Source: Sneathiella marina (GTDB lineage Bacteria > Pseudomonadota > Alphaproteobacteria > Sneathiellales > Sneathiellaceae). From it: a stretch of 64,000 bases of DNA. Positions 1-64,000 of this stretch are shown piece after piece. Positions within the stretch are counted from its first letter, which is position 1, and the number at the start of each line of letters is the position of its first letter. Location of the stretch: assembly GCF_023746535.1 (NCBI RefSeq), contig NZ_CP098747.1:3709501-3773500 (forward strand). The letters run 5' to 3'. Both the position numbers and the translations under genes were made by a program. Below the pieces are notes generated by a model, which was given only the letters and a program-made list of their open reading frames with translations, ran no database searches and was not told the DNA's origin.

Positions 1-345
1 CGTTGCAATAATCGTTTCCGGCTTCAGCTTTACGCATATATCCGCGAGAATCACTTTTTTGATCTCTTCGTTTTCCGTTGCAGCTTCAACAACAAGATCA
101 ACATCAGACATCAGATCATCTGTAATCGTCGGATTTATGCGGGTTAAGGCCGACGCCATTTCCTCTTCGGTCAATTTACCCCGGCCAACCTGCCGCTGCA
201 AATTTGTTTCGATGACTTTCAAGCCTTTCTCAAGCTGTTCGTTCGAAACATCCTTCAGAACCACATCAATACCCGCGACAGCCATAACATGGGCAATACC
301 ATTGCCCATTTGGCCCGCTCCAATAACGCCAACTTTATTAATCAT
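1..345 (-). CDS. 3-hydroxybutyryl-CoA dehydrogenase, N-terminal part (gene runs off the window)
   Basis: NAD(P)-dependent oxidation of 3-hydroxyacyl-CoA to 3-oxoacyl-CoA. Only the first 115 codons are inside the window. The protein opens with a Rossmann dinucleotide-binding motif (GVIGAGQMGNGIA, about residues 6-18), followed by the segment DLVVEAATENEEIK typical of the 3-hydroxyacyl-CoA dehydrogenase family. The ATG at 345 is preceded by AGGAACAGG. It lies 63 bp downstream of etfA on the same strand, an arrangement common in alphaproteobacteria, and probably belongs to the etfBA transcription unit. The C-terminal substrate domain cannot be checked here, so preference for 3-hydroxybutyryl-CoA is inferred from context and family. 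Confidence 0.88.
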   Translation of the reverse strand, partial: MINKVGVIGAGQMGNGIAHVMAVAGIDVVLKDVSNEQLEKGLKVIETNLQRQVGRGKLTEEEMASALTRINPTITDDLMSDVDLVVEAATENEEIKKVILADICVKLKPETIIAT

Positions 346-408
346 CGCCTGTTCCTGCGTATATTGTGAACGTAATCATAATCCGGGTTTCTCGGCCCGC
401 ACAAGCCA

Positions 409-1338
409 TTAAAGCTCCGCTTCCAATTCCGGAATTGCTTTAAACAAATCGGCAACAAGCCCGTAATCCGCCACCTGGAATATCGGCGCTTCTTCATCCT
501 TGTTTATAGCAACAATGACTTTACTGTCCTTCATACCGGCAAGATGCTGAATCGCGCCAGAAATCCCAACCGCAATATATAGGTCCGGTGCCACAACTTT
601 ACCTGTTTGCCCGACCTGATAATCGTTGGGAACAAATCCGGCATCAACGGCCGCACGACTGGCCCCGACAGCTGCACCCAATTTATCAGCAACGGCTTCG
701 ATAAGCGGAAAATTATCGCCCGATTGCATACCACGGCCGCCAGAGATAACGATTTTCGCTGATGTCAATTCCGGGCGTTCGGATTTCGAAAGCTCTTCGC
801 CAACAAAAGTCGACAAGCCGCCATCTGCTGTCGCCGAACCCGCTTCGATTGCGGCAGATCCGCCCGTTGCTTCAGCTGCTGCAAAATTCGTGGCGCGCAC
901 AGTGATCACTTTCTTTGCATCACCTGATTGGACTGTTGCCATGGCATTGCCAGCATAAATAGGGCGAACAAAGGTATCAGCAGAGATGATTTCCGTTATT
1001 TCAGAAATTTGTGCAACGTCTAACAGCGCGGCAACCCGCGGCAGAATATTTTTACCCGACGTCGTTGCCGCAGCAACAATTGCATCATATGCGCCAGCGA
1101 GGGAGACAATGAGGTCCGCAGTATTCTCCGCCAGAGAATTTGCGTAGAGACCATCATCTACAAGAACTACTTTTGCAACGCCGGATACTTTGGCTGCTTC
1201 ATCGGCAACTGAGCTACAGCCAGATCCAGCGACAAGCACATGAACATCACCGCCCAATTCACCAGCTGCCGTAACAGCGTTTAAGGTTGCAGCGCCTAAT
1301 GCGCTGTTATCGTGATCTGCAAGGACAAGAACAGACAT
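409..1338 (-). CDS. etfA: electron transfer flavoprotein subunit alpha
   Basis: FAD-binding alpha subunit of ETF, the cytoplasmic heterodimer that collects electrons from acyl-CoA dehydrogenases and passes them to ETF:ubiquinone oxidoreductase. The 309 residues match the family length. The C-terminal half carries the FAD-binding domain: an SGGRGM segment near residue 199, [20 protein letters not shown] and a following QH. The start lies directly after the etfB stop with no spacer, and GGAG sits in the end of etfB, so the two are translationally coupled. The neighbouring methylsuccinyl-CoA dehydrogenase is a plausible electron donor. Confidence 0.97.
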
Positions 1339-2085
1339 TTATATAACTCCCTCATCTTTGAGCTTGCTGACCAGTTCAGCGACGGATTCTACTATAACAC
1401 CAGCTTCGCGTTTCGCCGGTTCTTCAACTTTCAAGGTTGTCAGGCGCGCTGCAATATCAACGCCCAGATCCTCAGGAGATTTTTCGTCGATGGGCTTTTT
1501 CTTTGCTTTCATAATATTCGGCAAAGAAGCATAACGCGGCTCATTCAATCGAAGGTCCGTTGTCACGACAATCGGCATTTTCAGATCAAGTGTTTGTAGG
1601 CCGCCATCAATCTCGCGTGTGACTTTAGCTGTCCCACCGTCGAGATTAACTTCTGACGCAAAAGTTCCCTGAGCCCAACCCAGCAATGCCGCGAGCATTT
1701 GACCGGTTTGATTTGAATCATCGTCAATGGCTTGCTTACCGACGATAATAAGGTCTGGCTTTTCTTCATCCGCGACTGCCTTGAGGAGCTTTGCAACTCC
1801 GAGCGGCTCAACTTCCGCATCCGTTTTTACAAGAATTCCCCTATCTGCACCCATAGCAAGTGCAGTTCGAATTGTTTCTTGAGCGGCTTGCGGGCCAACA
1901 GAGAAAGCAACGACTTCTGTTGCAGTACCTGCTTCACGCAAGCGAAGGGCTTCTTCAACAGCAATTTCATCAAAAGGGTTCATGGACATTTTGACATTCG
2001 CGAGGTCTACACCTGTATTGTCCGCTTTAACGCGGATCTTTACGTTGTAGTCCACGACACGTTTAACAGCGACGAGAACTTTCAT
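1339..2085 (-). CDS. etfB: electron transfer flavoprotein subunit beta
   Basis: AMP-binding beta subunit of ETF, partner of the adjacent alpha subunit. The 248 residues open with [14 protein letters not shown] and contain the nucleotide-binding segment [17 protein letters not shown] (about residues 118-134) and the recognition loop region ending ...[11 protein letters not shown], which in this family touches the acyl-CoA dehydrogenase. First gene of etfB-etfA-hbd. A close match to the housekeeping promoter lies about 100 bp upstream. Confidence 0.97.
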
Positions 2086-2183
2086 GGATCGGTTATCTCC
2101 AAGCCAATTTGCCTTCCGGGCCTACAAAAAACCGTTTTTTGCATCCGTAAAAGGTAGGGTTTCAATATTTATTTCGGCAGTGC

Positions 2184-2212
2184 ACAATAAATACCAAAGG
2201 ACCGTCTGTCAA
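2184..2212 (-). promoter_or_regulatory. sigma-70 type promoter for etfBA, overlapped by palindromes
   Basis: On the minus strand a perfect -35 (TTGACA, 2212-2207) is followed after 17 bp by TATTGT (2189-2184). The -35 sits inside the perfect 10-bp palindrome GTCAATTGAC (2208-2217), which is nested in a CCGTC...GACGG inverted repeat (2202-2219). The predicted transcription start is near 2177, giving a leader of about 90 nt before etfB. The promoter elements are seen directly; that the palindrome is an operator is inferred. Confidence 0.7.
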
Positions 2213-2280
2213 TTGACGGAAACCCATCGAAATATTTATTTAAAATCAGTGCTAAAATATCTCATTAACGACAAAAATTA

Positions 2281-2844
2281 CTACCGATTGGCACCGGGAA
2301 CCCACAGAACGTCTTCTTTTCCCTTATTATTGAGATACCGGCCCAAAACAAACAGAAAATCAGATAATCGGTTCATATAAACGACTGTTAATGGATTAAT
2401 TTCTTCCGAATCACCTAAAGCGATAATCCGACGCTCCGCGCGCCGGCAAACCGTTCGCGCAAGATGTAAATGCGCCGAAGCGGGTGACCCGCCTGGCAAT
2501 ATGAACGAATTTAGTTCCGAAAGATCAGCGTTTAAACTGTCAATCTCCTGTTCCAGACGATCCACCTGCTCCTGGATTACTCGAAGTGGAGGATATTTAG
2601 GGTCCACCTGCTCAGGTGTACAAAGGTCAGCGCCCAAATCAAAAAGGTCATTTTGAATGCGCGAAAGCATAGCGCCGGCCTCTCCCGAAACCGCCAGCCG
2701 CGCAATCCCAATAACAGAATTTACTTCATCCACCTCACCATAGGCCACAACCCGTAGGCTCGTTTTACTGACCCGTGTACTATCCCCAAGAGAGGTATGT
2801 CCGGTATCTCCGCCACGTGTATAAATTTTTGTCAATTTTACCAT
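2281..2844 (-). CDS. cob(I)yrinic acid a,c-diamide / cobalamin adenosyltransferase (PduO type)
   Basis: Transfers the adenosyl group of ATP to cob(I)alamin, making AdoCbl. The 187 residues show the PduO/MMAB signatures: the N-terminal ATP loop TRGGDTGHTSLGD (residues 9-21), then CRRAERRI and NRLSDFLFVLGR near the C-terminus. AdoCbl is needed by two enzymes in this window, ethylmalonyl-CoA mutase and the class II ribonucleotide reductase. It follows the small membrane protein gene by 18 bp and precedes etfBA by 195 bp, which contains a separate promoter. Confidence 0.95.
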   Translation of the reverse strand: MVKLTKIYTRGGDTGHTSLGDSTRVSKTSLRVVAYGEVDEVNSVIGIARLAVSGEAGAMLSRIQNDLFDLGADLCTPEQVDPKYPPLRVIQEQVDRLEQEIDSLNADLSELNSFILPGGSPASAHLHLARTVCRRAERRIIALGDSEEINPLTVVYMNRLSDFLFVLGRYLNNKGKEDVLWVPGANR

Positions 2845-2862
2845 AATATTGTTTGCTTACCG

Positions 2863-3057
2863 TCAGCCACCCGAACTGGCAGCCCATAAACTCAACATTA
2901 TCAAGATAACGGCAATCGCCTGCATCAAAATTCTTAGACGCATAAGCTTGTTGCCGTATTTGCGATTAAACTCACCTCCCCTTGCCATTGTTAACACTCC
3001 AAACAACAGAACGAGAGCAGTTGCGACAACCGCAGCGATAATGAAATAATTCAGCAT
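2863..3057 (-). CDS. twin-transmembrane small protein (HIG1-like)
   Basis: A 64-residue protein with two hydrophobic helices (about residues 4-24 and 40-60) joined by a short basic loop containing GGEFNRKYGNKLMRLR. This loop is typical of the alphaproteobacterial twin-transmembrane family related to HIG1 proteins, which in mitochondria are associated with respiratory complexes. Its gene commonly precedes the cobalamin adenosyltransferase and etfBA. The exact role in bacteria is unknown; a respiratory-chain link is inferred. Confidence 0.85.
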   Translation of the reverse strand: MLNYFIIAAVVATALVLLFGVLTMARGGEFNRKYGNKLMRLRILMQAIAVILIMLSLWAASSGG

Positions 3058-3132
3058 GGCCTGCCAATAACATAATATAAATGAATCCGAAGAGACGCTA
3101 CACTATAGAGTGCGATCTGGACAGAGGGTTTC

Positions 3133-4302
3133 ATGCAAGTTTTTGAAGATGTTGTCATTATTGGTGGCGGTGTTATTGCCGCATCCATTGCTTATTTTTT
3201 ACAATCATCAGACAGCTTTGCGGGCTCGGTATTGGTGATTGAAACGGAATTCGATAACAATAATTCGTCTTGGGACATTTTTCACCAGCAGTTCTCTTTG
3301 CCGGAAAACATGCAAATGGCGCAATTTGCCCAAGAATTTCTGGCGGGCCTCAATCGGTTTCTTAGGGTTGAAGATAACCCGGTTAATGTCAATTATCGGG
3401 AAAACGGCTATCTTTTTCTAGTTGAAGATCGAGACATTCCCATACTTTACAATATGAACAGTCTTCATCAGCAATACGGCGCATCCGTCAGCTTGTTGGA
3501 TCCGGAAGATTTAGCGCGTGGGTTTCCATGGTTAAATAACAGCGATCTTGCAGGCGGATCCCTTGGGTTAGCCGGAGAAGGCGGTCTAAATGCAGGATTT
3601 TTACGAGCTGCATTCCGTGAAAAAGCCAGATCACTTGGAGTACGATTTCAAACTGGAGAACTGGTCGATATTGCCAAAGGCAAAAACCGTGTAAATTCAA
3701 CCACGCTTTCAAGCGGTCAAACTATCAGCTTCAATATGATTATTAATGCGGCTGGCACTGATTCCGCTAGAATAGCGCATATGGCAGGGATTAATCTCCC
3801 TATGGAAGCGCGCAAGCGTCAAACCTTTTCCTTCAGTAGCAAAGTGCAATTAGAAGAAAGTCCAGTTATTGTAGATCCAACGGGGGTGCATTTTCGCCAG
3901 GACAGAAACCTATTTTATGCGGGCTACACATCGCCCCGAGAAAATGACCCCAGCTGCGTCGGTACAGAAATCGATTATGATGTATTTGAAGAACATATTT
4001 GGCCAGTTCTTTCGCATCGTATTCCGTCTTTTCAAAAGATTACAATGGAAAAGGCCCTGTCAGAACATGACACTGTTAATGTATTTGATCAGAGCCCGGT
4101 TTTAGGATCACATCCTGTACTGACCAATTTTTATTTCGCGAACGGCTTTATGGGCCGCAGCGCTCAAGCCTCTCCAGCTGTTGGCCGAGCAATCGCTGAA
4201 TTGATTGACTTTGGGGGGTATCGCACTCTGGATCTTTCCCGCTTTTCTTTTGATAGAATGGTGACAGGCGAAGCCATTTTGGAACATACTGTCCTTCAAT
4301 AA
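3133..4302 (+). CDS. FAD-dependent oxidoreductase, DAO family (FOXRED1-like)
   Basis: A 389-residue flavoprotein of the D-amino-acid oxidase/DadA fold. The N-terminal dinucleotide motif is IIGGGVIAASIAYFL (about residues 9-23), with Ala where many relatives have a third Gly. The middle contains INAAGTDSARIA and the C-terminus has GFMGRSAQASPAVGRAIAEL, resembling the GxxGxxxxxAPAVGRAVAEL ending of FOXRED1-type proteins. The substrate cannot be read from sequence; secondary amines or amino acids are typical of the family. A small tautomerase gene follows 20 bp later. Confidence 0.85.
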   Translation: MQVFEDVVIIGGGVIAASIAYFLQSSDSFAGSVLVIETEFDNNNSSWDIFHQQFSLPENMQMAQFAQEFLAGLNRFLRVEDNPVNVNYRENGYLFLVEDRDIPILYNMNSLHQQYGASVSLLDPEDLARGFPWLNNSDLAGGSLGLAGEGGLNAGFLRAAFREKARSLGVRFQTGELVDIAKGKNRVNSTTLSSGQTISFNMIINAAGTDSARIAHMAGINLPMEARKRQTFSFSSKVQLEESPVIVDPTGVHFRQDRNLFYAGYTSPRENDPSCVGTEIDYDVFEEHIWPVLSHRIPSFQKITMEKALSEHDTVNVFDQSPVLGSHPVLTNFYFANGFMGRSAQASPAVGRAIAELIDFGGYRTLDLSRFSFDRMVTGEAILEHTVLQ

Positions 4303-4322
4303 CGTTATAATAAGGAAAGAAA

Positions 4323-4517
4323 ATGCCAATTATCAGGGTTGAGATGTTCGAAGGCCGGGATCCCGAGACAAAACAGGAATTAGTTAAATCCTTAACAACA
4401 GAAATGGTGCGCGTTACTGGATGCGGTGAAGACAGTGTCAATGTAATCATTACCGACGTGAAAAAAGAAAATTGGGGAATGGGAGGAGATCTCGCAAGTC
4501 AAAAGTTCCCGGATTAA
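4323..4517 (+). CDS. 4-oxalocrotonate tautomerase family protein
   Basis: A 64-residue small tautomerase. Family members remove the initiator Met and use Pro-1 as catalytic base; Pro follows Met here (MPIIRVEMFEGR), and an Arg corresponds to the conserved Arg-11 region. The segment VKKENWGMGG is also typical. RBS AAGGAAAGAAA precedes the ATG. Probably co-transcribed with the upstream oxidoreductase; the substrate is unknown. Confidence 0.88.
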   Translation: MPIIRVEMFEGRDPETKQELVKSLTTEMVRVTGCGEDSVNVIITDVKKENWGMGGDLASQKFPD

Positions 4518-4535
4518 TTCCCGCTAGGAAATATC

Positions 4536-5363
4536 TTGAAGAAATTCGAAATTCTAAAAATACTGACTAAAATCTGGAAGCATTTTTCTCGCCATCATTG
4601 CATGCGAATGGCAACCGCTTTGAGTTACCAGACTTTGCTCGCGATTGTTCCCCTGGCTGCTGTAGTTTTCGCGTTATTTACCGCCATTCCGGCATTTGAC
4701 CATCTCGAGGACAAAATTTCCCATTTTCTATTTGAAAATCTTTTACCAGAAAAATTTTCAGAAATAGATGCTGTGCTTCAGGGTTTTACTATTAACGCCA
4801 ATCAATTAACTATGGTCGGCTTGGCTGGAATTGCTGTGACTGCTTTGTTTTTAATGTCCAGCATAGAGGAAATCTTCAGCCAGATTTGGCAGGTAGAAGC
4901 GACACGAAATCCCTTCAAGAGATTTATCATTTATATTCTTATCACCCTCATTGGCCCAATCGCAATTGGCACCAGCCTCACTCTCGTCAATTGGATCATC
5001 GATATTAGTGAAGATGCCACTGGATATCAATTGACAAAATCCATGGAGTTTTTGAGCGACCTTATCCCGATCGCATTACCATTTATCATTTTGTTCCTGC
5101 TTTTTCGCATTGTCCCTGCATGCAAGGTATTGTGGCGGCACGCGGTGGTAGGAGCCGCGGTTTCAACGGGACTTTTTCTCGCCGGAAAATCTCTATTCAA
5201 ACTTTACTTGCAATATTTTCCGTCATACGAAATCGTTTATGGTGCGATGGCGGCATTCCCGATTTTTCTTCTTTGGCTATATGTAAGCTGGGGCATCGTC
5301 TTGTTCGGGGCCACCATCACTGCTGTACTAGGACTTGAGCATATGACTAAAAAGGAAGCTTAG
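4536..5363 (+). CDS. YihY/BrkB family inner membrane protein
   Basis: A 275-residue polytopic protein with about six membrane helices, formerly labelled ribonuclease BN, an activity now assigned elsewhere. The N-terminal half has the family segment RMATALSYQTLLAIVPLAAV and the C-terminus has AAFPIFLLWLYVSWGIVLFGA. The start is TTG at 4536 with AGGAA five bases upstream; an internal ATG near 4592 would remove a typical N-terminal helix. It ends at a strong hairpin terminator. Confidence 0.9.
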   Translation: MKKFEILKILTKIWKHFSRHHCMRMATALSYQTLLAIVPLAAVVFALFTAIPAFDHLEDKISHFLFENLLPEKFSEIDAVLQGFTINANQLTMVGLAGIAVTALFLMSSIEEIFSQIWQVEATRNPFKRFIIYILITLIGPIAIGTSLTLVNWIIDISEDATGYQLTKSMEFLSDLIPIALPFIILFLLFRIVPACKVLWRHAVVGAAVSTGLFLAGKSLFKLYLQYFPSYEIVYGAMAAFPIFLLWLYVSWGIVLFGATITAVLGLEHMTKKEA

Positions 5364-5386
5364 TGGCCCTAACTGGGCCACTTTTT
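5362..5386 (+). terminator. rho-independent terminator after the YihY gene
   Basis: A perfect 8-bp stem AGTGGCCC (5362-5369) / GGGCCACT (5375-5382) with a 5-nt loop is followed by TTTTT. The TAG stop of the plus-strand gene is just upstream, and the stop codon of the converging mcd gene (5385-5387) lies in the T tract. The minus-strand transcript would form the same stem but without a T run. Confidence 0.85.
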
Positions 5387-7079
5387 AGTTCGCGCCTTCC
5401 AAAAGCCGCCGCGCAATAACCTGCGCTTGAATTTCGCCAGCCCCTTCGAAAATATTCAGGATACGAGCATCACAAAGAACCCGGCTAATTGGATATTCAA
5501 GCGCAAAACCATTCCCACCATGAATTTGCAAGGCATTGTCTGCAGCATTCCAGGCAACACGCGCGCCCAGTAATTTGGCCATACCGGCTTCCAGATCGCA
5601 CCGACGTCCTTCATCTTTCGCCCGTGCCGATGCATATGTCAGCTGTCGGGCCATCATTATTTCCACAGACATCCAGGCGAGTTTGCCGGCAACCCTTGGA
5701 AATTCGATAATCGGCCGCGAAAACTGAACCCGGTCCAGCGCATATCGCAGGCCTAGCTCCATTGCATTCTGGGCAACACCCAGCGCCCGGGCTGCCGTTT
5801 GAATACGTGCACTTTCGAAAGTTTGCATCAATTGCTTAAAACCATTTCCTTCTTCTTCACCAAGAAGGTTTTCAGTCTTGATTTCGAAATTATCAAACGC
5901 CAGCTCATATTCCTTCATTCCGCGATAACCGAGTACTTCAATCTCACCGCCGGTCATGCCTTCCGCAGGAAAATCCTCGTCATCGTTCATGTGAGGTTTC
6001 TCAGCAAGGAACATGGACAGACCTTTATATCCAGGCTCATCCGGGTTGGTTCTGACAAGCATAGTCATCACGTCTGCCCGGGCGGCGTGGGTGATCCAGG
6101 TTTTATTACCTGTTACTTTATAAACATCTCCATCCCTGACGGCGCGTGTTTTTAGCGACGCGAGATCAGAACCTGTATTAGGTTCCGTAAAGACGGCTGT
6201 TGGCAGAATCTCTCCCGTCGCGATCGGGGTAAGCCATTTCGCCTTTTGAGCATCGGTGCCGCCGGTCAAGATCAGTTCCGCGGCAATTTCTGAACGCGTA
6301 CCCAGGGATCCCACTCCAATATACCCGCGCGATAACTCTTCCGATACGACGCACATGGACATCTTGCCCAGACCAAGGCCGCCATGTTCCTCTGGAACTG
6401 TCAAACCGAAAACACCCAGCTCAGACATCTGCTTAACGACCGACATGGGAATCAATTCGTCATTCAAATGCCAGTCATGGGCAAAGGGCATAACTTCTTC
6501 ATTGGCAAACCGACGAAACTGATCACGAATCATCGAAAAGGTTTCATCCAGCCCCTGCTCACCAAAATGGCCCGTATCCATACCTTCGGCAATCAGGACA
6601 GCAATCCGCTCTTTAACTGCCGGAGCGTAGCCATTTGACATCAATGCTACGACCTCAGCGATCTTAAACTCGTTCACAGCGTCGTCGTCCAGCCCCAAAT
6701 CGAGAGGCCGGATAATCTCGCCCAGAGTCATGGGAATGCCACCTTCAATCTGACTGAGATATTCACTAAACCCTGCTTGGAGCATCAACTGCTCCAGTTC
6801 GCCGAATTTTCCTTCAGATTTCAATTCACGTGACCAGTTGAGTGTTTCGCGCAATGCCTCAACATATGTTGATAACCAAGCAAGACCATGAGTTGCATAC
6901 TGATTTTCTTCAACCAGCTTCGCACTAATGCGTCCATTTTCACCGCGGGTCATCTCTGCGACAGACAATATAGCCTTTTGCTTTAGGGTTTCGGCGGCTT
7001 CAAGCCCTTGAGCACAAAGGTTTTCCAATCCATCCAGCAATACCGGAGCGGCGTCATCTAACATTTCGGTCATCGTCAT
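5385..7079 (-). CDS. mcd: (2S)-methylsuccinyl-CoA dehydrogenase
   Basis: Flavin-dependent oxidation of (2S)-methylsuccinyl-CoA to mesaconyl-CoA in the ethylmalonyl-CoA pathway, with electrons passing to ETF. At 564 residues it is much longer than ordinary acyl-CoA dehydrogenases (about 380): roughly 170 extra N-terminal residues precede the catalytic core, as in known Mcd enzymes. The core contains AVFTEPNTGSDLASLKTRA and the C-terminal DNALQIHGGNGFALEYPISR motif. It lies 32 bp downstream of ccr on the same strand, which supports Mcd over a generic acyl-CoA dehydrogenase. Confidence 0.93.
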   Translation of the reverse strand: MTMTEMLDDAAPVLLDGLENLCAQGLEAAETLKQKAILSVAEMTRGENGRISAKLVEENQYATHGLAWLSTYVEALRETLNWSRELKSEGKFGELEQLMLQAGFSEYLSQIEGGIPMTLGEIIRPLDLGLDDDAVNEFKIAEVVALMSNGYAPAVKERIAVLIAEGMDTGHFGEQGLDETFSMIRDQFRRFANEEVMPFAHDWHLNDELIPMSVVKQMSELGVFGLTVPEEHGGLGLGKMSMCVVSEELSRGYIGVGSLGTRSEIAAELILTGGTDAQKAKWLTPIATGEILPTAVFTEPNTGSDLASLKTRAVRDGDVYKVTGNKTWITHAARADVMTMLVRTNPDEPGYKGLSMFLAEKPHMNDDEDFPAEGMTGGEIEVLGYRGMKEYELAFDNFEIKTENLLGEEEGNGFKQLMQTFESARIQTAARALGVAQNAMELGLRYALDRVQFSRPIIEFPRVAGKLAWMSVEIMMARQLTYASARAKDEGRRCDLEAGMAKLLGARVAWNAADNALQIHGGNGFALEYPISRVLCDARILNIFEGAGEIQAQVIARRLLEGAN

Positions 7080-7111
7080 TTCTTATTCTTCCTTGTTAAC
7101 CAGGACTTTTT

Positions 7112-8416
7112 TTATGAATTGCCTGCTTCAATGGCATCTTCAACAGTCCGAAGTCCAGGATATTTTGCAGAAACAAGCACCGCCATGTTACCCGGCTTGT
7201 GCTGGTTGTTCATCATTTTGGTGTGAGCCCGCGGGATATCATCCCAAGAAAAAACTTCAGACATGCAAGGATCGATGCGCCTTTCAATGACCAGGTTGTT
7301 GGCTTGCGATGCTTGTTTAAGGTTCGCAAAGTGACTTCCTTGTATGCGTTTCTGCCGCATCCAGACAAACCGGGCATCCATGGTTAAGTTGAAACCACTG
7401 GTACCGGCACAAAAAACCACCATACCTCCGCGCTTCACAACATTACATGACACAGGGAAAGTCGCCTCTCCAGGATGTTCAAACACAAAGTCAACATCGT
7501 TACCTTTTCCAGTAATCTCCCAAATGGCTTTACCAAATTCTCTGGTTTTCTTCATATATTCGCCAAACCCGTCACCGTTAACAGTGGGAAGTTGACCCCA
7601 GCAATCAAAATCTTTTCTGTTTATGACGCCTTTCGCCCCCAGAGACATAACAAAGTCGCGCTTGCTTTCATCAGAAATAACGCCAATAGCGTTGGCGCCA
7701 GCCGCTGCACAAATCTGAATTGCCATAGAGCCCAAACCGCCGGACGCCCCCCAGATCAATACATTATGGCCGGGGCGCAGGATATGAGGACGATGGCCAA
7801 ATAACATTCTATAGGCTGTTGCCAAAGTTAAGACGTAACAGGCACTCTCTTCCCATGTTAAGTGTCTTGGGCGCTGCATAAGCTGACGATCCTGAACACG
7901 TGCGAATTGCGCAAAAGATCCGTCTGGAGTTTCATAACCCCAGATCCGCTGGCTTGTGGAAAACATCGGATCACCGCCATTACACTCTTCATCATCGCCA
8001 TCATCCTGATTGCAATGAACGACGACCTCATCGCCAACTTTAAAGCGGGTTACTTTATTACCGACCGCATAAACCACACCGGAGGCATCGGAACCTGCTA
8101 TGTGAAATTCTTGTTTATGAACATCGAAAGGAGAAATCGGCTCCCCGAGAGCCGCCCATACGCCATTATAATTAACCCCTGCGGCCATAACCAGAACCAA
8201 CACATCGTGACTATCCAATTGCGGTGTATCCACGACTTCAACCTGCATTGCAGATTCTGGTTCACCGTGGCGTTCCCTTCGGATCGCCCAGGCGTACATT
8301 TTAGGCGGAACATGTCCCAACGGAGGAATTTCACCTACTTCATAAAGATCCTTCAAGTCGCCTGTATTGGCAGCAGCAGTTTCTTCTGATTGAACAGTAG
8401 ACTGGTTAGTTGACAT
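7112..8416 (-). CDS. ccr: crotonyl-CoA carboxylase/reductase
   Basis: NADPH-dependent reductive carboxylation of crotonyl-CoA to ethylmalonyl-CoA, the committed step of the ethylmalonyl-CoA pathway. It is a medium-chain dehydrogenase/reductase protein with cofactor motif WGASGGLGSMAIQI and the CCR-typical FVFEHPGEATFP segment whose Glu-His lie in the CO2 pocket. I chose ATG 8416 (434 aa), preceded by AGAGGG at 8-nt spacing; a reading extended upstream to 8452 has no support. Transcribed with mcd and divergent from ecm. Confidence 0.96.
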   Translation of the reverse strand: MSTNQSTVQSEETAAANTGDLKDLYEVGEIPPLGHVPPKMYAWAIRRERHGEPESAMQVEVVDTPQLDSHDVLVLVMAAGVNYNGVWAALGEPISPFDVHKQEFHIAGSDASGVVYAVGNKVTRFKVGDEVVVHCNQDDGDDEECNGGDPMFSTSQRIWGYETPDGSFAQFARVQDRQLMQRPRHLTWEESACYVLTLATAYRMLFGHRPHILRPGHNVLIWGASGGLGSMAIQICAAAGANAIGVISDESKRDFVMSLGAKGVINRKDFDCWGQLPTVNGDGFGEYMKKTREFGKAIWEITGKGNDVDFVFEHPGEATFPVSCNVVKRGGMVVFCAGTSGFNLTMDARFVWMRQKRIQGSHFANLKQASQANNLVIERRIDPCMSEVFSWDDIPRAHTKMMNNQHKPGNMAVLVSAKYPGLRTVEDAIEAGNS

Positions 8417-8500
8417 CAAAATATCCCTCTTTTTCTTACTTCCGGCATTCAATAAGCCGCTTTATCTGTTGGCCTCATTTATACCGCAATGCATCAATTG

Positions 8501-8613
8501 TCTGATTTGAGACCTTTACTTTAGTCTGATTTGTGAGCAGATTACTGACCTTTGAGCAGAGTACAAGTTTTTTTTGCACTGCAGCACAATGTTATGTTAT
8601 TACGCGGTATAAT
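8501..8613. promoter_or_regulatory. ccr/ecm divergent control region with direct repeats and a -10 box
   Basis: The 247-bp gap between ccr and ecm contains TCTGATTTG at 8501 and again at 8525, and TGAGCAGA at 8534 and 8553, both as direct repeats on the plus strand. A perfect TATAAT lies at 8608-8613, about 50 bp before ecm, but no good -35 stands 16-18 bp before it, which suggests an activated promoter. A pseudo-palindrome centred on CTGCAG (8575-8590) lies just upstream. Regulator unknown. Confidence 0.45.
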
Positions 8614-8663
8614 GCACAAACGAAAGAACTGGTCTTATTTCAGATCCGAAACGAAAGATAATT

Positions 8664-10676
8664 ATGACTAAGAACGCAGCAAGCACCGTAAAATCAGGTA
8701 TTCCCGACAAGGATCGGCCTTGGCTGTTTCGGACTTATTCAGGCCATTCGTCGGCAAAAGCTTCAAATGAGCTGTATAAGACCAACCTCGCCCGGGGGCA
8801 AACCGGGCTGTCCGTTGCATTCGATTTACCGACACAGACTGGTTATGATTCGGATCATGTTTTAGCTCGCGGAGAAGTCGGCAAAGTCGGTGTTCCCATT
8901 TGCCACCTCGGAGACATGAGGGCCCTTTTCGACGAGATTCCCCTTGAGAAAATGAATACCTCCATGACAATCAACGCCACTTCTGCATGGTTGCTGGCCT
9001 TATATGTTGCTGTCGCGGAGGAGCAAGGCGCCAGCCCAGCTGCGTTACAGGGAACAGTACAAAATGATATCATCAAAGAATATCTTTCTCGCGGTACGTA
9101 TATTTTCCCTCCTGGCCCCAGCATGAAACTGATCACTGATGTGGTTAGCTACACCTATAAAGAGATGCCCAAATGGAATCCAACAAATGTGTGCTCTTAT
9201 CATTTGCAAGAAGCAGGCGCGACGCCGGTTCAAGAACTCTCTTTTGCATTGGCGACGGCAATTTCCGTATTAGATGCTGTGAAAGAGAGCGGTCAAATAA
9301 GCCCTGAGGATTTTTCCTCTGCGACCGGAAGAATCAGTTTTTTCGTCAATGCCGGTATCCGGTTCATAACGGAGATGTGTAAAATGCGCGCCTTCGTCGA
9401 TCTGTGGGGAGAAATTCTCCTCGAAAGATATAACGTCCAGGAAGAAAAATATCGGCGTTTCCGATACGGTGTCCAGGTCAACTCTCTTGGCCTAACAGAA
9501 CCCCAACCAGAGAATAACGTCTATCGAATTCTTCTGGAAATGCTTGCAGTTGTCCTTTCAAAGAATGCCCGTGCCCGCGCAGTTCAGCTCCCGGCTTGGA
9601 ATGAAGCTTTGGGCCTACCACGCCCCTGGGACCAACAATGGTCGCTTCGTTTGCAACAGATCGTGGCTTTCGAAACTGATCTGCTCGAGTATGGTGACAT
9701 CTTTGAAGGTTCCGTGGAAATCGACCGTAAAGTAGAGGAATTGAAAGCCGCAGCCCGAGAAGAGCTTAAACTGATTGAAGAAATGGGGGGAGCGGTTGCA
9801 GCCGTTGAGACCGGTTACCTGAAAGAGTGCCTGGTACAATCCAATACCAATCGGGTTCAATCGGTAATTTCAGGCGATATACCGGTAGTTGGCGTCAATA
9901 AATTTACTGAATCTGCCCCGTCCCCTCTGACGCGAGAAGGAGATGGCGGCATTATGACGGTCGATCCTGCGGCGGAAGCCGCACAAATTGAGCAATTGAT
10001 CGCTTGGCGTGCTGCGCGAGACGACGCGGCGGTTAAACGCGCTTTGAAGGAGCTTTCTCAAGCTGCCAAAAACAACGAAAATGTTATGCCAGCCTCCATC
10101 AAAGCCGCAAAAGCCGGAGTCACAACCGGAGAATGGTCCGAGGCACTGAGGCAATGTTACGGAGAATACAGAGCGCCAACAGGGGTGAGCAGTGCTGCTT
10201 CAAACGCGGGCCATGAAAACCTGGAGCCTGCCCGGGAAAAAGTAGCTGCGGCGGTCCGAAAGCTTGGCCATCCCTTAAAGGTTCTCGTCGGCAAGCCGGG
10301 ACTCGATGGGCATTCGAATGGCGCCGAGCAAATTGCTGTCGCCGCAAGGGACAGCGGAATGGACGTTGTCTATGAAGGCATTCGTCTGACACCGGATCAA
10401 ATTGTCGCCGCGGCAAAAGACGGTTCCGTCCATATGGTTGGCCTTTCGATCCTCTCCGGGTCCCATGTTCCTTTAGCGCGCGAAGTCTGTGAAAAACTTG
10501 AGGCTGCCGGTCTCGGTCATGTACCCGTTGTCGTTGGCGGAATTATCCCGCCAGATGACGCCAAGAAACTGAAATCTGCCGGTGTCACTGCTGTCTATAC
10601 GCCAAAAGATTTTGATATGACAGGCATAATGATTGACATGGTAGATATCATTTTGACCGAAAAAGCCGATGCCTAA
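8664..10676 (+). CDS. ecm: ethylmalonyl-CoA mutase
   Basis: AdoCbl-dependent rearrangement of (2R)-ethylmalonyl-CoA to (2S)-methylsuccinyl-CoA. The 670-residue single chain has the acyl-CoA mutase barrel first (GQTGLSVAFDLPTQTGYDSDH near residue 47) and a C-terminal B12-binding domain with the DxHxxG motif at D548-H550-G553 and a later VVVGG segment. The neighbours ccr and mcd, which make its substrate and use its product, argue for Ecm rather than methylmalonyl-CoA mutase. Converges on gluQ 39 bp downstream. Confidence 0.96.
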   Translation: MTKNAASTVKSGIPDKDRPWLFRTYSGHSSAKASNELYKTNLARGQTGLSVAFDLPTQTGYDSDHVLARGEVGKVGVPICHLGDMRALFDEIPLEKMNTSMTINATSAWLLALYVAVAEEQGASPAALQGTVQNDIIKEYLSRGTYIFPPGPSMKLITDVVSYTYKEMPKWNPTNVCSYHLQEAGATPVQELSFALATAISVLDAVKESGQISPEDFSSATGRISFFVNAGIRFITEMCKMRAFVDLWGEILLERYNVQEEKYRRFRYGVQVNSLGLTEPQPENNVYRILLEMLAVVLSKNARARAVQLPAWNEALGLPRPWDQQWSLRLQQIVAFETDLLEYGDIFEGSVEIDRKVEELKAAAREELKLIEEMGGAVAAVETGYLKECLVQSNTNRVQSVISGDIPVVGVNKFTESAPSPLTREGDGGIMTVDPAAEAAQIEQLIAWRAARDDAAVKRALKELSQAAKNNENVMPASIKAAKAGVTTGEWSEALRQCYGEYRAPTGVSSAASNAGHENLEPAREKVAAAVRKLGHPLKVLVGKPGLDGHSNGAEQIAVAARDSGMDVVYEGIRLTPDQIVAAAKDGSVHMVGLSILSGSHVPLAREVCEKLEAAGLGHVPVVVGGIIPPDDAKKLKSAGVTAVYTPKDFDMTGIMIDMVDIILTEKADA

Positions 10677-10715
10677 AAAATCTAGTTTGATTGATCCGAA
10701 GAGATTCGTAAAATA

Positions 10716-11561
10716 TTAACCATATTTGACCATTTTCAGGACCTCTTCGGGTTGGTAACCATATTCTCGCAAGGACTTGATTGTTGCGTCCTTATCACGC
10801 TTGGATAACCGTCGACCTTTTCCATCGGATATCAAGCCATGGTGAAAATAAGAGGGTGTCGGCAGCCCCAAAAGCGCCTGCAAAAGCCGGTGAATATGTG
10901 TCGAGGGAAACAGGTCCTGACCCCTGACAATATGGTTAACACCTTGTATTGCATCGTCAAAAGTCACGGATAAATGGTAACTGGTTGGCGTTTCTTTACG
11001 AGCAAGAACAATGTCCCCGAAGGGCAACGGATTACACTGAATATACCCTTTATCCTGTTCCTGGAACCGGAGCGTAGCCAGGTCAATATCAGCGGTCGCT
11101 TTAACCATATTCAGACGAAGTGCATAGGGTTTTCCCAATGCAAAATTCCGTTGTCGTTCCCTGTCAGACAATCCCCGGCAGATCCCAGGATATACAAGGC
11201 CTTCAGGGCCATGTGGTGCGGCATTGCTCCGGACTATTTCCGCCTTAATTTCCTTACGGGTGCAAAAGCAGGGGTAAATTAAATCGCGATCATTCAGCCT
11301 TGAAATGAGAGCTTCATAATCCTCCATATGCTCGCTCTGCCGGCGCACCGGTTCTTCCCATTTGAATCCCAGCCAAGACAGATCTTCATAAATTCCCAGC
11401 TCAAATTCCGGCCGGCATCTTCCCGCATCAATATCTTCCATTCGTAACAGGAACAGTCCGCCGGTATCTCGTGCGGCTTGCATCGCCAGTGACGCCGAAT
11501 AGACATGACCTAAATGAAGATGCCCGGTTGGACTGGGAGCAAAACGTGTGATGTATTTCAT
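10716..11561 (-). CDS. gluQ: glutamyl-Q tRNA(Asp) synthetase
   Basis: Attaches glutamate to queuosine at position 34 of tRNA-Asp. The 281 residues correspond to the catalytic half of GluRS without an anticodon-binding domain. Visible are the HIGH-like HLHLGH (residues 14-19), zinc ligands C98, C100, Y124 and C128, and the KMSKS-like RLSKRD near residue 252. Transcribed alone; the start region has a weak ribosome-binding site. Confidence 0.93.
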   Translation of the reverse strand: MKYITRFAPSPTGHLHLGHVYSASLAMQAARDTGGLFLLRMEDIDAGRCRPEFELGIYEDLSWLGFKWEEPVRRQSEHMEDYEALISRLNDRDLIYPCFCTRKEIKAEIVRSNAAPHGPEGLVYPGICRGLSDRERQRNFALGKPYALRLNMVKATADIDLATLRFQEQDKGYIQCNPLPFGDIVLARKETPTSYHLSVTFDDAIQGVNHIVRGQDLFPSTHIHRLLQALLGLPTPSYFHHGLISDGKGRRLSKRDKDATIKSLREYGYQPEEVLKMVKYG

Positions 11562-11700
11562 ATGGTTAACAAGCTTTATTTCCGAAAAAAATACTACAAA
11601 CAGCTGAAAATTTTATTTGTTTTGCTTGTCAAGCCGACATGCAGGGCAGTAGCCTTGTTAACACTTTATTAATAATAATTAATTTTTACAGGCGACACAA

Positions 11701-12987
11701 ATGTTTAGACGAATATTGATCGCGCTAAATGTATTAATGCTGGCAACGGCCTGCGCACTCCCTATTTCCCAGAACCATGAAATTTATGGTGCGATGGAGA
11801 AATACGAAATTGCTTATCGTGAAATCGTAAAAAATGACCCTGATATTGAGACAAACCTCGAAACAATGGCTGACGTCTTAAAAACCATTGACCGGCGTTA
11901 TGTTGATTCAGTTAATCCCCATTTCCTTGTAGACCAAGCCATAATCGGACTGCGTGAAGCGACTTCCCCTGATATGGAGGAACTTGATCCAACGACACGC
12001 GCCCTCAATGCCATGTTTGCTTCCCTGGACCGGTACACGGGGTATATGAGCCCCGCAAAATTCACAAATTATCGGGAGCGTCTCGCCGGACGGTTTGTCG
12101 GCCTTGGCATCCACATAAAAATGAAAGATGAGACCCTGCATGTGGTCAGCCTGTTAAAAGGATCAGGAGCAGAAGCCGCCGGCCTTCAGGACAATGACAA
12201 AATCACTCATGTAAACGGAATTTCCATTGAAGGCGTATCTCTTGGCAAAGCCCGGGCGGCCCTGAAAGGTCCTTCTGGATCAACTGTCATGCTCACCATA
12301 TTGCGTAAGAGCCATGCTTCACCGCTTCAAATCAGCGTGACACGCCGTCCGATTGAGATTGCGGCCGTTGAATATCATGTCGATGGCGATATAGGCTACA
12401 TACGGATTTTCTCCTTCAATGCCAAAACCGCACCAGGTGTTGCGACAGCACTCGCCTCTTTTGACGAAAAACTCGGTCCGCAGCTTTGTGGTGTCGTACT
12501 GGACATGAGAAATAACCCTGGCGGCCTTGTTTCTGCAGCCGAAGCCGTTGCAAGTTCGTTCCTTGACGGCGGCAATATATATGCCGTGAAAAACCGGGGT
12601 CGGAATATGATGGCGCGCGATGCCGACAGTGGCGATCGTGTTCGCGGCGCGCCGATTGTTGTTATGATGAATAAAAATTCCGCATCTTCTTCAGAAATCG
12701 TTGCTGGGGCCCTGCAATATCAGAATCGGGCCAAAATTTTTGGTGAAACAAGTTACGGTAAGGGTTTGATGCAAACGTTGCTCCCTCTCGATAATGGCGG
12801 TGGTATTCGCCTCACGACTGGTCGTTTTACAACCGGAGGCGGACCGACTTTTCATGGCATTGGTTTAAAGCCGGACATTCCAGATAGCAAAGCTGAGGGC
12901 GAATCAGATAATCAGCAGATTGATCGTGCCGCCCAGAGCTTGAACTGCTCCCCAACTCTGACGACCGCACATGTAATGGCTCAATGA
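11701..12987 (+). CDS. S41 family C-terminal processing peptidase (lipoprotein-like)
   Basis: Periplasmic serine protease of the CtpA/Tsp family, 428 residues. The N-terminus is hydrophobic and ends LMLATAC, which resembles a lipobox although Ala at -3 is less usual. A PDZ domain follows (GRFVGLGIHIKMK ... GLQDNDKITHVNG, about residues 125-180). The peptidase domain has NSASSSEIVAGAL with probable nucleophile S329 and SYGKGLMQ with general base K354, 25 residues apart as in E. coli Tsp. The stop overlaps the next start as ATGA. Confidence 0.93.
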   Translation: MFRRILIALNVLMLATACALPISQNHEIYGAMEKYEIAYREIVKNDPDIETNLETMADVLKTIDRRYVDSVNPHFLVDQAIIGLREATSPDMEELDPTTRALNAMFASLDRYTGYMSPAKFTNYRERLAGRFVGLGIHIKMKDETLHVVSLLKGSGAEAAGLQDNDKITHVNGISIEGVSLGKARAALKGPSGSTVMLTILRKSHASPLQISVTRRPIEIAAVEYHVDGDIGYIRIFSFNAKTAPGVATALASFDEKLGPQLCGVVLDMRNNPGGLVSAAEAVASSFLDGGNIYAVKNRGRNMMARDADSGDRVRGAPIVVMMNKNSASSSEIVAGALQYQNRAKIFGETSYGKGLMQTLLPLDNGGGIRLTTGRFTTGGGPTFHGIGLKPDIPDSKAEGESDNQQIDRAAQSLNCSPTLTTAHVMAQ

Positions 12988-13619
12988 ATTCAGACAGCGA
13001 TTTGACGGTTGCATTTGATTATCTGAGGAAAACAGATACTGATTTTGCAATCGCCCTGTCTGTAATTCAGCCGCTTCCTGATAGATCCAAGCCGCCAGGT
13101 TTTAAGACTCTCACTGAAATTATAATCGAACAGCAGGTATCACTGGCCAGCGCAGCCGCTATCTGGAAGCGAATGACCACTGCGATTTCGCCCTTTACAC
13201 CGGAAACCCTTCTTAAATTTGACGAGACGGAACTAAGAGCACTTGGCCTCAGCCAGCAAAAGGCGAAATACTGCCGTGCACTTGCGACAGATATTCTGGA
13301 AAAACGGCTTATCCTGAATAAATTGCCAGAGTTAAGTGATCAGGACGTGATTGAACAGCTCACACAAGTCAAAGGAATAGGACGCTGGACGGCTGAAATT
13401 TATATGATGGCTTGCCTTGGGCATACCGATATCTGGCCCGCCGGTGACGTCGCCTTGCAGTCCGCTATGGGACATCTTAAAGGGCGAGATGTCAGACCCA
13501 CCGTAGAACAGATGGACATGCTTGCCGAACCGCTTCGTCCTTATCGAACCATTGCCGCACGTATACTCTGGCGTTACTATGTTGATGTCGTCCAAGCTGA
13601 GAAACGAAATCGGACCTAG
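12984..13619 (+). CDS. DNA-3-methyladenine glycosylase (AlkA-like, HhH-GPD)
   Basis: Base-excision repair enzyme that removes alkylated bases. The 211 residues contain the helix-hairpin-helix VKGIGRWTAEIYMM and the catalytic Asp in WPAGDVALQ (D155). No Cys cluster for a [4Fe-4S] centre is seen, in line with the AlkA group. Start by ATGA overlap with the protease gene, which implies coupled translation although the functions are unrelated. Confidence 0.93.
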   Translation: MNSDSDLTVAFDYLRKTDTDFAIALSVIQPLPDRSKPPGFKTLTEIIIEQQVSLASAAAIWKRMTTAISPFTPETLLKFDETELRALGLSQQKAKYCRALATDILEKRLILNKLPELSDQDVIEQLTQVKGIGRWTAEIYMMACLGHTDIWPAGDVALQSAMGHLKGRDVRPTVEQMDMLAEPLRPYRTIAARILWRYYVDVVQAEKRNRT

Positions 13620-13646
13620 CTGCTTGTAACTGGAATATCCTCAACA

Positions 13647-14354
13647 ATGTCCAACATACCTTTGATAGACGGCCCGCGTTTAAGACCGTTATCCGGAAGC
13701 CCTGCAAAAAATTTGGTTATTCTTCTTCATGGCTATGGCGCAGATGGCGACGATCTAATCGGCCTCGCGCAATATTGGCAGAGCGATTTTCCAGATACCG
13801 CCTTTGTCGCACCAAACGCCCCGGAACCATGCGAACTTTCGCCGTTCGGTCGCCAATGGTTTTCCCTTGAGAGATACGACCCCGACTTGCAAAGGCGAGA
13901 TCCCGCTGCCGGGGCGGAGGTTTTCGCATCTATGATTGAAGGGGCGCAAAAGGCGCAGCGTGTCGTCGATCAGTTTATCGCCAAGGAAACAGAGGCGCAC
14001 AGCCTTTCATTGTCTGAGACTATTCTAGTCGGCTTTAGTCAAGGAACTATGGTGTCCCTCTATACTGGCCTGAGAGAACAAGTTGCACCTGCCGGAATCC
14101 TCGGATACTCAGGCGCACTGGTGGGTGATAGCAAATTAAATGAAGAACTCAATTGCCGTCCTCCAATTTGCCTTATTCACGGAGAAGAAGACGAAATCGT
14201 CCCGTTTCCCGCACTTGCGCGCGCAACCAAGATGCTTACCGATCTGAACATTGACGTTACCGCACATAGCTGTCCTGGTCTTGGGCATGGAATTGACGAG
14301 CGGGGATTGAAAATCGGTCAGTCATTTGTGAAAGAGGTTTTTTCAAACATCTAG
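13647..14354 (+). CDS. alpha/beta hydrolase, phospholipase/carboxylesterase family
   Basis: Cytoplasmic serine esterase of 235 residues. Nucleophile elbow GFSQG with S131, Asp in HGEEDEIVPF and His in CPGLGHGID complete the triad; the early LLHGYGADGDDL forms the oxyanion region. Resembles the YpfH / acyl-protein thioesterase-like group; the physiological substrate is not evident. Begins 27 bp after the glycosylase gene. Confidence 0.9.
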   Translation: MSNIPLIDGPRLRPLSGSPAKNLVILLHGYGADGDDLIGLAQYWQSDFPDTAFVAPNAPEPCELSPFGRQWFSLERYDPDLQRRDPAAGAEVFASMIEGAQKAQRVVDQFIAKETEAHSLSLSETILVGFSQGTMVSLYTGLREQVAPAGILGYSGALVGDSKLNEELNCRPPICLIHGEEDEIVPFPALARATKMLTDLNIDVTAHSCPGLGHGIDERGLKIGQSFVKEVFSNI

Positions 14355-14476
14355 GTTTCAGTCGATATGATGTAGGGTCATATTTATTTAACACAAAATA
14401 CTGTATTAGCATTTGCATTTTATACCTCTGCGGGCCACACTTATACCGATGATGGTCAAAATGGAGAGATAAAACG

Positions 14477-15028
14477 GTGTATATGTCAGGAGAAAAATTT
14501 CCTGCCCTCGTGCTAAATGCCGATTACCGGCCGCTTAGCTATTTCCCCTTGTCCCTGTGGTCTTGGCAGGATGCCCTGAAGTCGGTATTTCTAAAACGCG
14601 TCCATATTGTGTCGGAATATGACCGGGTGGTTCATTCACCCAGCTTCGAAATGCGACTGCCAAGTGTTATCAGCCTAAAACGGTATATTCAGCAGAGCAA
14701 GCAGCCTGCTTTTACTCGGTTTAACGTGTTTTTACGGGATGGTTTTCGCTGCCAGTATTGCGGCTCTGGTGAAGATTTAACTTTTGACCACGTGCTCCCC
14801 AGACGACTGGGAGGACAGACAAGTTGGGAAAATATCACAACGGCCTGTGCACCATGCAATATGCGCAAAGGTGGTCGGCTGGACCGTGATTCCAAAATGT
14901 TTCCGGAAATTCGGCCCTACATTCCAACCCCGCAACTTCTGAACCGGCAAGGTCAATCTTTTCCGCCAAATTACTTGCATGAAAGCTGGCGCGATTATCT
15001 ATATTGGGACACGGAACTGGAAGAGTAA
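14477..15028 (+). CDS. HNH endonuclease family protein
   Basis: A 183-residue protein with a complete HNH/zinc-ribbon core: FRCQYCG, DHVLPRRLGGQTSWEN and CAPCNMRKGGR (about residues 92-136), including two CxxC pairs for zinc. Short N- and C-terminal parts match the widespread proteobacterial family with no assigned role. The GTG at 14477 has GGAGAG eight bases upstream; an in-frame ATG six bases later is possible. No restriction or phage genes are nearby. Confidence 0.9.
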   Translation: MYMSGEKFPALVLNADYRPLSYFPLSLWSWQDALKSVFLKRVHIVSEYDRVVHSPSFEMRLPSVISLKRYIQQSKQPAFTRFNVFLRDGFRCQYCGSGEDLTFDHVLPRRLGGQTSWENITTACAPCNMRKGGRLDRDSKMFPEIRPYIPTPQLLNRQGQSFPPNYLHESWRDYLYWDTELEE

Positions 15029-15127
15029 AATTGATATCCACATCGGTTTCGCCACTCTCTCTTGCTTTTTCACTTATCTACCGTCTATATATGATCCTAC
15101 AAATGCCCTTCCCTTTTTTGTTAAAAG

Positions 15128-15868
15128 ATGTGGTCTGCGATGAGTTATGGATTAGGCCTTTCTGAAAAGAAACAGGCTCGGCAACGCCGGAATAGATTTT
15201 TCAAGTTTGTTTTTTACCTTTTGGTGCTTGCCGGTGTCGGTCTGTATGGCTACTACGAAGGCCAGGCTGAAGGTAATCGCCAAATTGCTAATGTAGAAGA
15301 TCAGGTGCTTGTTTTAACGACAGAGAATGATCGACTTAACGATCAGACCCGTGCTGCACTAGATAAGCAAAGCTCGGCACTTGCAGAAGCCCGCGTTTGG
15401 CGAGATAAATTCGAAAATGAAATCCCAAGTGGACCAACATTGGAAATTTTGGAGATGGTTCAGCAACGGCTAGCGGGCGGCTTGGAACCCGAGAGACTGA
15501 AAAGCTTGATTAGCCTAGCAGAGAATAGTCAAAATTGTGACCCAGCACCGGAAACCAAAAGATTTATTGTCAATACCCCAATTTTTAATAGCCCCGGTAA
15601 TTCCGTCAGTTTGGGAAAAGGCTCCATTACCGTGACAGGAAATGGAAAGGCGACGGTCAACGCAGAAAAGAAAATCGAGGCATGGTACGACCCCACTCAA
15701 CCGGTTGAGATTGTCTTTACGCAATTAGGAGGCAAAAAAGAGGTCCTAACGGGTGTTTTACCGTTACATAAAAGTGTTGTTTTTGGGGGCGATGAATACC
15801 GTTTCAGCATCCTTTCCGGCAAACAGAGCTTCGCTACAATTTCGGCCGCCCGATGTGATTTCCCCTAA
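15128..15868 (+). CDS. hypothetical single-pass membrane protein with coiled coil
   Basis: I do not recognise the family. The 246 residues start with a basic segment (KKQARQRRNR), one membrane helix (about residues 25-45), a probable coiled coil (about 55-100, rich in E, Q, N and L), and a C-terminal region of likely beta structure after residue 140 with two Cys (C137 region and C243). Topology suggests an inner-membrane anchor with a periplasmic domain. The start could be either ATG at 15128 or 15140. Converges on coq7. Confidence 0.75.
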   Translation: MWSAMSYGLGLSEKKQARQRRNRFFKFVFYLLVLAGVGLYGYYEGQAEGNRQIANVEDQVLVLTTENDRLNDQTRAALDKQSSALAEARVWRDKFENEIPSGPTLEILEMVQQRLAGGLEPERLKSLISLAENSQNCDPAPETKRFIVNTPIFNSPGNSVSLGKGSITVTGNGKATVNAEKKIEAWYDPTQPVEIVFTQLGGKKEVLTGVLPLHKSVVFGGDEYRFSILSGKQSFATISAARCDFP

Positions 15869-15872
15869 GGGA

Positions 15873-16439
15873 TCACACCCGGGAAGAGAGCCATATGGCC
15901 AATTTTGATCCGGTTTTTACAGCGGAGGTCAATAGTTCATATCCGGGAGCATCGGCAGCGCCCTCGTTTCGGGCAATATCACGATGCTCAATTTCCTCAT
16001 TTCGAAATTTTTCGATGACCTCTTTTAATTCGGGTTCACTGTTACCCAGTTGTTCTAGCTGATCCTGATAATGTTCATCAATTACTTCTTCAACGGCTTC
16101 CGTACAAGCCATGGCCGCTTCTTTGCCAAGCATTGCCGTGCCCGCCCCCAAGGCGAAGCCAGCAACATGCCACAGTGGCGACAACAAAGTCGGTCGAACA
16201 CGATATTCCGCTATTAGATCCTCAAATTTTTCCCGATGAACTTCTTCCTGCTCTTTCATATGGCGGATTATGTCCGATTCCGGTGCGTCTTTTAGAACAG
16301 CCAATTGCCCTTCATAAATCCGCACTGCGCCATATTCTCCGGCATGATCCACCCTAACAATTCGCTCGAGTAGCTCGCGAGGATTTAAATCTCCAGGCTG
16401 GCGCCCAAGCTTTGATTTCGGTTTTTCATCTTCTGTCAT
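15873..16439 (-). CDS. coq7: 2-nonaprenyl-3-methyl-6-methoxy-1,4-benzoquinol hydroxylase (Coq7 type)
   Basis: Di-iron hydroxylase of ubiquinone biosynthesis. The ferritin-like repeats are visible: VDHAGEYGAVRIYEGQ, EQEEVHREKF, CTEAVEEVIDEHY and RNEEIEHRDIA supply the ExnExxH iron ligands. I chose ATG 16439 (188 aa), preceded by GAGG at 8-nt spacing; an extended reading to 16481 would overlap dsbB. The dsbB-coq7 pairing is common in alphaproteobacteria. Confidence 0.95.
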   Translation of the reverse strand: MTEDEKPKSKLGRQPGDLNPRELLERIVRVDHAGEYGAVRIYEGQLAVLKDAPESDIIRHMKEQEEVHREKFEDLIAEYRVRPTLLSPLWHVAGFALGAGTAMLGKEAAMACTEAVEEVIDEHYQDQLEQLGNSEPELKEVIEKFRNEEIEHRDIARNEGAADAPGYELLTSAVKTGSKLAIWLSSRV

Positions 16440-16449
16440 TACTGCTGCC

Positions 16450-16938
16450 TCATGACGTTCGCAAGGATTTGACTCCTGCAATTAAACTAAACACCGCTAA
16501 GATGCTTGCCGCTATCAGATTATATCCTGCCATTGAAATCCCGAACAGTGACCAGGCAATATCGTCGCAACGGACTACAGGTGCGGACATGATCTGCGCC
16601 TTCAACTCCTGAACCGACAGTGCCATCGACGTATCACCAACACATTCGGCGGTTCCTTCCCACCAACCTTGTTCCACGCCGACATGGAAGCCAGCGACGG
16701 CGGCGGTTGTTGCAAATGCAACTGCACAAAGTAAAAGAAACAGCCCCGGCCCTGTCTTCTTGCGGATCATCAATCCAATCAAGGCGATCAGAATGACAGC
16801 GCCGTAGGGCCAGCGCTGATATAAACACAATACGCAAGGCCAAAGATCAAACACATATTGCGCGGTAAACGCAGAGCCAAGCGCGCCCAAGGCGGCTAAT
16901 AAGGCGACCATTAACGCGTTTCTGAAAAGAAAATCCAA
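16450..16938 (-). CDS. dsbB: disulfide bond formation protein B
   Basis: Inner-membrane quinone reductase that reoxidises DsbA-type proteins. The 162 residues have four membrane helices, the first periplasmic pair C35-V-L-C38 in WPCVLCLYQRWPY, and a second loop with Cys in AECVGD and VVRCDD. The start is TTG with GGAAGTGAG upstream. Ends 10 bp before coq7; both use the quinone pool. Confidence 0.93.
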   Translation of the reverse strand: MDFLFRNALMVALLAALGALGSAFTAQYVFDLWPCVLCLYQRWPYGAVILIALIGLMIRKKTGPGLFLLLCAVAFATTAAVAGFHVGVEQGWWEGTAECVGDTSMALSVQELKAQIMSAPVVRCDDIAWSLFGISMAGYNLIAASILAVFSLIAGVKSLRTS

Positions 16939-16969
16939 ACTAAACTCACTTCCGTATGACGATTAGACC

Positions 16970-17551
16970 TTACAGTATATATTTTAGAGCCAGAAAACTG
17001 CCAATCAAGAGAACAAAAAATACGACCGTAAGGAGGCCCAAATATTTTTCGATAAAATCTCGGATCGGCTCACCAAATTTCCAGAGCAGCCCTGCGACCA
17101 AAAAGAACCGAAGGGACCGGGACAATACAGATGCGATAATAAAGACAGCCAAATTCAAATGCGTCACACCACTGGCAATTGTGATGACTTTGTATGGAAA
17201 GGGTGTAAGGCCAAAGAAAGCGACAATCCATCCGCCCCATTCATTATAAGCGTCCCTAAATCGATCAAATTTATCAGCATATCCATAGAAATCGATTATA
17301 GGCGCGCCGATCCATTCAAAAAACACAGCCCCGATCAGATATCCGAATAACCCGCCAAGAACCGAAAAGATGCTGCAAATAAAGGCAATACGCCACGCTT
17401 GAGCGCGATTTGCGAGAACCATGGGGATTAACAGAACATCCGGCGGAATGGGAAAAACAGAGCTTTCAATGAAAGAAATGCCACCCAAAAACCATTTTGC
17501 ACGCGGCTTCGCCGCTAAACTCATTGTAAAATCATATAACCGTCGCAACAT
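16970..17551 (-). CDS. YqaA family (DedA-superfamily) membrane protein
   Basis: Polytopic inner-membrane protein of about 193 residues with the family segments FIESSVFPIPPDVLLIPMVLA and FFGLTPFPYKVITIASG. DedA-type proteins are lipid-carrier or lipid scramblases; the YqaA branch is not characterised. I prefer ATG 17551 (MLRRLYDF, matching the usual N-terminus) over a TTG four codons upstream. Confidence 0.9.
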   Translation of the reverse strand: MLRRLYDFTMSLAAKPRAKWFLGGISFIESSVFPIPPDVLLIPMVLANRAQAWRIAFICSIFSVLGGLFGYLIGAVFFEWIGAPIIDFYGYADKFDRFRDAYNEWGGWIVAFFGLTPFPYKVITIASGVTHLNLAVFIIASVLSRSLRFFLVAGLLWKFGEPIRDFIEKYLGLLTVVFFVLLIGSFLALKYIL

Positions 17552-17672
17552 GAAAGATGCCAAAGCCTGTTTTAAAGTTCAAACATAGATAAAACTTTCT
17601 AGCTGTTTTCGACGCTGGCAACAATCATTATCCTATTATTTATAAAGATGACATTGACGGTGATATGGTCTA

Positions 17673-17700
17673 TTGACCCGCCGCAATACATCGCTATAGT
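17673..17700 (+). promoter_or_regulatory. promoter of tRNA-Leu
   Basis: TTGACC (17673-17678), a 16-bp spacer and TATAGT (17695-17700) form a close housekeeping promoter 18 bp before the mature tRNA. The discriminator that follows is GC-rich, as is common for stable-RNA promoters. Confidence 0.75.
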
Positions 17701-17718
17701 GCGGCTGTTTCCACACGG

Positions 17719-17804
17719 GCCCCTGTGGCGGAATTGGTAGACGCGACAGATTCAAAATCTGTTGTCCTTAGGGCGTGCCTGTTCGAGTCAGGCCAGGGGC
17801 ACCA
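17719..17804 (+). tRNA. tRNA-Leu (anticodon CAA)
   Basis: An 86-nt type II tRNA with acceptor GCCCCTG / CAGGGGC, a D-arm with GGCGGAATTGGTAGAC, the anticodon stem ACAGA / TCTGT around loop TTCAAAA (anticodon CAA, reads UUG), the long variable arm TGTCCTTAGGGCG, the T-arm GCCTG TTCGAGT CAGGC and an encoded CCA. Stands alone. Confidence 0.97.
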
Positions 17805-17983
17805 TTATTTCTTACAATTTTTTTGATTTTCCAGCCAATTGTAGGTTGCCTGTCGCCATGGTCATTGAAAACCCGAAATATTCTCGAGGCACACAGGCCG
17901 GACCCAGGACCACAATTCTTGTAGATCAGAGCGACCACAGTTTTTCTCTTGCAAAAAAGAGAGCCGCTCACCTGGAAATACCC

Positions 17984-19303
17984 TCAAACAAACCTGTTGA
18001 CATAATTTTCCAGGATTTCCTGTCGCCCGGAACTTGGTTCGGGATTAATATCTTCTGCTATGACTTTCTCGGCAATTTGTGCCAAATCCAGATCACCGTT
18101 CAGCATTTTTTGGGCGTCGGGTGCCGTCCAGCGCTGATAACGGTCATCGAGTGCTTTTTGAAGGCCGCCGTCTTCCATCATTGCCGCAGCGGCCTTCAGG
18201 CCACGGGCACAAGTATCCATGGCACCAATATGTCCGGCGAGTAAATCATCTGGGTCAAGTGACTGACGCCGCAGTTTTGCATCGAAATTCGTACCGCCTG
18301 TGGTAAGGCCGCCGGCTTTCAATATATGGTAATACGCCATTGCAACTTCAGGAGTATTGTTCGGAAACTGGTCCGTATCCCAGCCGGATTGATAGTCATT
18401 GCGGTTCATATCCACCGAACCAAAAATACCAAGCGCCGTCGCGGTCGCCAATTCGTGCTCGAATGTATGGCCTGCGAGGATGGCATGACCCTGCTCTATA
18501 TTAACCTTGACCTCCTTTTCGAGGCCATGACGTTTCAAAAACCCGTAGACCGTCGCCACATCAAAATCATATTGATGCTTGGTCGGCTCCTGCGGCTTCG
18601 GCTCAACCAGAATGGTTCCGTTGAAGCCGATCTTGTGCTTATAATCAACGACCATATTCAACATTCGGCCCATTTGCTGATCTTCCTGCGCCAGATCCGT
18701 ATTGAGCAAGGTCTCGTAGCCTTCGCGGCCGCCCCAGAGTACGTAATTCTCGCCGCCAAGACGATGGGTCGCATCCATACAAGTCTTAATAGTTGCCGCA
18801 GAATAGGCAAACACATCCGGATCAGGATTTGTCGCCGCGCCGGACATAAAACGCCGGTGAGAGAAGAGATTGGCTGTACCCCAGAGGAGTTTTACGCCCG
18901 TCACCGCCATTTTCTTCTCAAATAAGTCGACAATAACGTTGAGGTTTTTGGTATTCTCCGAGAAACTATCGCCTTCAGGCCGCACATCGCCATCATGAAA
19001 ACAAAAATACGGAACGCCAAGAGCGCTAAACATCTCGAATGCAACATCGGCTTTCAGGTTCGCCGCTGCCATTTCATCGCTCATTCGGTCGGGGAACCAA
19101 GGGCGATCAAAAGTCTGCCCGCCGAACGGATCGCCGCCCGGCCAAGCGAAGGAATGCCAGTAGGCGCAAGCAAAACGAAGATGATCTTCCAATCGTTTGC
19201 CAAGAACAACTTCATTGGGATCATAGTGGCGGAAAGCCAGCGGGTTTCGGCTATCCTCCCCTTCGAAGGCAATTTTTTCGGTCGAGAAAAATCCTGTGCT
19301 CAC
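17984..19303 (-). CDS. xylA: xylose isomerase
   Basis: Metal-dependent aldose-ketose isomerase (D-xylose to D-xylulose). At 439 residues it has the class II length. Catalytic and metal segments are present: [46 protein letters not shown] and GWDTDQFP. One odd point: the usual NH before AILAGH reads GH here (G272). Last gene of the LacI-epimerase-dehydrogenase-xylB-xylA operon, overlapping xylB by 4 nt. True substrate may be another sugar given its neighbours. Confidence 0.95.
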
Positions 19304-20751
19304 ATCAGCTCCTTCAAAGCAATATAGCTTTTTGTATATTTGTAATAAGCCGTATCATAGGCCGCGTTATAATTGGGATCAGGTTCAAAGCTCCGTTCGA
19401 TTATTGGCGGGACCATAACTTCAGCAGAGGGTCTGCCGCCAATGCCGAGCATCGCAAGCCGCGCCGCGCCGAGCGCCGCACCAAAATCGCCTTTGACCGG
19501 CAAGTGCAACGGAATGTTTAGGATATTGCTCAGGGTTTGCAGCCAGAAATGCGAGCTTGAGCCGCCGCCAATGGCAATCACGCTCGGCAGTTCAGTTCCC
19601 GTACTTTTCAGTGCTTCAAGGCAATCGCGCAAAGCAAATCCAACCCCTTCCATAACTGACTGACAGAGAATATCGGCGTTACTGGCTTTGGAGAGGCCTA
19701 TAAAGGCACCACGCGCCACAGCATCATTATGCGGCGTTCGCTCACCTGAGAGATAGGGAAGGAAACGAACATCGGCAGGTCCTGCCACTCTGTCGGGAAG
19801 ATTTTTCGCGAGATCTTGGGCTGTCTTGCCCATGGTTTCCGCGAGCCAGTTTAGACTGTCCGTCGCCGATAGTATGACGCCCATCTGATACCATTTTCCT
19901 GACACCGCATGACAGAAGGTATGGACGGCACTGGCGGGTTCCGGCGCGTAATTATCCTTGGCCGCCAACAACACACCAGATGTTCCAAGAGAGACAAAAC
20001 CCTGTCCTTCTCGAAACGCTCCTATTCCACAGGCCGCGGCGGCATTGTCTCCCGCTCCGGCGACAACCGTAATATTGGCGGGCAAGGACAAGTCAGCTAT
20101 TATCTCACCCCGCACCTCTCCGACAATGTCTGAGCCTTCGATCACTTTCGGCATCTGGTCAGGACGCATACCTGAACCATCAATCAAGGCTCTCGACCAA
20201 TCGCGCTTGCCGACATCAAGCCAGCTGGTACCGGCCGCGTCTGACATTTCCGAAGTAAGTTCACCAGTCAGCCAATAGACCAAATAATCTTTCGGCAGCA
20301 AGACCTTGGCGACGCGGGCAAAGTTGTTGGGCTCATGTCTGGCCATCCACAGGAGCTTCGGTGCTGTGAAACCGGGAAATACGATATTGCCGGAGAGGGC
20401 GCGAAATTTCGGTTGCATATCCAGCTCCAACGCTTCTTTCGCAGCCCGTGTATCGTTCCAGAGGATACAGTGTCGGATCACCTTACCGGCTTCATCAAGG
20501 CAAACTGCACCATGCATATGCCCGGAGATGCCAATACCCCTTAATCGTTTATATTCATTCGCATAACTAGCCCGCAAAGAATCCATTACGGACTGACAGG
20601 CATTGATCCAGTCTTGCGGATCCTGCTCTGACCACCCGGTCTGCTGATGCTGAACACCGTAATTTGCCGACGCCTCGCCCACGGCATAGCCGTCATCGGA
20701 GACAAGTAGTCCCCGCAAACCGGATGTCCCAAGATCAAGACCAAGATACAT
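19300..20751 (-). CDS. xylB: xylulokinase
   Basis: FGGY-family sugar kinase, 483 residues, ATP-dependent phosphorylation of D-xylulose. It shows [17 protein letters not shown] at the N-terminus, [10 protein letters not shown] and ILWNDTRA for sugar binding, and [14 protein letters not shown] with the catalytic Asp. The C-terminal [20 protein letters not shown] is the ATPase-fold motif. Its 3' end overlaps the xylA start, as expected for a co-regulated pair. Confidence 0.95.
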
Positions 20752-20760
20752 GCCTGCCTC

Positions 20761-21924
20761 CTAGCCCAACCTGACCCAGGCAGCATTCCGAGCCGAAGAA
20801 CGGACACAAGCATCTATAAACTGTACACCTTTCAAACCATCATGGACTGTCGGATAGATCACTTCAGCTGACGGTTTCTTACCCTCTCTCGCCGCGAGTA
20901 TTGCCGCGGCTGCCTCTCCATAGATATTGGCGAAACCCTCAAGATAACCTTCTGGATGACCTGGCGGAATACGGCTCATACGCTCCGCCGCTGAGCCAGC
21001 TCCCGCGCCTTGCCGAGTGATCAGCCGTTTGGGTTCTTCAAGCGGTGAGTGCCAGAGGTAATTTGGATCTTCCTGCGTCCATTCCAAACCGCCTTTCTCC
21101 CCGTAGATGCGCAGGCGCAGCGCATTTTCGTTACCGGGTGCGACCTGTGAGCACCAGAGCATGCCACGCGCACCGCCCTTGAAGCGCAGCATCACATGGG
21201 CGTTATCATCCACCCTGCGCCCCTCGACAAAGGCCTGCAAATCGGCGGCGAGGCTGTCAAGTTCCAAACCGGTGACAAAATTCACCAGATTAAAGGCATG
21301 GGTGCCGATATCACCAGTAGAGCCGCCAGCCCCGGCCCGCGCCGGATCCGTCCGCCATTCCGCCTGCTTAAAGTCCTGCTCCGTCGTCAGCCAGTCTTGC
21401 GGATATTCCACCTGAACAATTCGAAGCTTGCCAAGGTCACCCTTGGCGATCATTGCCCGTGCCTGACGGATCATGGGATAGCCGGTATAGTTATGGCTAA
21501 GGATAAAAAGTGCTTCGGACGCCTCCGCCACTTTCACAAGTTTTTTTGCATCCGGCAATGTGGACGTCAGGGGCTTGTCACAAATTACATGGATACCGCG
21601 CTTGAGAAATTCACGGGCAGCGAGAAGATGGACATGGTTTGGTGTTACTATGGAAACAGCCTCAATACCGTTTTTAAGCCGTGCTTCGCGCATGGCCATC
21701 TGCTTGAAATCATCATAGATGCGGTCAGGAGCGAGACCCAATGCTGCTCCGGATTGTTGGGCTTTTTCTGGCGTCGATGAAAGAGCTCCCGCGACCAAGA
21801 CGAATTTGTCATCAAGACGGGCGGCTACGCGGTGCACGCCGCCAATAAAGGCGTCATTGCCGCCACCGACCATACCCAGACGAATTTGCCGGTCCAAGCG
21901 CTCATTGCGTCCTTCGATCGCCAT
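20761..21924 (-). CDS. Gfo/Idh/MocA family oxidoreductase
   Basis: NAD(P)-dependent sugar or sugar-derivative dehydrogenase, 387 residues. Rossmann motif LGMVGGGNDAFIGG (about residues 16-29), the EKP-type active-site segment as ICDKPLT, and the family GGSTGDIGTHAFNLVNF with Asp and His. Family members oxidise polyols, aldoses or inositols and can reduce ketoses. Lies between xylB and an epimerase gene (start overlaps the epimerase stop by 1 nt), so it acts in the same pathway; substrate unknown. Confidence 0.9.
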   Translation of the reverse strand: MAIEGRNERLDRQIRLGMVGGGNDAFIGGVHRVAARLDDKFVLVAGALSSTPEKAQQSGAALGLAPDRIYDDFKQMAMREARLKNGIEAVSIVTPNHVHLLAAREFLKRGIHVICDKPLTSTLPDAKKLVKVAEASEALFILSHNYTGYPMIRQARAMIAKGDLGKLRIVQVEYPQDWLTTEQDFKQAEWRTDPARAGAGGSTGDIGTHAFNLVNFVTGLELDSLAADLQAFVEGRRVDDNAHVMLRFKGGARGMLWCSQVAPGNENALRLRIYGEKGGLEWTQEDPNYLWHSPLEEPKRLITRQGAGAGSAAERMSRIPPGHPEGYLEGFANIYGEAAAAILAAREGKKPSAEVIYPTVHDGLKGVQFIDACVRSSARNAAWVRLG

Positions 21925-22979
21925 CAGGAAATCCCCAGCATTTTACGGTTGGCTTCCTCGTCAGTGCCACCGTCAGCAAAGTCGTCGAAGGCCCGCTCGG
22001 TAACCCGGATAATGTGATCTTTGACAAACTGCGCCCCTTCACGAGCGCCATCTTCGGGATGCTTAAGGCAGCATTCCCATTCAACTACGGCCCAGCCCGT
22101 AAAATCATTGGCGGCCATTTTGGAGAATATGCCAACGAAGTCCACCTGCCCGTCGCCAAGGCTACGGAACCGTCCTGCGCGATCGACCCATGATTGATAG
22201 CCACCGTAAACACCCTGCCTCCCTGTCGGATTAAACTCCGCATCCTTCACGTGAAACATCTTGATGCGATCCTTATAGATGTCAATATGATCGAGATAAT
22301 CCAGGCATTGCAGTACATAATGCGAAGGGTCATACAGCATGTTGCAGCGGGCATGATTGTCCACCCGCTCCAGGAACATCTCAAACGTCACGCCGTCATG
22401 CAGATCTTCGCCCGGATGTACTTCATAACAAACATTAACGCCGCAATCTTCAGCGTGATCAAGCAAGGGCCGCCATCGTTTCGCCAACTCGTCAAACGCC
22501 GTTTCCACCAGTCCTGCAGGCCGCTGCGGCCAGGGATACATATAGGGCCAGGCCAGCGCACCTGAGAAGGTCACGTGATCTGTCAGCCCAAGATTTCGGG
22601 AGGCACTCAGTGCCTTTTTGACCTGATCCACCGCCCATTCCTGACGGGCTTTCGGATTGTTATGCACTTCCGGTGCGGCAAAGCCATCGAACGCGGTATC
22701 ATAAGCTGGATGCACGGCGACCAGCTGACCTTGCAGATGAGTCGACAGCTCGGTCACCTCAATACCGTTGGCTGCCGCTTTTCCCTTGAACTCATCACAA
22801 TAATCTTTTGAGCTCGCCGCTTTTTCAAGATCAAACAGACGGCTATCCCAACTTGGTACCTGCACGCCGGCATATCCGCAATCCGCAGCCCATTTAGTGA
22901 TGCTGTCCCAAGAATTAAACGGCGCATCTTCGCCCGCAAATTGCGCCAGAAATAGCGCCGGTCCTTTGATGGTCTTCAT
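21924..22979 (-). CDS. sugar phosphate isomerase/epimerase (xylose isomerase-like TIM barrel)
   Basis: A 351-residue AP endonuclease 2-type TIM barrel. Likely metal ligands occur in NVCYEVHPGEDL, MLYDPSHYVL, KMFHVKDAEF and VVEWECC. Similar proteins act as ketose epimerases, inosose dehydratases or unknown sugar isomerases. I chose ATG 22979, which has GGGAGG six bases upstream. It pairs with the downstream Gfo/Idh/MocA gene, a combination known from inositol-type pathways, but the substrate is not evident. Confidence 0.88.
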   Translation of the reverse strand: MKTIKGPALFLAQFAGEDAPFNSWDSITKWAADCGYAGVQVPSWDSRLFDLEKAASSKDYCDEFKGKAAANGIEVTELSTHLQGQLVAVHPAYDTAFDGFAAPEVHNNPKARQEWAVDQVKKALSASRNLGLTDHVTFSGALAWPYMYPWPQRPAGLVETAFDELAKRWRPLLDHAEDCGVNVCYEVHPGEDLHDGVTFEMFLERVDNHARCNMLYDPSHYVLQCLDYLDHIDIYKDRIKMFHVKDAEFNPTGRQGVYGGYQSWVDRAGRFRSLGDGQVDFVGIFSKMAANDFTGWAVVEWECCLKHPEDGAREGAQFVKDHIIRVTERAFDDFADGGTDEEANRKMLGIS

Positions 22980-22998
22980 GTTTTTCCTCCCAGGGGTG

Positions 22999-24063
22999 TT
23001 AGCTGCCAAGCGGCGGCATATTTTCTTTTAAGTAGACGTCAATCCGAATGCGTTCTTGTGAAATATTGATCGGCAAACTATCGCTTTTCGCCCGCAAAAC
23101 ACGGACTGTACTCCGGACCAAATGCCCGGTATCCTGTGAAATTATGGCGTCAAATGTCCCTTGAACCAAAGCGTCGCGCGATAACGGCGTCAGCTCATGC
23201 CCGACAACCATAACCTTCTGATCGAGATCGTTCAGTCGTAAAAAATTAATCAGGCCCGCGTTCCCGGCCGCCGACGAATAAATTCCGGCAATGTCTGGTG
23301 TCGTCGCAAAGGCGGCCGGCAGCAGTCGCTCCAATAGATCCGGATTGTCCCGCCCCTCCAGGGATGGCAACACGTCAATATCTGTAAATTTTTCAGACAT
23401 CACCTGATCAAATCCCAAACGGCGCTCTAAATGATCCCGCGCCAACATGGATCCAGTGATAACAAGCAATTTCTTACGGCCTTGGGCCAGAAAATGCCCC
23501 ATCAGCTGACCTGCTGTCCGACCCGCAGCAATATTGTCGATCCCGATGAAATGGTCCCGCTCAGAATCTGGTAGGTCTGACACCAAGGCGACCACAGCAA
23601 CGCCGCGCTTCTTGATCTGGGCAATTGCCTCGCGTACGGAAGAGTTTTCAGGGCCAAAAATTGCAATGCCATCCACATCTTGTGGATCCATCTTTGAAAT
23701 AATGCGGGCCATGGCCTGCGGATCGAAGGCCGGCACGCGCTCGAAACTGAGCTTTGTCCGCTCTAACGTTAAAACCTCAGACAATTCAGTAATTTGTTGC
23801 TCCAGCATCGAGACAAATTCATTGTTGCTTTCCGGTAGCAGGAAGTGAAAATTGTAAATCCGTCCGCGTGCCAGGTTTGCGGCCGCCGTATCTCGCACAT
23901 ACCCCAATTCCTTGATGGCTTTATGGACCCGTTCGATTGTGACATTGCGAACACCTGGCCGATCATTGATGACCCGATCAACTGTCGCAAGGCTCAGCCC
24001 CGCCACCCGGGCAATGTCATTGACCGTTGGTTTTAAATTTATGTCACGCCCGTATTTTCCCAC
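22999..24063 (-). CDS. LacI family transcriptional regulator
   Basis: A 354-residue repressor-type protein: N-terminal helix-turn-helix (VNDIARVAGLSLATVDRVIND) with hinge helix (ANLARGR), then a periplasmic-binding-protein-like sugar domain. I chose GTG 24063, preceded by AAGG at 8 nt. A reading to 24153 would start inside the predicted operator, upstream of the predicted transcription start. First gene of the operon to xylA, so it probably regulates its own transcription in response to the pathway sugar or an intermediate. Confidence 0.88.
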   Translation of the reverse strand: MGKYGRDINLKPTVNDIARVAGLSLATVDRVINDRPGVRNVTIERVHKAIKELGYVRDTAAANLARGRIYNFHFLLPESNNEFVSMLEQQITELSEVLTLERTKLSFERVPAFDPQAMARIISKMDPQDVDGIAIFGPENSSVREAIAQIKKRGVAVVALVSDLPDSERDHFIGIDNIAAGRTAGQLMGHFLAQGRKKLLVITGSMLARDHLERRLGFDQVMSEKFTDIDVLPSLEGRDNPDLLERLLPAAFATTPDIAGIYSSAAGNAGLINFLRLNDLDQKVMVVGHELTPLSRDALVQGTFDAIISQDTGHLVRSTVRVLRAKSDSLPINISQERIRIDVYLKENMPPLGS

Positions 24064-24133
24064 TTTTTTCGCCTTAACTCCCTTCAAGCGAGATATCAAG
24101 ATTGCTTCTTGATTCACTCTTTGTATTTGGTGT

Positions 24134-24163
24134 AGCCTAAATGAGGTACGCACCTCAAGTCAA
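24134..24163 (-). promoter_or_regulatory. minus-operon promoter with a LacI-type operator in the spacer
   Basis: Minus strand: TTGACT (24163-24158) and TAGGCT (24139-24134), 18 bp apart. Sixteen of the spacer bases (24142-24157; plus strand TGAGGTACGCACCTCA) form a near-perfect palindrome with a central CG, as in LacI-family operators. The position, filling the space between -35 and -10, suits repression by the LacI protein of the same operon. Confidence 0.6.
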
Positions 24164-24312
24164 ACTTCATTTGAGGCGCCTACCATATTTCTGATATGTG
24201 CGCCTCGCGCAGAACACTGAAATGAATTGGGGTCTGATGCCTTTTTATGGAGCCGCTGATTATAAAAACCACGATAGCTTGAATATTTTGAAACGTAAAA
24301 AAATCCTTGAAT

Positions 24313-24323
24313 TGGTTGGACCA
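24313..24323. promoter_or_regulatory. FadR/GntR-type operator, site 1
   Basis: TGGTTGGACCA is a perfect TGGT-N3-ACCA inverted repeat, matching the TNGTNNNACNA pattern of FCD-domain GntR regulators. It is 14 bp (centre to centre) from a second copy. The regulator encoded at 33900 is of this subfamily. Confidence 0.6.
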
Positions 24324-24325
24324 TT

Positions 24326-24338
24326 TTGGTAGTACCAA
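24326..24338. promoter_or_regulatory. FadR/GntR-type operator, site 2
   Basis: TTGGTAGTACCAA is a perfect 5-bp-arm inverted repeat with a 3-bp centre and fits the same TNGTNNNACNA pattern as site 1. Located about 125 bp before the first gene of the plus-strand operon. Confidence 0.6.
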
Positions 24339-24462
24339 TTTCAGGCAAAATTTCGTCGGCTAAATAGTGAGCCGATTTGGGGGAATACAAAATGCACGCA
24401 CAATCGAGCAACATTCTTCCTATTGTGGCATTGGACGACAACGAAAAATAAGGGAGCGAAGA

Positions 24463-25350
24463 ATGCATTTATCCACTCATAATTGGATGCGCGCGGAATC
24501 AGTTGAAACAACATTACGGCGTGGCAAACAATATGGTCTTGAGAGTATCGAGATCAGCGGAGAGCCCGACCAATATGATACAAAAGAAATCCGGGCCATT
24601 CTGAATGAGCTGGACATGTTCTGCTGGGGTTCAGTGACCCTGACACTCGGAGATCGCAACCTGGCCGCAAAAGATGAAGGGCAACGAGCGGCAACAGTGG
24701 ATTATATGAAGCGTGTCGCGACCATGGCACATGAATTGGGCGGCCGTGAGCTGACGGTCGTCCCGGCAACCGTTGGTAAAGTCACTCCGGACGGCACACC
24801 CGAAGAAGAATGGCAATGGGTTATAAATGGCCTCAAAGAAATTTACGAACTAACTGAATCATACGGTATCAAAATTGGCCTTGAACCGCTCAACCGCTTC
24901 GAGACCTATTTCTTGAACCGTGCAGATCAAGCTGTCGCATTGGCCAAGGAAGTTGGCCCTAATTGCGGGGTTTGTTTGGACGCGTTTCACCTCAACATTG
25001 AAGAAGAAGATTTCCACGCCGCCATTCGTTCGGCGGGCGATATGCTGGTGGACTTTCATGTCGCCGACAATAACCGTATGCCTCCGGGAATGGGACAACT
25101 CAACTGGGCTGAAATTGTCAAAACCCTGAAAGACATTAACTACACTGGCGGTATGACACTCGAGTTTGTAACACCGATTGACCGTACTCCGGTGACCAAA
25201 TGGCCAAATCAGGTGGAAACCGACCCGGTGGATATCTCTCCGGAGCAGTTGAAATTCATCGAAGACCATGGCAGCAGTTTGCTCAGCGAGGAGTTTTATA
25301 CAGAGATGGTCAAACGCTCTTGTGAGCATATCGTTCCTCTCATCCGGTAA
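24463..25350 (+). CDS. sugar phosphate isomerase/epimerase (ketose 3-epimerase-like)
   Basis: A 295-residue TIM barrel of the xylose isomerase-like superfamily, closest in layout to D-tagatose/D-psicose 3-epimerases. Acidic and His ligands appear in IGLEPLNRFE, VCLDAFHLNIEEE, DFHVADNNR and MTLEFVTP. ATG 24463 has AGGGAG upstream. First gene of the plus-strand catabolic operon, 8 bp before the dehydratase gene; not similar in detail to the epimerase at 21924, so the two probably act on different intermediates. Confidence 0.88.
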   Translation: MHLSTHNWMRAESVETTLRRGKQYGLESIEISGEPDQYDTKEIRAILNELDMFCWGSVTLTLGDRNLAAKDEGQRAATVDYMKRVATMAHELGGRELTVVPATVGKVTPDGTPEEEWQWVINGLKEIYELTESYGIKIGLEPLNRFETYFLNRADQAVALAKEVGPNCGVCLDAFHLNIEEEDFHAAIRSAGDMLVDFHVADNNRMPPGMGQLNWAEIVKTLKDINYTGGMTLEFVTPIDRTPVTKWPNQVETDPVDISPEQLKFIEDHGSSLLSEEFYTEMVKRSCEHIVPLIR

Positions 25351-25358
25351 TTTTACTA

Positions 25359-26528
25359 ATGAACATTTATACAATTGCTGACGTTGAGGCCCGCTGGATA
25401 AGTTGCCCTATTCCTGAGGCGCATCAACATGTGTCCGACTTTGGTAAAATTTCCAGCTTCGACATGACGCTGGTGACCGTAACACTTGAGGACGGTACCA
25501 AGGGATATGGTGAAGCCAAAGCCGCTGTTGGTAGCATGGGCTCTTGTGACAGTCTGGCCTTGGTGATCGAACGGGAACTCAAACCCCAGCTGGTTGGTCA
25601 GGACGCCCGCCAGATCAACCGTATTTGGTCGCTTTTGTACAATGGCTCCCGTCAGGGATACGCTGAACAGCACGGTCGGTCCTTCCATGTTCTTGGGCGT
25701 CGGGGTTTATGGATTTCTGCGATGAGCGGGATAGATCTCGCCTTGTGGGACCTAGCGGGTAAACGTTTGAATTCTCCCGTACTGGATATAATTGGCGGGC
25801 CCATACGGGATCGAATGAACGGCTATGCCAGCGGCGGCTGGGCCGATGCCGGGAACATCGGCACTCAACTAAAATCATACGTTGATCGTGGATTCAAGGC
25901 CGTGAAGATGCGGATTGGTGTCATGGATGATACTGTTTCCAACAGTGTGGCCCGGGTAACAGCCGCTCGTGCAGCAGTTGGGCCCGATATTGATATCATG
26001 GTTGATGCCCATGGCACATATAATGGCGCTGAGGCTCGGGAGTTCAGTCGTCGGACGGAAGATTTGAACCTGCGCTGGTTTGAAGAACCCGTCAGCGCCG
26101 ATTCCCGCAAGGCAATGACAAATATCCGAAGCCATACTTCGATGCCGATTTCCATGGGTGAGAGTGAGTTTACCTGTTTTGATTTTCAGGATCTCATTGA
26201 TCGGGATGCTGCCGATATATTGCAGCCTGATATGGCTATCTGTGGTGGATTCAGCGAGGGATTAAAAATTTCCGCACTCGCTGTTTCTAACCAACTGGAA
26301 CTTGCTCCGCATTGCTGGGGATCTGCCTTCTCGTTCGTGGCTGGGTTAACCCTCGGGTTTGCCAGCCCAGCTGCAAAAGTAATCGAATTTTCCCTTGGGG
26401 CCAATCCACTACTGAGAGATTTGGTGCAGGAAAATATTGATGCAGAGGATGGATCTTTCGAGCCACCGGCAGGGGCAGGGTGGGGCTTGACCCTTAATGA
26501 AGATTTTGTGTCCGAATTTGGCCGATAA
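25359..26528 (+). CDS. mandelate racemase/muconate lactonizing family dehydratase (enolase superfamily)
   Basis: Mg-dependent acid-sugar dehydratase or racemase, 389 residues. An N-terminal capping domain precedes a barrel with K183-M-R185 as one base, metal ligands D216, E242 (WFEEP) and E268 (MGESE), and an apparent His-Asp dyad H318 (APHCW) with D291 (QPDMAICGG). This set fits the mandelate racemase subgroup that includes gluconate-, galactonate- and fuconate-type dehydratases. Substrate unknown; the operon suggests a sugar acid whose product is handled by the VOC protein and hydroxyacid dehydrogenase downstream. Confidence 0.88.
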   Translation: MNIYTIADVEARWISCPIPEAHQHVSDFGKISSFDMTLVTVTLEDGTKGYGEAKAAVGSMGSCDSLALVIERELKPQLVGQDARQINRIWSLLYNGSRQGYAEQHGRSFHVLGRRGLWISAMSGIDLALWDLAGKRLNSPVLDIIGGPIRDRMNGYASGGWADAGNIGTQLKSYVDRGFKAVKMRIGVMDDTVSNSVARVTAARAAVGPDIDIMVDAHGTYNGAEAREFSRRTEDLNLRWFEEPVSADSRKAMTNIRSHTSMPISMGESEFTCFDFQDLIDRDAADILQPDMAICGGFSEGLKISALAVSNQLELAPHCWGSAFSFVAGLTLGFASPAAKVIEFSLGANPLLRDLVQENIDAEDGSFEPPAGAGWGLTLNEDFVSEFGR

Positions 26529-26549
26529 CAAAAACACAGGACGAAGAGA

Positions 26550-26981
26550 ATGCCAGAAATCAGCCACTTGCAACATGTGAATATCTTGGTCGATGACCTG
26601 AACGCCGGCATAGAATTCTATACGAAGGTCGTCGGGCTGGAATTGGATACGACGCCTGATTTACCTTTTCCGGCACAGTTCTTTAAGCTCGCATATGGTG
26701 GGCAGATCCACATGAATGAAATAGCGGACATCAAGCCCGTTAAAGCACATTTCTGTCTAGTTGTAGATGATTTCAATACTACGTTTCGGCGCATGAAGGC
26801 AGCCGGCGTTATTGATATAGTAACCATGGGTAAAATCAGACGCCTGCCGGCTGGCACCATGCAGATGTTCATACGTGATCCCTCCGAAAACCTTGTTGAA
26901 ATCGCCAGTAAACGCGGAAGTGAAATTGACAATGACGTCCTTCAAGATGACATGGTCAGTGTTGGGAATGGTGATACATGA
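26550..26981 (+). CDS. VOC family metalloprotein (glyoxalase/dioxygenase fold)
   Basis: A 143-residue vicinal-oxygen-chelate protein with two beta-alpha-beta-beta-beta modules. Candidate metal ligands are His in LQHVNILVDD, His in AHFCLVVDD and Glu in ENLVEIASK near the C-terminus. Members act as lyases, isomerases, epimerases or dioxygenases. Embedded between a dehydratase and a dehydrogenase gene (ATGA overlap with the latter), so it probably catalyses a step of this pathway, but which one cannot be read from sequence. Confidence 0.85.
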   Translation: MPEISHLQHVNILVDDLNAGIEFYTKVVGLELDTTPDLPFPAQFFKLAYGGQIHMNEIADIKPVKAHFCLVVDDFNTTFRRMKAAGVIDIVTMGKIRRLPAGTMQMFIRDPSENLVEIASKRGSEIDNDVLQDDMVSVGNGDT

Positions 26982-27916
26982 CGATACTGATGCTGGAAAC
27001 ACTCGACACGGCTGGCATGGCATTACTCGGTGAGGCGGGAGAGGTCATTCATTCCCCTACCCCGAATGCACACGATCATTCTTTGCCCTTTGATAAAGTT
27101 ACCGCCATCATCACCCGTGGCCTTGGAAAGCTTGACAGACCCCTGCTGGAAAAATGCCCCAATTTGAAGGTCATAGCCCGTTGCGGTGCCGGCCTTAACA
27201 ATCTTGATACAGTCGCTGCCAAAGCAATGAATATCCCGGTAGTCTTTGCACCAGGTATTAATGCAACTGCAGTTGCCGAACATGTTTTGATGCTGATAAT
27301 GATGATTTTACGCAAAGGTTTTCGGGCTGTAACTGAAGTTAAAAACAGTAACTGGCAGTATCGCAATGACATGCAAAGTGACGATCTCTGCGGCAAGAAA
27401 GTAACCCTGGTCGGTACGGGGAACATCGCCCGCAAAGTTGCGGAGTATACTTCAGCACTTTCCATGGAAACCGTAATGTGCGGACGTGAAGGAAGAGGAA
27501 TGCAAGGTCTGCGGGACAATCTCGAGACCCACCTCGCGACAACGGACGTGCTGTCGTTACATATTCCGGCCGATAATGATAATGACCTGTTTGTTGATGC
27601 AATATTGCTGAACAATCTTAAACCTGGCGCCATTGTCATTAATACGGCACGCGGCAGCCTGATCGACGAGCTAGCGATGGTCAATGCGCTTAACGACGGA
27701 CATATCGCTGCATATGGAGCCGACGTGATGACCACGCAACCTCCGCCCGCTGATAATGCGCTTATCAATCATCCCAATACTGTGGTGACCCCGCATGCAG
27801 CCGCGCTCACCAAACGAACGTATCAGGAAATGAGTATCTTCACGGCTCTGAATGTCGTTTCAATCCTGTCCGGATCGACGCCGGACAAACTGTCAATTTA
27901 TCACGGAGCAGCTTGA
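26978..27916 (+). CDS. D-isomer-specific 2-hydroxyacid dehydrogenase with Arg-Gln-His active site
   Basis: A 312-residue NAD-binding dehydrogenase of the phosphoglycerate dehydrogenase type. The cofactor motif is LVGTGNIARKVAEY; catalytic R225 is in INTARGS and H273 in TPHAAA. The position normally held by Glu (DVxxxEP) is Gln (DVMTTQP, Q254). The 29- and 19-residue spacings equal those I recall for NAD formate dehydrogenase, which also uses Gln-His. No ACT domain. Likely reduces or oxidises a 2-keto/2-hydroxy acid in this pathway. Confidence 0.88.
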   Translation: MTILMLETLDTAGMALLGEAGEVIHSPTPNAHDHSLPFDKVTAIITRGLGKLDRPLLEKCPNLKVIARCGAGLNNLDTVAAKAMNIPVVFAPGINATAVAEHVLMLIMMILRKGFRAVTEVKNSNWQYRNDMQSDDLCGKKVTLVGTGNIARKVAEYTSALSMETVMCGREGRGMQGLRDNLETHLATTDVLSLHIPADNDNDLFVDAILLNNLKPGAIVINTARGSLIDELAMVNALNDGHIAAYGADVMTTQPPPADNALINHPNTVVTPHAAALTKRTYQEMSIFTALNVVSILSGSTPDKLSIYHGAA

Positions 27917-27959
27917 AAATGGCAAGCTTCAAAATGGTTATCAACCTAGGTGGTAATGA

Positions 27960-29063
27960 ATGTTTTCTTTGAAAGTAACAGGGCTGGTAAAGCATTTCGG
28001 CGACGTCAAGGCTGTGGATGGCCTGGATATGGAAGTCAAGAAGGGGGAGTTTTTTGCCCTTCTCGGCCCCAGCGCCAGTGGCAAGACGACCTCTTTCAGG
28101 TCAATTTGCGGTATTGAGAAGCCGGATGCAGGCACCGTCATAATGGATGGTCAGGATATGACCACTGCCTCTATGCGCGATCGTAATGTGGCAATGGTGT
28201 TCCAGACTTTTGCGCTCTATCCACATCTGACGATCCGCGACAATCTGGCCTTCCCGTTGAAACAACAAGGATTGGACCGAGGTGAAATTACCAAGCGCAT
28301 AGATGAGATTGGTGAATTACTGCGCCTGTCCCACACCCTGGACCGTAAGCCTGGAACCGCCAGCGGCGGAGAGCAACAGCGCATTGCCATTGGGAGGGCC
28401 CTGATCCGTCGCCCGGAACTGTTGCTGTTGGATGAGCCATTGACCAACCTCGATGCCAAGCTGCGCCATGACACGCGGGCTGAATTTAAGCGCCTTCATC
28501 GGGAACGTGGCATTACTATTGTATATGCCACACCGGACGAACTGGAGGCTCTGACTATGGGCCAGCGGATCGGTGTACTGAAAGAAGGTCGGATGGTCCA
28601 AATTGGCGAACCGGATCACCTGTATGATTTTCCTGATGACGCCTATGTCGCCGGCATGGTGGGCTCGCCGCGCATGAACTTGATCAACGCCCGCAAAAAG
28701 GGGGAGGGTTCTGGATCAACTGTTGAGGCGCCGCTGGGCGATTTCAAGAAAGGTCAGTGGAAATCAGAATTTGAAAAATTTGCGCATGGTGATGAATTCA
28801 TGTTCGGCATTCGGCCTCACGATATTGTCCCGGTTGGCTCGACCCAGGAGTTTAACGGCCCGACATTTGAAGCTGATATCCATCTGATCGAACCTTTAGG
28901 CGACGTTATCATCCTTGATCTCGTTGTAAATGGTGCCCGGCTCAAGATGGTTTTACCCGAAGAACAGGCCATTGGCTATGACGTCGGAGATCAACTCAAA
29001 TGCGGATTTGATCTTGCAACAACACACCTCTTTACCAAAGAAACCGGAACGGCCGTTAGGTAG
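27960..29063 (+). CDS. ABC transporter ATPase 1 (MalK/UgpC-like, H-loop His replaced)
   Basis: Cytoplasmic ATPase of a carbohydrate importer, 367 residues: nucleotide-binding domain followed by a TOBE-type regulatory domain. Walker A is GPSASGKT (36-43), Q-loop Q82, signature ASGGE (134-138) and Walker B LLLLDEP (D158, E159). The H-loop His expected at residue 192 is Pro (ATPDELEA). The second ATPase of the operon keeps this His but has a broken signature, so the two probably form an asymmetric heterodimer. RBS AGGTGG; 43 bp after the dehydrogenase gene. Confidence 0.92.
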   Translation: MFSLKVTGLVKHFGDVKAVDGLDMEVKKGEFFALLGPSASGKTTSFRSICGIEKPDAGTVIMDGQDMTTASMRDRNVAMVFQTFALYPHLTIRDNLAFPLKQQGLDRGEITKRIDEIGELLRLSHTLDRKPGTASGGEQQRIAIGRALIRRPELLLLDEPLTNLDAKLRHDTRAEFKRLHRERGITIVYATPDELEALTMGQRIGVLKEGRMVQIGEPDHLYDFPDDAYVAGMVGSPRMNLINARKKGEGSGSTVEAPLGDFKKGQWKSEFEKFAHGDEFMFGIRPHDIVPVGSTQEFNGPTFEADIHLIEPLGDVIILDLVVNGARLKMVLPEEQAIGYDVGDQLKCGFDLATTHLFTKETGTAVR

Positions 29064-29121
29064 GCATTTCGGAATAAATAACAACACCTACAAATCTGGA
29101 ATAAGGACAAGGAGAAAAAAA

Positions 29122-30555
29122 TTGAAAAAGCATATAAAAAAGGGAGGCGTCCTTGCATTGAGTGCAATGATGGCGACCATACTAGGAACGGCGGCCCCCG
29201 CGTCGGCGAAAGATATAGTTATTCAGATGGCAGCGCCCGACTGGAGCCCCACGCGGTTCATGCAGGAGTATGCCGATAAGACTTACAAGGCACCCAGCGG
29301 TAACAATGTTACCTTGGCTATCGACTTTATTCCTTGGCCGAGCTTCTATGAGCGTGTCGCGGCATCTATGGCATCAGGTGAGAAGAAGTATCAGCTGGTA
29401 GTGTCCGACAGCCAGTGGATCGGTACTTTCATTGAAGGCGGCCAATTCATGAAGCTGAACAAATATATAGATGCTGATCCTGAGTTGCAGAAAACACTAG
29501 CCGATGTTCACCCCGCACTGACCGAAGCTTATGCAACTTATCCATATAAGTCAGATAATATCTATGGTTTCCCGCAGATGCCGGATACCAAGGTTGCCGT
29601 ATACCGTGAAGATCTGTTCTGCAATGAAATGGAACAGGCGAATTTCAAAGCCAAGTACAGCAAGACATTGCCATGTACCTATGAAGACTGGGAAACTGTT
29701 GATTGGGAAACATGGGGCAATATCGGTGAATTCTTCCGCCGCTCTCCTGGTGATAAACTGGGAAGTGGGACGACCAACGAAGATTTTTACGGTGTCGCCT
29801 ATCAAGCCGGTAAGGGATACGACTTCTCATCCATGCAGATCAATGCGTTTATCTGGCAGAACGGTGGTGGCATTTGGGATGAATCCAAACAACCGGAAGC
29901 TCAGGCTGAAGGCGTTGTCAACTCTGCAGCAGCAGTCAAAGGCCTTGAGGAATATCTCGACCTTCTGAAATATGCCCCACCAGCCGCCAAGACCGGTCAA
30001 ATGGATATTTTCCAGATCCAGGAATTGTTCATGCAAGGCAAAATTGCCGCCATGGTCAACTGGAACGCTGTAGCGGCGGCGGCACTTGATCCGAAAAACT
30101 CCAAGGTTGCGGATAAAACAGCTTTTGCGTTGCCTCCCGGAACACCTGGCCCAGACGGTACGCTGGTCCGTTGGGACAATATCGGTGGCCAGCCCTTCGT
30201 ATTAACCACCTGGAATGATGACGAAACCGTCAAGGAATCTCTTGATCTGGTTAAATGGTGGTTGTCACCGGAAACCCAACTCGAGTTTGCTAAGAAAGGC
30301 AGCGGAAATGCCGCCATCAAGAGCGTCATGGAAATGCCTGGCTACAATGACATCAACCCCTGGAACAAAGCCCATGTTGAAGTCCTGCCCTGGCAGAAAG
30401 ACGTCTGGCATATTCCGGAATTTTTTGAGCTGTTGACACAGCAGCAAGAAGAATATGACAAAGCGATTACAGGCCAGATTTCTGCGCAGGAAGCTCTGGA
30501 CAACATTGCCAAATTCCAGCAGGAACTCCTGACGGAAGCCGGCCGTATCAATTAG
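29122..30555 (+). CDS. extracellular solute-binding protein, family 1
   Basis: Periplasmic sugar-binding component of the importer, about 477 residues. The signal peptide is clear (basic KKHIKKGG, hydrophobic core, cleavage after PASA). The mature part has family features such as GDKLGSGTTNEDFYGVAYQAG and the repeated aromatic residues of sugar sites (WQNGGGIWDE, MVNWNAV). The start is TTG 29122 with the strong site AAGGAG seven bases upstream; no upstream ATG fits. A stem-loop follows the gene. Confidence 0.92.
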   Translation: MKKHIKKGGVLALSAMMATILGTAAPASAKDIVIQMAAPDWSPTRFMQEYADKTYKAPSGNNVTLAIDFIPWPSFYERVAASMASGEKKYQLVVSDSQWIGTFIEGGQFMKLNKYIDADPELQKTLADVHPALTEAYATYPYKSDNIYGFPQMPDTKVAVYREDLFCNEMEQANFKAKYSKTLPCTYEDWETVDWETWGNIGEFFRRSPGDKLGSGTTNEDFYGVAYQAGKGYDFSSMQINAFIWQNGGGIWDESKQPEAQAEGVVNSAAAVKGLEEYLDLLKYAPPAAKTGQMDIFQIQELFMQGKIAAMVNWNAVAAAALDPKNSKVADKTAFALPPGTPGPDGTLVRWDNIGGQPFVLTTWNDDETVKESLDLVKWWLSPETQLEFAKKGSGNAAIKSVMEMPGYNDINPWNKAHVEVLPWQKDVWHIPEFFELLTQQQEEYDKAITGQISAQEALDNIAKFQQELLTEAGRIN

Positions 30556-30592
30556 TGCAGAAGTACTAGAAGTTCTTTTCCAGCGTTGGGCG

Positions 30593-30618
30593 GGGGCGCC
30601 TATGGTATCTGGCGCCCC
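30593..30618 (+). other. intercistronic stem-loop between binding protein and permease genes
   Basis: GGGGCGCC (30593-30600) and GGCGCCCC (30611-30618) make a perfect 8-bp GC stem with a 10-nt loop and no following T tract. It probably stabilises the upstream mRNA or attenuates transcription, which would give more binding protein than permease, as in malE-malF type operons. Function is inferred. Confidence 0.55.
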
Positions 30619-30654
30619 TGTCCATAGCCGGCAGACTTTATCAATTATCATTCC

Positions 30655-31590
30655 GTGAAGCTTGAGAGCTTCGCCCAGAAAAGTCGGAATATTTTAATGC
30701 GTGGATTTATGGATTGGCTAATGGACCCCAAGCGCCGGGGGCCGATGCTCGTGACACCTGCCATATTGCTGTTGTTTGTCATGAATATCTTTCCGCTGAT
30801 GTGGTCATTTGGATTGAGCTTTTTTCACTATAAAGCTTCTTCCATGAAGCCTCCCCGGTTTGCCGGTTTATATTATTATGAGAAAGTCCTAACTGACCCC
30901 GTCGTTTGGGAGCGTTTCCAAACCACCGCGCTCATTGTTAGTTTGAGCGTTTTGGTTCAGATGATCATAGGGTTTGCGCTGGCGATCTTATTTTCCAAGA
31001 AATTTCCAATGCGCCGTGAAATCCTCATGCTGATCCTGACACCAATGATGTTGTCATTTGTAGCTGTTGGCGTGTTCTTTAAACTGTTCTACGAACCAAC
31101 TTTTGGCCTCATTAGCCAGGCCTTCATGGTCTTCACCGGTGAGCCACTGGCACTATTGGCGACCAAATGGGGAGCGATTCTTGGTATTGTGATTGCGGAT
31201 GCCTGGATGTGGACACCGTTTGTGATGCTTTTGGTGCTGGCGGGCCTGGTCAGTGTCCCTAACTATTTATATGAAGCCGCAGAAATTGATCGTGCAAGTA
31301 CGTGGGAACGATTTAAGACTGTTACATTTCCTTATGTTAAAGGTCTGTTATTGCTCGCGCTTCTATTCCGTACGATTGAGACGTTTAAATTATTTGATGT
31401 GGTTTACATTATCACTGCCGGAGGACCGGGGTCTTCGACAGAGACCATAGCGGTCTATGTATACCGCATGGCCTTCCAGTTCTTCAAAACCAGTCAGTCA
31501 TCTGCGCTTTCATACATATTGCTCTTTGTGGTGATCGTGTTGACAAACCTTTACCTCTATTTTGTAAACCGTCGTGAGCAGGAGGCCTGA
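30655..31590 (+). CDS. sugar ABC transporter permease 1
   Basis: Inner-membrane subunit of about 311 residues with six helices and the binding-protein-dependent transport EAA-type loop (YEAAEIDRASTWERFKTVTFP). MalF/UgpA-like. The start is uncertain: GTG 30655 gives the longest reading but has no clear ribosome-binding site; ATG 30697 has GGAA upstream. The C-terminus lies 2 bp from the next permease start. Confidence 0.9.
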   Translation: MKLESFAQKSRNILMRGFMDWLMDPKRRGPMLVTPAILLLFVMNIFPLMWSFGLSFFHYKASSMKPPRFAGLYYYEKVLTDPVVWERFQTTALIVSLSVLVQMIIGFALAILFSKKFPMRREILMLILTPMMLSFVAVGVFFKLFYEPTFGLISQAFMVFTGEPLALLATKWGAILGIVIADAWMWTPFVMLLVLAGLVSVPNYLYEAAEIDRASTWERFKTVTFPYVKGLLLLALLFRTIETFKLFDVVYIITAGGPGSSTETIAVYVYRMAFQFFKTSQSSALSYILLFVVIVLTNLYLYFVNRREQEA

Positions 31591-31592
31591 AT

Positions 31593-32468
31593 ATGTTTGG
31601 CAGGGCTAAGAAAAAACGGGCAATTCGGGAAGCTGGTTGGGGCCATACGGTTATTTGCACAATCATAGGTCTGATTTATTTCTTCCCGGTATTGTGGATT
31701 ATCCTGACCGCTTTCAAGACACGTCAAGATGCGTTGGCAACACCGCCGTCCTTCCTGTTTACGCCGACACTCGATAATTTCCTTCGTGTATTTTATCGAG
31801 TGACGACAGATGGTGAACAGTTGTCGACCGGTATGGGATTGTTTTTCTTTAATTCGATTTTTATTGCGGGTGCCGGTGTGCTATTGGCTCTGATCGTCGG
31901 AACAATGGCGGCTTATGGCTTCTCTCGTTATCCGCTTAAAGGAAATGATACCTATCTGTTTGTCATCCTGACGACACGTATGCTGCCACCGATCGTTGTG
32001 ATTGTGCCAATATTTCTGATGTTCCGCATCACGGGACTCAGCGGCAGCTACATCGGGATTATTTTGCTCTACGCCATGTTCAATCTGGCATTCAGTGTCT
32101 GGATGATGAAAAGCTTCTTCGATGAGCTGTCCACAGATGTGGAGGATGCCGCGCGGCTGGAAGGTGCCAGTGAATGGAAGGTCTTCTTCAAGATATGTAT
32201 TCCGCAGTTGAAGGCCGGTTTGGCCGCAACGTCTGTCTTTGCACTGATCCTGACCTGGAACGAATTTCTGTTTGCATTACTGTTGACGGGCAGTGATACC
32301 CGGACGGTACCTGTGGCCATGGCCCGTTCCATGGGCGGTCAGCTTGGCGTCGACTGGGGATTGCTTGCCGCAATCATCACTCTGTTCCTGATACCTGTGT
32401 TCATCGTCACTTATGCTTTGCAGAACCATCTACTGCGCGGCGTCACCTTCGGTACAGTTAAAAAGTAA
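31593..32468 (+). CDS. sugar ABC transporter permease 2
   Basis: MalG/UgpE-like inner-membrane subunit, 291 residues, six helices. The EAA loop VEDAARLEGASEWKVFFKICIP (two parts of the conserved coupling helix) contacts the ATPases. AGGAGG in the end of the upstream permease gene precedes the ATG, indicating coupled translation. Confidence 0.92.
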   Translation: MFGRAKKKRAIREAGWGHTVICTIIGLIYFFPVLWIILTAFKTRQDALATPPSFLFTPTLDNFLRVFYRVTTDGEQLSTGMGLFFFNSIFIAGAGVLLALIVGTMAAYGFSRYPLKGNDTYLFVILTTRMLPPIVVIVPIFLMFRITGLSGSYIGIILLYAMFNLAFSVWMMKSFFDELSTDVEDAARLEGASEWKVFFKICIPQLKAGLAATSVFALILTWNEFLFALLLTGSDTRTVPVAMARSMGGQLGVDWGLLAAIITLFLIPVFIVTYALQNHLLRGVTFGTVKK

Positions 32469-32478
32469 GGCGTAAAAA

Positions 32479-33567
32479 ATGGGTTCTATTAGAGTTGAAA
32501 ACCTGACGAAACGATTTGGCGATCTCGTCGCCGTCAATGCTGTCGATATGACGATCGAGGAGGGCGAGGTGTTATGCCTTCTCGGCCCGTCAGGATGTGG
32601 TAAGACGACCACTTTACGCATGATAGCTGGGTTGGAGCAAGAAACTGAAGGAGATGTCTATATTGGCGGGAACCTCGCCAACGATTTGTCACCTTCGGAG
32701 AGAGATATCTCCATGGTATTCCAGTTTTATGCCTTATATCCGACTTTAACGGTAGCAGAGAATATCGCGTTTCCCTTGCGGTCAGAAAGCTCTAGTGCCG
32801 AAGAGATTAAGGTGCGTGTCATGGAGGTTGCGCGTGCTCTGCAATTGCAGGACGTTCTGAATCGCACACCCGGACAACTGGGTGAAGGAGAAAAACAGCG
32901 CGTCGCGGTAGCACGGGCGATTGTGCGCGACCCAAACTGTTTTCTGTTTGATGAACCGCTCAGCCGCCTTGATGTGACTTTACGGCAAACCATGCGCGGT
33001 GAAATCAAGGAAATCCTCAACAGCCTGTCCAAAGCAACGGTTATTGTAACACATGATCAGTTGGAGGCATTGACCATGGCGGATCGGATTGCTGTGATGC
33101 GTCAAGGCAATATCGAGCAAATTGCAACACCGCACGAAATTTTTACACAGCCAGCCAATTTGTTTGTTGCCGGCTTCATTGGGACACCGTCAATGAACCT
33201 CCTACCGGGCATCTTGCGGACCTATTCAGACGGGATTGCAACCTTTGAGCTTTGCGGTCAGCAGATCAGCCTGAAAGTCGATCCAGCTGTTGCTAACCTT
33301 TCTCCGGGATCAGCTGTCACCATAGGAATTCGCCCCCGGGCCTTTAAATTGGAAACAACGGAGACGAATGTCGGTATCGCCGTAGAGGTAGATTTGATTG
33401 AACCTATGGGCGCTGAAACGCTTATTCACACGCTTGCCGGAGACACGGACATTCGAGTGGTAATCAATAGAACTGAAAAAGTCTCCGTTGGTGATCGCGT
33501 GAGAATTGTCAGCAGACCAGACCAAAATCTGGTTTTCGACCAGTCAGAAAGGTTGGTATTGTCATGA
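32479..33567 (+). CDS. ABC transporter ATPase 2 (degenerate signature motif)
   Basis: Second cytoplasmic ATPase of the importer, 362 residues with a C-terminal TOBE-type domain. Walker A GPSGCGKT (36-43), Q82, Walker B D158-E159 and H192 (VTHDQ) are all intact, but the LSGGQ signature reads LGEGE (134-138). This is the mirror image of ATPase 1. In a heterodimer one composite site would combine intact elements of both chains and the other the two defects. The stop overlaps the next start (ATGA). Confidence 0.92.
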   Translation: MGSIRVENLTKRFGDLVAVNAVDMTIEEGEVLCLLGPSGCGKTTTLRMIAGLEQETEGDVYIGGNLANDLSPSERDISMVFQFYALYPTLTVAENIAFPLRSESSSAEEIKVRVMEVARALQLQDVLNRTPGQLGEGEKQRVAVARAIVRDPNCFLFDEPLSRLDVTLRQTMRGEIKEILNSLSKATVIVTHDQLEALTMADRIAVMRQGNIEQIATPHEIFTQPANLFVAGFIGTPSMNLLPGILRTYSDGIATFELCGQQISLKVDPAVANLSPGSAVTIGIRPRAFKLETTETNVGIAVEVDLIEPMGAETLIHTLAGDTDIRVVINRTEKVSVGDRVRIVSRPDQNLVFDQSERLVLS

Positions 33568-33872
33568 GTGATGTTTCTGAAAAAGGCATGACGACTAAAC
33601 AAGCACGGCGGCTTGAATATGGTATTATCGGATTTTGCCTGCTGGCTCTGGTTTCAATATTTCAACCCTTCAGCCAAGCGCTATTCACTATAGGCTGTAT
33701 TTCTGTCGTCGTGGGTGGCTTGGCATTCAATTTGGTGCCATTTTGTGTTGCTGGAAACAAATACCGTGATATTGCCAAGAGTGGTATGATCGTTGTCATA
33801 GTTTTTGTCATAGTGGTCATCCTGGCCCTGGCTTCGGCGTGGGGATACGGTGTCTATCTCCGATCACAATAG
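33564..33872 (+). CDS. small membrane protein of the ABC transporter operon
   Basis: I do not recognise the family. The 102 residues have about three hydrophobic helices (roughly residues 20-37, 40-57 and 73-97). Coupled to ATPase 2 by an ATGA overlap, so it is made with the transporter. Rhizobial glycerol transporters with two ATPases also have a small membrane protein gene (glpU); this could be a functional analogue, which is inference. An accessory subunit of the importer is the simplest reading. Confidence 0.75.
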   Translation: MSDVSEKGMTTKQARRLEYGIIGFCLLALVSIFQPFSQALFTIGCISVVVGGLAFNLVPFCVAGNKYRDIAKSGMIVVIVFVIVVILALASAWGYGVYLRSQ

Positions 33873-33899
33873 GTAACGAGAACAATTTGGGAAGAGGCT

Positions 33900-34652
33900 A
33901 TGAACCAGGCGGAAGTAAAAAGAATTGTCGCGGAATTGCTGCCTTATATTAGGTACCATCGGCTGCAACCTGGTGATCGCTTACCCTCTGAAAGGGATTT
34001 ATGCACCAAGTTCAACGCCAGCCGTAATTCTGTGCGGGAAGCTCTGACAGCTCTTGAAATCATGCGGGTGGTCGAACGCCGCCCCAACTCTGGTATTTAC
34101 TTGCAAGAGTTATCGCGCGATACCAGTGTTGATGCGATGGTGATGTTCCAAGATGCGGGAGTCCCTTTGCTGAGTGAAGAAGTGGCAGGTTTCGTTGAGA
34201 CACGACGAATTCTGGAAATCGAAAGCTTTCGCCTGGCCTGCGAAAGGAGTACAGAAGAAGATCTTCAAAAATTGCGTGAAATCCTTACGTTCTGCGAAGA
34301 AAATATCGAAAATTGTGAATTGATTGCTGAATATGATGCAATTTTCCATCTCGCTCTTGTCGAGGCTGCGCATAATCAGGTGTATTTGCGCGTGGTCAAT
34401 TCTTTTTATCTGACATCGAAAGATCGCCGGAAGGTCTTTTTCAAGTCCTTGGAGCAATGCAAACGATCGCATCAGGACCATCTGAAGCTATATAATTCCT
34501 TGAAGGACAGAGACTATGTTTCCGGTAAAAAAATATTAAACCGACATCTCGCGACCGTCGGCGAATTCTGGGAACGGCACCTTAAGCAAGAAAAGGAATC
34601 CGCAGCTCGGGAAGAGAAGCTGGGAAAATCGAAAATTGAGGCGACCCGTTAG
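33900..34652 (+). CDS. GntR family regulator, FadR subfamily (FCD domain)
   Basis: A 250-residue regulator: N-terminal winged helix (RLQPGDRLPSERDLCTKF, then SRNSVREALTAL and a wing) and a C-terminal helical FCD effector domain with metal-ligand pattern YDAIFHLAL, SHQDH and LNRHL. Members bind organic or sugar acids and metals. Last gene of the plus-strand operon, RBS GAAGAGG. The two TGGT-N3-ACCA sites at 24313-24338 fit its subfamily, making it the likely regulator of the operon that ends with it. Confidence 0.92.
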   Translation: MNQAEVKRIVAELLPYIRYHRLQPGDRLPSERDLCTKFNASRNSVREALTALEIMRVVERRPNSGIYLQELSRDTSVDAMVMFQDAGVPLLSEEVAGFVETRRILEIESFRLACERSTEEDLQKLREILTFCEENIENCELIAEYDAIFHLALVEAAHNQVYLRVVNSFYLTSKDRRKVFFKSLEQCKRSHQDHLKLYNSLKDRDYVSGKKILNRHLATVGEFWERHLKQEKESAAREEKLGKSKIEATR

Positions 34653-34828
34653 CCCCAACGCTCAGGCTACTTTCTTCTTGAACGGTGCCCCAAGCTCGAC
34701 GCCTCGGAACATCGAATTTTTCCCTTGTTCCATCGCAGAATTTCATCATTTATTAACCGTATCCTAACTTCTACTGCCTACAATTCTTACCATTGCTATG
34801 AAATGCGGATTGTAGAAAAAGGAATATC

Positions 34829-35350
34829 ATGCCTGTTCTGATGATGTCGGCTGGCGGTTTGGTTTTACTTGCAGCTATCTGGGATTTATTTTCCCGGCGC
34901 ATCCCAAATCTATTACCACTCATCATAGCCGCACTGTATTTGATGCATTGCGTTTATACCTCAGCATGGTCGGATATGCCGTGGCATCTTTTGACAGGTG
35001 CGGGCGTCCTCGTCGTGGGCATAGTAATATTTTCTTTTGGCTGGCTCGGGGGCGGAGATGTCAAATTGCTCGCAGCCCTGGCACTTTGGGCCGGTCCCGA
35101 CCATCTTATTTTGCTCCTATTAATCACTGGTGTCGGAGGTGGACTTTTAGCGGTTCTGTATGTGCTACCTGCGATTCTTGCCAAAAACCCGGCGGTGTCC
35201 AGCAGCATAGATTGGATATTTACCCGGATTTTGAAAAGGCCCGCACCAATGCTTATGGCGTCCAATTCGCAAGGGCTACAATTACCTTATGGTGTAGCAA
35301 TCGCGATTGCCGGGTTCGCTGTATTCTATCAGATTTCCGGCGGAATTTAG
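34829..35350 (+). CDS. A24 family prepilin peptidase (CpaA/TadV-like)
   Basis: Membrane aspartyl protease of 173 residues. The two catalytic Asp lie in AIWDLFSRRIPN (about residue 19) and GGGDVKLLAALALW (about residue 76); short form without the N-methyltransferase domain, as in Tad/Flp pilus systems. No pilin or Tad genes are in the window, so its substrate is encoded elsewhere. RBS AAGGA. Confidence 0.9.
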   Translation: MPVLMMSAGGLVLLAAIWDLFSRRIPNLLPLIIAALYLMHCVYTSAWSDMPWHLLTGAGVLVVGIVIFSFGWLGGGDVKLLAALALWAGPDHLILLLLITGVGGGLLAVLYVLPAILAKNPAVSSSIDWIFTRILKRPAPMLMASNSQGLQLPYGVAIAIAGFAVFYQISGGI

Positions 35351-35359
35351 CTGCGCCAA

Positions 35360-35713
35360 TTAAGCGGCGCGCGCGAGCCAAATTCCAAAAACAATACAGG
35401 CGGCTCCGGCCAGATACCTCAAACTTAAGGGTTCTTTCAAGAAGATGTAGCTCATCAGCGGGACGATGATAAAGCTCAGACCCATAAATAAATAAGCCTT
35501 GTTCAACGGGAAATGTTTTAGAATATACACCCATAAAATGGTGGCGATTGCATATAGCACCAGCGCTACAATAAAATAACCGTTCATGGATAACTTCAGG
35601 ATTGAACTTACATCCAGTGCTGCAACGTCTTTGCTTGAAAGTTTGAAGAGAATTTGCCCAGCCGACAGAATAAAAGGCATAATTAGGATTAGCGCGTCTT
35701 TGGTTATATCCAA
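35360..35713 (-). CDS. EamA/SMR-type small membrane transporter (ArnE/F-like)
   Basis: A 117-residue protein with four membrane helices, a half-size DMT unit. The segment KLSSKDVAALD and the ending YLAGAACIVFGIWLAR resemble the SMR-like subunits that flip lipid-linked sugars (ArnE/ArnF). It is third in a minus-strand set after a membrane glycosyltransferase and a GT2 glycosyltransferase, 33 bp downstream of the latter, so flipping of a polyprenyl-linked sugar is the likely role. Drug export is the alternative. Confidence 0.8.
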   Translation of the reverse strand: MDITKDALILIMPFILSAGQILFKLSSKDVAALDVSSILKLSMNGYFIVALVLYAIATILWVYILKHFPLNKAYLFMGLSFIIVPLMSYIFLKEPLSLRYLAGAACIVFGIWLARAA

Positions 35714-35746
35714 TCTGCTTCTCCAATTTTGTGACCAGGATGTTTC

Positions 35747-36784
35747 TTAGGCAAGGTGATCATTTGCTTCTTCAGGTAAGTTGGGTACCTGCCCAGCATC
35801 AATTGAGGCGGGTCCCCCAATTGAAAGATAAGCAATACGTTTCCTTTCCCGCCTGCTTCTTGTGACGGAATCCAGAATAAATCCGCAAGCCAGAAACAAA
35901 AAAGACAGCAGCATAGAAGCGCTGGAAAGCACAGCCGTCGGCAGTCGCGGCACAAGACCTGTTTCCAGATAGGTGATTGCCAATGGAAAGGACAAAATTA
36001 GAGAGGTTGCCGAAAAGACAAGGAACAGCCATCCGAAAAAAGTCATCGGGCGCTCGTCCTTTATCAATTTCACAATCAGTTTCGAGATTTTCAAACCATC
36101 CGAAATTGTGTTCAATTTACTGTCGGAGCCTTCCGGGCGTTCAAGGTAAATACTGGATATTTCGGCAACCGGCATATTCAACTCAAGTGCGTGAATTGTA
36201 AGCTCCGTCTCAATTTCAAAACCTTCGGACAGTATTGGAAAGGATTTTACAAACCTTCTTGAGAACACCCGGTATCCCGTTAGTATATCATCAAACCTTC
36301 GCCCAAAAACGCCAGCGACTAGTGCGGTGAACATTTTGTTGCCCAGCACATGGCCCTTTCTGTAAGCCGAATCCATCGACGCTTCACGTTTTCCGCAAAC
36401 CATATCAAGGCGTTGTTCTAAAAGGTGAGAGACAAGCTTAGGGGCAACTGCGGCCTCATAAGTCGCATCCCCATCAACCATGACATATACATCGGCTTCT
36501 ATATCTGAAAACAGCCGTCGAACGGCATTTCCTTTTCCAGGCATGGATTCAAATATAACGTCAGCACCTGCCGCACGCGCCTTATTGCTGGTTTGATCAG
36601 TTGAAACATTATCGCAGACGACAATGCGGGCGTGAGGCAAGGCCTTTTTAAAATCTTCAACCACCGTTGAAATGGTTTTCTCTTCATTGAAACACGGAAT
36701 CATCACCGCAATAGAAGGCATCACCAGCCCATCGATACCCGCCGATGTCATACCCTCCTTACTGATAGCTTCACTTTGGTTCAC
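35747..36784 (-). CDS. family 2 glycosyltransferase, polyprenyl-phosphate sugar synthase-like
   Basis: A 345-residue GT-A fold enzyme on the inner membrane face: VMIPCFNEEKTISTVV at residues 27-42, the DxD motif in VMVDGDATYE, and DDILTGYRVFSRRF. Two C-terminal helices (about residues 248-310) resemble DPM1/GtrB/ArnC-type synthases that load a sugar on undecaprenyl phosphate. Its start overlaps the stop of the upstream membrane glycosyltransferase gene by 4 nt. Confidence 0.9.
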   Translation of the reverse strand: MNQSEAISKEGMTSAGIDGLVMPSIAVMIPCFNEEKTISTVVEDFKKALPHARIVVCDNVSTDQTSNKARAAGADVIFESMPGKGNAVRRLFSDIEADVYVMVDGDATYEAAVAPKLVSHLLEQRLDMVCGKREASMDSAYRKGHVLGNKMFTALVAGVFGRRFDDILTGYRVFSRRFVKSFPILSEGFEIETELTIHALELNMPVAEISSIYLERPEGSDSKLNTISDGLKISKLIVKLIKDERPMTFFGWLFLVFSATSLILSFPLAITYLETGLVPRLPTAVLSSASMLLSFLFLACGFILDSVTRSRRERKRIAYLSIGGPASIDAGQVPNLPEEANDHLA

Positions 36785-38592
36785 TGTTTTAAAGCCTTAT
36801 ATTCAAATAACCGCCAGGGCTTTGGCACCTTTACTTCTGACAATTCAGGCGGCAAGTTCCCTGATAGCAACCGAGTATAGAATATAGACGCATCCTCCGC
36901 CTCTTGATAGTACCAACGCTCTGCAGCATTGGGACATAGTAAAATATAGTCAATGTCATATTTTAACAGCAAAGATTCACTTACCTTATATTCTGTCGCT
37001 GTAAGCAGAGAATAAGAATCGAAAATTGCATCTCCATTCCTGTGGTACGGCACGGCTAGAAAATGATGCTGGGTTCGATACATGAGTTCTGGCCCACGAT
37101 CTATGTTATTGGTGAACCTGAGGTTATTTCGACCGCCAATGAAATCCTTGTCAGTTAAGAAAGCCGTGATATCAAAGATATCACATTTTTCGGTGTCACC
37201 TTCGATGGAAGCCTCAGCCTCCTTGGTTTCAAATGCTTTTGTTATATTTCCGACAAGTATCGCTAAGCAAAATGGGCCAACTATGAAGATACCTCTCACG
37301 AAAAAACCGCTCATGCCCTTCCTCCAACCCGCGAATTTTTCATTTACCCATGTTATAAGATTGTCGATCAATGGACCCGCTGCAAAGACAGCCACGACGG
37401 TGAGATAGAGGCTCGCACGAATATGCGCTAAAGCAAGGGCACCAGTGCAAATTAACAGCAACGTTATCCACACCCAAACTTGTCGGCGTTCCGACGGCAA
37501 TCTACCAAAAAGGATTAGACCGCCATAAACAATTCCGGCCATGGGCAATAAGCAATAAAGGGTGACCAGCTTACCGCTTATGAACAAAGGGGTCATTTCA
37601 GAAACCTTGTCATGCCAAATGGGGTTTATTCGCGGATCAGCCTCAGCCATCGGGCCTATAAACAAGTCCGGTAAGAAGATTGCTATGATTGAAAAACTCA
37701 CCACTCCGAATGCTATTGTTCCGAAACAACGCCTTACCAGTTGATCGGTGTTGTCCAAGAATTTCGCGCAGACCGTCCAGAACAAAACAGGGCAGGCAAC
37801 GAGAAATAGCTGGGCGACTGTCAGTCGATCGTAGCGGTCAGCCAGAAACTCAGAAAAAGGTGTGTCGAGAATCAAACCAATCGCACAAAGCCCCAAAACT
37901 CCGATTGCGAAATTACGATTGGCCAAACGCCACGGCTTGCCCCAAATCAACCAGCAAATGCCCAGGCCGATTGTCAATGGAACGTAAACAATCAAAAACT
38001 CCAAGCTGATCCATATTCCCAATCCGGTCAATATGCCTGCCAATAAAGCGAATTTTGCCGAAAATGTTGGATTGCTGGCGCGAACCAGGCAGCCCAAGAC
38101 TGCGGCCATAAGCGCCGCGAGAACCGCATGATGATCTATCCTGCCGATCCCTAAATAACTATGTAACGCCGGTTGTGCGGCGATGAGCAAAGCCACCAGC
38201 AATAGATTCTGGGTCTGCATTAAGGGCATTATGGCCCAAAGTACAAGTATGACGAGGAGCAACGACATCAAAGCCGGCATAAAAATTCCAGCCAATTCGA
38301 ATGCAGCTCTATCGCTCATAAATGGCCGGATAGGTGCTGCAAGGGTCATGATCAAAACATCCATGGGGCGCGTCCAGTGAATGTCAGCCCCCTCCCCGGC
38401 GCCCGCCCGCTCTATTTTGTTGTCATACCAATTCCCGGTTTCTGCCAGAATATTCACACGTTCCAGCCGCATGTAGGAATCCGGTCCATTGGGCTCAAAA
38501 TTTCGTGAGCTGTCACCCATTTGTAAGGGCAGCACAATAAAACACACGAGCCAAAGTGCGATGACAAGGAATATTCGCTCTAGGGTCAACAT
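36781..38592 (-). CDS. GT-C membrane glycosyltransferase with STT3-like catalytic motifs
   Basis: A 603-residue protein with about 12 helices followed by a soluble C-terminal region from about residue 455. First external loop: GPDSYMRLE with D38; second: IGRIDHH with D153 and H155; fifth-loop-like KVSEMTP with E332. Spacing matches the metal-binding Asp, Asp-x-His and Glu of archaeal AglB/STT3 oligosaccharyltransferases. The WWD sequon-binding motif is absent. Likely transfers a lipid-linked glycan in the periplasm; the acceptor is unknown. Confidence 0.75.
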   Translation of the reverse strand: MLTLERIFLVIALWLVCFIVLPLQMGDSSRNFEPNGPDSYMRLERVNILAETGNWYDNKIERAGAGEGADIHWTRPMDVLIMTLAAPIRPFMSDRAAFELAGIFMPALMSLLLVILVLWAIMPLMQTQNLLLVALLIAAQPALHSYLGIGRIDHHAVLAALMAAVLGCLVRASNPTFSAKFALLAGILTGLGIWISLEFLIVYVPLTIGLGICWLIWGKPWRLANRNFAIGVLGLCAIGLILDTPFSEFLADRYDRLTVAQLFLVACPVLFWTVCAKFLDNTDQLVRRCFGTIAFGVVSFSIIAIFLPDLFIGPMAEADPRINPIWHDKVSEMTPLFISGKLVTLYCLLPMAGIVYGGLILFGRLPSERRQVWVWITLLLICTGALALAHIRASLYLTVVAVFAAGPLIDNLITWVNEKFAGWRKGMSGFFVRGIFIVGPFCLAILVGNITKAFETKEAEASIEGDTEKCDIFDITAFLTDKDFIGGRNNLRFTNNIDRGPELMYRTQHHFLAVPYHRNGDAIFDSYSLLTATEYKVSESLLLKYDIDYILLCPNAAERWYYQEAEDASIFYTRLLSGNLPPELSEVKVPKPWRLFEYKALKQ

Positions 38593-38632
38593 CCATCTCC
38601 GGTTTTCGCAATAAATGCGAGAATTGGATGTT
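38588..38632 (-). promoter_or_regulatory. stem-loop that encloses the start codon of the GT-C gene
   Basis: In the minus-strand mRNA, AACATCCA (38632-38625) pairs perfectly with TGGATGTT (38595-38588), which contains the ATG start (38592-38590). An inner TCGCA / TGCGA stem forms within the loop, leaving GGAGA unpaired. Such a fold could limit initiation. Pairing is seen in sequence; regulation is inferred. Confidence 0.45.
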
Positions 38633-38740
38633 AAAATAACCCAAAATCCTTAACAAAAATAAACCGGATAAGAGAATAGTGGGATTTTATTAACCCTATT
38701 TCACTTCAAGTGATACGAGGGGAAATTCAATCCGCTTCTA

Positions 38741-39511
38741 TTATTCAAGACGGATAGAAACGGTCCCCAAATTCGAGAAATCCGCGACAACAAGATCGCC
38801 GGAATTTCCTGCGACAACTTTTGTCGTCAAACCGGTCGAAACCCAATCGCCAGCCTTCAAGTGCAAATCCCGGGAAATAAGATGATTACAAAGCCAACAC
38901 AGAATATTAAGCGGCCCACCTATAACATTTCCGCCATTCCCCTCTGCGACAATATCTCCATTAATGGATAGTCGTGTGGATTGGGACTGCAAATCCAATG
39001 CCCGCCAATCTTCCTGCAACTCTCCCGGAATAAAGGCGTGATTGGCACTTCCATCTGCAATCGTCCATGCTATCCCGACACCAAATTGTCGATCAAAACG
39101 AGAATCGACTATTTCGACGGCCCCGGCCACACCCGCAATCGCCGCACAAACTTCAGGCACGGAATACTCATGCTCCTTGGGCCGTAAATCACGTGCCATC
39201 AAGAATGCAAACTCTGGTTCCAGTACGCGCATGGCATTTTTCGGTGTTTTAACGGTTTCCCCGGACGCATACATGCAAGGCTCAAAAATCGGGCCTGCAA
39301 TGGGTTCTTCAATTTGAAGAGCTTCCTGTCCCGCTTTAGATGTTGCACCAACTTTCCATCCTCGAACCGGCCAGGCTACTTGCGCCATATATTCGGCTTG
39401 CAGGTCATAACTATCGTCAATGCTGAGTGGTAGGGCGGAGACATCTAAATCGATATGCTCCCCCCGTGTTTTAGCGCGTGCAAGCTGTGCGACAATCGAT
39501 TGATGATCCAT
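38741..39511 (-). CDS. 2-keto-4-pentenoate hydratase family protein
   Basis: A 256-residue member of the fumarylacetoacetate hydrolase-like family (MhpD type), which hydrate 2-hydroxypentadienoates or decarboxylate 4-oxalocrotonate. It has GWKVGATSKAGQEALQI, the metal-site segment VLEPEFAFLMARDL and the C-terminal AGDWVSTGLTTKV. No aromatic meta-cleavage genes are in the window, so the substrate is open. Transcribed alone. Confidence 0.87.
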   Translation of the reverse strand: MDHQSIVAQLARAKTRGEHIDLDVSALPLSIDDSYDLQAEYMAQVAWPVRGWKVGATSKAGQEALQIEEPIAGPIFEPCMYASGETVKTPKNAMRVLEPEFAFLMARDLRPKEHEYSVPEVCAAIAGVAGAVEIVDSRFDRQFGVGIAWTIADGSANHAFIPGELQEDWRALDLQSQSTRLSINGDIVAEGNGGNVIGGPLNILCWLCNHLISRDLHLKAGDWVSTGLTTKVVAGNSGDLVVADFSNLGTVSIRLE

Positions 39512-39754
39512 TATATTTCCGTATTACATTATCTCCGGTCCAATAACTTAATCATGATCGGCTGTCGTCCACAACAGTCAATTCAGGAACAACAATTCTT
39601 ACAATCATAGACGGGAGTTGAGGCACAGCTATTTTCCTTTAGCGCCAGAGGAACGTAAATACGGCAAGTCCGGGAAAACCGATCCTGAATAGTGCCTTCT
39701 TCTTCATTTTCACGCAAATTTTTGATCATTCCCCAAAAATTACAGGACCGCCGA

Positions 39755-40174
39755 TCATTCCTTGGTAACAAGACCTTCATCGCGTGTCGTTACCGCCCCG
39801 GCAGCTGGGGCAGCACTGGCCAAAGCTTCATCCACCTTTTCGCAAATTTCTGATAATGTAAAAGGTTTTGCAATCACATCGTGGATTAAGCTGTCCAAAT
39901 TATGCGCACGCTGCCTCTCCGCCGCATATCCGGTCATCATCAATATCTTCAGTTTCGGATTTTCTTTTGTGACTTTCAACGCCAATGCAATACCGTCCAT
40001 AATGGGCATCATGATATCTGTCAGGAGGAGGTCAAAAGTTGGGTCTTTCGCCAGCATATCCAGGGCAACGGCGCCGTCTTCCGCGACACTGACTTCGTGA
40101 CCATGATGGGTTAAAGCACGGCTCACAAATTCCCGAAGAGCGCCTTCATCTTCTGCAACTAAAATGCGCGCCAT
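39755..40174 (-). CDS. cpdR: response regulator CpdR
   Basis: A single-domain receiver of 139 residues with phospho-acceptor D53 (LTDIMMP), acidic pair ED at 8-9, Thr in MMTGYA and Lys in IAKPF. The start MARILVAEDEGALREFVSRAL and overall layout match CpdR, which in Caulobacter links the CckA-ChpT phosphorelay to ClpXP proteolysis. A longer tail after residue 119 (rich in Ala) is present. Lies 13 bp after hpt on the same strand. Confidence 0.9.
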   Translation of the reverse strand: MARILVAEDEGALREFVSRALTHHGHEVSVAEDGAVALDMLAKDPTFDLLLTDIMMPIMDGIALALKVTKENPKLKILMMTGYAAERQRAHNLDSLIHDVIAKPFTLSEICEKVDEALASAAPAAGAVTTRDEGLVTKE

Positions 40175-40187
40175 TTCGTTACCTCAA

Positions 40188-40727
40188 TCAATTCTGAACG
40201 ATATACCCGATATAAGGAAGCTCCCGGTAATAATGAGCATAATCCAGCCCATAACCAATGACAAACAGGTCCGGGCAATCGAAGCCAACAAAGTCTGCTT
40301 CAAAATCATTTACGCGCTTTCCCTTTTTATCGAGCATCAAGCAGGTTTTTACTGTTTCAGCACCGCGGGATAAAAGGTCATTTTTTGCGAAATCCATGGT
40401 TCGTCCGGATTCCAGAATATCGTCGATCAACAGTACCTTGCGACCTTTTACGGTATCGACGATATCGCGCGTGATGACAACCGTTCCGCTGCTGATTGTT
40501 TTGTCCCCGTAAGAGGAAAGCGCCATAAAGTCGATTTGAGGCTGAACTCCTGCATGATGTAATGAACGGATAAGATCGGCAGCGAACACGAAACTGCCTT
40601 TCAATACAGCAATGACAAGTATGTCTTCGCCCAGATCATTTGCGATTTCTTCCGCTAGATCCTCGTTGCGCTTTGCAATATCAGCGCTTGAAAACAAAAT
40701 TTCAATTTGTGGCTTCGAATCTGCCAT
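40188..40727 (-). CDS. hpt: hypoxanthine phosphoribosyltransferase
   Basis: Purine salvage enzyme that makes IMP or GMP from PRPP. The 179 residues show the PRPP-binding loop VLLIDDILESGRTM, the flexible loop region SSYGDKTISSGTV and the C-terminal VGFDCPDLFVIGYGLDYAHYY in pieces typical of the family. Followed closely by cpdR. Confidence 0.95.
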   Translation of the reverse strand: MADSKPQIEILFSSADIAKRNEDLAEEIANDLGEDILVIAVLKGSFVFAADLIRSLHHAGVQPQIDFMALSSYGDKTISSGTVVITRDIVDTVKGRKVLLIDDILESGRTMDFAKNDLLSRGAETVKTCLMLDKKGKRVNDFEADFVGFDCPDLFVIGYGLDYAHYYRELPYIGYIVQN

Positions 40728-40750
40728 TCCAACTCCCGCTCTCTTCTTAC

Positions 40751-40788
40751 GCTAAAATATCGCGGTATTCCGCAGGTAATATCTTAGC
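40751..40788 (-). terminator. possible hairpin terminator after the DUF3426 gene
   Basis: The arms GCTAAAATAT (40751-40760) and ATATCTTAGC (40779-40788) pair with one G-U in the minus-strand RNA, with an inner CGG/CCG stem. It follows the DUF3426 stop directly and precedes hpt. No T run follows, so it may be a weak terminator or an mRNA-processing structure. Confidence 0.4.
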
Positions 40789-40793
40789 TTTTG

Positions 40794-41498
40794 CTATTTC
40801 CCGATCTCGATGAGATCCACTTTGACATTTTTCGCTTCTTCAGGCGGTTGGTTCATACTTGTGGAAAACACCACCTGCCCCCACGGTTGGACCTCACGCT
40901 CTTCAACAGTTGTGGTCCAACTGTAAACATGCTGATCATCCGCGTTAATAAGTGCGACACTTACACGGGGCAATGGCTGGGTTAAATCCGTCACGTTTTT
41001 TATTACACCGGTAACTGTCAAAGTTGTGACACCATTTTGCAACACTGTTTTCGTTGTCAAATCATGGATTTCCAAACCGAGTGTATTCGTGGTTTCAACA
41101 TCTATTTTTAAGGACTGGTAAAGAGCAGCACTTCCCGGCCAAATCTGAACAACGTAATTGCGTCCATAAAATGCGATAACTCCGATCCCGATAAGGACCA
41201 GTAAGAGAATCAGCCAGCCGAGCCTCTTTCCTTTTTTTCCTGACGCCGCTGCGCGCACCGGTGACTGGGGCGTCGTCATTTGCTCAATGCTCAACCCTTC
41301 CTGGCCGCCTGCCGGCGCCATTTCAGCCATGGTTTTCTCTTCAGGTAAATCTGCCGGCACAGTTTTCGGCATATCGCCGGGCGGAAACTCCCGCCACTTA
41401 TGCCCACATTTTGCGCATTTAACAGCACGGCCTTCCGAACCGATCGAAATCGGGTCTATTGAATACCGCGTTGAACATGTTGAACAAGTTAATATCAT
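40794..41498 (-). CDS. zinc-ribbon and DUF3426 membrane protein
   Basis: A 234-residue protein: N-terminal MJ0042-type zinc ribbon (CSTCSTRY and CAKCGHKW, two CxxC), a linker, one membrane helix (about residues 93-112) and a C-terminal DUF3426 beta domain. Alphaproteobacteria often have it next to ftsE; here it is divergent, 124 bp apart. Function unknown; the topology puts the zinc ribbon in the cytoplasm. Confidence 0.9.
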   Translation of the reverse strand: MILTCSTCSTRYSIDPISIGSEGRAVKCAKCGHKWREFPPGDMPKTVPADLPEEKTMAEMAPAGGQEGLSIEQMTTPQSPVRAAASGKKGKRLGWLILLLVLIGIGVIAFYGRNYVVQIWPGSAALYQSLKIDVETTNTLGLEIHDLTTKTVLQNGVTTLTVTGVIKNVTDLTQPLPRVSVALINADDQHVYSWTTTVEEREVQPWGQVVFSTSMNQPPEEAKNVKVDLIEIGK

Positions 41499-41622
41499 TG
41501 CCCAGAGTAATCAGCCTACTGTTTAAACTTTCTTTTTTATAGGCGTTTGCTTAGACATGCACAAGACTGGCTGATAAATCTATCTTAGTTTATCGTCATT
41601 TCAGCTTTTTGCGGAGGATTGA

Positions 41623-42321
41623 TTGGTCAGATTTGAAAATGTAGGCATGCGGTATGGCATGGGGCCGGAAGTTTTACGTGATATCAGTTTTCATTTGCGT
41701 CCCGGATCCTTTCACTTCCTAACCGGCCCTACCGGTGCCGGGAAAAGTTCTCTGTTGAAATTGCTGGCGCTCTCCCATCGGCCCAGCCGTGGTCTCGTGA
41801 CCTTGTTCGATCGGGAAGTCTCCACACTGGAGCGCGACGATCTGCCCGCATTTCGGCGAAAAATTGGTGTCGTTTATCAGGAGTTCCGGCTGTTGGATCA
41901 CTTGTCTGCAATCGACAATGTCGCCCTGCCGTTAAAAATTGCCGGCGCAGTTGATAGCCAGATATATCAGCATGTGGCAGAATTGCTCGAGTGGGTTGGC
42001 CTGGGAAATCAAGTGGATGCCAAGCCACCGACATTGTCTGGCGGTGAAAAACAGCGGGTTGCCATTGCCCGAGCCATCATAAACCGTCCTCAATTGCTGA
42101 TTGCCGATGAGCCAACGGGAAGTATGGATGCGGAAATGGGCCTGCGCTTGATGCGGTTGTTCCAGGAGCTCAATAAGATTGGGACAACGGTTGTGGTCGC
42201 CACCCATGATTTGGACATGATACAAAGATTCGGAAATCCCGTGATGTATTTAAGAGATGGCCTCCTGTCCTCACGTAGCGCCGCCAATATCCCCGAGCGT
42301 TTCGACGAGACTGACACATGA
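41623..42321 (+). CDS. ftsE: cell division ATP-binding protein FtsE
   Basis: ATPase of the FtsEX complex, which controls septal peptidoglycan hydrolysis. The 232 residues have Walker A GPTGAGKS (35-42), LSGGEKQR, Walker B LLIADEP and ATHD with the switch His. The start is TTG at 41623 with GGAGG a few bases upstream. ATGA overlap with ftsX. Confidence 0.95.
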   Translation: MVRFENVGMRYGMGPEVLRDISFHLRPGSFHFLTGPTGAGKSSLLKLLALSHRPSRGLVTLFDREVSTLERDDLPAFRRKIGVVYQEFRLLDHLSAIDNVALPLKIAGAVDSQIYQHVAELLEWVGLGNQVDAKPPTLSGGEKQRVAIARAIINRPQLLIADEPTGSMDAEMGLRLMRLFQELNKIGTTVVVATHDLDMIQRFGNPVMYLRDGLLSSRSAANIPERFDETDT

Positions 42322-43205
42322 TACAAATTTTTGGTAAATCCGCAGAATTGCAACTGGAAAAGGATGTCTCCAGCCGGTATTTACCGGTTGTAATCTCCGC
42401 TATGATTTTTCTAGCGGCCCTTGCTATTGGCGGGATTTCGTCGTTAAGCGGCGCGATCAACGATTGGTCCGAAACGCTGACAGAAAACCTGACCGCCGAG
42501 ATTGCCTATGAAGCGGGAGTGGATCTGGATGCAAAAGTGGATGCCGCCGTTAAATTGCTGTCCGAAACGCCCGGAATAACATCTGTTCGCGCAATCGAAT
42601 TGAATGAAACTTTGAAGCTCCTGGAACCCTTTCTCGGCAAAAGCGCAGCCATTGCCCAACTCCCCGTACCACGGCTCATCGAAGTCATTGTGGAGGATGA
42701 TGGCGCGCTGGACTTGCAGGCACTCAACGATAAACTCTCCAAGGCGGTTTCGGGTGCTAAGCTGGATACGCATCGGCCATGGCTGGATAAGATGATTGTG
42801 CTGGGCCGGTCTGTTCAGCTTCTCGCGTTCGCTGTCATGCTATTGATAGGTTTAGTCACTGTGATTATTGTTATATTTGCGGTCCGAACCGGCCTGACTA
42901 TGCATTCAGATGTCATACAAGTGTTGCACCTTATCGGCGCACAAGATCGATATATTGCAGAGCAATTCCAGAATTACTTCTCCCGTCTGAGCTTTCTCGG
43001 CGCACTTCCCGGACTTATAACCGCCATTATTGTCATGTTTATTTTTAATTTTCTTGTCGGATCATTGGAAGCGTCTATGTTGCCGCCCCTGAATCTCGGA
43101 ATTTTCGGCTTTGTGTCTCTCGCCATACTTCCCTTTCTGGTCGCTTTGTTAACCAGATATACAGTCAGAACCGTTGTTCTGAAATCTCTCAGCCGGATGA
43201 TGTAA
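42318..43205 (+). CDS. ftsX: cell division protein FtsX
   Basis: Membrane partner of FtsE, 295 residues with four helices: one near residues 24-45, then a periplasmic domain (about 46-165), then three helices in the C-terminal half. The segment HSDVIQVLHLIGAQDRYIAEQFQ is characteristic. Two bases separate it from the next gene. Confidence 0.93.
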   Translation: MIQIFGKSAELQLEKDVSSRYLPVVISAMIFLAALAIGGISSLSGAINDWSETLTENLTAEIAYEAGVDLDAKVDAAVKLLSETPGITSVRAIELNETLKLLEPFLGKSAAIAQLPVPRLIEVIVEDDGALDLQALNDKLSKAVSGAKLDTHRPWLDKMIVLGRSVQLLAFAVMLLIGLVTVIIVIFAVRTGLTMHSDVIQVLHLIGAQDRYIAEQFQNYFSRLSFLGALPGLITAIIVMFIFNFLVGSLEASMLPPLNLGIFGFVSLAILPFLVALLTRYTVRTVVLKSLSRMM

Positions 43206-43206
43206 A

Positions 43207-43752
43207 ATGCTCATACTTTTGGATAGAGACGGTGTCATAAATGAAGATCGGGCAGATTTCGTCAAGTCACCGGAAGAGCTGGTATTTATTCCCGGCTCCC
43301 TGGAAGCGATTGCAAGACTGAACAATGCCGGTCATCTGGTAGCCGTTGTCACCAACCAGTCTTGTATCGGCCGGGGTATAATTACGGAAGACCAGCTGAC
43401 GGCTATCCACAGTAAACTCCACGATAACTTGAGGGCTGTAAAAGCCCATCTCGACGCAATATTTGTCGCGCCCGATGCACCATGGGCCGCGACACAAATG
43501 CGAAAACCCGGCCCGGGAATGATGCTGAAAGCGATGGATAGATTTAGGCAGGCTTCAGGCGAAACAGTGCTGATCGGCGATAGTCCAGGAGATATGGAAG
43601 CGGCCTTCGTTGCTGGATGCCATCGGGTCCTTGTGCAAACCGGCAAAGGCCAGCGAACACAACGAGCAGGATTGGCGCCGCATCTCCTTCCCGTCTCGGT
43701 TGCGCGCGACCTTGAACAAGCAGTAGACTACGTGCTTGAGGAGAGGTTTTAA
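43207..43752 (+). CDS. HAD phosphatase, GmhB-like, without the zinc loop
   Basis: Resembles D-glycero-D-manno-heptose 1,7-bisphosphate phosphatase, 181 residues. Catalytic D6 and D8 lie in LLDRDGVIN, then VTNQSCIGRG and IGDSPGDMEAA. The zinc-binding Cys/His loop that GmhB normally carries before RKP is replaced by APDAPWAATQ (about residues 88-97) with no Cys or His, while R99-K100-P101 are kept. It could still be GmhB or a related histidinol- or sugar-phosphatase. Located in the ftsEX-ydcF-plsC group. Confidence 0.85.
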   Translation: MLILLDRDGVINEDRADFVKSPEELVFIPGSLEAIARLNNAGHLVAVVTNQSCIGRGIITEDQLTAIHSKLHDNLRAVKAHLDAIFVAPDAPWAATQMRKPGPGMMLKAMDRFRQASGETVLIGDSPGDMEAAFVAGCHRVLVQTGKGQRTQRAGLAPHLLPVSVARDLEQAVDYVLEERF

Positions 43753-43756
43753 TTTT

Positions 43757-44365
43757 ATGAGTTTGATTTTCAAGAGTTTGATTAAAGTGATTTTCATCTG
43801 CGGCTGTTTTTGGTTGGGCGGGTTTCTGACATTTATTCATGATATTCAAATTACTGCGCCATCCTTGCCGCAAAAAGTCGATGGGATAGTCGTTTTGACC
43901 GGCACGCCGAACCGGTTAAAGGCAGGTTTTGACTTGCTGAAGGAAGAACCCGGCGCCAGATTGCTGGTTTCCGGTGTAAACGCAAAGGTAACGCGGGAAA
44001 CCTTGCGACAGGCAACCGGCCAAAGCAGCAGTCTAATGGATTGTTGTGTTGATCTGGGCCGGATCGCTCGAAACACGGAAGGAAATGCGGAAGAAACCGC
44101 GTTATGGGCAAAAAATCACAATATTAAGGAAGTTTTGGTCGTCACCAGCGCCTATCATATGCCCCGCAGCCTGGTCGAACTCAGGCGCAAAATGCCTGAT
44201 ACAGCGTTGTTTGCATATCCTGTTAAAAGCGCCACACTGGATTTACAGGCGTGGTGGACGAACCTGCGCACGTTTGTCATTGTTGGCGGGGAATTTAACA
44301 AATATGTTTTCAGCCTGATTCGATCCCGCTTAGAAATTGCAGATAAGGAAGAGGTTCGCAGTTGA
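43757..44365 (+). CDS. YdcF family (DUF218) membrane-anchored protein
   Basis: A 202-residue protein with one N-terminal helix and a periplasmic DUF218 domain (GIVVLTGTPNRLKAG, LLVSGV, RNTEGNAEETALWA, VVTSAYHMPRS). Relatives such as ElyC/SanA act in envelope integrity and lipid-carrier metabolism. ATG 43757 follows GAGGAGAGG; the gmhB-like stop is 4 bp upstream. Stop overlaps the plsC start. Confidence 0.9.
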   Translation: MSLIFKSLIKVIFICGCFWLGGFLTFIHDIQITAPSLPQKVDGIVVLTGTPNRLKAGFDLLKEEPGARLLVSGVNAKVTRETLRQATGQSSSLMDCCVDLGRIARNTEGNAEETALWAKNHNIKEVLVVTSAYHMPRSLVELRRKMPDTALFAYPVKSATLDLQAWWTNLRTFVIVGGEFNKYVFSLIRSRLEIADKEEVRS

Positions 44366-45093
44366 CCCAACTTAGATCCATTGGCTTTTTCATTTGCTTT
44401 TTTACCTGGTCAGTAATCATGAATCTGGCATTTCTGCCCATGCTCTTTTTTGATAAAATCTGGATTGTGCGCGGTCAGACCCTCTGGACGAACGGAATCA
44501 TATTTTTACTTCGGACCATTTGTGGTCTTCGGCTGGAGATACGCGGTGAGGAAAACTTGCCGGCGGGAGCCGCGGTCATTGCCTGCAAGCATCAATCGGC
44601 ATTCGAGACGATGATCTTTCACCGCATAACCCGTGACCCGGCGGTTATCCTGAAAAAGGAGCTGCTTAATATTCCTGTATATGGATGGTATTGCCGTAAA
44701 ACCAAAATGATCGCGGTTGACCGAAAGGGTCAAGCCGCAGCGTTAAAGAGTATGTTGGCACAGGCTCGAACTGCCCTGGATGACAACCGGCCCATCATCA
44801 TTTTTCCAGAAGGAACCCGGTCCGCAGTCGATAGTGACTTACCTTTTCAACCCGGTATCGCCGCCCTGTATTCCAAACTCAAGCAACCCGTAACGCCGGT
44901 TGCCTTGAATACGGGATTATTCTGGCCCCGGAAAAGCTTCCTTTGTCGACCCGGAAAAATGGTAATTGAATTTCTCCCGCCTATTGAGGCCGGGCTGGAC
45001 CGGAAGATCTTCATGACCGAGTTGAAATCCAGGATCGAAAGCAGGACCAAAGAACTGGTCGACGAAGGCAGAGCGCAATATCTGTCAAACTGA
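44362..45093 (+). CDS. plsC: 1-acyl-sn-glycerol-3-phosphate acyltransferase
   Basis: Membrane acyltransferase making phosphatidic acid, 243 residues with an N-terminal helix. The active-site block is KHQSAFET (the HX4E variant common in alphaproteobacteria), and the second block is IIIFPEGTRSA. The start is TTG 44362, overlapping the upstream stop as TTGA, with AAGGAAGAGG upstream. Confidence 0.92.
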   Translation: MTQLRSIGFFICFFTWSVIMNLAFLPMLFFDKIWIVRGQTLWTNGIIFLLRTICGLRLEIRGEENLPAGAAVIACKHQSAFETMIFHRITRDPAVILKKELLNIPVYGWYCRKTKMIAVDRKGQAAALKSMLAQARTALDDNRPIIIFPEGTRSAVDSDLPFQPGIAALYSKLKQPVTPVALNTGLFWPRKSFLCRPGKMVIEFLPPIEAGLDRKIFMTELKSRIESRTKELVDEGRAQYLSN

Positions 45094-45190
45094 GGCGATT
45101 GCGCAGGTTAACGAACATTAAATTTTGCGTATGTAGAGTTTAGGACTATATTTAAATCATACGGATTCATTCAACCCAATAGGTGAAATC

Positions 45191-47512
45191 ATGTCGTCCG
45201 TTGCACCCATTTCCCAGCAGATTTGGGATATGAAATACCGGCATAAATCTGCCGATGCCAGTGCAAAAGAGAAATCCATCGAGGATACATGGTCCCGTGT
45301 GGCCAAAGCACTGGCTGAACCGGAAAAAAACAAGGCGAAATGGGAAAAGAGGTTTTATGACCTCCTGAAGGATTACAAGTTCCTGCCAGCGGGACGGATC
45401 CTGTCAGGGGCCGGCACGAAGCGAAAAGTCACACTCTTCAATTGCTTTGTCATGGGCAATATCCCGGACGACATGTCTTCCATTTTCGACAATTTGAAGG
45501 AAGCGGCCCTTACCATGCAGCAAGGGGGCGGGATCGGCTATAATTTTTCGACCCTGCGACCCAAAGGAGCTCCCGTTCATGGTATGGGTTCTGATGCCTC
45601 CGGCCCCTTGAGCTTCATGGATGTCTGGGACAGCATGTGCCGCACCATCATGAGCGCGGGGTCACGACGGGGCGCCATGATGGCAACCATGCGCTGTGAT
45701 CATCCGGATATTCTGGACTTCATCAAGGCGAAGCAGGATCCGGGGCGACTTCGGATGTTTAATTTATCGGTTCTTGTCACTGATGCCTTCATGAATGCCG
45801 TCAAACAAGACGAAGCCTGGGAACTTTCCTTTGAAGGAACCCATTATCGAACGTTACAGGCCCGCGAATTGTGGGATGAAATTATGCGGGCAACCTACGC
45901 TTTTGCAGAGCCTGGTGTCATTTTCATAGACCGAATTAATAATCGCAATAACCTCCATTATTGCGAAACCATCACAAGTACAAACCCCTGCGGCGAGCAA
46001 CCGCTACCGCCCTACGGCGCCTGCCTGCTCGGATCTGTAAACCTGACAAAAATGATAAATGACCCGTTTGAGAAAACAGCGGAAATAGACGTTACCCAGC
46101 TCGATCAAGTTGTGCGCGATGCCATTCGCCTGATGGATAATGTGGTCGATGTTTCAGGATATCCGCTGTCCGAACAAGCCCATGAAGCGAAAGCCAAGCG
46201 GCGCATCGGCCTTGGTATTACGGGCCTCGCCGATGCCTTGATCATGTGCGGTATAAAATACGGCTCCGATGAGGCTGTTAAACAAACAAGAGACTGGATG
46301 AGTCAGATCAGAAGGTCTGCGTACCTGGCCTCCGCAGACATCGCAGCGGAAAAAGGGTCTTTTCCTTTATATGAGGAGGAGCCGTATTTAAACGGACAAA
46401 CAATACAAGAACTAGATAAAGACGTCCGGTCCGCCATTAAGAAAAATGGCATCCGGAATGCTTTGGTGACCTCGGTTGCACCGACGGGAACCATCTCCCT
46501 TCTCGCCGATAATATATCCAGCGGGCTGGAGCCGGTATTCAGTTTCTCCTACACACGAAATGTCCTGATGCCTGACGGCAGTCGCAAAGCAGAGGAAGTC
46601 ACCGACTATGCCCTTCGATTGTACCGCCGTCTTAAAGGCAATGACGCGCCTTTGCCGGATTACTTTGTCGATGCCCAAACCCTCACACCGCCGGAGCATG
46701 TGCGCATGCAAGCGGCGGTTCAGGAGTATATCGACAGCTCCATCAGTAAAACCATTAATTGCCCGGAAGATATTTCATTCGAGAATTTCAAAAATATCTA
46801 TATGCAGGCCTATGATACGGGCTGTAAGGGCTGTACTACATATCGCCCCAATGACGTGACCGGCGCTGTCCTTGAGGTTAAACCGGAAAAATCGAATGAT
46901 CCGCAAGAATCCCTACCCCTGAATGAACCCTTTTCAAAACCTGAAGACAGTTTTGAGGCAGGGGGCATCGTCTACATGACAAAACCGCTTGATCGACCGG
47001 GAACTTTACCAGGGCAAACCTACAAGCTGCGCTGGCCGGAAAGTAATCATGCCATATATATAACGCTGAACGATATCATTCAGGATGGCCGCCGCCGCCC
47101 ATTCGAGATTTTCATTAATTCAAAAAATGTCGAGCATTTTGCCTGGACAGTTGCCCTCACGCGCATGATATCGGCCGTATTCCGACGCGGCGGTGATGTC
47201 AGCTTCGTCGTCGAGGAGTTGAAAGCCGTCTTCGATCCACGCGGCGGCGCCTGGGTTAAGGGAAAATACGTTCCGTCACTGCTGGCTGCCATTGGCGGAA
47301 TGATCGAGACCCATATGATTCAAATAGGATTCCTGCCAACACCGGAGATTACCGGAGATGACGTGGAAGAAGTATCTGTAGCCGCCTCTTCAAATGAGAG
47401 GGGGCCGTTACACAGCCTGCTTCGGCAATGCCCTCAATGCGGGGAAGCCGGTTTGATCAAATCTGAGGGATGTGACACCTGTACCTCCTGCGGATATTCC
47501 AAATGCAGTTGA
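45191..47512 (+). CDS. nrdJ: class II (adenosylcobalamin-dependent) ribonucleotide reductase
   Basis: Reduces ribonucleotides to deoxyribonucleotides with AdoCbl as radical source, oxygen-independent. The 773 residues have FNCFVM with the first redox Cys, TNPCGEQPLPPYGACLLGSVNL with the radical-site Cys, and VTSVAPTGTISLLADNISSG. The C-terminus ends with a zinc-ribbon-like CPQCGEAG ... CDTCTSCGYSKC tail. No N-terminal ATP cone is seen. I found no cobalamin riboswitch in the 97-bp upstream gap. Confidence 0.95.
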   Translation: MSSVAPISQQIWDMKYRHKSADASAKEKSIEDTWSRVAKALAEPEKNKAKWEKRFYDLLKDYKFLPAGRILSGAGTKRKVTLFNCFVMGNIPDDMSSIFDNLKEAALTMQQGGGIGYNFSTLRPKGAPVHGMGSDASGPLSFMDVWDSMCRTIMSAGSRRGAMMATMRCDHPDILDFIKAKQDPGRLRMFNLSVLVTDAFMNAVKQDEAWELSFEGTHYRTLQARELWDEIMRATYAFAEPGVIFIDRINNRNNLHYCETITSTNPCGEQPLPPYGACLLGSVNLTKMINDPFEKTAEIDVTQLDQVVRDAIRLMDNVVDVSGYPLSEQAHEAKAKRRIGLGITGLADALIMCGIKYGSDEAVKQTRDWMSQIRRSAYLASADIAAEKGSFPLYEEEPYLNGQTIQELDKDVRSAIKKNGIRNALVTSVAPTGTISLLADNISSGLEPVFSFSYTRNVLMPDGSRKAEEVTDYALRLYRRLKGNDAPLPDYFVDAQTLTPPEHVRMQAAVQEYIDSSISKTINCPEDISFENFKNIYMQAYDTGCKGCTTYRPNDVTGAVLEVKPEKSNDPQESLPLNEPFSKPEDSFEAGGIVYMTKPLDRPGTLPGQTYKLRWPESNHAIYITLNDIIQDGRRRPFEIFINSKNVEHFAWTVALTRMISAVFRRGGDVSFVVEELKAVFDPRGGAWVKGKYVPSLLAAIGGMIETHMIQIGFLPTPEITGDDVEEVSVAASSNERGPLHSLLRQCPQCGEAGLIKSEGCDTCTSCGYSKCS

Positions 47513-47532
47513 GATATTTGTAAGCTTTATAG

Positions 47533-48186
47533 TCACATTGCTGCTTCAATCGTGACAATGGATCGGATTGATTTCTGGGTTGCAACAACAAGGTCTTCCA
47601 ATGCCAGAGACTTTGGCTCTACCAGTATTTGCATGGCGACACCTCGCAACAATCCGACAATCAACACTGCTGTTGTTAATATATCCAGACTGTCCCTGAA
47701 TTCTCCTCTCTCTTTCCCGCTTTCCAAAAAAGAACTTATCCTGCCACGGAAAACCTCATTCACATGGGCGATCTCATCTGTTATTTCGGGCAGGGATCCC
47801 ATTCCCTCTCCCATTAAGACATAAAGCGCCCGAATTCTGGTTCCCCTTAACGCGACATCTTCAAGATACGCAGCGACAAAATCAGATAGCTCCACGGCTA
47901 TCGAAACGGTGTCTGAGTTATTGCTGGGCTGATCAATATTCCCGCTGGTTTCAAAGCGGTTGAGGATAAGGGCAAGCACAGCACGCAAAAGACGCTCCTT
48001 GCTTCCAAAACGGTTGCTTACCAATGTCCCGGTATAGCCTGCTTTCCTGCCGATTTGAATCAAGGTCGTTCGTTGATATCCGTTCTCAGCAAATAACTCC
48101 ATAGCAGCCTGGATAATTCGATGATTGGAGTCTTTACGCCGATCAACATTTTTTCGAGATATCGGGGCGTCCTTAGTTTTAACCAT
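47533..48186 (-). CDS. TetR family transcriptional regulator
   Basis: A 217-residue regulator with the N-terminal helix-turn-helix RIIQAAMELFAENGYQRTTLIQIGRKAG in two parts and a ligand-binding helical C-terminus. Divergent from the dioxygenase gene; a 16-bp palindrome in the gap covers its own -35, so it probably controls itself and the neighbour. Ligand unknown. Confidence 0.92.
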   Translation of the reverse strand: MVKTKDAPISRKNVDRRKDSNHRIIQAAMELFAENGYQRTTLIQIGRKAGYTGTLVSNRFGSKERLLRAVLALILNRFETSGNIDQPSNNSDTVSIAVELSDFVAAYLEDVALRGTRIRALYVLMGEGMGSLPEITDEIAHVNEVFRGRISSFLESGKERGEFRDSLDILTTAVLIVGLLRGVAMQILVEPKSLALEDLVVATQKSIRSIVTIEAAM

Positions 48187-48215
48187 TATATTTTACCAAT
48201 AATATCAATTAGATA

Positions 48216-48247
48216 ATGATACAATAAAAAAGTTGTTGGTCAACAAC
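48216..48247 (-). promoter_or_regulatory. tetR promoter with overlapping palindromic operator
   Basis: Minus strand: -35 TTGACC (48243-48238), a 16-bp spacer and -10 TATCAT (48221-48216). The perfect inverted repeat GTTGTTG-GT-CAACAAC (48232-48247) covers the -35. Size and position suit a TetR-family operator acting on both divergent genes. Confidence 0.65.
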
Positions 48248-48290
48248 AATTTTAATGCTATCCCTAAATAAAACAAAAGGGAAATACGCC

Positions 48291-49133
48291 ATGGTAGAAG
48301 TTCATAAACTAGACGCAGCCTGCGGTGCTGAAATCCGGAACGCGGACCTCTCATCTGCTCTTTCTTCAGCGGATCTTCGCATCATTCGCACTGCCTGGAT
48401 GGAACATCATGTTCTTGTTTTTCCTGAACAAAAGCTTGAGAATGATGATCTTGTGAGATTTGCAGAATATCTGGGGCCAATCGGTGACGACCCTTTTATT
48501 AAACCGATAGAAGAACATGATCGCATTGCGGCGATCCATCGAAAGGCGGACGAAACGGGCCGTATATTTGCAGACAACTGGCATTCTGACTGGAGTTTTA
48601 TGTCTACTCCGCCAGCCGGCACATTTCTTTATGGCATTGTCATTCCGCCCACCGGCGGTGACACCTATTTTTCCAATCAGCATCTCGCTTATGAATCGAT
48701 GCAATCGGACATGAAGGAAAAATACGAAGAACTTCTGTCCATTCACTCCGCCAGAACCGCATATTCGCGTGACGGCGTTTATGCCAAGAAAAATTATGAT
48801 GGCACCATGAACATTTCCGTCTCAGACGAGGCAAATGAAATTCAACATCATCCTCTTGTTCGTACCCACCCCGAAAGCGGTAAACAAGGTATATTTGGAG
48901 GCAGCTATGTTGTTGATTTTGAGGGGGTTGAAGAAACCCGGGCCAAGAAAATAATTGAAGAACTTGTGGCTTGGCAGGATAGGGAAGAATTTGTCTATCG
49001 GCATAAATGGAAACCAAATATGCTGGTACTATGGGATAATCGCTCGGTTCTGCATCGGGCATCCGGTGGCTATGAAGGGTATGAACGGCGCCTGCATCGC
49101 CTGACAATCGCCGATAGCGCTGACTATTACTGA
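48291..49133 (+). CDS. TauD/TfdA family 2-oxoglutarate-dependent dioxygenase
   Basis: Fe(II)/2-oxoglutarate oxygenase of 280 residues. The facial triad is H98 and D100 (NWHSDWSF) with H255 (SVLHRAS); R266 in GYERRLHR binds 2-oxoglutarate. Relatives cleave taurine, alkyl sulfates or 2,4-D. ATG 48291 with AAGGGAA upstream is preferred to an ATG 12 codons earlier. Substrate unknown. Confidence 0.9.
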   Translation: MVEVHKLDAACGAEIRNADLSSALSSADLRIIRTAWMEHHVLVFPEQKLENDDLVRFAEYLGPIGDDPFIKPIEEHDRIAAIHRKADETGRIFADNWHSDWSFMSTPPAGTFLYGIVIPPTGGDTYFSNQHLAYESMQSDMKEKYEELLSIHSARTAYSRDGVYAKKNYDGTMNISVSDEANEIQHHPLVRTHPESGKQGIFGGSYVVDFEGVEETRAKKIIEELVAWQDREEFVYRHKWKPNMLVLWDNRSVLHRASGGYEGYERRLHRLTIADSADYY

Positions 49134-49189
49134 CCCGAAAATGCGACAGGAGCGTTATAATTCCCCTGAGGCATTTTCCGAAAAATGCG

Positions 49190-49792
49190 TCATTCCATTC
49201 TGTCGATCAATGTCATAATCTGGTGTAAGGGACCATCTGCGATACCAAAATCATCCAGATGCTCCAATGTACTGGCAAGATAATCACGATTAGGTCCGCC
49301 GCGACCATGGGCACCCGCGATGATACGCGCCGCATCCTCGACGGTTGGTTTACCACAATATTGCTCATGGGCCGGATCGGCAACGAATGTCAATGCCGGC
49401 ACCATTTCCCCCCCGGATCCTGTTTTTATACGTACCATTTTCGGAACGTAAACACGTGTCACCATCTCCCGGCGATACAGATAGTCTATGACCGGTTCCC
49501 GGATTGCCGCCGGACATAGAATACCCTTTCCCTTGCACGAGCCGCCCCGGTCCAGCCCAAGGACGAGGCCCGGTTTTTCGCGGGTTCCGCGATGCACAAC
49601 GGAGGAAACGCAAAAAGCCCGATGATATCCAAACAGCTGTGCGTCCTGCACGCCTAAATGCTCGAATCCCGGCCGCCACATAAGCGATCCATATCCAAAA
49701 ATCCATAAATCTTCATTTTTGGGAAGATCTGGCAGAGGGAAATCCACAGGCGGCAAGTCCGGCTCAAGCACGAGATCATAGGAACGTGTCAT
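49190..49792 (-). CDS. chaC: gamma-glutamylcyclotransferase (ChaC family)
   Basis: Degrades glutathione to 5-oxoproline and Cys-Gly. The 200 residues have WIFGYGSLMWRPGF (substrate loop YGSL), the RGTREKPGLVLGL core and YLYRREM with the likely catalytic Glu. The start overlaps the stop of the DMT transporter gene by 4 nt. Confidence 0.9.
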   Translation of the reverse strand: MTRSYDLVLEPDLPPVDFPLPDLPKNEDLWIFGYGSLMWRPGFEHLGVQDAQLFGYHRAFCVSSVVHRGTREKPGLVLGLDRGGSCKGKGILCPAAIREPVIDYLYRREMVTRVYVPKMVRIKTGSGGEMVPALTFVADPAHEQYCGKPTVEDAARIIAGAHGRGGPNRDYLASTLEHLDDFGIADGPLHQIMTLIDRME

Positions 49793-50697
49793 GCGGTTTT
49801 CGCTTTCTTTGCTTTAAGGTTCACCAACGCTACTCCGACAACAGCAACAGCCATCCCTAAAAGTGAAACCGGACCCAAAGTTTCATCAAACAGAAAATAG
49901 GCGACAATCGCCGTACAAGGTGGGGTCAGATAGAAAAGACTGGAAACATTCGCAGCGGCGCCTGTCCGAAGAAGCAGATAAAGTAATGTGACGGCGCCGA
50001 AGGACAGGACAACCACCAACCAGCCCATGGCGAATACCAGCTCACCATGCCAGACAATATTGCCGTCTTCAAAAATCAGGGACATCGCGTAAAAATACAG
50101 TCCTGCAGCTATAAATTGGATGAAGTTTCCACTTTTCAAGTTCATCTGCGCACAGAATTTCTTCTGGTAAAGAGTGCCTATCGCAATACTGAAGAGCGCA
50201 ATGAACGAAAGGCTCATGCCAAAAGTAGTGCCTTGCCCGAGACTCAGTTTATTGAACACCACCATAAACACGCCGACAAGACCTAAAAGCAGCCCAATCC
50301 ATTGTCGGCGGGAGACCGTCTCACCTAATAACACTCCCGCCAAAGCGGCCACAATTAGCGGCTGGATCCCGACAATAAGGGAAGAGATACCCGCAGGAAC
50401 TCCCTGATCGATGGACAGAAAGACAAACCCGAGATATCCGCCATGCATCAGGAGGCCACTCACGGAAATATGTCCAAAATCCTGCCACCTTGCGGGCCAT
50501 TTGGTTTTTGTAAAAAGAATTACCGGTAGCATTATTAAAAAACAAATACCAAACCGGGTCGCCAGAAATGTCAGGGGTTCAACATAGGGCAGGCCAAGCT
50601 TTGCACCGATAAACCCCGTGCTCCATAAAAATACGAAGATAATTGGCATGGCCATCAAAAACGGCGTCTCTGGCGATGTGGCTGCGGTGAATTTCAT
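49789..50697 (-). CDS. EamA/DMT family transporter
   Basis: A 302-residue inner-membrane protein with ten helices in two EamA repeats (first with FLWSTGFIGAKLGLPYVEP, second with TLYQKKFCAQMNL). Probably exports a metabolite or amino acid. Overlaps chaC, with which it is co-transcribed. Confidence 0.9.
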   Translation of the reverse strand: MKFTAATSPETPFLMAMPIIFVFLWSTGFIGAKLGLPYVEPLTFLATRFGICFLIMLPVILFTKTKWPARWQDFGHISVSGLLMHGGYLGFVFLSIDQGVPAGISSLIVGIQPLIVAALAGVLLGETVSRRQWIGLLLGLVGVFMVVFNKLSLGQGTTFGMSLSFIALFSIAIGTLYQKKFCAQMNLKSGNFIQFIAAGLYFYAMSLIFEDGNIVWHGELVFAMGWLVVVLSFGAVTLLYLLLRTGAAANVSSLFYLTPPCTAIVAYFLFDETLGPVSLLGMAVAVVGVALVNLKAKKAKTA

Positions 50698-50786
50698 GAA
50701 ACTTTTCTGGGCAGGGTTACGGAAATTTCAGTGACAGTTCTTGCCCATTCTATATAGAGTGCAGGACAACTTCACAAGCAGTCAAC

Positions 50787-51821
50787 ATGGGAAACCCTAT
50801 GCGTGGTCTCTATTTAGGAATTATTGCCCTCCTTCTGGTGATCGGGGGATATGTGTTTTGGTGGTTTCATGTGGCCGACACTATGGTGAATCTCGCGGAA
50901 AACTGGAAACAGCAGCGGCTCGCAGAAGGATACGAAATCAGCCACAAACCATTTGTGACGAGTGGTTTCCCCTATCGCGTCCGCATTACCGCAGAAGAGT
51001 TATCGCTATCCAATCCAACACATTATCAAAAGCCTGATATAAAAATTGATACGCTTTGGGCTGTGGCTCAGCCCTGGCAGGTCAATCATATTATCTTTGG
51101 CGTTGAGGGCAGCATGGTCGGCACCTGGATTGACGGAGAGGAACTCCGTAATCTGGAATTTCTGGCCGAAACAGCTCTTGGCAGCGCCACATTCAATCTT
51201 CAAGGCAGGATGCAAACGCTGGCACTCGATCTTGCGCATGTCATCGCGACGCCGTCCTGGCGCCCTCTGTTGACGGCGGATCGTTTGCAAATACATGGCC
51301 GCCCCGCTCCAGCGGCAAACGAAAATTCCACCAAAATCGGACAGCAGATCGCCGTTCGTATTGACGGCATGATCGTCGAGGGAATGGACAACTTCCCGCT
51401 TGGCAATTCCATTCAGCAAATCGCCATCTCGTCTATTCTGGAAGGGACCATAGAAAAACTACCCTCCGAAGCATCCCTGACAAAATGGCGAGAGGAAGGA
51501 GGGTTCATAGATATCAAGGCCCTCGATATTCAGTGGGGCCAAGGGATTGTGCGCGGCAATGGGCGTGTGGCTCTGGATGAAGCGGATCGGCCGACCGGCA
51601 TGCTGCAAACCCAGATTCTAGGGTATGAGAATATTCTGGAAGCCTTGACCACAACCGGGAAAATTGACCCCAATGCCGCCCGCATGATCGGTTTTGCCTT
51701 GAGCCAGCTTTCCACCAAAGATGCACAAGGCCGAAATTTCATCAAGATGCCGCTATCTGCGCAACAAGGCGGCGTGTATCTAGGCCCGATTTACCTAGCG
51801 CCTGTTGCACCATTGTTCTAG
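50787..51821 (+). CDS. DUF2125 family protein
   Basis: A 344-residue protein with one N-terminal helix (about residues 8-26), the rest periplasmic and beta-rich. The segment HKPFVTSGFPYRVRITAEEL and the ending KMPLSAQQGGVYLGPIYLAPV are typical of the alphaproteobacterial DUF2125 family, distantly AsmA-like. No known function. Confidence 0.88.
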   Translation: MGNPMRGLYLGIIALLLVIGGYVFWWFHVADTMVNLAENWKQQRLAEGYEISHKPFVTSGFPYRVRITAEELSLSNPTHYQKPDIKIDTLWAVAQPWQVNHIIFGVEGSMVGTWIDGEELRNLEFLAETALGSATFNLQGRMQTLALDLAHVIATPSWRPLLTADRLQIHGRPAPAANENSTKIGQQIAVRIDGMIVEGMDNFPLGNSIQQIAISSILEGTIEKLPSEASLTKWREEGGFIDIKALDIQWGQGIVRGNGRVALDEADRPTGMLQTQILGYENILEALTTTGKIDPNAARMIGFALSQLSTKDAQGRNFIKMPLSAQQGGVYLGPIYLAPVAPLF

Positions 51822-51831
51822 GCGCTGACAA

Positions 51832-52266
51832 ATGATCAATGTCCTTGGCGGAATTACAGCCCTGATCCTCTGCCTGATAGCCGCTATACACGCTATCTGG
51901 GGGCTGGGTTTTACCTGGCCGGAAAAAGACAGCCGTTCTCTGGCACGACGTGTTGCCGGCTTTAAAGGCATCCAGGCGATGCCCTCCCCGGCAGCGTGTT
52001 TTGCCGTCGCCACTTTCCTGATCTTCGCGGCTGTCCTAATCGTCATGGCGATCGGCTTCATTGATCCAGTCTTGCCGATGATCGCCCTCAAGCTGATATT
52101 GGCAGGGCTGGCAGCCGGGTTCTGTATGAGGGGTCTTTTCAGCTTCCTGCCTTTTTGGCGTCGTCTGACACCGGAGCAGCCGTTCGCCCGACTGGACAGG
52201 CACTTTTACGGTCCGCTCTGCCTGTGCCTTGCACTGATGTTGGCCGGCCTTGTCACGCAAATATAG
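51832..52266 (+). CDS. DUF3995-like membrane protein
   Basis: A 144-residue protein with four helices and a short loop FRRL-type region (GLFSFLPFWRRLTPEQPFARLDRHFYG in two parts) resembling DUF3995. Begins 10 bp after the DUF2125 gene and is probably co-transcribed with it. Function unknown; converges on tyrA. Confidence 0.8.
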   Translation: MINVLGGITALILCLIAAIHAIWGLGFTWPEKDSRSLARRVAGFKGIQAMPSPAACFAVATFLIFAAVLIVMAIGFIDPVLPMIALKLILAGLAAGFCMRGLFSFLPFWRRLTPEQPFARLDRHFYGPLCLCLALMLAGLVTQI

Positions 52267-52277
52267 AAATCCTGCTC

Positions 52278-53207
52278 CTATTCGTCGTCCGGACTGTGGA
52301 TACGGCCGAAATCCGGCTCTGCCGTTTCCTGCCCCGCATCAATAATCTGTCGCCGGATCGCCCGGGTCCGCGAGAAAATCTCGAACAATGTATCTCCATC
52401 TTCACGCCGAATGGCACGCTGCAAAGCCGTGAGATCTTCCGAGAACCGGCCCAGCATTTCAAGCACGGCATCCTTGTTATGTAAAAACACATCGCGCCAC
52501 ATTGTTGGATCCGATGCAGCAATCCGGGTAAAATCCCGAAAGCCACCCGCAGAATATTTAATCACTTCCGACTGGGTCACGTCTTCAAGGTCATCTGCAG
52601 TACCGACAATATTGTAGGCAATCAAATGCGGAATATGGGATGTAATAGCCAGCACCAGATCATGATGAGCTGGATCCATGGTCTCGACTTTACTCCCCAT
52701 GGCCGTCCAGAAAGCTGTTAATTTTTCCAGCCCTTCATGGGATGATTTTGGCGTCGGGGTTAAGATGAACCACCGCCCGATAAACAATTCAGCAAAACCG
52801 GCTGCCGGACCGGATTTTTCCGTACCCGCCACGGGATGACCGGGAATGAAATCCACGTAATCGGGCAAGTGCGGTGTCACTGCTTTCACCACTGCTTCCT
52901 TTACAGAACCGACATCCGTCAGGATAGTGCCGGCTTCCAGCGCCGGCCCGATGGTTGCTGCCAAAGGACCATAGGTTCCAATCGGTGTGCAGAGAATAAC
53001 CAGATCTGCACCTTTTACCGCATCGACAGGATTTTCATAGGCAGCGTCGACAATGCCCAACTCCAGCGCGATACGCCGTGTATCCGCCGTGCGTGCGGCA
53101 CAGACTATTTCATCTGCCAGGCCATGTGCTTTCACGGATCGCGCAATGGACGAGCCGATCAGCCCGATCCCGATCAATGCCAGTTTCTTGAATTTTACAT
53201 CCGTCAT
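52278..53207 (-). CDS. tyrA: prephenate/arogenate dehydrogenase
   Basis: Tyrosine biosynthesis, oxidative decarboxylation of prephenate or arogenate. The 309 residues show the NAD motif ALIGIGLIGSSIARS (about residues 10-24), DVGSVKEAVV and FIPGHPVAGTEKSGP. I chose ATG 53207 at the end of hisC, 1 bp from its stop; upstream in-frame starts lie deep in hisC. Specificity between prephenate and arogenate is not visible. Confidence 0.93.
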   Translation of the reverse strand: MTDVKFKKLALIGIGLIGSSIARSVKAHGLADEIVCAARTADTRRIALELGIVDAAYENPVDAVKGADLVILCTPIGTYGPLAATIGPALEAGTILTDVGSVKEAVVKAVTPHLPDYVDFIPGHPVAGTEKSGPAAGFAELFIGRWFILTPTPKSSHEGLEKLTAFWTAMGSKVETMDPAHHDLVLAITSHIPHLIAYNIVGTADDLEDVTQSEVIKYSAGGFRDFTRIAASDPTMWRDVFLHNKDAVLEMLGRFSEDLTALQRAIRREDGDTLFEIFSRTRAIRRQIIDAGQETAEPDFGRIHSPDDE

Positions 53208-53208
53208 C

Positions 53209-54297
53209 TTATTTATCCAAAAAAGCCCGAAGGGCATCCAGAACAGCGTGATTTTCATCATCCGTCCCGATACTCATCCGCAGGCAGCTCGGCAGTCCAT
53301 ATCCGGCAACAGCCCGCAGCAGGAGACCCAGCCCGGTTAAATATTTTTCCGCTTCCGCCGCAGTTTTCCCGCTTCCGGCAAAATCAATCAACAGAAAATT
53401 ACCAACGCTTGGGGTTATCTCAAGACCCATGCCGCGAAATCCCTGGGTCAGAATTGGCAGCCACTTATCGTTATGAGCACGTGCCTTATCCACATGATCC
53501 TGATCGCGTACTGCAGCAACAGCCGCCACCTGAGCCAGCGCATTGGTATTAAACGGTCCGCGGATACGATGCAGGACATCGGCGATTTCCGGTGGACAAT
53601 AGCCCCAGCCGATGCGTAAGGCGGACAACCCGTAAATCTTGGAAAAGGTGCGTGTCATAACCACATTGTCATGGCTTTCCACCAGTTCGGCGCCCGACCG
53701 ATAATCGTCGCGCATAACATATTCCGCATAGGCAGCATCGAGCACCAGCAGAACATCGTCCCGCAATCCGGCCCGCAACCGTTCAATCTCCGAAAACGGC
53801 AAATAGGTTCCCGTCGGGTTATTCGGATTGGCCAGAAACAGAATTTTCGTACGCTCCGTCACGGCGGCCAACAGCGTATTCACGTCAGTTGTCCGGTTGG
53901 TTTCCGCTGCCGCCACCGGTGTTCCGCCCGCTGCATGAGTGGAAATGGGGTACATGAGGAAACCATGTTCGGGATATAAAACCTCGTCGCCGACGCCAAC
54001 ATACGCGGAAATCAGCAAGGAAATAATTTCATCAGACCCGTTCCCACAGATAATGCGATCCGCCTCCAGTCCATGAACCTCGGCAATCGCCGCCGTCAGA
54101 TCCTCGGCCCCGCCATCGGGATAACGATGCATGTCCTGAACGGTTTTCTCAACCGCCTCAATTGCCTTCGGGCTGGGTCCAAGGGGGGATTCATTGGCCG
54201 AGAGTTTGGCAACTTTCCGGCCGCCTTCTGCCGAGGCCTTGCCACCCACATAAGGGTTGATATTCAGGATGCCGGGTTGTGGGACCGGGGTAGACAT
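53209..54297 (-). CDS. hisC: histidinol-phosphate / aromatic aminotransferase
   Basis: PLP enzyme of 362 residues, fold type I. PLP Lys K220 lies in TFSKIYGLSALRIGWGY; the N-terminal KLSANESPLGPSP and RYPDGGAEDL bind substrate phosphate. In alphaproteobacteria this copy between chorismate mutase and tyrA often serves both histidine and aromatic amino acid transamination. Confidence 0.93.
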   Translation of the reverse strand: MSTPVPQPGILNINPYVGGKASAEGGRKVAKLSANESPLGPSPKAIEAVEKTVQDMHRYPDGGAEDLTAAIAEVHGLEADRIICGNGSDEIISLLISAYVGVGDEVLYPEHGFLMYPISTHAAGGTPVAAAETNRTTDVNTLLAAVTERTKILFLANPNNPTGTYLPFSEIERLRAGLRDDVLLVLDAAYAEYVMRDDYRSGAELVESHDNVVMTRTFSKIYGLSALRIGWGYCPPEIADVLHRIRGPFNTNALAQVAAVAAVRDQDHVDKARAHNDKWLPILTQGFRGMGLEITPSVGNFLLIDFAGSGKTAAEAEKYLTGLGLLLRAVAGYGLPSCLRMSIGTDDENHAVLDALRAFLDK

Positions 54298-54327
54298 TTG
54301 ATTATTTCCAAGATTTGATGAAAAAGA

Positions 54328-55179
54328 TTAGGATTTCATTGGAACCGCATAGGCGCCGAGAATAACGATTTTGATAACATTCTCACCCAGCAGTTCGTGA
54401 AAGGCGGACAGACGCGGATCGTCTTCCGCGATGAATTCCGGAATTTCCAGGAGATGCAGCCAGTCACCTTCTTCAATCGCCGGAGAGCGCGAATCTGCGC
54501 AGAACCCGTTTAAACCCGTCGTTTCAAGATGTTCGTTCAGTCGTGCGCGGCTGACCTCTGCGCTTGTAACGGCAACGATCAGAGAAATATCATCCCCGGA
54601 CGGTTCCGGTTCTGCCTGTCCGATCACCAGAGAATTCAAATCCTCAAATTCACCGGACGGATTATCCAAAAAGGGCAGCGCCGCCAGAATTTTCGGCACA
54701 TTATCACCGCCCTGTGCCAGATGCTCCCACCAGGTGTCCCGCTCCCGGCTGAGCCAGGGAAGAACCCCCAGGACCGACGGATTCTCTGAAACATCCCGTA
54801 AGACCACCGACGGTAACTGGTGCAATGTCATGGGTGTGGCGGAGCCAAAATGAAACCGCGCCAGATCCCAGTATCCAACTGATTTATCCGGCGCGGTAAT
54901 TGAAACAGAATAGGGTTTCTGCAAACCGCCAACGGCGGCAATCAACTCTCGCCATATGGCCGCGATAACAGTGTCCGGCAGTTTGCTGGAATGCTTGTGT
55001 AGTATATTTCTCAACACCGATGCTTCACGGCCTGGCCTGAAGGCAATAGCCTTGCCATCGTCGCTCTTGGCCGCTGCAATATCCCCGACAATTGCAATGC
55101 GCTTTTCAAGCACAGACAATAATTCCGCATCCAGCCGGTCAATCTCCGCTCGCAATTCTTTTAGTTTTATATTTGTCAT
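54328..55179 (-). CDS. chorismate mutase with degenerate C-terminal domain
   Basis: About 283 residues. The N-terminal 90 form an AroQ-type chorismate mutase (LKELRAEIDRLDAELLSVL, with Arg and Lys at the usual sites). The remaining 190 residues recall prephenate dehydratase and ACT regions, but the catalytic TRF motif is absent, so it is probably regulatory or structural. First gene of the aro set before hisC and tyrA. Start ATG 55179 has only a weak ribosome-binding site; GTG two codons upstream is an alternative. Confidence 0.85.
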   Translation of the reverse strand: MTNIKLKELRAEIDRLDAELLSVLEKRIAIVGDIAAAKSDDGKAIAFRPGREASVLRNILHKHSSKLPDTVIAAIWRELIAAVGGLQKPYSVSITAPDKSVGYWDLARFHFGSATPMTLHQLPSVVLRDVSENPSVLGVLPWLSRERDTWWEHLAQGGDNVPKILAALPFLDNPSGEFEDLNSLVIGQAEPEPSGDDISLIVAVTSAEVSRARLNEHLETTGLNGFCADSRSPAIEEGDWLHLLEIPEFIAEDDPRLSAFHELLGENVIKIVILGAYAVPMKS

Positions 55180-55348
55180 CGACACAATGCTAACCCAAAT
55201 AAACAGCCAAAATTTCCCAAATTGGACCATAAAGCCCGATAATTGGCAAAGAATATATTGACAGACCTCGTCCCCCGGCACTAGCTATCAGCAAAGTCCT
55301 ATAAAACAAAGATTTTTCTAATCCTAAAGTGAGAAAAGAGCCGTTTAA

Positions 55349-56494
55349 GTGTCCCAGAGTCCCGAACATATCGAAATTCAGTCCGTCTTATTGGGAAATG
55401 ATACACCATTGCCACTCGATTGCGGCACATCGATCAGCGATTTCAATATGGCCTATTGCACATATGGAACGCTAAATGCGGAAAAATCCAATGCGATTCT
55501 TATCTGCCATGCCCTGACCGGAGATCAATTCGCAGCAAGCCGCCAACCGGTAACCGGAAAAAACGGCTGGTGGGAAGCCATGATCGGGGCTGGCAAGGTT
55601 CTGGATACGGACAAGTATTTTATTGTTTGCAGCAACGTTCTGGGCGGCTGCATGGGGACAACGGGTCCAAAGGATATTGATCCGAAAACCGGCGAACCCT
55701 ATGGCTTGAATTTTCCCATTATAACCATCGGCGATATGGTACGGGCCCAGGCGCGTCTTCAGGATTATCTGGAAATTGACAGCTGGTTCAGTGTAATCGG
55801 CGGCTCCATGGGGGGCATGCAGGCCCTGCAATGGGCCAGCGCCTACCCGGAACGCTGTTTCAGTGCCATTCCCATTGCCTGCGCGCCACGTCATTCTGCA
55901 CAGAATATTGCGTTTCATGAAGTGGGGCGGCAGGCTGTTATGGCCGATCCAAACTGGCAGGGCGGAGATTACTATGCCAGTGAAAATAAGCCCACATCCG
56001 GCCTGGCCGTCGCCCGCATGGCGGCCCATGTCACCTATTTGTCCGAAGCGGCGCTGCATCGCAAGTTCGGGCGTAATCTACAGGATCGGGACAATCTGAC
56101 ATACGGGTTTGACGCGGATTTTCAGGTTGAAAGTTATTTGCGCTATCAGGGAATCAATTTCGTCGACCGGTTTGATGCCAATTCCTACCTCTATATCACC
56201 CGGGCGATGGATTATTTCGATTTGGCACAGGATCATGGCGGGTCCTTGTCCAAAGCCTTTGACAATACCAAAACCCGGTTCTGTTCCGTGTCCTTTTCCA
56301 GTGACTGGTTATTCCCAACCGCAGAAAACCGCGATATTGTCCATGCGCTTATCGCGGCAGCGGCCAATGTGAGTTTCGTCGAGGTTGAAACGGATAAGGG
56401 CCATGACGCTTTTCTGCTGGAGACACCGGAATTGTTCAAAACGGTTCAGGGATTTTTGCAATCCACTGCGAAAAGCCGGGGATTGACCACATGA
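55349..56494 (+). CDS. metX: homoserine O-acetyltransferase
   Basis: Acetylates homoserine for methionine synthesis. The 381 residues belong to the alpha/beta hydrolase fold with nucleophile S153 in [12 protein letters not shown], Asp in DWLFPT and His in KGHDAFL. The start is GTG 55349 with AAGAG upstream. ATGA overlap with metW, the classic metXW pair. Confidence 0.94.
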
Positions 56495-57126
56495 ACCAGC
56501 AACCCAAATTTACACCAAAAAAAGATGTCCGCGTCGACTGGCAGCTGATTGCAGATATGATCGAGCCTAAAAGCCGTGTTCTGGATGTCGGCTGTGATGA
56601 CGGTCAATTGCTGGCCCATCTTATGGACACAAAGGATGTGGATGGCCGCGGCATCGAACTGAGCCAGCATGGGGTGAATATTTGCGTCGCCAACGGATTG
56701 TCTGTGGTCCAGGGGAACGCCGATACGGATTTAATCTATTATCCTGACGGCGGGTTTGATTACGCCATTCTCAGTCAAACCCTGCAGGCGACGTATCAGC
56801 CTCATGTGGTTCTCGAACAATTGCTTCGGGTTGGACGCCGCGCCATTGTCTCCTTCCCCAATTTTGCCAATTGGCGGTGCCGCTATTATCTGGCATTGAA
56901 GGGCCGCATGCCCATGACCAGCGCGCTTGATGTGCCCTGGTATGAAACACCGAATATTCACTTCTGTACATTGCGGGACTTCACGGCCCTCTGTGATCAG
57001 ATGGGCCTGACCATTGAAAAATCAGTTATTGTCAATTCCGCCGGAAAAGTCATGACACAATCCCATACCGGCCCCATTGCCAACCTGCTGGGTGCAGAAT
57101 GCATCTTTATGTTGTCGCGGAGCTGA
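56491..57126 (+). CDS. metW: methionine biosynthesis protein MetW
   Basis: A 211-residue SAM-dependent methyltransferase-like protein with motif [13 protein letters not shown] and [16 protein letters not shown]. MetW associates with MetX for homoserine acetylation, though its reaction is unsettled. Translationally coupled to metX. Confidence 0.94.
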
Positions 57127-57136
57127 CGGACACGAC

Positions 57137-57895
57137 TTACTTTGAGGATGATGGGCTTTCGTGACGCGTGATGGCGGGGCGCGCAGCCTGGACAATAACG
57201 GGGCGCCGACGCTTTTTCCTTTCCGGAACCTCGGCCACCGCATAAACCTGCTTTTCGGCTTCCATCAGCCGGACACCGCTGAAACGACGCCACCATTTCT
57301 CCCCCATCCTCTCAAAGGTTTGTGCAACCTTCAAGTTCAAGCGCAGCTTGCTTGGCAGCATATAGAGTGCGCCGTGCCGTTCTCCCGGCGTAAACATATT
57401 ATTGCGCAAGAGGCGGTTCAGTTGTTTGTCACTATACGGGTGCCCATGGCCGAACGGGTTATTTTCCGTTCGTGCCCATAATCCGCGGCGGCTTGGGACG
57501 ACCACCAGCAACTTGCCGGTCGAGGTGAGAACCCGCCAGATTTCCTGCAATACGTCATCGATATCCGTGGTATTTTCCAAGCCATGCACCCAAATCAGCC
57601 GATCAACGGAGGCATCTTCCAGCGGCAGCATATTCTCATCGACCAAACCGGACAGCCCCTCGCTATCCCGCGGCCATTGAATAACGCCCTGCTGCAGGGG
57701 CATAAAAGCGATGACGCGTTCGGCTTCGGAGCGGAAGGCGTTCAGGTAAGGTGTCGCATATCCCATTCCCAATACCCGGAAATTCGTCACATCCGGCCAC
57801 ATCAGCCGAATTTTCCGGCGCAGGATGCTGCGAACCACCTGTCCGAAGGGACTGTGATAGAAATTACGTAAATCTATGACATCAGGTCTGATCAT
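57137..57895 (-). CDS. class I SAM-dependent methyltransferase
   Basis: A 252-residue methyltransferase-like protein with motif I weak (NFRVLGMGYATPY) and later motifs DRLIWVHGLE and RVLTSTGKLLVVVPSR. The C-terminus is strongly basic (KKRRRPV). Frequently beside gloB in alphaproteobacteria, and divergent from it here. Target unknown. Confidence 0.87.
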   Translation of the reverse strand: MIRPDVIDLRNFYHSPFGQVVRSILRRKIRLMWPDVTNFRVLGMGYATPYLNAFRSEAERVIAFMPLQQGVIQWPRDSEGLSGLVDENMLPLEDASVDRLIWVHGLENTTDIDDVLQEIWRVLTSTGKLLVVVPSRRGLWARTENNPFGHGHPYSDKQLNRLLRNNMFTPGERHGALYMLPSKLRLNLKVAQTFERMGEKWWRRFSGVRLMEAEKQVYAVAEVPERKKRRRPVIVQAARPAITRHESPSSSK

Positions 57896-57962
57896 GGTGC
57901 TATACTGCCTTAAAACCTGTTAAAAGGCCCACAACAAAATCAGCCCGGTGAAAGAGCCCGTC

Positions 57963-58733
57963 ATGAGCACATTAGAGATCCATCAGATTCCTGTCTTACA
58001 TGATAATTATCTATACCTGTTTAAAGACCCACAAAGCGGAAATGTCGGGATTGTCGACCCGGCGGTTGCCGAGCCGGTCCTTGAAAAACTGGACGAGCTC
58101 GGCTGGACCCTGACCCATATCATAAATACCCACCATCATATGGACCATACGGGCGCCAATCTGGAGCTTAAAGAGAAGACCGGTTGCACCATTGTCGGGG
58201 CGGAAATTGATGCCGCGCGCATTCCCGGTATTGATATCCGGGTGAAAGACGGGGACATATACGAGTTTGGCGCCCAAAAAGCACATGTCTTTGAAGTGCC
58301 CGGCCATACCAGCGGCCATATCGCGTACTGGTTCGAAGAGTCTGATGCGCTGTTCTGCGGCGATACGCTGTTTGCCCTCGGCTGTGGTCGGTTGTTCGAA
58401 GGAACGCCGGCGCAGATGTGGCACAGCATCGGAAAATTCCGCAATCTTCCAGACCAGACAAAAGTCTATTGCGCCCATGAATATACAGAATCAAATGCCC
58501 GCTTCGCTGTCACGGTCGACCCAAAAAATGCGGCGTTGCTGTCACGGTTTGACGAAATCCTGGAAAAGCGCAAACACCTGATACCCACCGTGCCTTCTAC
58601 CCTCGGTGAAGAAAAAGCCACCAACCCGTTTATGCGGGCGGATGATCCGGGGCTGCAGGCGGCGCTCGGCTTAAGCGGCGCCGATCCCGTCGCCGTCTTC
58701 GCCGAAACCCGTGCCCGCAAGGATTCATTCTAA
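57963..58733 (+). CDS. gloB: hydroxyacylglutathione hydrolase (glyoxalase II)
   Basis: Binuclear metallo-beta-lactamase-fold hydrolase that splits S-lactoylglutathione. About 256 residues with metal motif H57-H58-H59-M-D61-H62, PGHTSGHIAYW and CAHEYTESNARFA. ATG 57963 chosen; GTG 57948 has no ribosome-binding site. Confidence 0.94.
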   Translation: MSTLEIHQIPVLHDNYLYLFKDPQSGNVGIVDPAVAEPVLEKLDELGWTLTHIINTHHHMDHTGANLELKEKTGCTIVGAEIDAARIPGIDIRVKDGDIYEFGAQKAHVFEVPGHTSGHIAYWFEESDALFCGDTLFALGCGRLFEGTPAQMWHSIGKFRNLPDQTKVYCAHEYTESNARFAVTVDPKNAALLSRFDEILEKRKHLIPTVPSTLGEEKATNPFMRADDPGLQAALGLSGADPVAVFAETRARKDSF

Positions 58734-58746
58734 GGAGACCGTCAAG

Positions 58747-59175
58747 ATGAAGGCCGCCGATATCATCCGCGAATTAAACATGGCCCCGCATCCGGAAGGC
58801 GGCCATTTCGTCGAATCATTCCGCGACGCGGGCGGCAGTGAAAATCGCGGGGCATCAACGGCCATCTATTTTCTGTTGCAAGCGGGTGAAGTCTCCCACT
58901 GGCACCGGGTTGACGCGGCGGAAGTCTGGCACCATTACGCCGGCGCACCCTTGCGCCTGTCGCTATCATCGGATGGGGAAGCTACTGAAGATCTCATTCT
59001 CGGAACTGATCTTGGCAAGGGCGAACGGCCGCAACTTGTGGTACCGCCCGGCCATTGGCAGGCGGCGCAGTCCCTGGGAGACTGGACGCTGGTTGGCTGT
59101 ACCGTCGCCCCGGCCTTTCAATTTGAAAAATTTGAAATGGCGCCAGCCGGCTGGTCACCGGGATCTTCGAATTAA
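58747..59175 (+). CDS. cupin family protein (DUF985)
   Basis: A 142-residue cupin with MAPHPEGGHFVESFRD, SHWHRVDAAEVWHHYAG and VPPGHWQAA as the metal and barrel motifs. ATG 58747 follows AAGGAG. Function unknown in bacteria. The last 21 bp overlap the converging transporter gene. Confidence 0.9.
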   Translation: MKAADIIRELNMAPHPEGGHFVESFRDAGGSENRGASTAIYFLLQAGEVSHWHRVDAAEVWHHYAGAPLRLSLSSDGEATEDLILGTDLGKGERPQLVVPPGHWQAAQSLGDWTLVGCTVAPAFQFEKFEMAPAGWSPGSSN

Positions 59176-60096
59176 TCCCATCAACGCTTCATAGGATCCG
59201 ATCAGGGCGCCCAGCGTAATCATCAGGCAGCCCAGAACCAGCGACGCGGAAAGACTGGCGACGCCCATACCTACAAGGATGATCGTCGACAGCAACGGCG
59301 ACAGATAGGACAGAACGCCCAGCGTCTGGATATCGCCAAGCTTCATCCCCCGATCCCAGAGGAAAAAGGCCGCCCCCACAGGTCCCAGTCCCAATCCAAG
59401 AACAGCAAGCCAGGGCAGCAGATCCTGCGGCCAGATGGTCTGCTCAAACAGAAGATGGACAAGGACGGCCAAAAGGGCCGTAGCTCCGCAAAACAGGCCG
59501 ATCACATCGGTCGAGACGGCGGCAAATTTCCGGCTCAGAACCGAATAGCCGGACCAGATAAAGGCACAGAGGATGGCGGCCCCGTAGCCTGCCATATATT
59601 CCGGTTCCAGATCGAGGCGCGCGCCCTTGGTGATTAAAATACCGGCACCGGCAAGGCTAACCAATCCGCCGACCAGGTGATACCAATGGAATTTCTCGCT
59701 CGGTAACAAAGTGGAAAACAGGATGATCAGCAGCGGCCAGAGATAGGCAATCAGGCTGGCTTCCGCCGCCGGGGCATTCTTCAGCGCGATAAAATAAAAG
59801 GCATGGTAGCCAAACAATCCACCGACACCCAGGCCCCACAAGGCCAAGGGCTGGCGGAACAGGGCAGCAAGTTTCTGTTTTGTCACCAGCCATTTAACAA
59901 GGGCACAGAGAAACGCAATGCCAAAGGTCATGGCCGTCAGTTGAAACGGCGGAATAGTCTCCGTCGCCGCCGTAAATAACGCCAGCAGCGCCCATAACAG
60001 GATGGCGCCGAGACCACAAAGGGTCGCGATCATCCGGGTTGATTTCTGCGTGGATACGGAAATGCTCTTCTGCCTCAAAAAACGAAAAAAAGGCAT
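59155..60096 (-). CDS. EamA/DMT family transporter (YddG-like)
   Basis: A 313-residue protein with ten helices in two EamA repeats, including FYFIALKNAPAAEASLIAYL and FLWDRGMKLGDIQTLGVLSYL, which resemble the YddG aromatic amino acid exporter group. Substrate inferred only. Converges on the cupin gene. Confidence 0.88.
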   Translation of the reverse strand: MPFFRFLRQKSISVSTQKSTRMIATLCGLGAILLWALLALFTAATETIPPFQLTAMTFGIAFLCALVKWLVTKQKLAALFRQPLALWGLGVGGLFGYHAFYFIALKNAPAAEASLIAYLWPLLIILFSTLLPSEKFHWYHLVGGLVSLAGAGILITKGARLDLEPEYMAGYGAAILCAFIWSGYSVLSRKFAAVSTDVIGLFCGATALLAVLVHLLFEQTIWPQDLLPWLAVLGLGLGPVGAAFFLWDRGMKLGDIQTLGVLSYLSPLLSTIILVGMGVASLSASLVLGCLMITLGALIGSYEALMGLIRRSR

Positions 60097-60168
60097 GTGC
60101 CTGAACCACAGACATCATGCCTTTTAATTCTTTATCAGGTCAACCGGTCAGGTCAACCGCAGAAGCGG

Positions 60169-60891
60169 TCAATACATATGCTGACCGCCATTGATGGACA
60201 GGGTAGAACCGGTCACGAACCCGGCGTCATCCGCCGCCAGGAAACACACACCGCGGGCAATCTCGGACGCCTGGCCGAGACGGCCGACCGGAATACCGGC
60301 AACGATTTTCGCCAGAACATTTTCCGGAACTGCCGCCACCATGTCCGTGTCGATATAACCCGGCGCGATCGCATTGACCGTAATTCCCTGTGCCGCCCCT
60401 TCCTGCGCCATGGCTTTGGTGAAGCCATGGATACCGGATTTTGCTGCCGCATAATTGACCTGGCCATATTGACCGGCCTGGCCATTGATGGAGCCGATAT
60501 TGACAATGCGGCCAAATTTATTGGCGCGCATGTCTTCGATGGTTGCCCGGCACATGTTGAAGCAGGAGCCGAGATTGGTGTCGATCACCTGCTGCCAGGC
60601 AGACTGATCCATCCGGTGCAGGGTCCCGTCCCGAGTGATGCCGGCGTTGTTGACAACAATATCCACCGGGCCGAGATCGGCTTTCACCTGCGCCACACCT
60701 GCAGCACAGGCGTCAAAATCCGAGACATCCCATTTATAGGCCTTGATACCCGTGCGGTTTGTAAATTCCTTGGCCCGCGCATCATTGCCGCCGTAATTGG
60801 CAGCAACCTTATAGCCTTTTTCATGCAACATTTCGGAAATTGCGGCACCGATGCCTCTTGTTCCACCGGTGACAATTGCTACTCTCGACAT
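60169..60891 (-). CDS. phaB: acetoacetyl-CoA reductase
   Basis: NADPH-dependent reduction of acetoacetyl-CoA to (R)-3-hydroxybutyryl-CoA for PHB. Short-chain dehydrogenase of 240 residues with VTGGTRGIGAAI, NNAGITRDGTLHRM, and catalytic YAAAKSG. Follows phaA by 28 bp; the product can enter PHB or the ethylmalonyl-CoA pathway. Confidence 0.95.
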   Translation of the reverse strand: MSRVAIVTGGTRGIGAAISEMLHEKGYKVAANYGGNDARAKEFTNRTGIKAYKWDVSDFDACAAGVAQVKADLGPVDIVVNNAGITRDGTLHRMDQSAWQQVIDTNLGSCFNMCRATIEDMRANKFGRIVNIGSINGQAGQYGQVNYAAAKSGIHGFTKAMAQEGAAQGITVNAIAPGYIDTDMVAAVPENVLAKIVAGIPVGRLGQASEIARGVCFLAADDAGFVTGSTLSINGGQHMY

Positions 60892-60919
60892 TTTCTACAC
60901 CCCTTGAGTTTAAGTTAAG

Positions 60920-62092
60920 TTATCTTTCCACACACATGGCAATACCCATACCACCGCCGATGCACAGGGTTGCCAGTCCCTTATGCGCGTCGCGTTTTTC
61001 CATTTCGTGAAGCAGGGTTACCAGAACCCGTGCGCCAGACGCTCCGATCGGATGACCAATGGCAATGGCGCCGCCATTGACATTCACTTTATCCGTATCC
61101 CAGCCCAGATCCTTGTTCACGGCGCAAGCCTGCGCCGCAAAGGCCTCGTTGGCTTCGACAAGATCAAGATCACCAGCGGACCAGCCGGCTTTTTCCAGGG
61201 CAGCCCGGCTTGCCGGAATTGGTCCCGTTCCCATGATCGCGGGATCGACACCGCTTTGCGCCCAGGACACGATGCGGGCCATTGGCTTCAGACCCTTTGC
61301 CTCGGCTGCCTCGGCTGTCATCAGAACAACCGCCGCGGCGCCGTCATTAATGCCGGATGCATTTCCGGCGGTGACTGTGCCGCCGTCTTTCTGGAACGCT
61401 GCCCGCAACCCGCTAAGTGTTTCTACTGTTGTTGCGCCGCGAATATATTCATCCTGATCAACAACCGTTTCCCCTTTACGGGTTTTAATGGTGACGCTCG
61501 CAATTTCATTTGCAAATCGGCCCGCTGACTGTGCTTCCGACGCCTTGCGTTGTGAATTGGCGGCGAACGCATCCTGATCGTCCCGGGTAATCTGGTATTT
61601 CGCTGCGACATTTTCAGCCGTGTTGCCCATATGGTAGCCGTTGAAGGCATCCATCAACCCATCTTCTATCATGGTGTCGATGAATTTGAGCGGACCCATC
61701 TTCTGACCATCACGCAAATGTGCACAATGGGGGGCCCGGCTCATGCTTTCCTGACCACCGGCAACGACAATATCCGAATCGCCATTGAGGATAGCCTGAT
61801 AGCCCAGGGCAACCGCACGCAGACCGGATCCGCACAGCTGATTGACACCCCAGGCGGGAACTTCAACCGGAACGCCGGCATTGATTGAGGCTTGCCGAGC
61901 CGGGTTCTGGCCTTCACCGGCGGCAAGAACCTGCCCCAGAATAACCTCGGAAACTTCGGAGGCCTGTGTGTTGGACCGGTTCAGGGATTCCTTGATAACC
62001 ACTTCGCCAAGCTCATGTGCCGCCAGGGGAGCCAGGGCTCCGTTAAACGAACCGACGGGTGTGCGCACTGCACTCGTGATGACAACGTCCAT
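60920..62092 (-). CDS. phaA: acetyl-CoA acetyltransferase
   Basis: Condenses two acetyl-CoA to acetoacetyl-CoA. The 390-residue thiolase has nucleophile C87 ([10 protein letters not shown]), [13 protein letters not shown] and the C-terminal [17 protein letters not shown]. First gene of phaAB. Confidence 0.95.
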
Positions 62093-62243
62093 TACTGAAT
62101 TCTCCTATTTCTTTCGATTAACGTAATTATAATTCAAAAATTACCCCGAAAGAGAAATTAATCATCAAAAAAACTTCCCCTTACGAAATAACGTTAGTTT
62201 CTCGCAATCGCAACATTTATTTTGCAACTGCGGTAATAATACA

Positions 62244-63488
62244 TTAGCAAGACAAAATCCAGTGACTTAAATCCTGCCATAATCCGGCCTTGGCCTGACG
62301 GCTGGTAATCATGCCGATATGGCCCGATGGCGGGGTGACAACCGTGGCGTTGGGTAGCATTTCCGCCAACCCCAGCGCCGAGGGTCGCGGCACGATCTTA
62401 TCGGTTTTGGGGACGGCGATCAGCGCCGGCAAGGTAACCTCGGCCGGCGAGACAACCTGCCCGTCGATTTTCCACTGCCCCTGTTTGGGGGCATTGTCCC
62501 CATACCAGGACCTAAAACATTCCGCGGCCACGTTCCTGACCAAGGGTATACCATCGTTGAGCCAGTCCTCAAGCGCAACAAACTCTGTCGCCCGTTCCGA
62601 TGTCATGTCCATTTTGGAAAACATGCTGAATTTGCGCAAACCCAGATTTGGATCAAGGCTGGTGAACAGGGTTTGCAGCAAATCCACCGGCAACTCGCCA
62701 AATCCATTGAGAACATTGGACCACAGATCCGTTTGCCCCAATAGAGTTTTGGCATGCTCGTCAAGATCCGCATGAAAATCCCACGGCGATGCCAGCGCGA
62801 TAAAGCTTTTCAATTTCTCCTGCCGTTGTTCGGCCGCGGCAAGTGCCAGGGTCCCTCCCATGCAATACCCGGCGAGATGCAGGTCGCTTGCCGGGAACAT
62901 CTCCCGCGCAACATCCAGCGCCGGACAAATACGGCGCAGGATATAATCGGCAAGGGTATAATCCCGTTCCTGCTCTCCTGGCGCATCCCAGTCTAGAAGC
63001 AGGGGACGCACTCCCTGCTCTGCCAGATGGGCGACCAGACTGCGCCCCGGCATCAGATCAAGAATATAGGCGCGGTTGACCAGAGACGGGACAAGCAGCA
63101 CAGTCGGGGCCGCGTCATCGGCACTCGGATGGCAATCGAGCAATTTTGTTGTCCCCGATTGCCACAGAACCGGATGATCCGGGGTCACCCTTTGATAGGG
63201 ATGCCTATGATACTGGCGTATTCCGTCAATCATCTCCTGCACCAGGGAGGAGCCCTGCCGGCCCAGATTTTCCAGATATTCCGCACCGCTGCCGGCCTGG
63301 CTCAACGGCCCCAAAGCCTCCGCACCGCCGGTCAGCAATTCGGGTGGCCAGGGCAGGCTCCCCTCCTTTGCCATTGGCAAGCCAGCCAGATGACGTGCAA
63401 TACTCGTGGTCGCCAGCCCCAGATGCAATGCCAGCGGACGCGGTCCCATGCGGGGTGGCGGATCAGCTTTTTTTGTCTGTTCGTTCAT
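62244..63488 (-). CDS. short PhaC-like poly(3-hydroxyalkanoate) synthase family protein
   Basis: An alpha/beta hydrolase of the COG3243 type, 414 residues. The lipase-like box carries Cys (GYCMGG, C209) as in PHA synthases, with LLVPSLVNRAYILDL upstream, GRSLVAHLAEQG, and a C-terminal SGHIGMI His. It is shorter than class I PhaC (about 590) and lacks much of the N-terminal domain. ATG 63488 has AGGGG upstream. Next to phaAB; true synthase, depolymerase or other role is open. Confidence 0.85.
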   Translation of the reverse strand: MNEQTKKADPPPRMGPRPLALHLGLATTSIARHLAGLPMAKEGSLPWPPELLTGGAEALGPLSQAGSGAEYLENLGRQGSSLVQEMIDGIRQYHRHPYQRVTPDHPVLWQSGTTKLLDCHPSADDAAPTVLLVPSLVNRAYILDLMPGRSLVAHLAEQGVRPLLLDWDAPGEQERDYTLADYILRRICPALDVAREMFPASDLHLAGYCMGGTLALAAAEQRQEKLKSFIALASPWDFHADLDEHAKTLLGQTDLWSNVLNGFGELPVDLLQTLFTSLDPNLGLRKFSMFSKMDMTSERATEFVALEDWLNDGIPLVRNVAAECFRSWYGDNAPKQGQWKIDGQVVSPAEVTLPALIAVPKTDKIVPRPSALGLAEMLPNATVVTPPSGHIGMITSRQAKAGLWQDLSHWILSC

Positions 63489-63659
63489 GTGGCGCCCCTG
63501 TCGCAACCGGAAAAGGAAGAGGGCAAGGTCCGGCAGTCCCTATGCATTACCTTACCCCGACTATCCCTGTGTGGAGAAGCCCAATTTTCCAATCCACCCG
63601 TTAATCCACGGGTCATCAACGCCCCGCGCCGGACGGCCAGATCCCGTCAGGACCCGGGT

Positions 63660-64000
63660 TTAGCCAAAATCTGCTTTCGTTGGTGACGGGGTCCCTGAAG
63701 CGGGCGCAGCGGCGCGCCCGAAGACCGTGAAAATACCCAGTGTAACGGCACTCAAGGAGAAAACAGCGGCAAGGCCAAACATATACACCCACGAAATATT
63801 GGCGGCGGCGCCCGCCAGCAAGGACCCGAAAGCGCCGATCCCGTCCAGCAGTACGAAGGCCAAGCCAAGTGTTGCCCCTTCGCTGCGGTCAGAGTGATCG
63901 ACCGCGCCTGCAAGAACCGCTGCGCGGATGGCAACCAAGGGGGTGATGGCAACGAACATGGCAAGGATCATAATCCAAAGGGACGGTTGGAAGACAAGCA
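63660..64000 (-). CDS. MFS transporter, C-terminal part (gene enters from outside the window)
   Basis: The last 113 codons of a membrane protein. An MFS-type pattern is visible: DRSEGATLGLAF, GAFGSLLAGAAA and a final helix, with a short tail PASGTPSPTKADFG. The reading frame is open to the window end. Substrate cannot be inferred. Confidence 0.8.
   Translation of the reverse strand, partial: LVFQPSLWIMILAMFVAITPLVAIRAAVLAGAVDHSDRSEGATLGLAFVLLDGIGAFGSLLAGAAANISWVYMFGLAAVFSLSAVTLGIFTVFGRAAAPASGTPSPTKADFG

Follow-up and report, generated by a model that had tools for sequence, protein, structure and literature searches.

The window, a 64,000-nucleotide stretch of the Sneathiella marina genome, contains a gene of 603 codons with an ATG start that encodes a GT-C glycosyltransferase resembling archaeal AglB and STT3 (Table 1). 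It is followed by a GT2 glycosyltransferase gene, which overlaps it by 4 bases, and then by the gene of a small protein like the ArnE/ArnF flippase subunits. When we compared the loci of the genus, the GT2 gene followed the GT-C gene in 9 of 10 and the flippase gene was present in 7 of 10, and the remaining loci were cut by a contig end. Nine loci without the GT-C gene were also inspected (eight from the genus and one from the family), and in two of them all three genes were absent and 41 and 67 bp separated the flanking response regulator and prepilin peptidase genes. GT-C, GT2 and the flippase-like gene thus form a three-gene cassette. The FAA-hydrolase-type gene between the response regulator and GT-C had no match at the same place in the 10 genus loci compared, and its product is probably not part of the system.

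Table 1. Genes, codons and segments of the GT-C locus, in positions of the window
Feature	Position	Strand	Evidence
AglB/STT3-like GT-C glycosyltransferase, 603 aa	36781..38592	-	ORF; family alignment; profile match to AglB, E 3.7e-10
GT2 glycosyltransferase, AglJ/DPM-like	35747..36784	-	TIGR04182 (AglJ) E 6.5e-62, 209.5 bits, cut-off 325; PF00535 over cut-off
SMR/EamA protein like ArnE/ArnF flippase subunits, 117 aa	35360..35713	-	EamA over cut-off; NF002816 (ArnF) E 7.6e-12 and NF011625 (ArnE) E 5.7e-8, both below cut-off
FAA-hydrolase-type protein, between response regulator and GT-C gene	38741..39511	-	family search
Response regulator, flank (upstream border of cassette)	39755..40174	-	synteny and empty site; name read from sequence
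Prepilin peptidase (CpaA-like), flank (downstream border), convergent	34829..35350	+	PF01478; synteny and empty site
Codon of D38 (G-P-D, first external loop), counterpart of AfAglB D47	38479..38481	-	36/36; aligned to D47
Codons of D153-H154-H155, metal site, counterpart of AfAglB D161-H162-H163	38128..38136	-	34/36 per column; aligned to AglB DHH
Codon of E332 (KVSE), corresponding to E360 in the TIXE/SVSE motif	37597..37599	-	36/36; aligned to AglB TIXE Glu
Codon of R392, aligned to AfAglB R426	37417..37419	-	36/36; alignment
C-terminal core N496-N519: stretch in place of WWDYG (N-I-D-R-G) and family motif PYHRN	37036..37107	-	hmmsearch to 3vgp/3vu0; column counts

Distribution of the GT-C family

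The family lies outside Pfam coverage, and its genes are currently annotated as hypothetical protein or, apparently wrongly, as AcrB/AcrD/AcrF family protein. Pfam and PDB phmmer searches with the S. marina protein as a lone query returned nothing useful, PF02516 matched neither the family nor anything useful in the S. marina genome, and the PMT_2 model PF13231 found no match in that genome. The archaeal STT3 model TIGR04154 scored 33.2 bits with the S. marina protein, below its cut-off of 450, and was matched at E<=0.1 by 25 of the 36 members of our family alignment (A1), which comprises the S. marina GT-C and 35 relatives. The LA_3751/LA_3752 family of putative glycosyltransferases (NF047440), presumably from Leptospira, was matched at the same threshold by 12 of the 36 members, whereas the S. 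marina protein reached 19.6 bits against a cut-off of 200 over residues 100-240 only. The earlier note had considered an STT3-type enzyme noteworthy in an alphaproteobacterium; the family proved to be no rarity there, as 46 of the 289 alphaproteobacterial genomes sampled have it. Sphingomonas and Novosphingobium carry it. No relative turned up in viral contigs scanned with patterns of four members, and among the matches listed in the literature (titles and abstract openings) there was no paper on such a bacterial GT-C family.

Within the genus the gene is patchy (11 of 24 genomes, S. marina included), and a few matches of the class search contain an internal stop. Both features would suit a degenerate or inactive relative, but D38, E198, E332 and R392 are invariant in all 36 members although identity to the S. 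marina protein falls to 18%, and we give this explanation almost no weight.

Homology to AglB and the metal site

When we aligned the A1 profile with a template of the A. fulgidus and Halocatena AglB proteins, the match scored 84.7 (E 3.7e-10) and spanned residues 33-418, whereas the top score among 60 column-shuffled templates was 24.4. AfAglB alone scored 66.5 (E 5.8e-8) and Halocatena AglB alone scored 55.1, against at most 26.6 for 60 shuffles and 14.2 for the reversed sequence. Taken by themselves, the first 130 and the last 164 residues scored no higher than shuffles when only Halocatena AglB served as template; with both AglB proteins in the template the N-terminus did align, D38 standing opposite D47. 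The profile alignment pairs D38, D153, H155, E332 and R392 with AglB D47, D161, H163, E360 and R426. PMC8342417 names Asp47, Asp161 and His163 (motif Asp-His-His) and Glu360 for the AglB metal site, so that the AglB residues D47 and D161/H163, which the earlier note had cited, were right. The gene coordinates, D38, D153-H154-H155 and E332 within KVSEMTP also lie where that note had put them.

Both DXD-type motifs of GT66, in external loops 1 and 2 (D47; D161-x-H163), and the TIXE/SVSE glutamate of external loop 5 are therefore present in the family, the latter as E332. Since D38 and E332 are conserved in 36/36 members and D153, H154 and H155 in 34/36 each, the residue pattern is not due to chance. 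R392 may play a role like that of R375/R404, the PglB/STT3 arginines with a phosphate-binding role (PMC7226087). Averaged hydropathy gave 21 fragments above threshold, which we read as about 13 clusters; oligosaccharyltransferases have 13 transmembrane helices.

The presence of a GT2 and a small flippase gene resembles the genomic set-up of ArnT or Gtr systems, and one may ask whether the protein is an ArnT/PMT-type (GT39/GT83) transferase in which the DHH and the glutamate are a chance resemblance. The AglB alignment over residues 33-418 argues against this. In addition, the Pfam models for PMT/ArnT found no match (E<=0.1) among the 36 members, and a single haloarchaeal GT39 control scored 23.5, a shuffle-like value, versus 55.1 for the AglB of the same plasmid. 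Closeness to ArnT/PMT enzymes, which had been named beforehand as the observation that would overturn the assignment, was thus not seen (TIGR04154, in comparison, matched 25/36), and we regard such an origin as extremely improbable.

C-terminal domain and the acceptor

The known role of STT3, AglB and PglB is the N-glycosylation of proteins at the N-X-S/T sequon. The C-terminal domain of the S. marina protein comprises 149 residues from residue 455 (126-169 across the family), and its core matches the AglB globular domain (hmmsearch: 3vgp, E 2.7e-6; 3vu0, E 5.1e-6). The earlier description of this domain as short therefore holds, although it is not a different domain. WWD was absent from the C-terminal 170 residues of all 36 members, as had been noted for the S. 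marina protein, and a WWD outside this part occurs in the first loop of one member. The WWDYG position often reads [D/N]-x-G-P-E-L, the LLO motif DGGK was found in the C-terminal part of none of the 36, and the Ser/Thr-pocket patterns, loosely matched, occurred in 2/36 (D..K...[MI]) and 5/36 (M..I), while YHR is kept in the core of 29/36. Compared with AglB (archaeal oligosaccharyltransferase, GT66; 3waj, 5gmy; 875 residues), the 603-residue GT-C shares the homologous transmembrane region, the paired residues and the C-terminal core; it differs by lacking WWDYG, DGGK and an arginine at the R154 place, and its gene neighbours differ. Based on these observations, the GT-C is homologous to AglB and keeps the metal-site residues while WWD is lost. 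Since the sequon pocket is missing, the acceptor is probably different, as the earlier note had proposed, and an N-X-S/T asparagine is unlikely.

Flippases of the ArnE/F kind serve single sugars on lipid phosphate. The same is described for the GtrA kind in PMC8035078, and the association of GT-C with flippase genes of these two kinds speaks, together with the missing WWDYG and DGGK and the rare Ser/Thr-pocket patterns, against a true oligosaccharyltransferase like PglB/AglB that takes a preassembled oligosaccharide off its lipid carrier and attaches it to N-X-S/T. The retained metal site and TIXE-like glutamate, the alignment of R392 with the arginine region that meets pyrophosphate in PglB/STT3 and the adjoining AglJ-like GT2 would fit such an enzyme, which we nevertheless consider very unlikely.

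Alternatively, the altered C-terminal core may form a new peptide pocket, so that a sugar or short glycan would be moved from polyprenyl phosphate to Ser/Thr or to an Asn outside N-X-S/T. The closest relatives are protein transferases, the core that binds peptide in AglB remains recognisable with its YHR in 29/36 members, and in the genus loci reaching that far the cassette has a prepilin peptidase gene at its border. On the contrary, WWD and DGGK are absent from the C-terminal part of all members. Since the prepilin peptidase gene is convergent and still present in the two empty-site genomes, it is a flank rather than a shown partner, and we set it aside as a sign of pilin glycosylation. A protein transferase of this sort is conceivable but rather unlikely.

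Partner genes and proposed function

We then compared the distribution of GT-C and GT2 after dropping 3 weak GT-C hits, which left 43 GT-C genomes. With 54 genomes carrying GT2 (E<=1e-40), the two genes occurred together in 26 of 289, where 8.0 were expected (Fisher 1.6e-11), and they are statistically linked. The partners are not fixed, since GT2 was missing (E<=1e-40) from 17 of the 43 GT-C genomes and GT-C from 28 of the 54 GT2 genomes. Outside the genus, 13 of 40 loci (one a weak case) had GT2 and/or GtrA within 3 kb of GT-C. The GtrA count leans towards the claim because GT-C neighbours supplied most of the proteins behind the GtrA profile; in the other 27 loci there was no GT2, GtrA or SMR flippase within 3 kb. 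One locus (L081) has the order GtrA-GT2-GT-C and a Novosphingobium plasmid has FAD oxidoreductase-GtrA-GT-C. The small flippase-like gene is ArnE/F-like in Sneathiella and of the GtrA kind where it adjoins GT-C in other lineages. An LptA-like protein near the GT-C copies of L065 and an ABC transporter beside that of L062 hint at LPS, but the other neighbours, scanned in some of the 40 loci, were mixed (FAD oxidoreductase, PAP2, peptidase, hydrolase).

ArnC/E/F/T is a multi-component transmembrane glycosylation system. According to PMC8035078, GtrA-GtrB-Gtr and CsbB-YfhO-GtcA likewise have GT2, small flippase-like and GT-C genes in one operon; here, in contrast, the GT-C is of the AglB class rather than ArnT, YfhO or Gtr, and both the GT2 and the flippase stay below the cut-offs of the curated models closest to them. 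The nearest model to the GT2 is that of AglJ, a dolichyl-phosphate hexose synthase of haloarchaea. In Haloferax, AglJ attaches the first sugar to dolichol phosphate (PMC4335974), and lipid monophosphate donors are used by euryarchaeal oligosaccharyltransferases (PMC8342417). The operon, with its AglJ/DPM-like GT2 and ArnE/F-like flippase, points to a single sugar on lipid monophosphate rather than an oligosaccharide.

We therefore favour, with fair confidence, the reading that the genes encode a periplasmic glycosylation system of several components, in which the GT-C transfers a sugar from polyprenyl phosphate to an acceptor, most likely a hydroxyl group on a glycan or glycolipid of the surface. 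The two adjoining genes probably make and flip the lipid-bound single sugar. On the cytoplasmic side, the GT2, a putative lipid-phosphate-sugar synthase, would load one sugar on undecaprenyl phosphate; the ArnE/F-like protein would flip the lipid-sugar to the periplasm, and the GT-C would move the sugar to the acceptor, with a metal presumably held by D38, D153 and H155 and with E332 and R392 assisting. Donor lipid, single sugar, flipping, metal use and pathway direction are inferred. Most likely, some molecule of the bacterial surface is decorated.

Several observations run against this reading. First, the top PDB match of the GT2 is not a lipid-sugar synthase (glucosyl-3-phosphoglycerate synthase, 1.2e-8; DPM synthase 5mlz, 3.3e-7). 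Second, GT2 and flippase fall below the AglJ and ArnE/F cut-offs. Third, the arginine seven residues ahead of the AglB DHH aspartate (R154) has no Arg counterpart in the S. marina protein, and the AlphaFold models were too poor for use (pLDDT 45.8 alone and 38.0 with one relative) and were discarded. Finally, the 27 of 40 loci without a nearby partner show that the GT2/GT-C partnership is not fixed.

Two acceptor clues were considered separately. Among genomes of the genus, Wzy_C/O-antigen ligase (E<=1e-3) was found in 7 of the 9 with GT-C and in 2 of the 9 without it; only 3 of the 18 were above cut-off and S. marina has none, and we drew no inference from it. Lipid A as the sole acceptor is doubtful since the family occurs in Sphingomonas and Novosphingobium, and to our knowledge sphingomonads lack LPS.

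We tentatively raise the possibility, which we hold to be a minor one, that this large unnamed alphaproteobacterial AglB/STT3 branch forms an archaeal-type lipid-monophosphate glycosylation module together with an AglJ-like synthase and a small flippase, and that its sequon pocket was replaced to suit acceptors of a new class, perhaps protein glycosylation sites of a new kind. Such a widespread branch in bacteria, which keeps the metal-site residues but has no sequon pocket, would show the GT-C scaffold moving between acceptors, and its coupling to synthase-like and flippase-like genes would link the oligosaccharyltransferase class to the Gtr/Arn three-component systems. It would also assign a function to genes now named hypothetical protein or AcrB/AcrD/AcrF family protein, and the enzyme may become a tool for placing single sugars in the periplasm.

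Relation of the P0001 family to archaeal AglB

When the GT-C protein under study (P0001) was searched alone, it showed a weak match to the NCBIfam model TIGR04154 of archaeal oligosaccharyltransferases (E 1.8e-8, 33.2 bits, cut-off 450), no match in Pfam up to E 1 and nothing meaningful in the PDB. Across the whole genome of the organism there were no matches to PF02516 (STT3), and none to PF13231 (PMT_2) at E ≤ 0.001. P0001 was aligned with 35 relatives from the collected loci, and partial, interrupted and near-duplicate sequences were excluded. TIGR04154 matched 25 of the 36 members at E ≤ 0.1 and the Pfam AglB core matched four (best E 0.004); none was matched by the Pfam PMT or ArnT models at E ≤ 0.1. 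In the PDB, the family profile matched 3vgp (2.7e-6) and 3vu0 (5.1e-6), which are C-terminal domains of Archaeoglobus AglB paralogues.

A Halocatena plasmid encodes a haloarchaeal AglB that matches 3waj/5gmy, and comparison of the family with this protein by hhalign gave E 1.7e-5, with a score of 55.1 (E 3.7e-6) in a second run. Controls for this score gave 26.6 for the best of 60 block-shuffled versions, 14.2 for the sequence reversed, 23.5 for a GT39 protein encoded on that plasmid and no more than 18.5 for four further membrane proteins. The score was 66.5 (E 5.8e-8) with Archaeoglobus fulgidus AglB (AfAglB) as the sole template and 84.7 (E 3.7e-10, residues 33-418) with both AglB proteins combined, compared with at most 24.4 for 60 column shuffles of the two-AglB template. 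Neither the isolated N-terminus nor the isolated C-terminus of the family was significant against Halocatena AglB alone.

Relatives of P0001 occur in 46 of 289 sampled class genomes, three of which are counted on short matches alone; for the genus sample the figure is 11 of 24 genomes, own genome counted; 15 of 60 relatives in all were positive in the P0001 search. The family profile at E ≤ 1e-10 found 54 of 398 phylum genomes, four of them outside the class. The relative in another Sneathiella (L001) is 53% identical. Tandem GT-C copies, some of them small, are present in L050, L062, L063, L065, L066 and L067. The member on a Sphingomonas parapaucimobilis plasmid (L118) is annotated as an AcrB/AcrD/AcrF family protein, apparently a misnomer, and is unmatched in Pfam at E ≤ 0.01.

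Conserved residues and the C-terminal domain

The STT3-like catalytic pattern proposed in the earlier note, D38, D153-H154-H155 and E332, is conserved in the family. D38, E198, E332 and R392 are invariant, and D153, H154 and H155 are each present in 34 of the 36 members, with the DHH string in 33. In the two-template alignment, from whose printout single-residue pairs were read by eye, D38 pairs with D47 of AfAglB, D153/H155 with D161/H163, E332 with E360 and R392 with R426. Excerpts of PMC8342417 state that the metal of AglB is bound by D47, D161 and H163, that E360 joins via water and that R154 is counted among the metal-site residues; P0001, in contrast, has no Arg counterpart of R154. The equivalence of D38 and D47 is suggested by the two-template alignment together with conservation. 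According to an excerpt of PMC7226087, R375 in PglB and R404 in the yeast STT3 protein contact the donor pyrophosphate, and we infer that R392 may have an R375-type role. No acidic counterpart of E198 was seen in AglB in the alignment, and this residue is a candidate for a family-specific catalytic or sugar-binding residue.

The absence of WWD, also claimed earlier, was borne out: the motif, which binds Ser/Thr at +2 (PMC7226087, excerpt), is found in the C-terminal 170 residues of 0/36 members, and DGGK likewise in 0/36. The family stretch tdldygPel aligned onto SWWDYGNWI of 3vgp/3vu0, and D498 and G500 coincided with the Asp and Gly of WWDYG when the alignment was extended past residue 418 at a relaxed setting. 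The place of WWD is often occupied by [D/N]-x-G-P-E-L, followed by the family motif PYHRN (Y516 35/36, H517 33/36, R518 32/36; exact PYHRN 16/36, YHR 29/36). As a guess from the alignment, the position of PYHRN might be close to that of the donor-linked motif in OSTs.

Gene neighbourhood and co-occurrence

The GT-C gene shares a 4-base overlap with the gene of a GT2 protein, which is closest to AglJ (TIGR04182, E 6.5e-62, 209.5 bits, cut-off 325) and in the PDB matches glucosyl-3-phosphoglycerate synthase (1.2e-8) better than dolichol-phosphate mannose synthase 5mlz (3.3e-7). The third gene, flippase-like, is ArnF-like (7.6e-12) and ArnE-like (5.7e-8), both below cut-off, and is unmatched in the PDB up to E 1.

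Features and their coordinates in the window and in fetched loci
Feature	Locus	Coordinates	Strand	Remark
GT-C gene (P0001)	window	36781-38592	minus	ORF, 603 residues
E198 codon	window	37999-38001		invariant 36/36
FAA-hydrolase-type gene	window	38741-39511		below cut-off for its nearest models, HpaH/2-oxopent-4-enoate hydratase
Sugar-type ABC transporter genes (binding protein, two permeases, ATPase), then GntR-like regulator	window	28930-33567		ORF reading only
Methyltransferase-like gene	L087	10034-10750		
Amine-oxidase-like FAD protein	L117	2361-3944		
GT-C member	L118	8543-10312		

Among ten fetched genus loci, GT2 follows GT-C in nine and the flippase is present in seven, the remainder being cut by the contig end. 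Nine fetched loci, eight of the genus and one of the taxonomic family, come from genomes that lack GT-C. In two of these (L106 and L107) all three genes are missing together and the gap between the response regulator and the prepilin peptidase is 41 and 67 bp; the other seven have no close prepilin peptidase within the fetched stretch. A methyltransferase-like gene (Pfam run for L087 only) lies between GT2 and the flippase in L087, L090 and L092 and after GT2, at the contig end, in L088; unlike these four congeners, the window has no such gene after GT2. Of the genus loci compared, the window alone has an FAA-hydrolase-type gene between the response regulator and GT-C.

Within the class, GT2 at E ≤ 1e-40 was found in 54 of 289 genomes. 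With the three weak GT-C matches removed, GT2 and GT-C occurred together in 26/289 genomes versus 8.0 expected (Fisher 1.6e-11), and with them kept in 28/289 (1.2e-12), values that are inflated by shared descent. GT2 was missing in 17 of 43 GT-C genomes and GT-C in 28 of 54 GT2 genomes at the same threshold; genomes with both cover 16 taxonomic families. In 13 of 40 fetched loci outside the genus (one, L054, weak) GT2 and/or GtrA lay within 3 kb of GT-C, and in 27 there was no such partner near it. All seven GT2 matches, which include two same-genus pairs and come from a profile of genus sequences only, were within 3 kb, though 335 of 560 kb lies farther. All eight GtrA matches were also within 3 kb, a circular result because the GtrA profile was trained mostly on near neighbours, except for L047, L071 and L074, which were outside the training set.

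On the Novosphingobium plasmid MBES04p1, the genes of an FAD oxidoreductase, GtrA and GT-C are consecutive, with GtrA, a methyltransferase and GT2 opposite, and Sphingomonas parapaucimobilis has GT-C with a divergent GtrA and a methyltransferase. An amine-oxidase-like FAD protein stands upstream, with GtrA and GT-C, in L046, L047, L049 and L050, where it falls into one cluster, and in L117 (Pfam run for L046 and L117 only); it might alter the lipid-bound sugar.

Proposed mode of action

Lipid monophosphate donors are also used by euryarchaeal OSTs (PMC8342417, in excerpt), and in Haloferax dolichol phosphate receives its first sugar from AglJ (PMC4335974, in excerpt). We therefore take P0001 to be an AglB-class GT-C that would act in a Gtr/Arn-like way. 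In our judgement, its acceptor is somewhat more likely to be a surface glycan or glycolipid than a protein.
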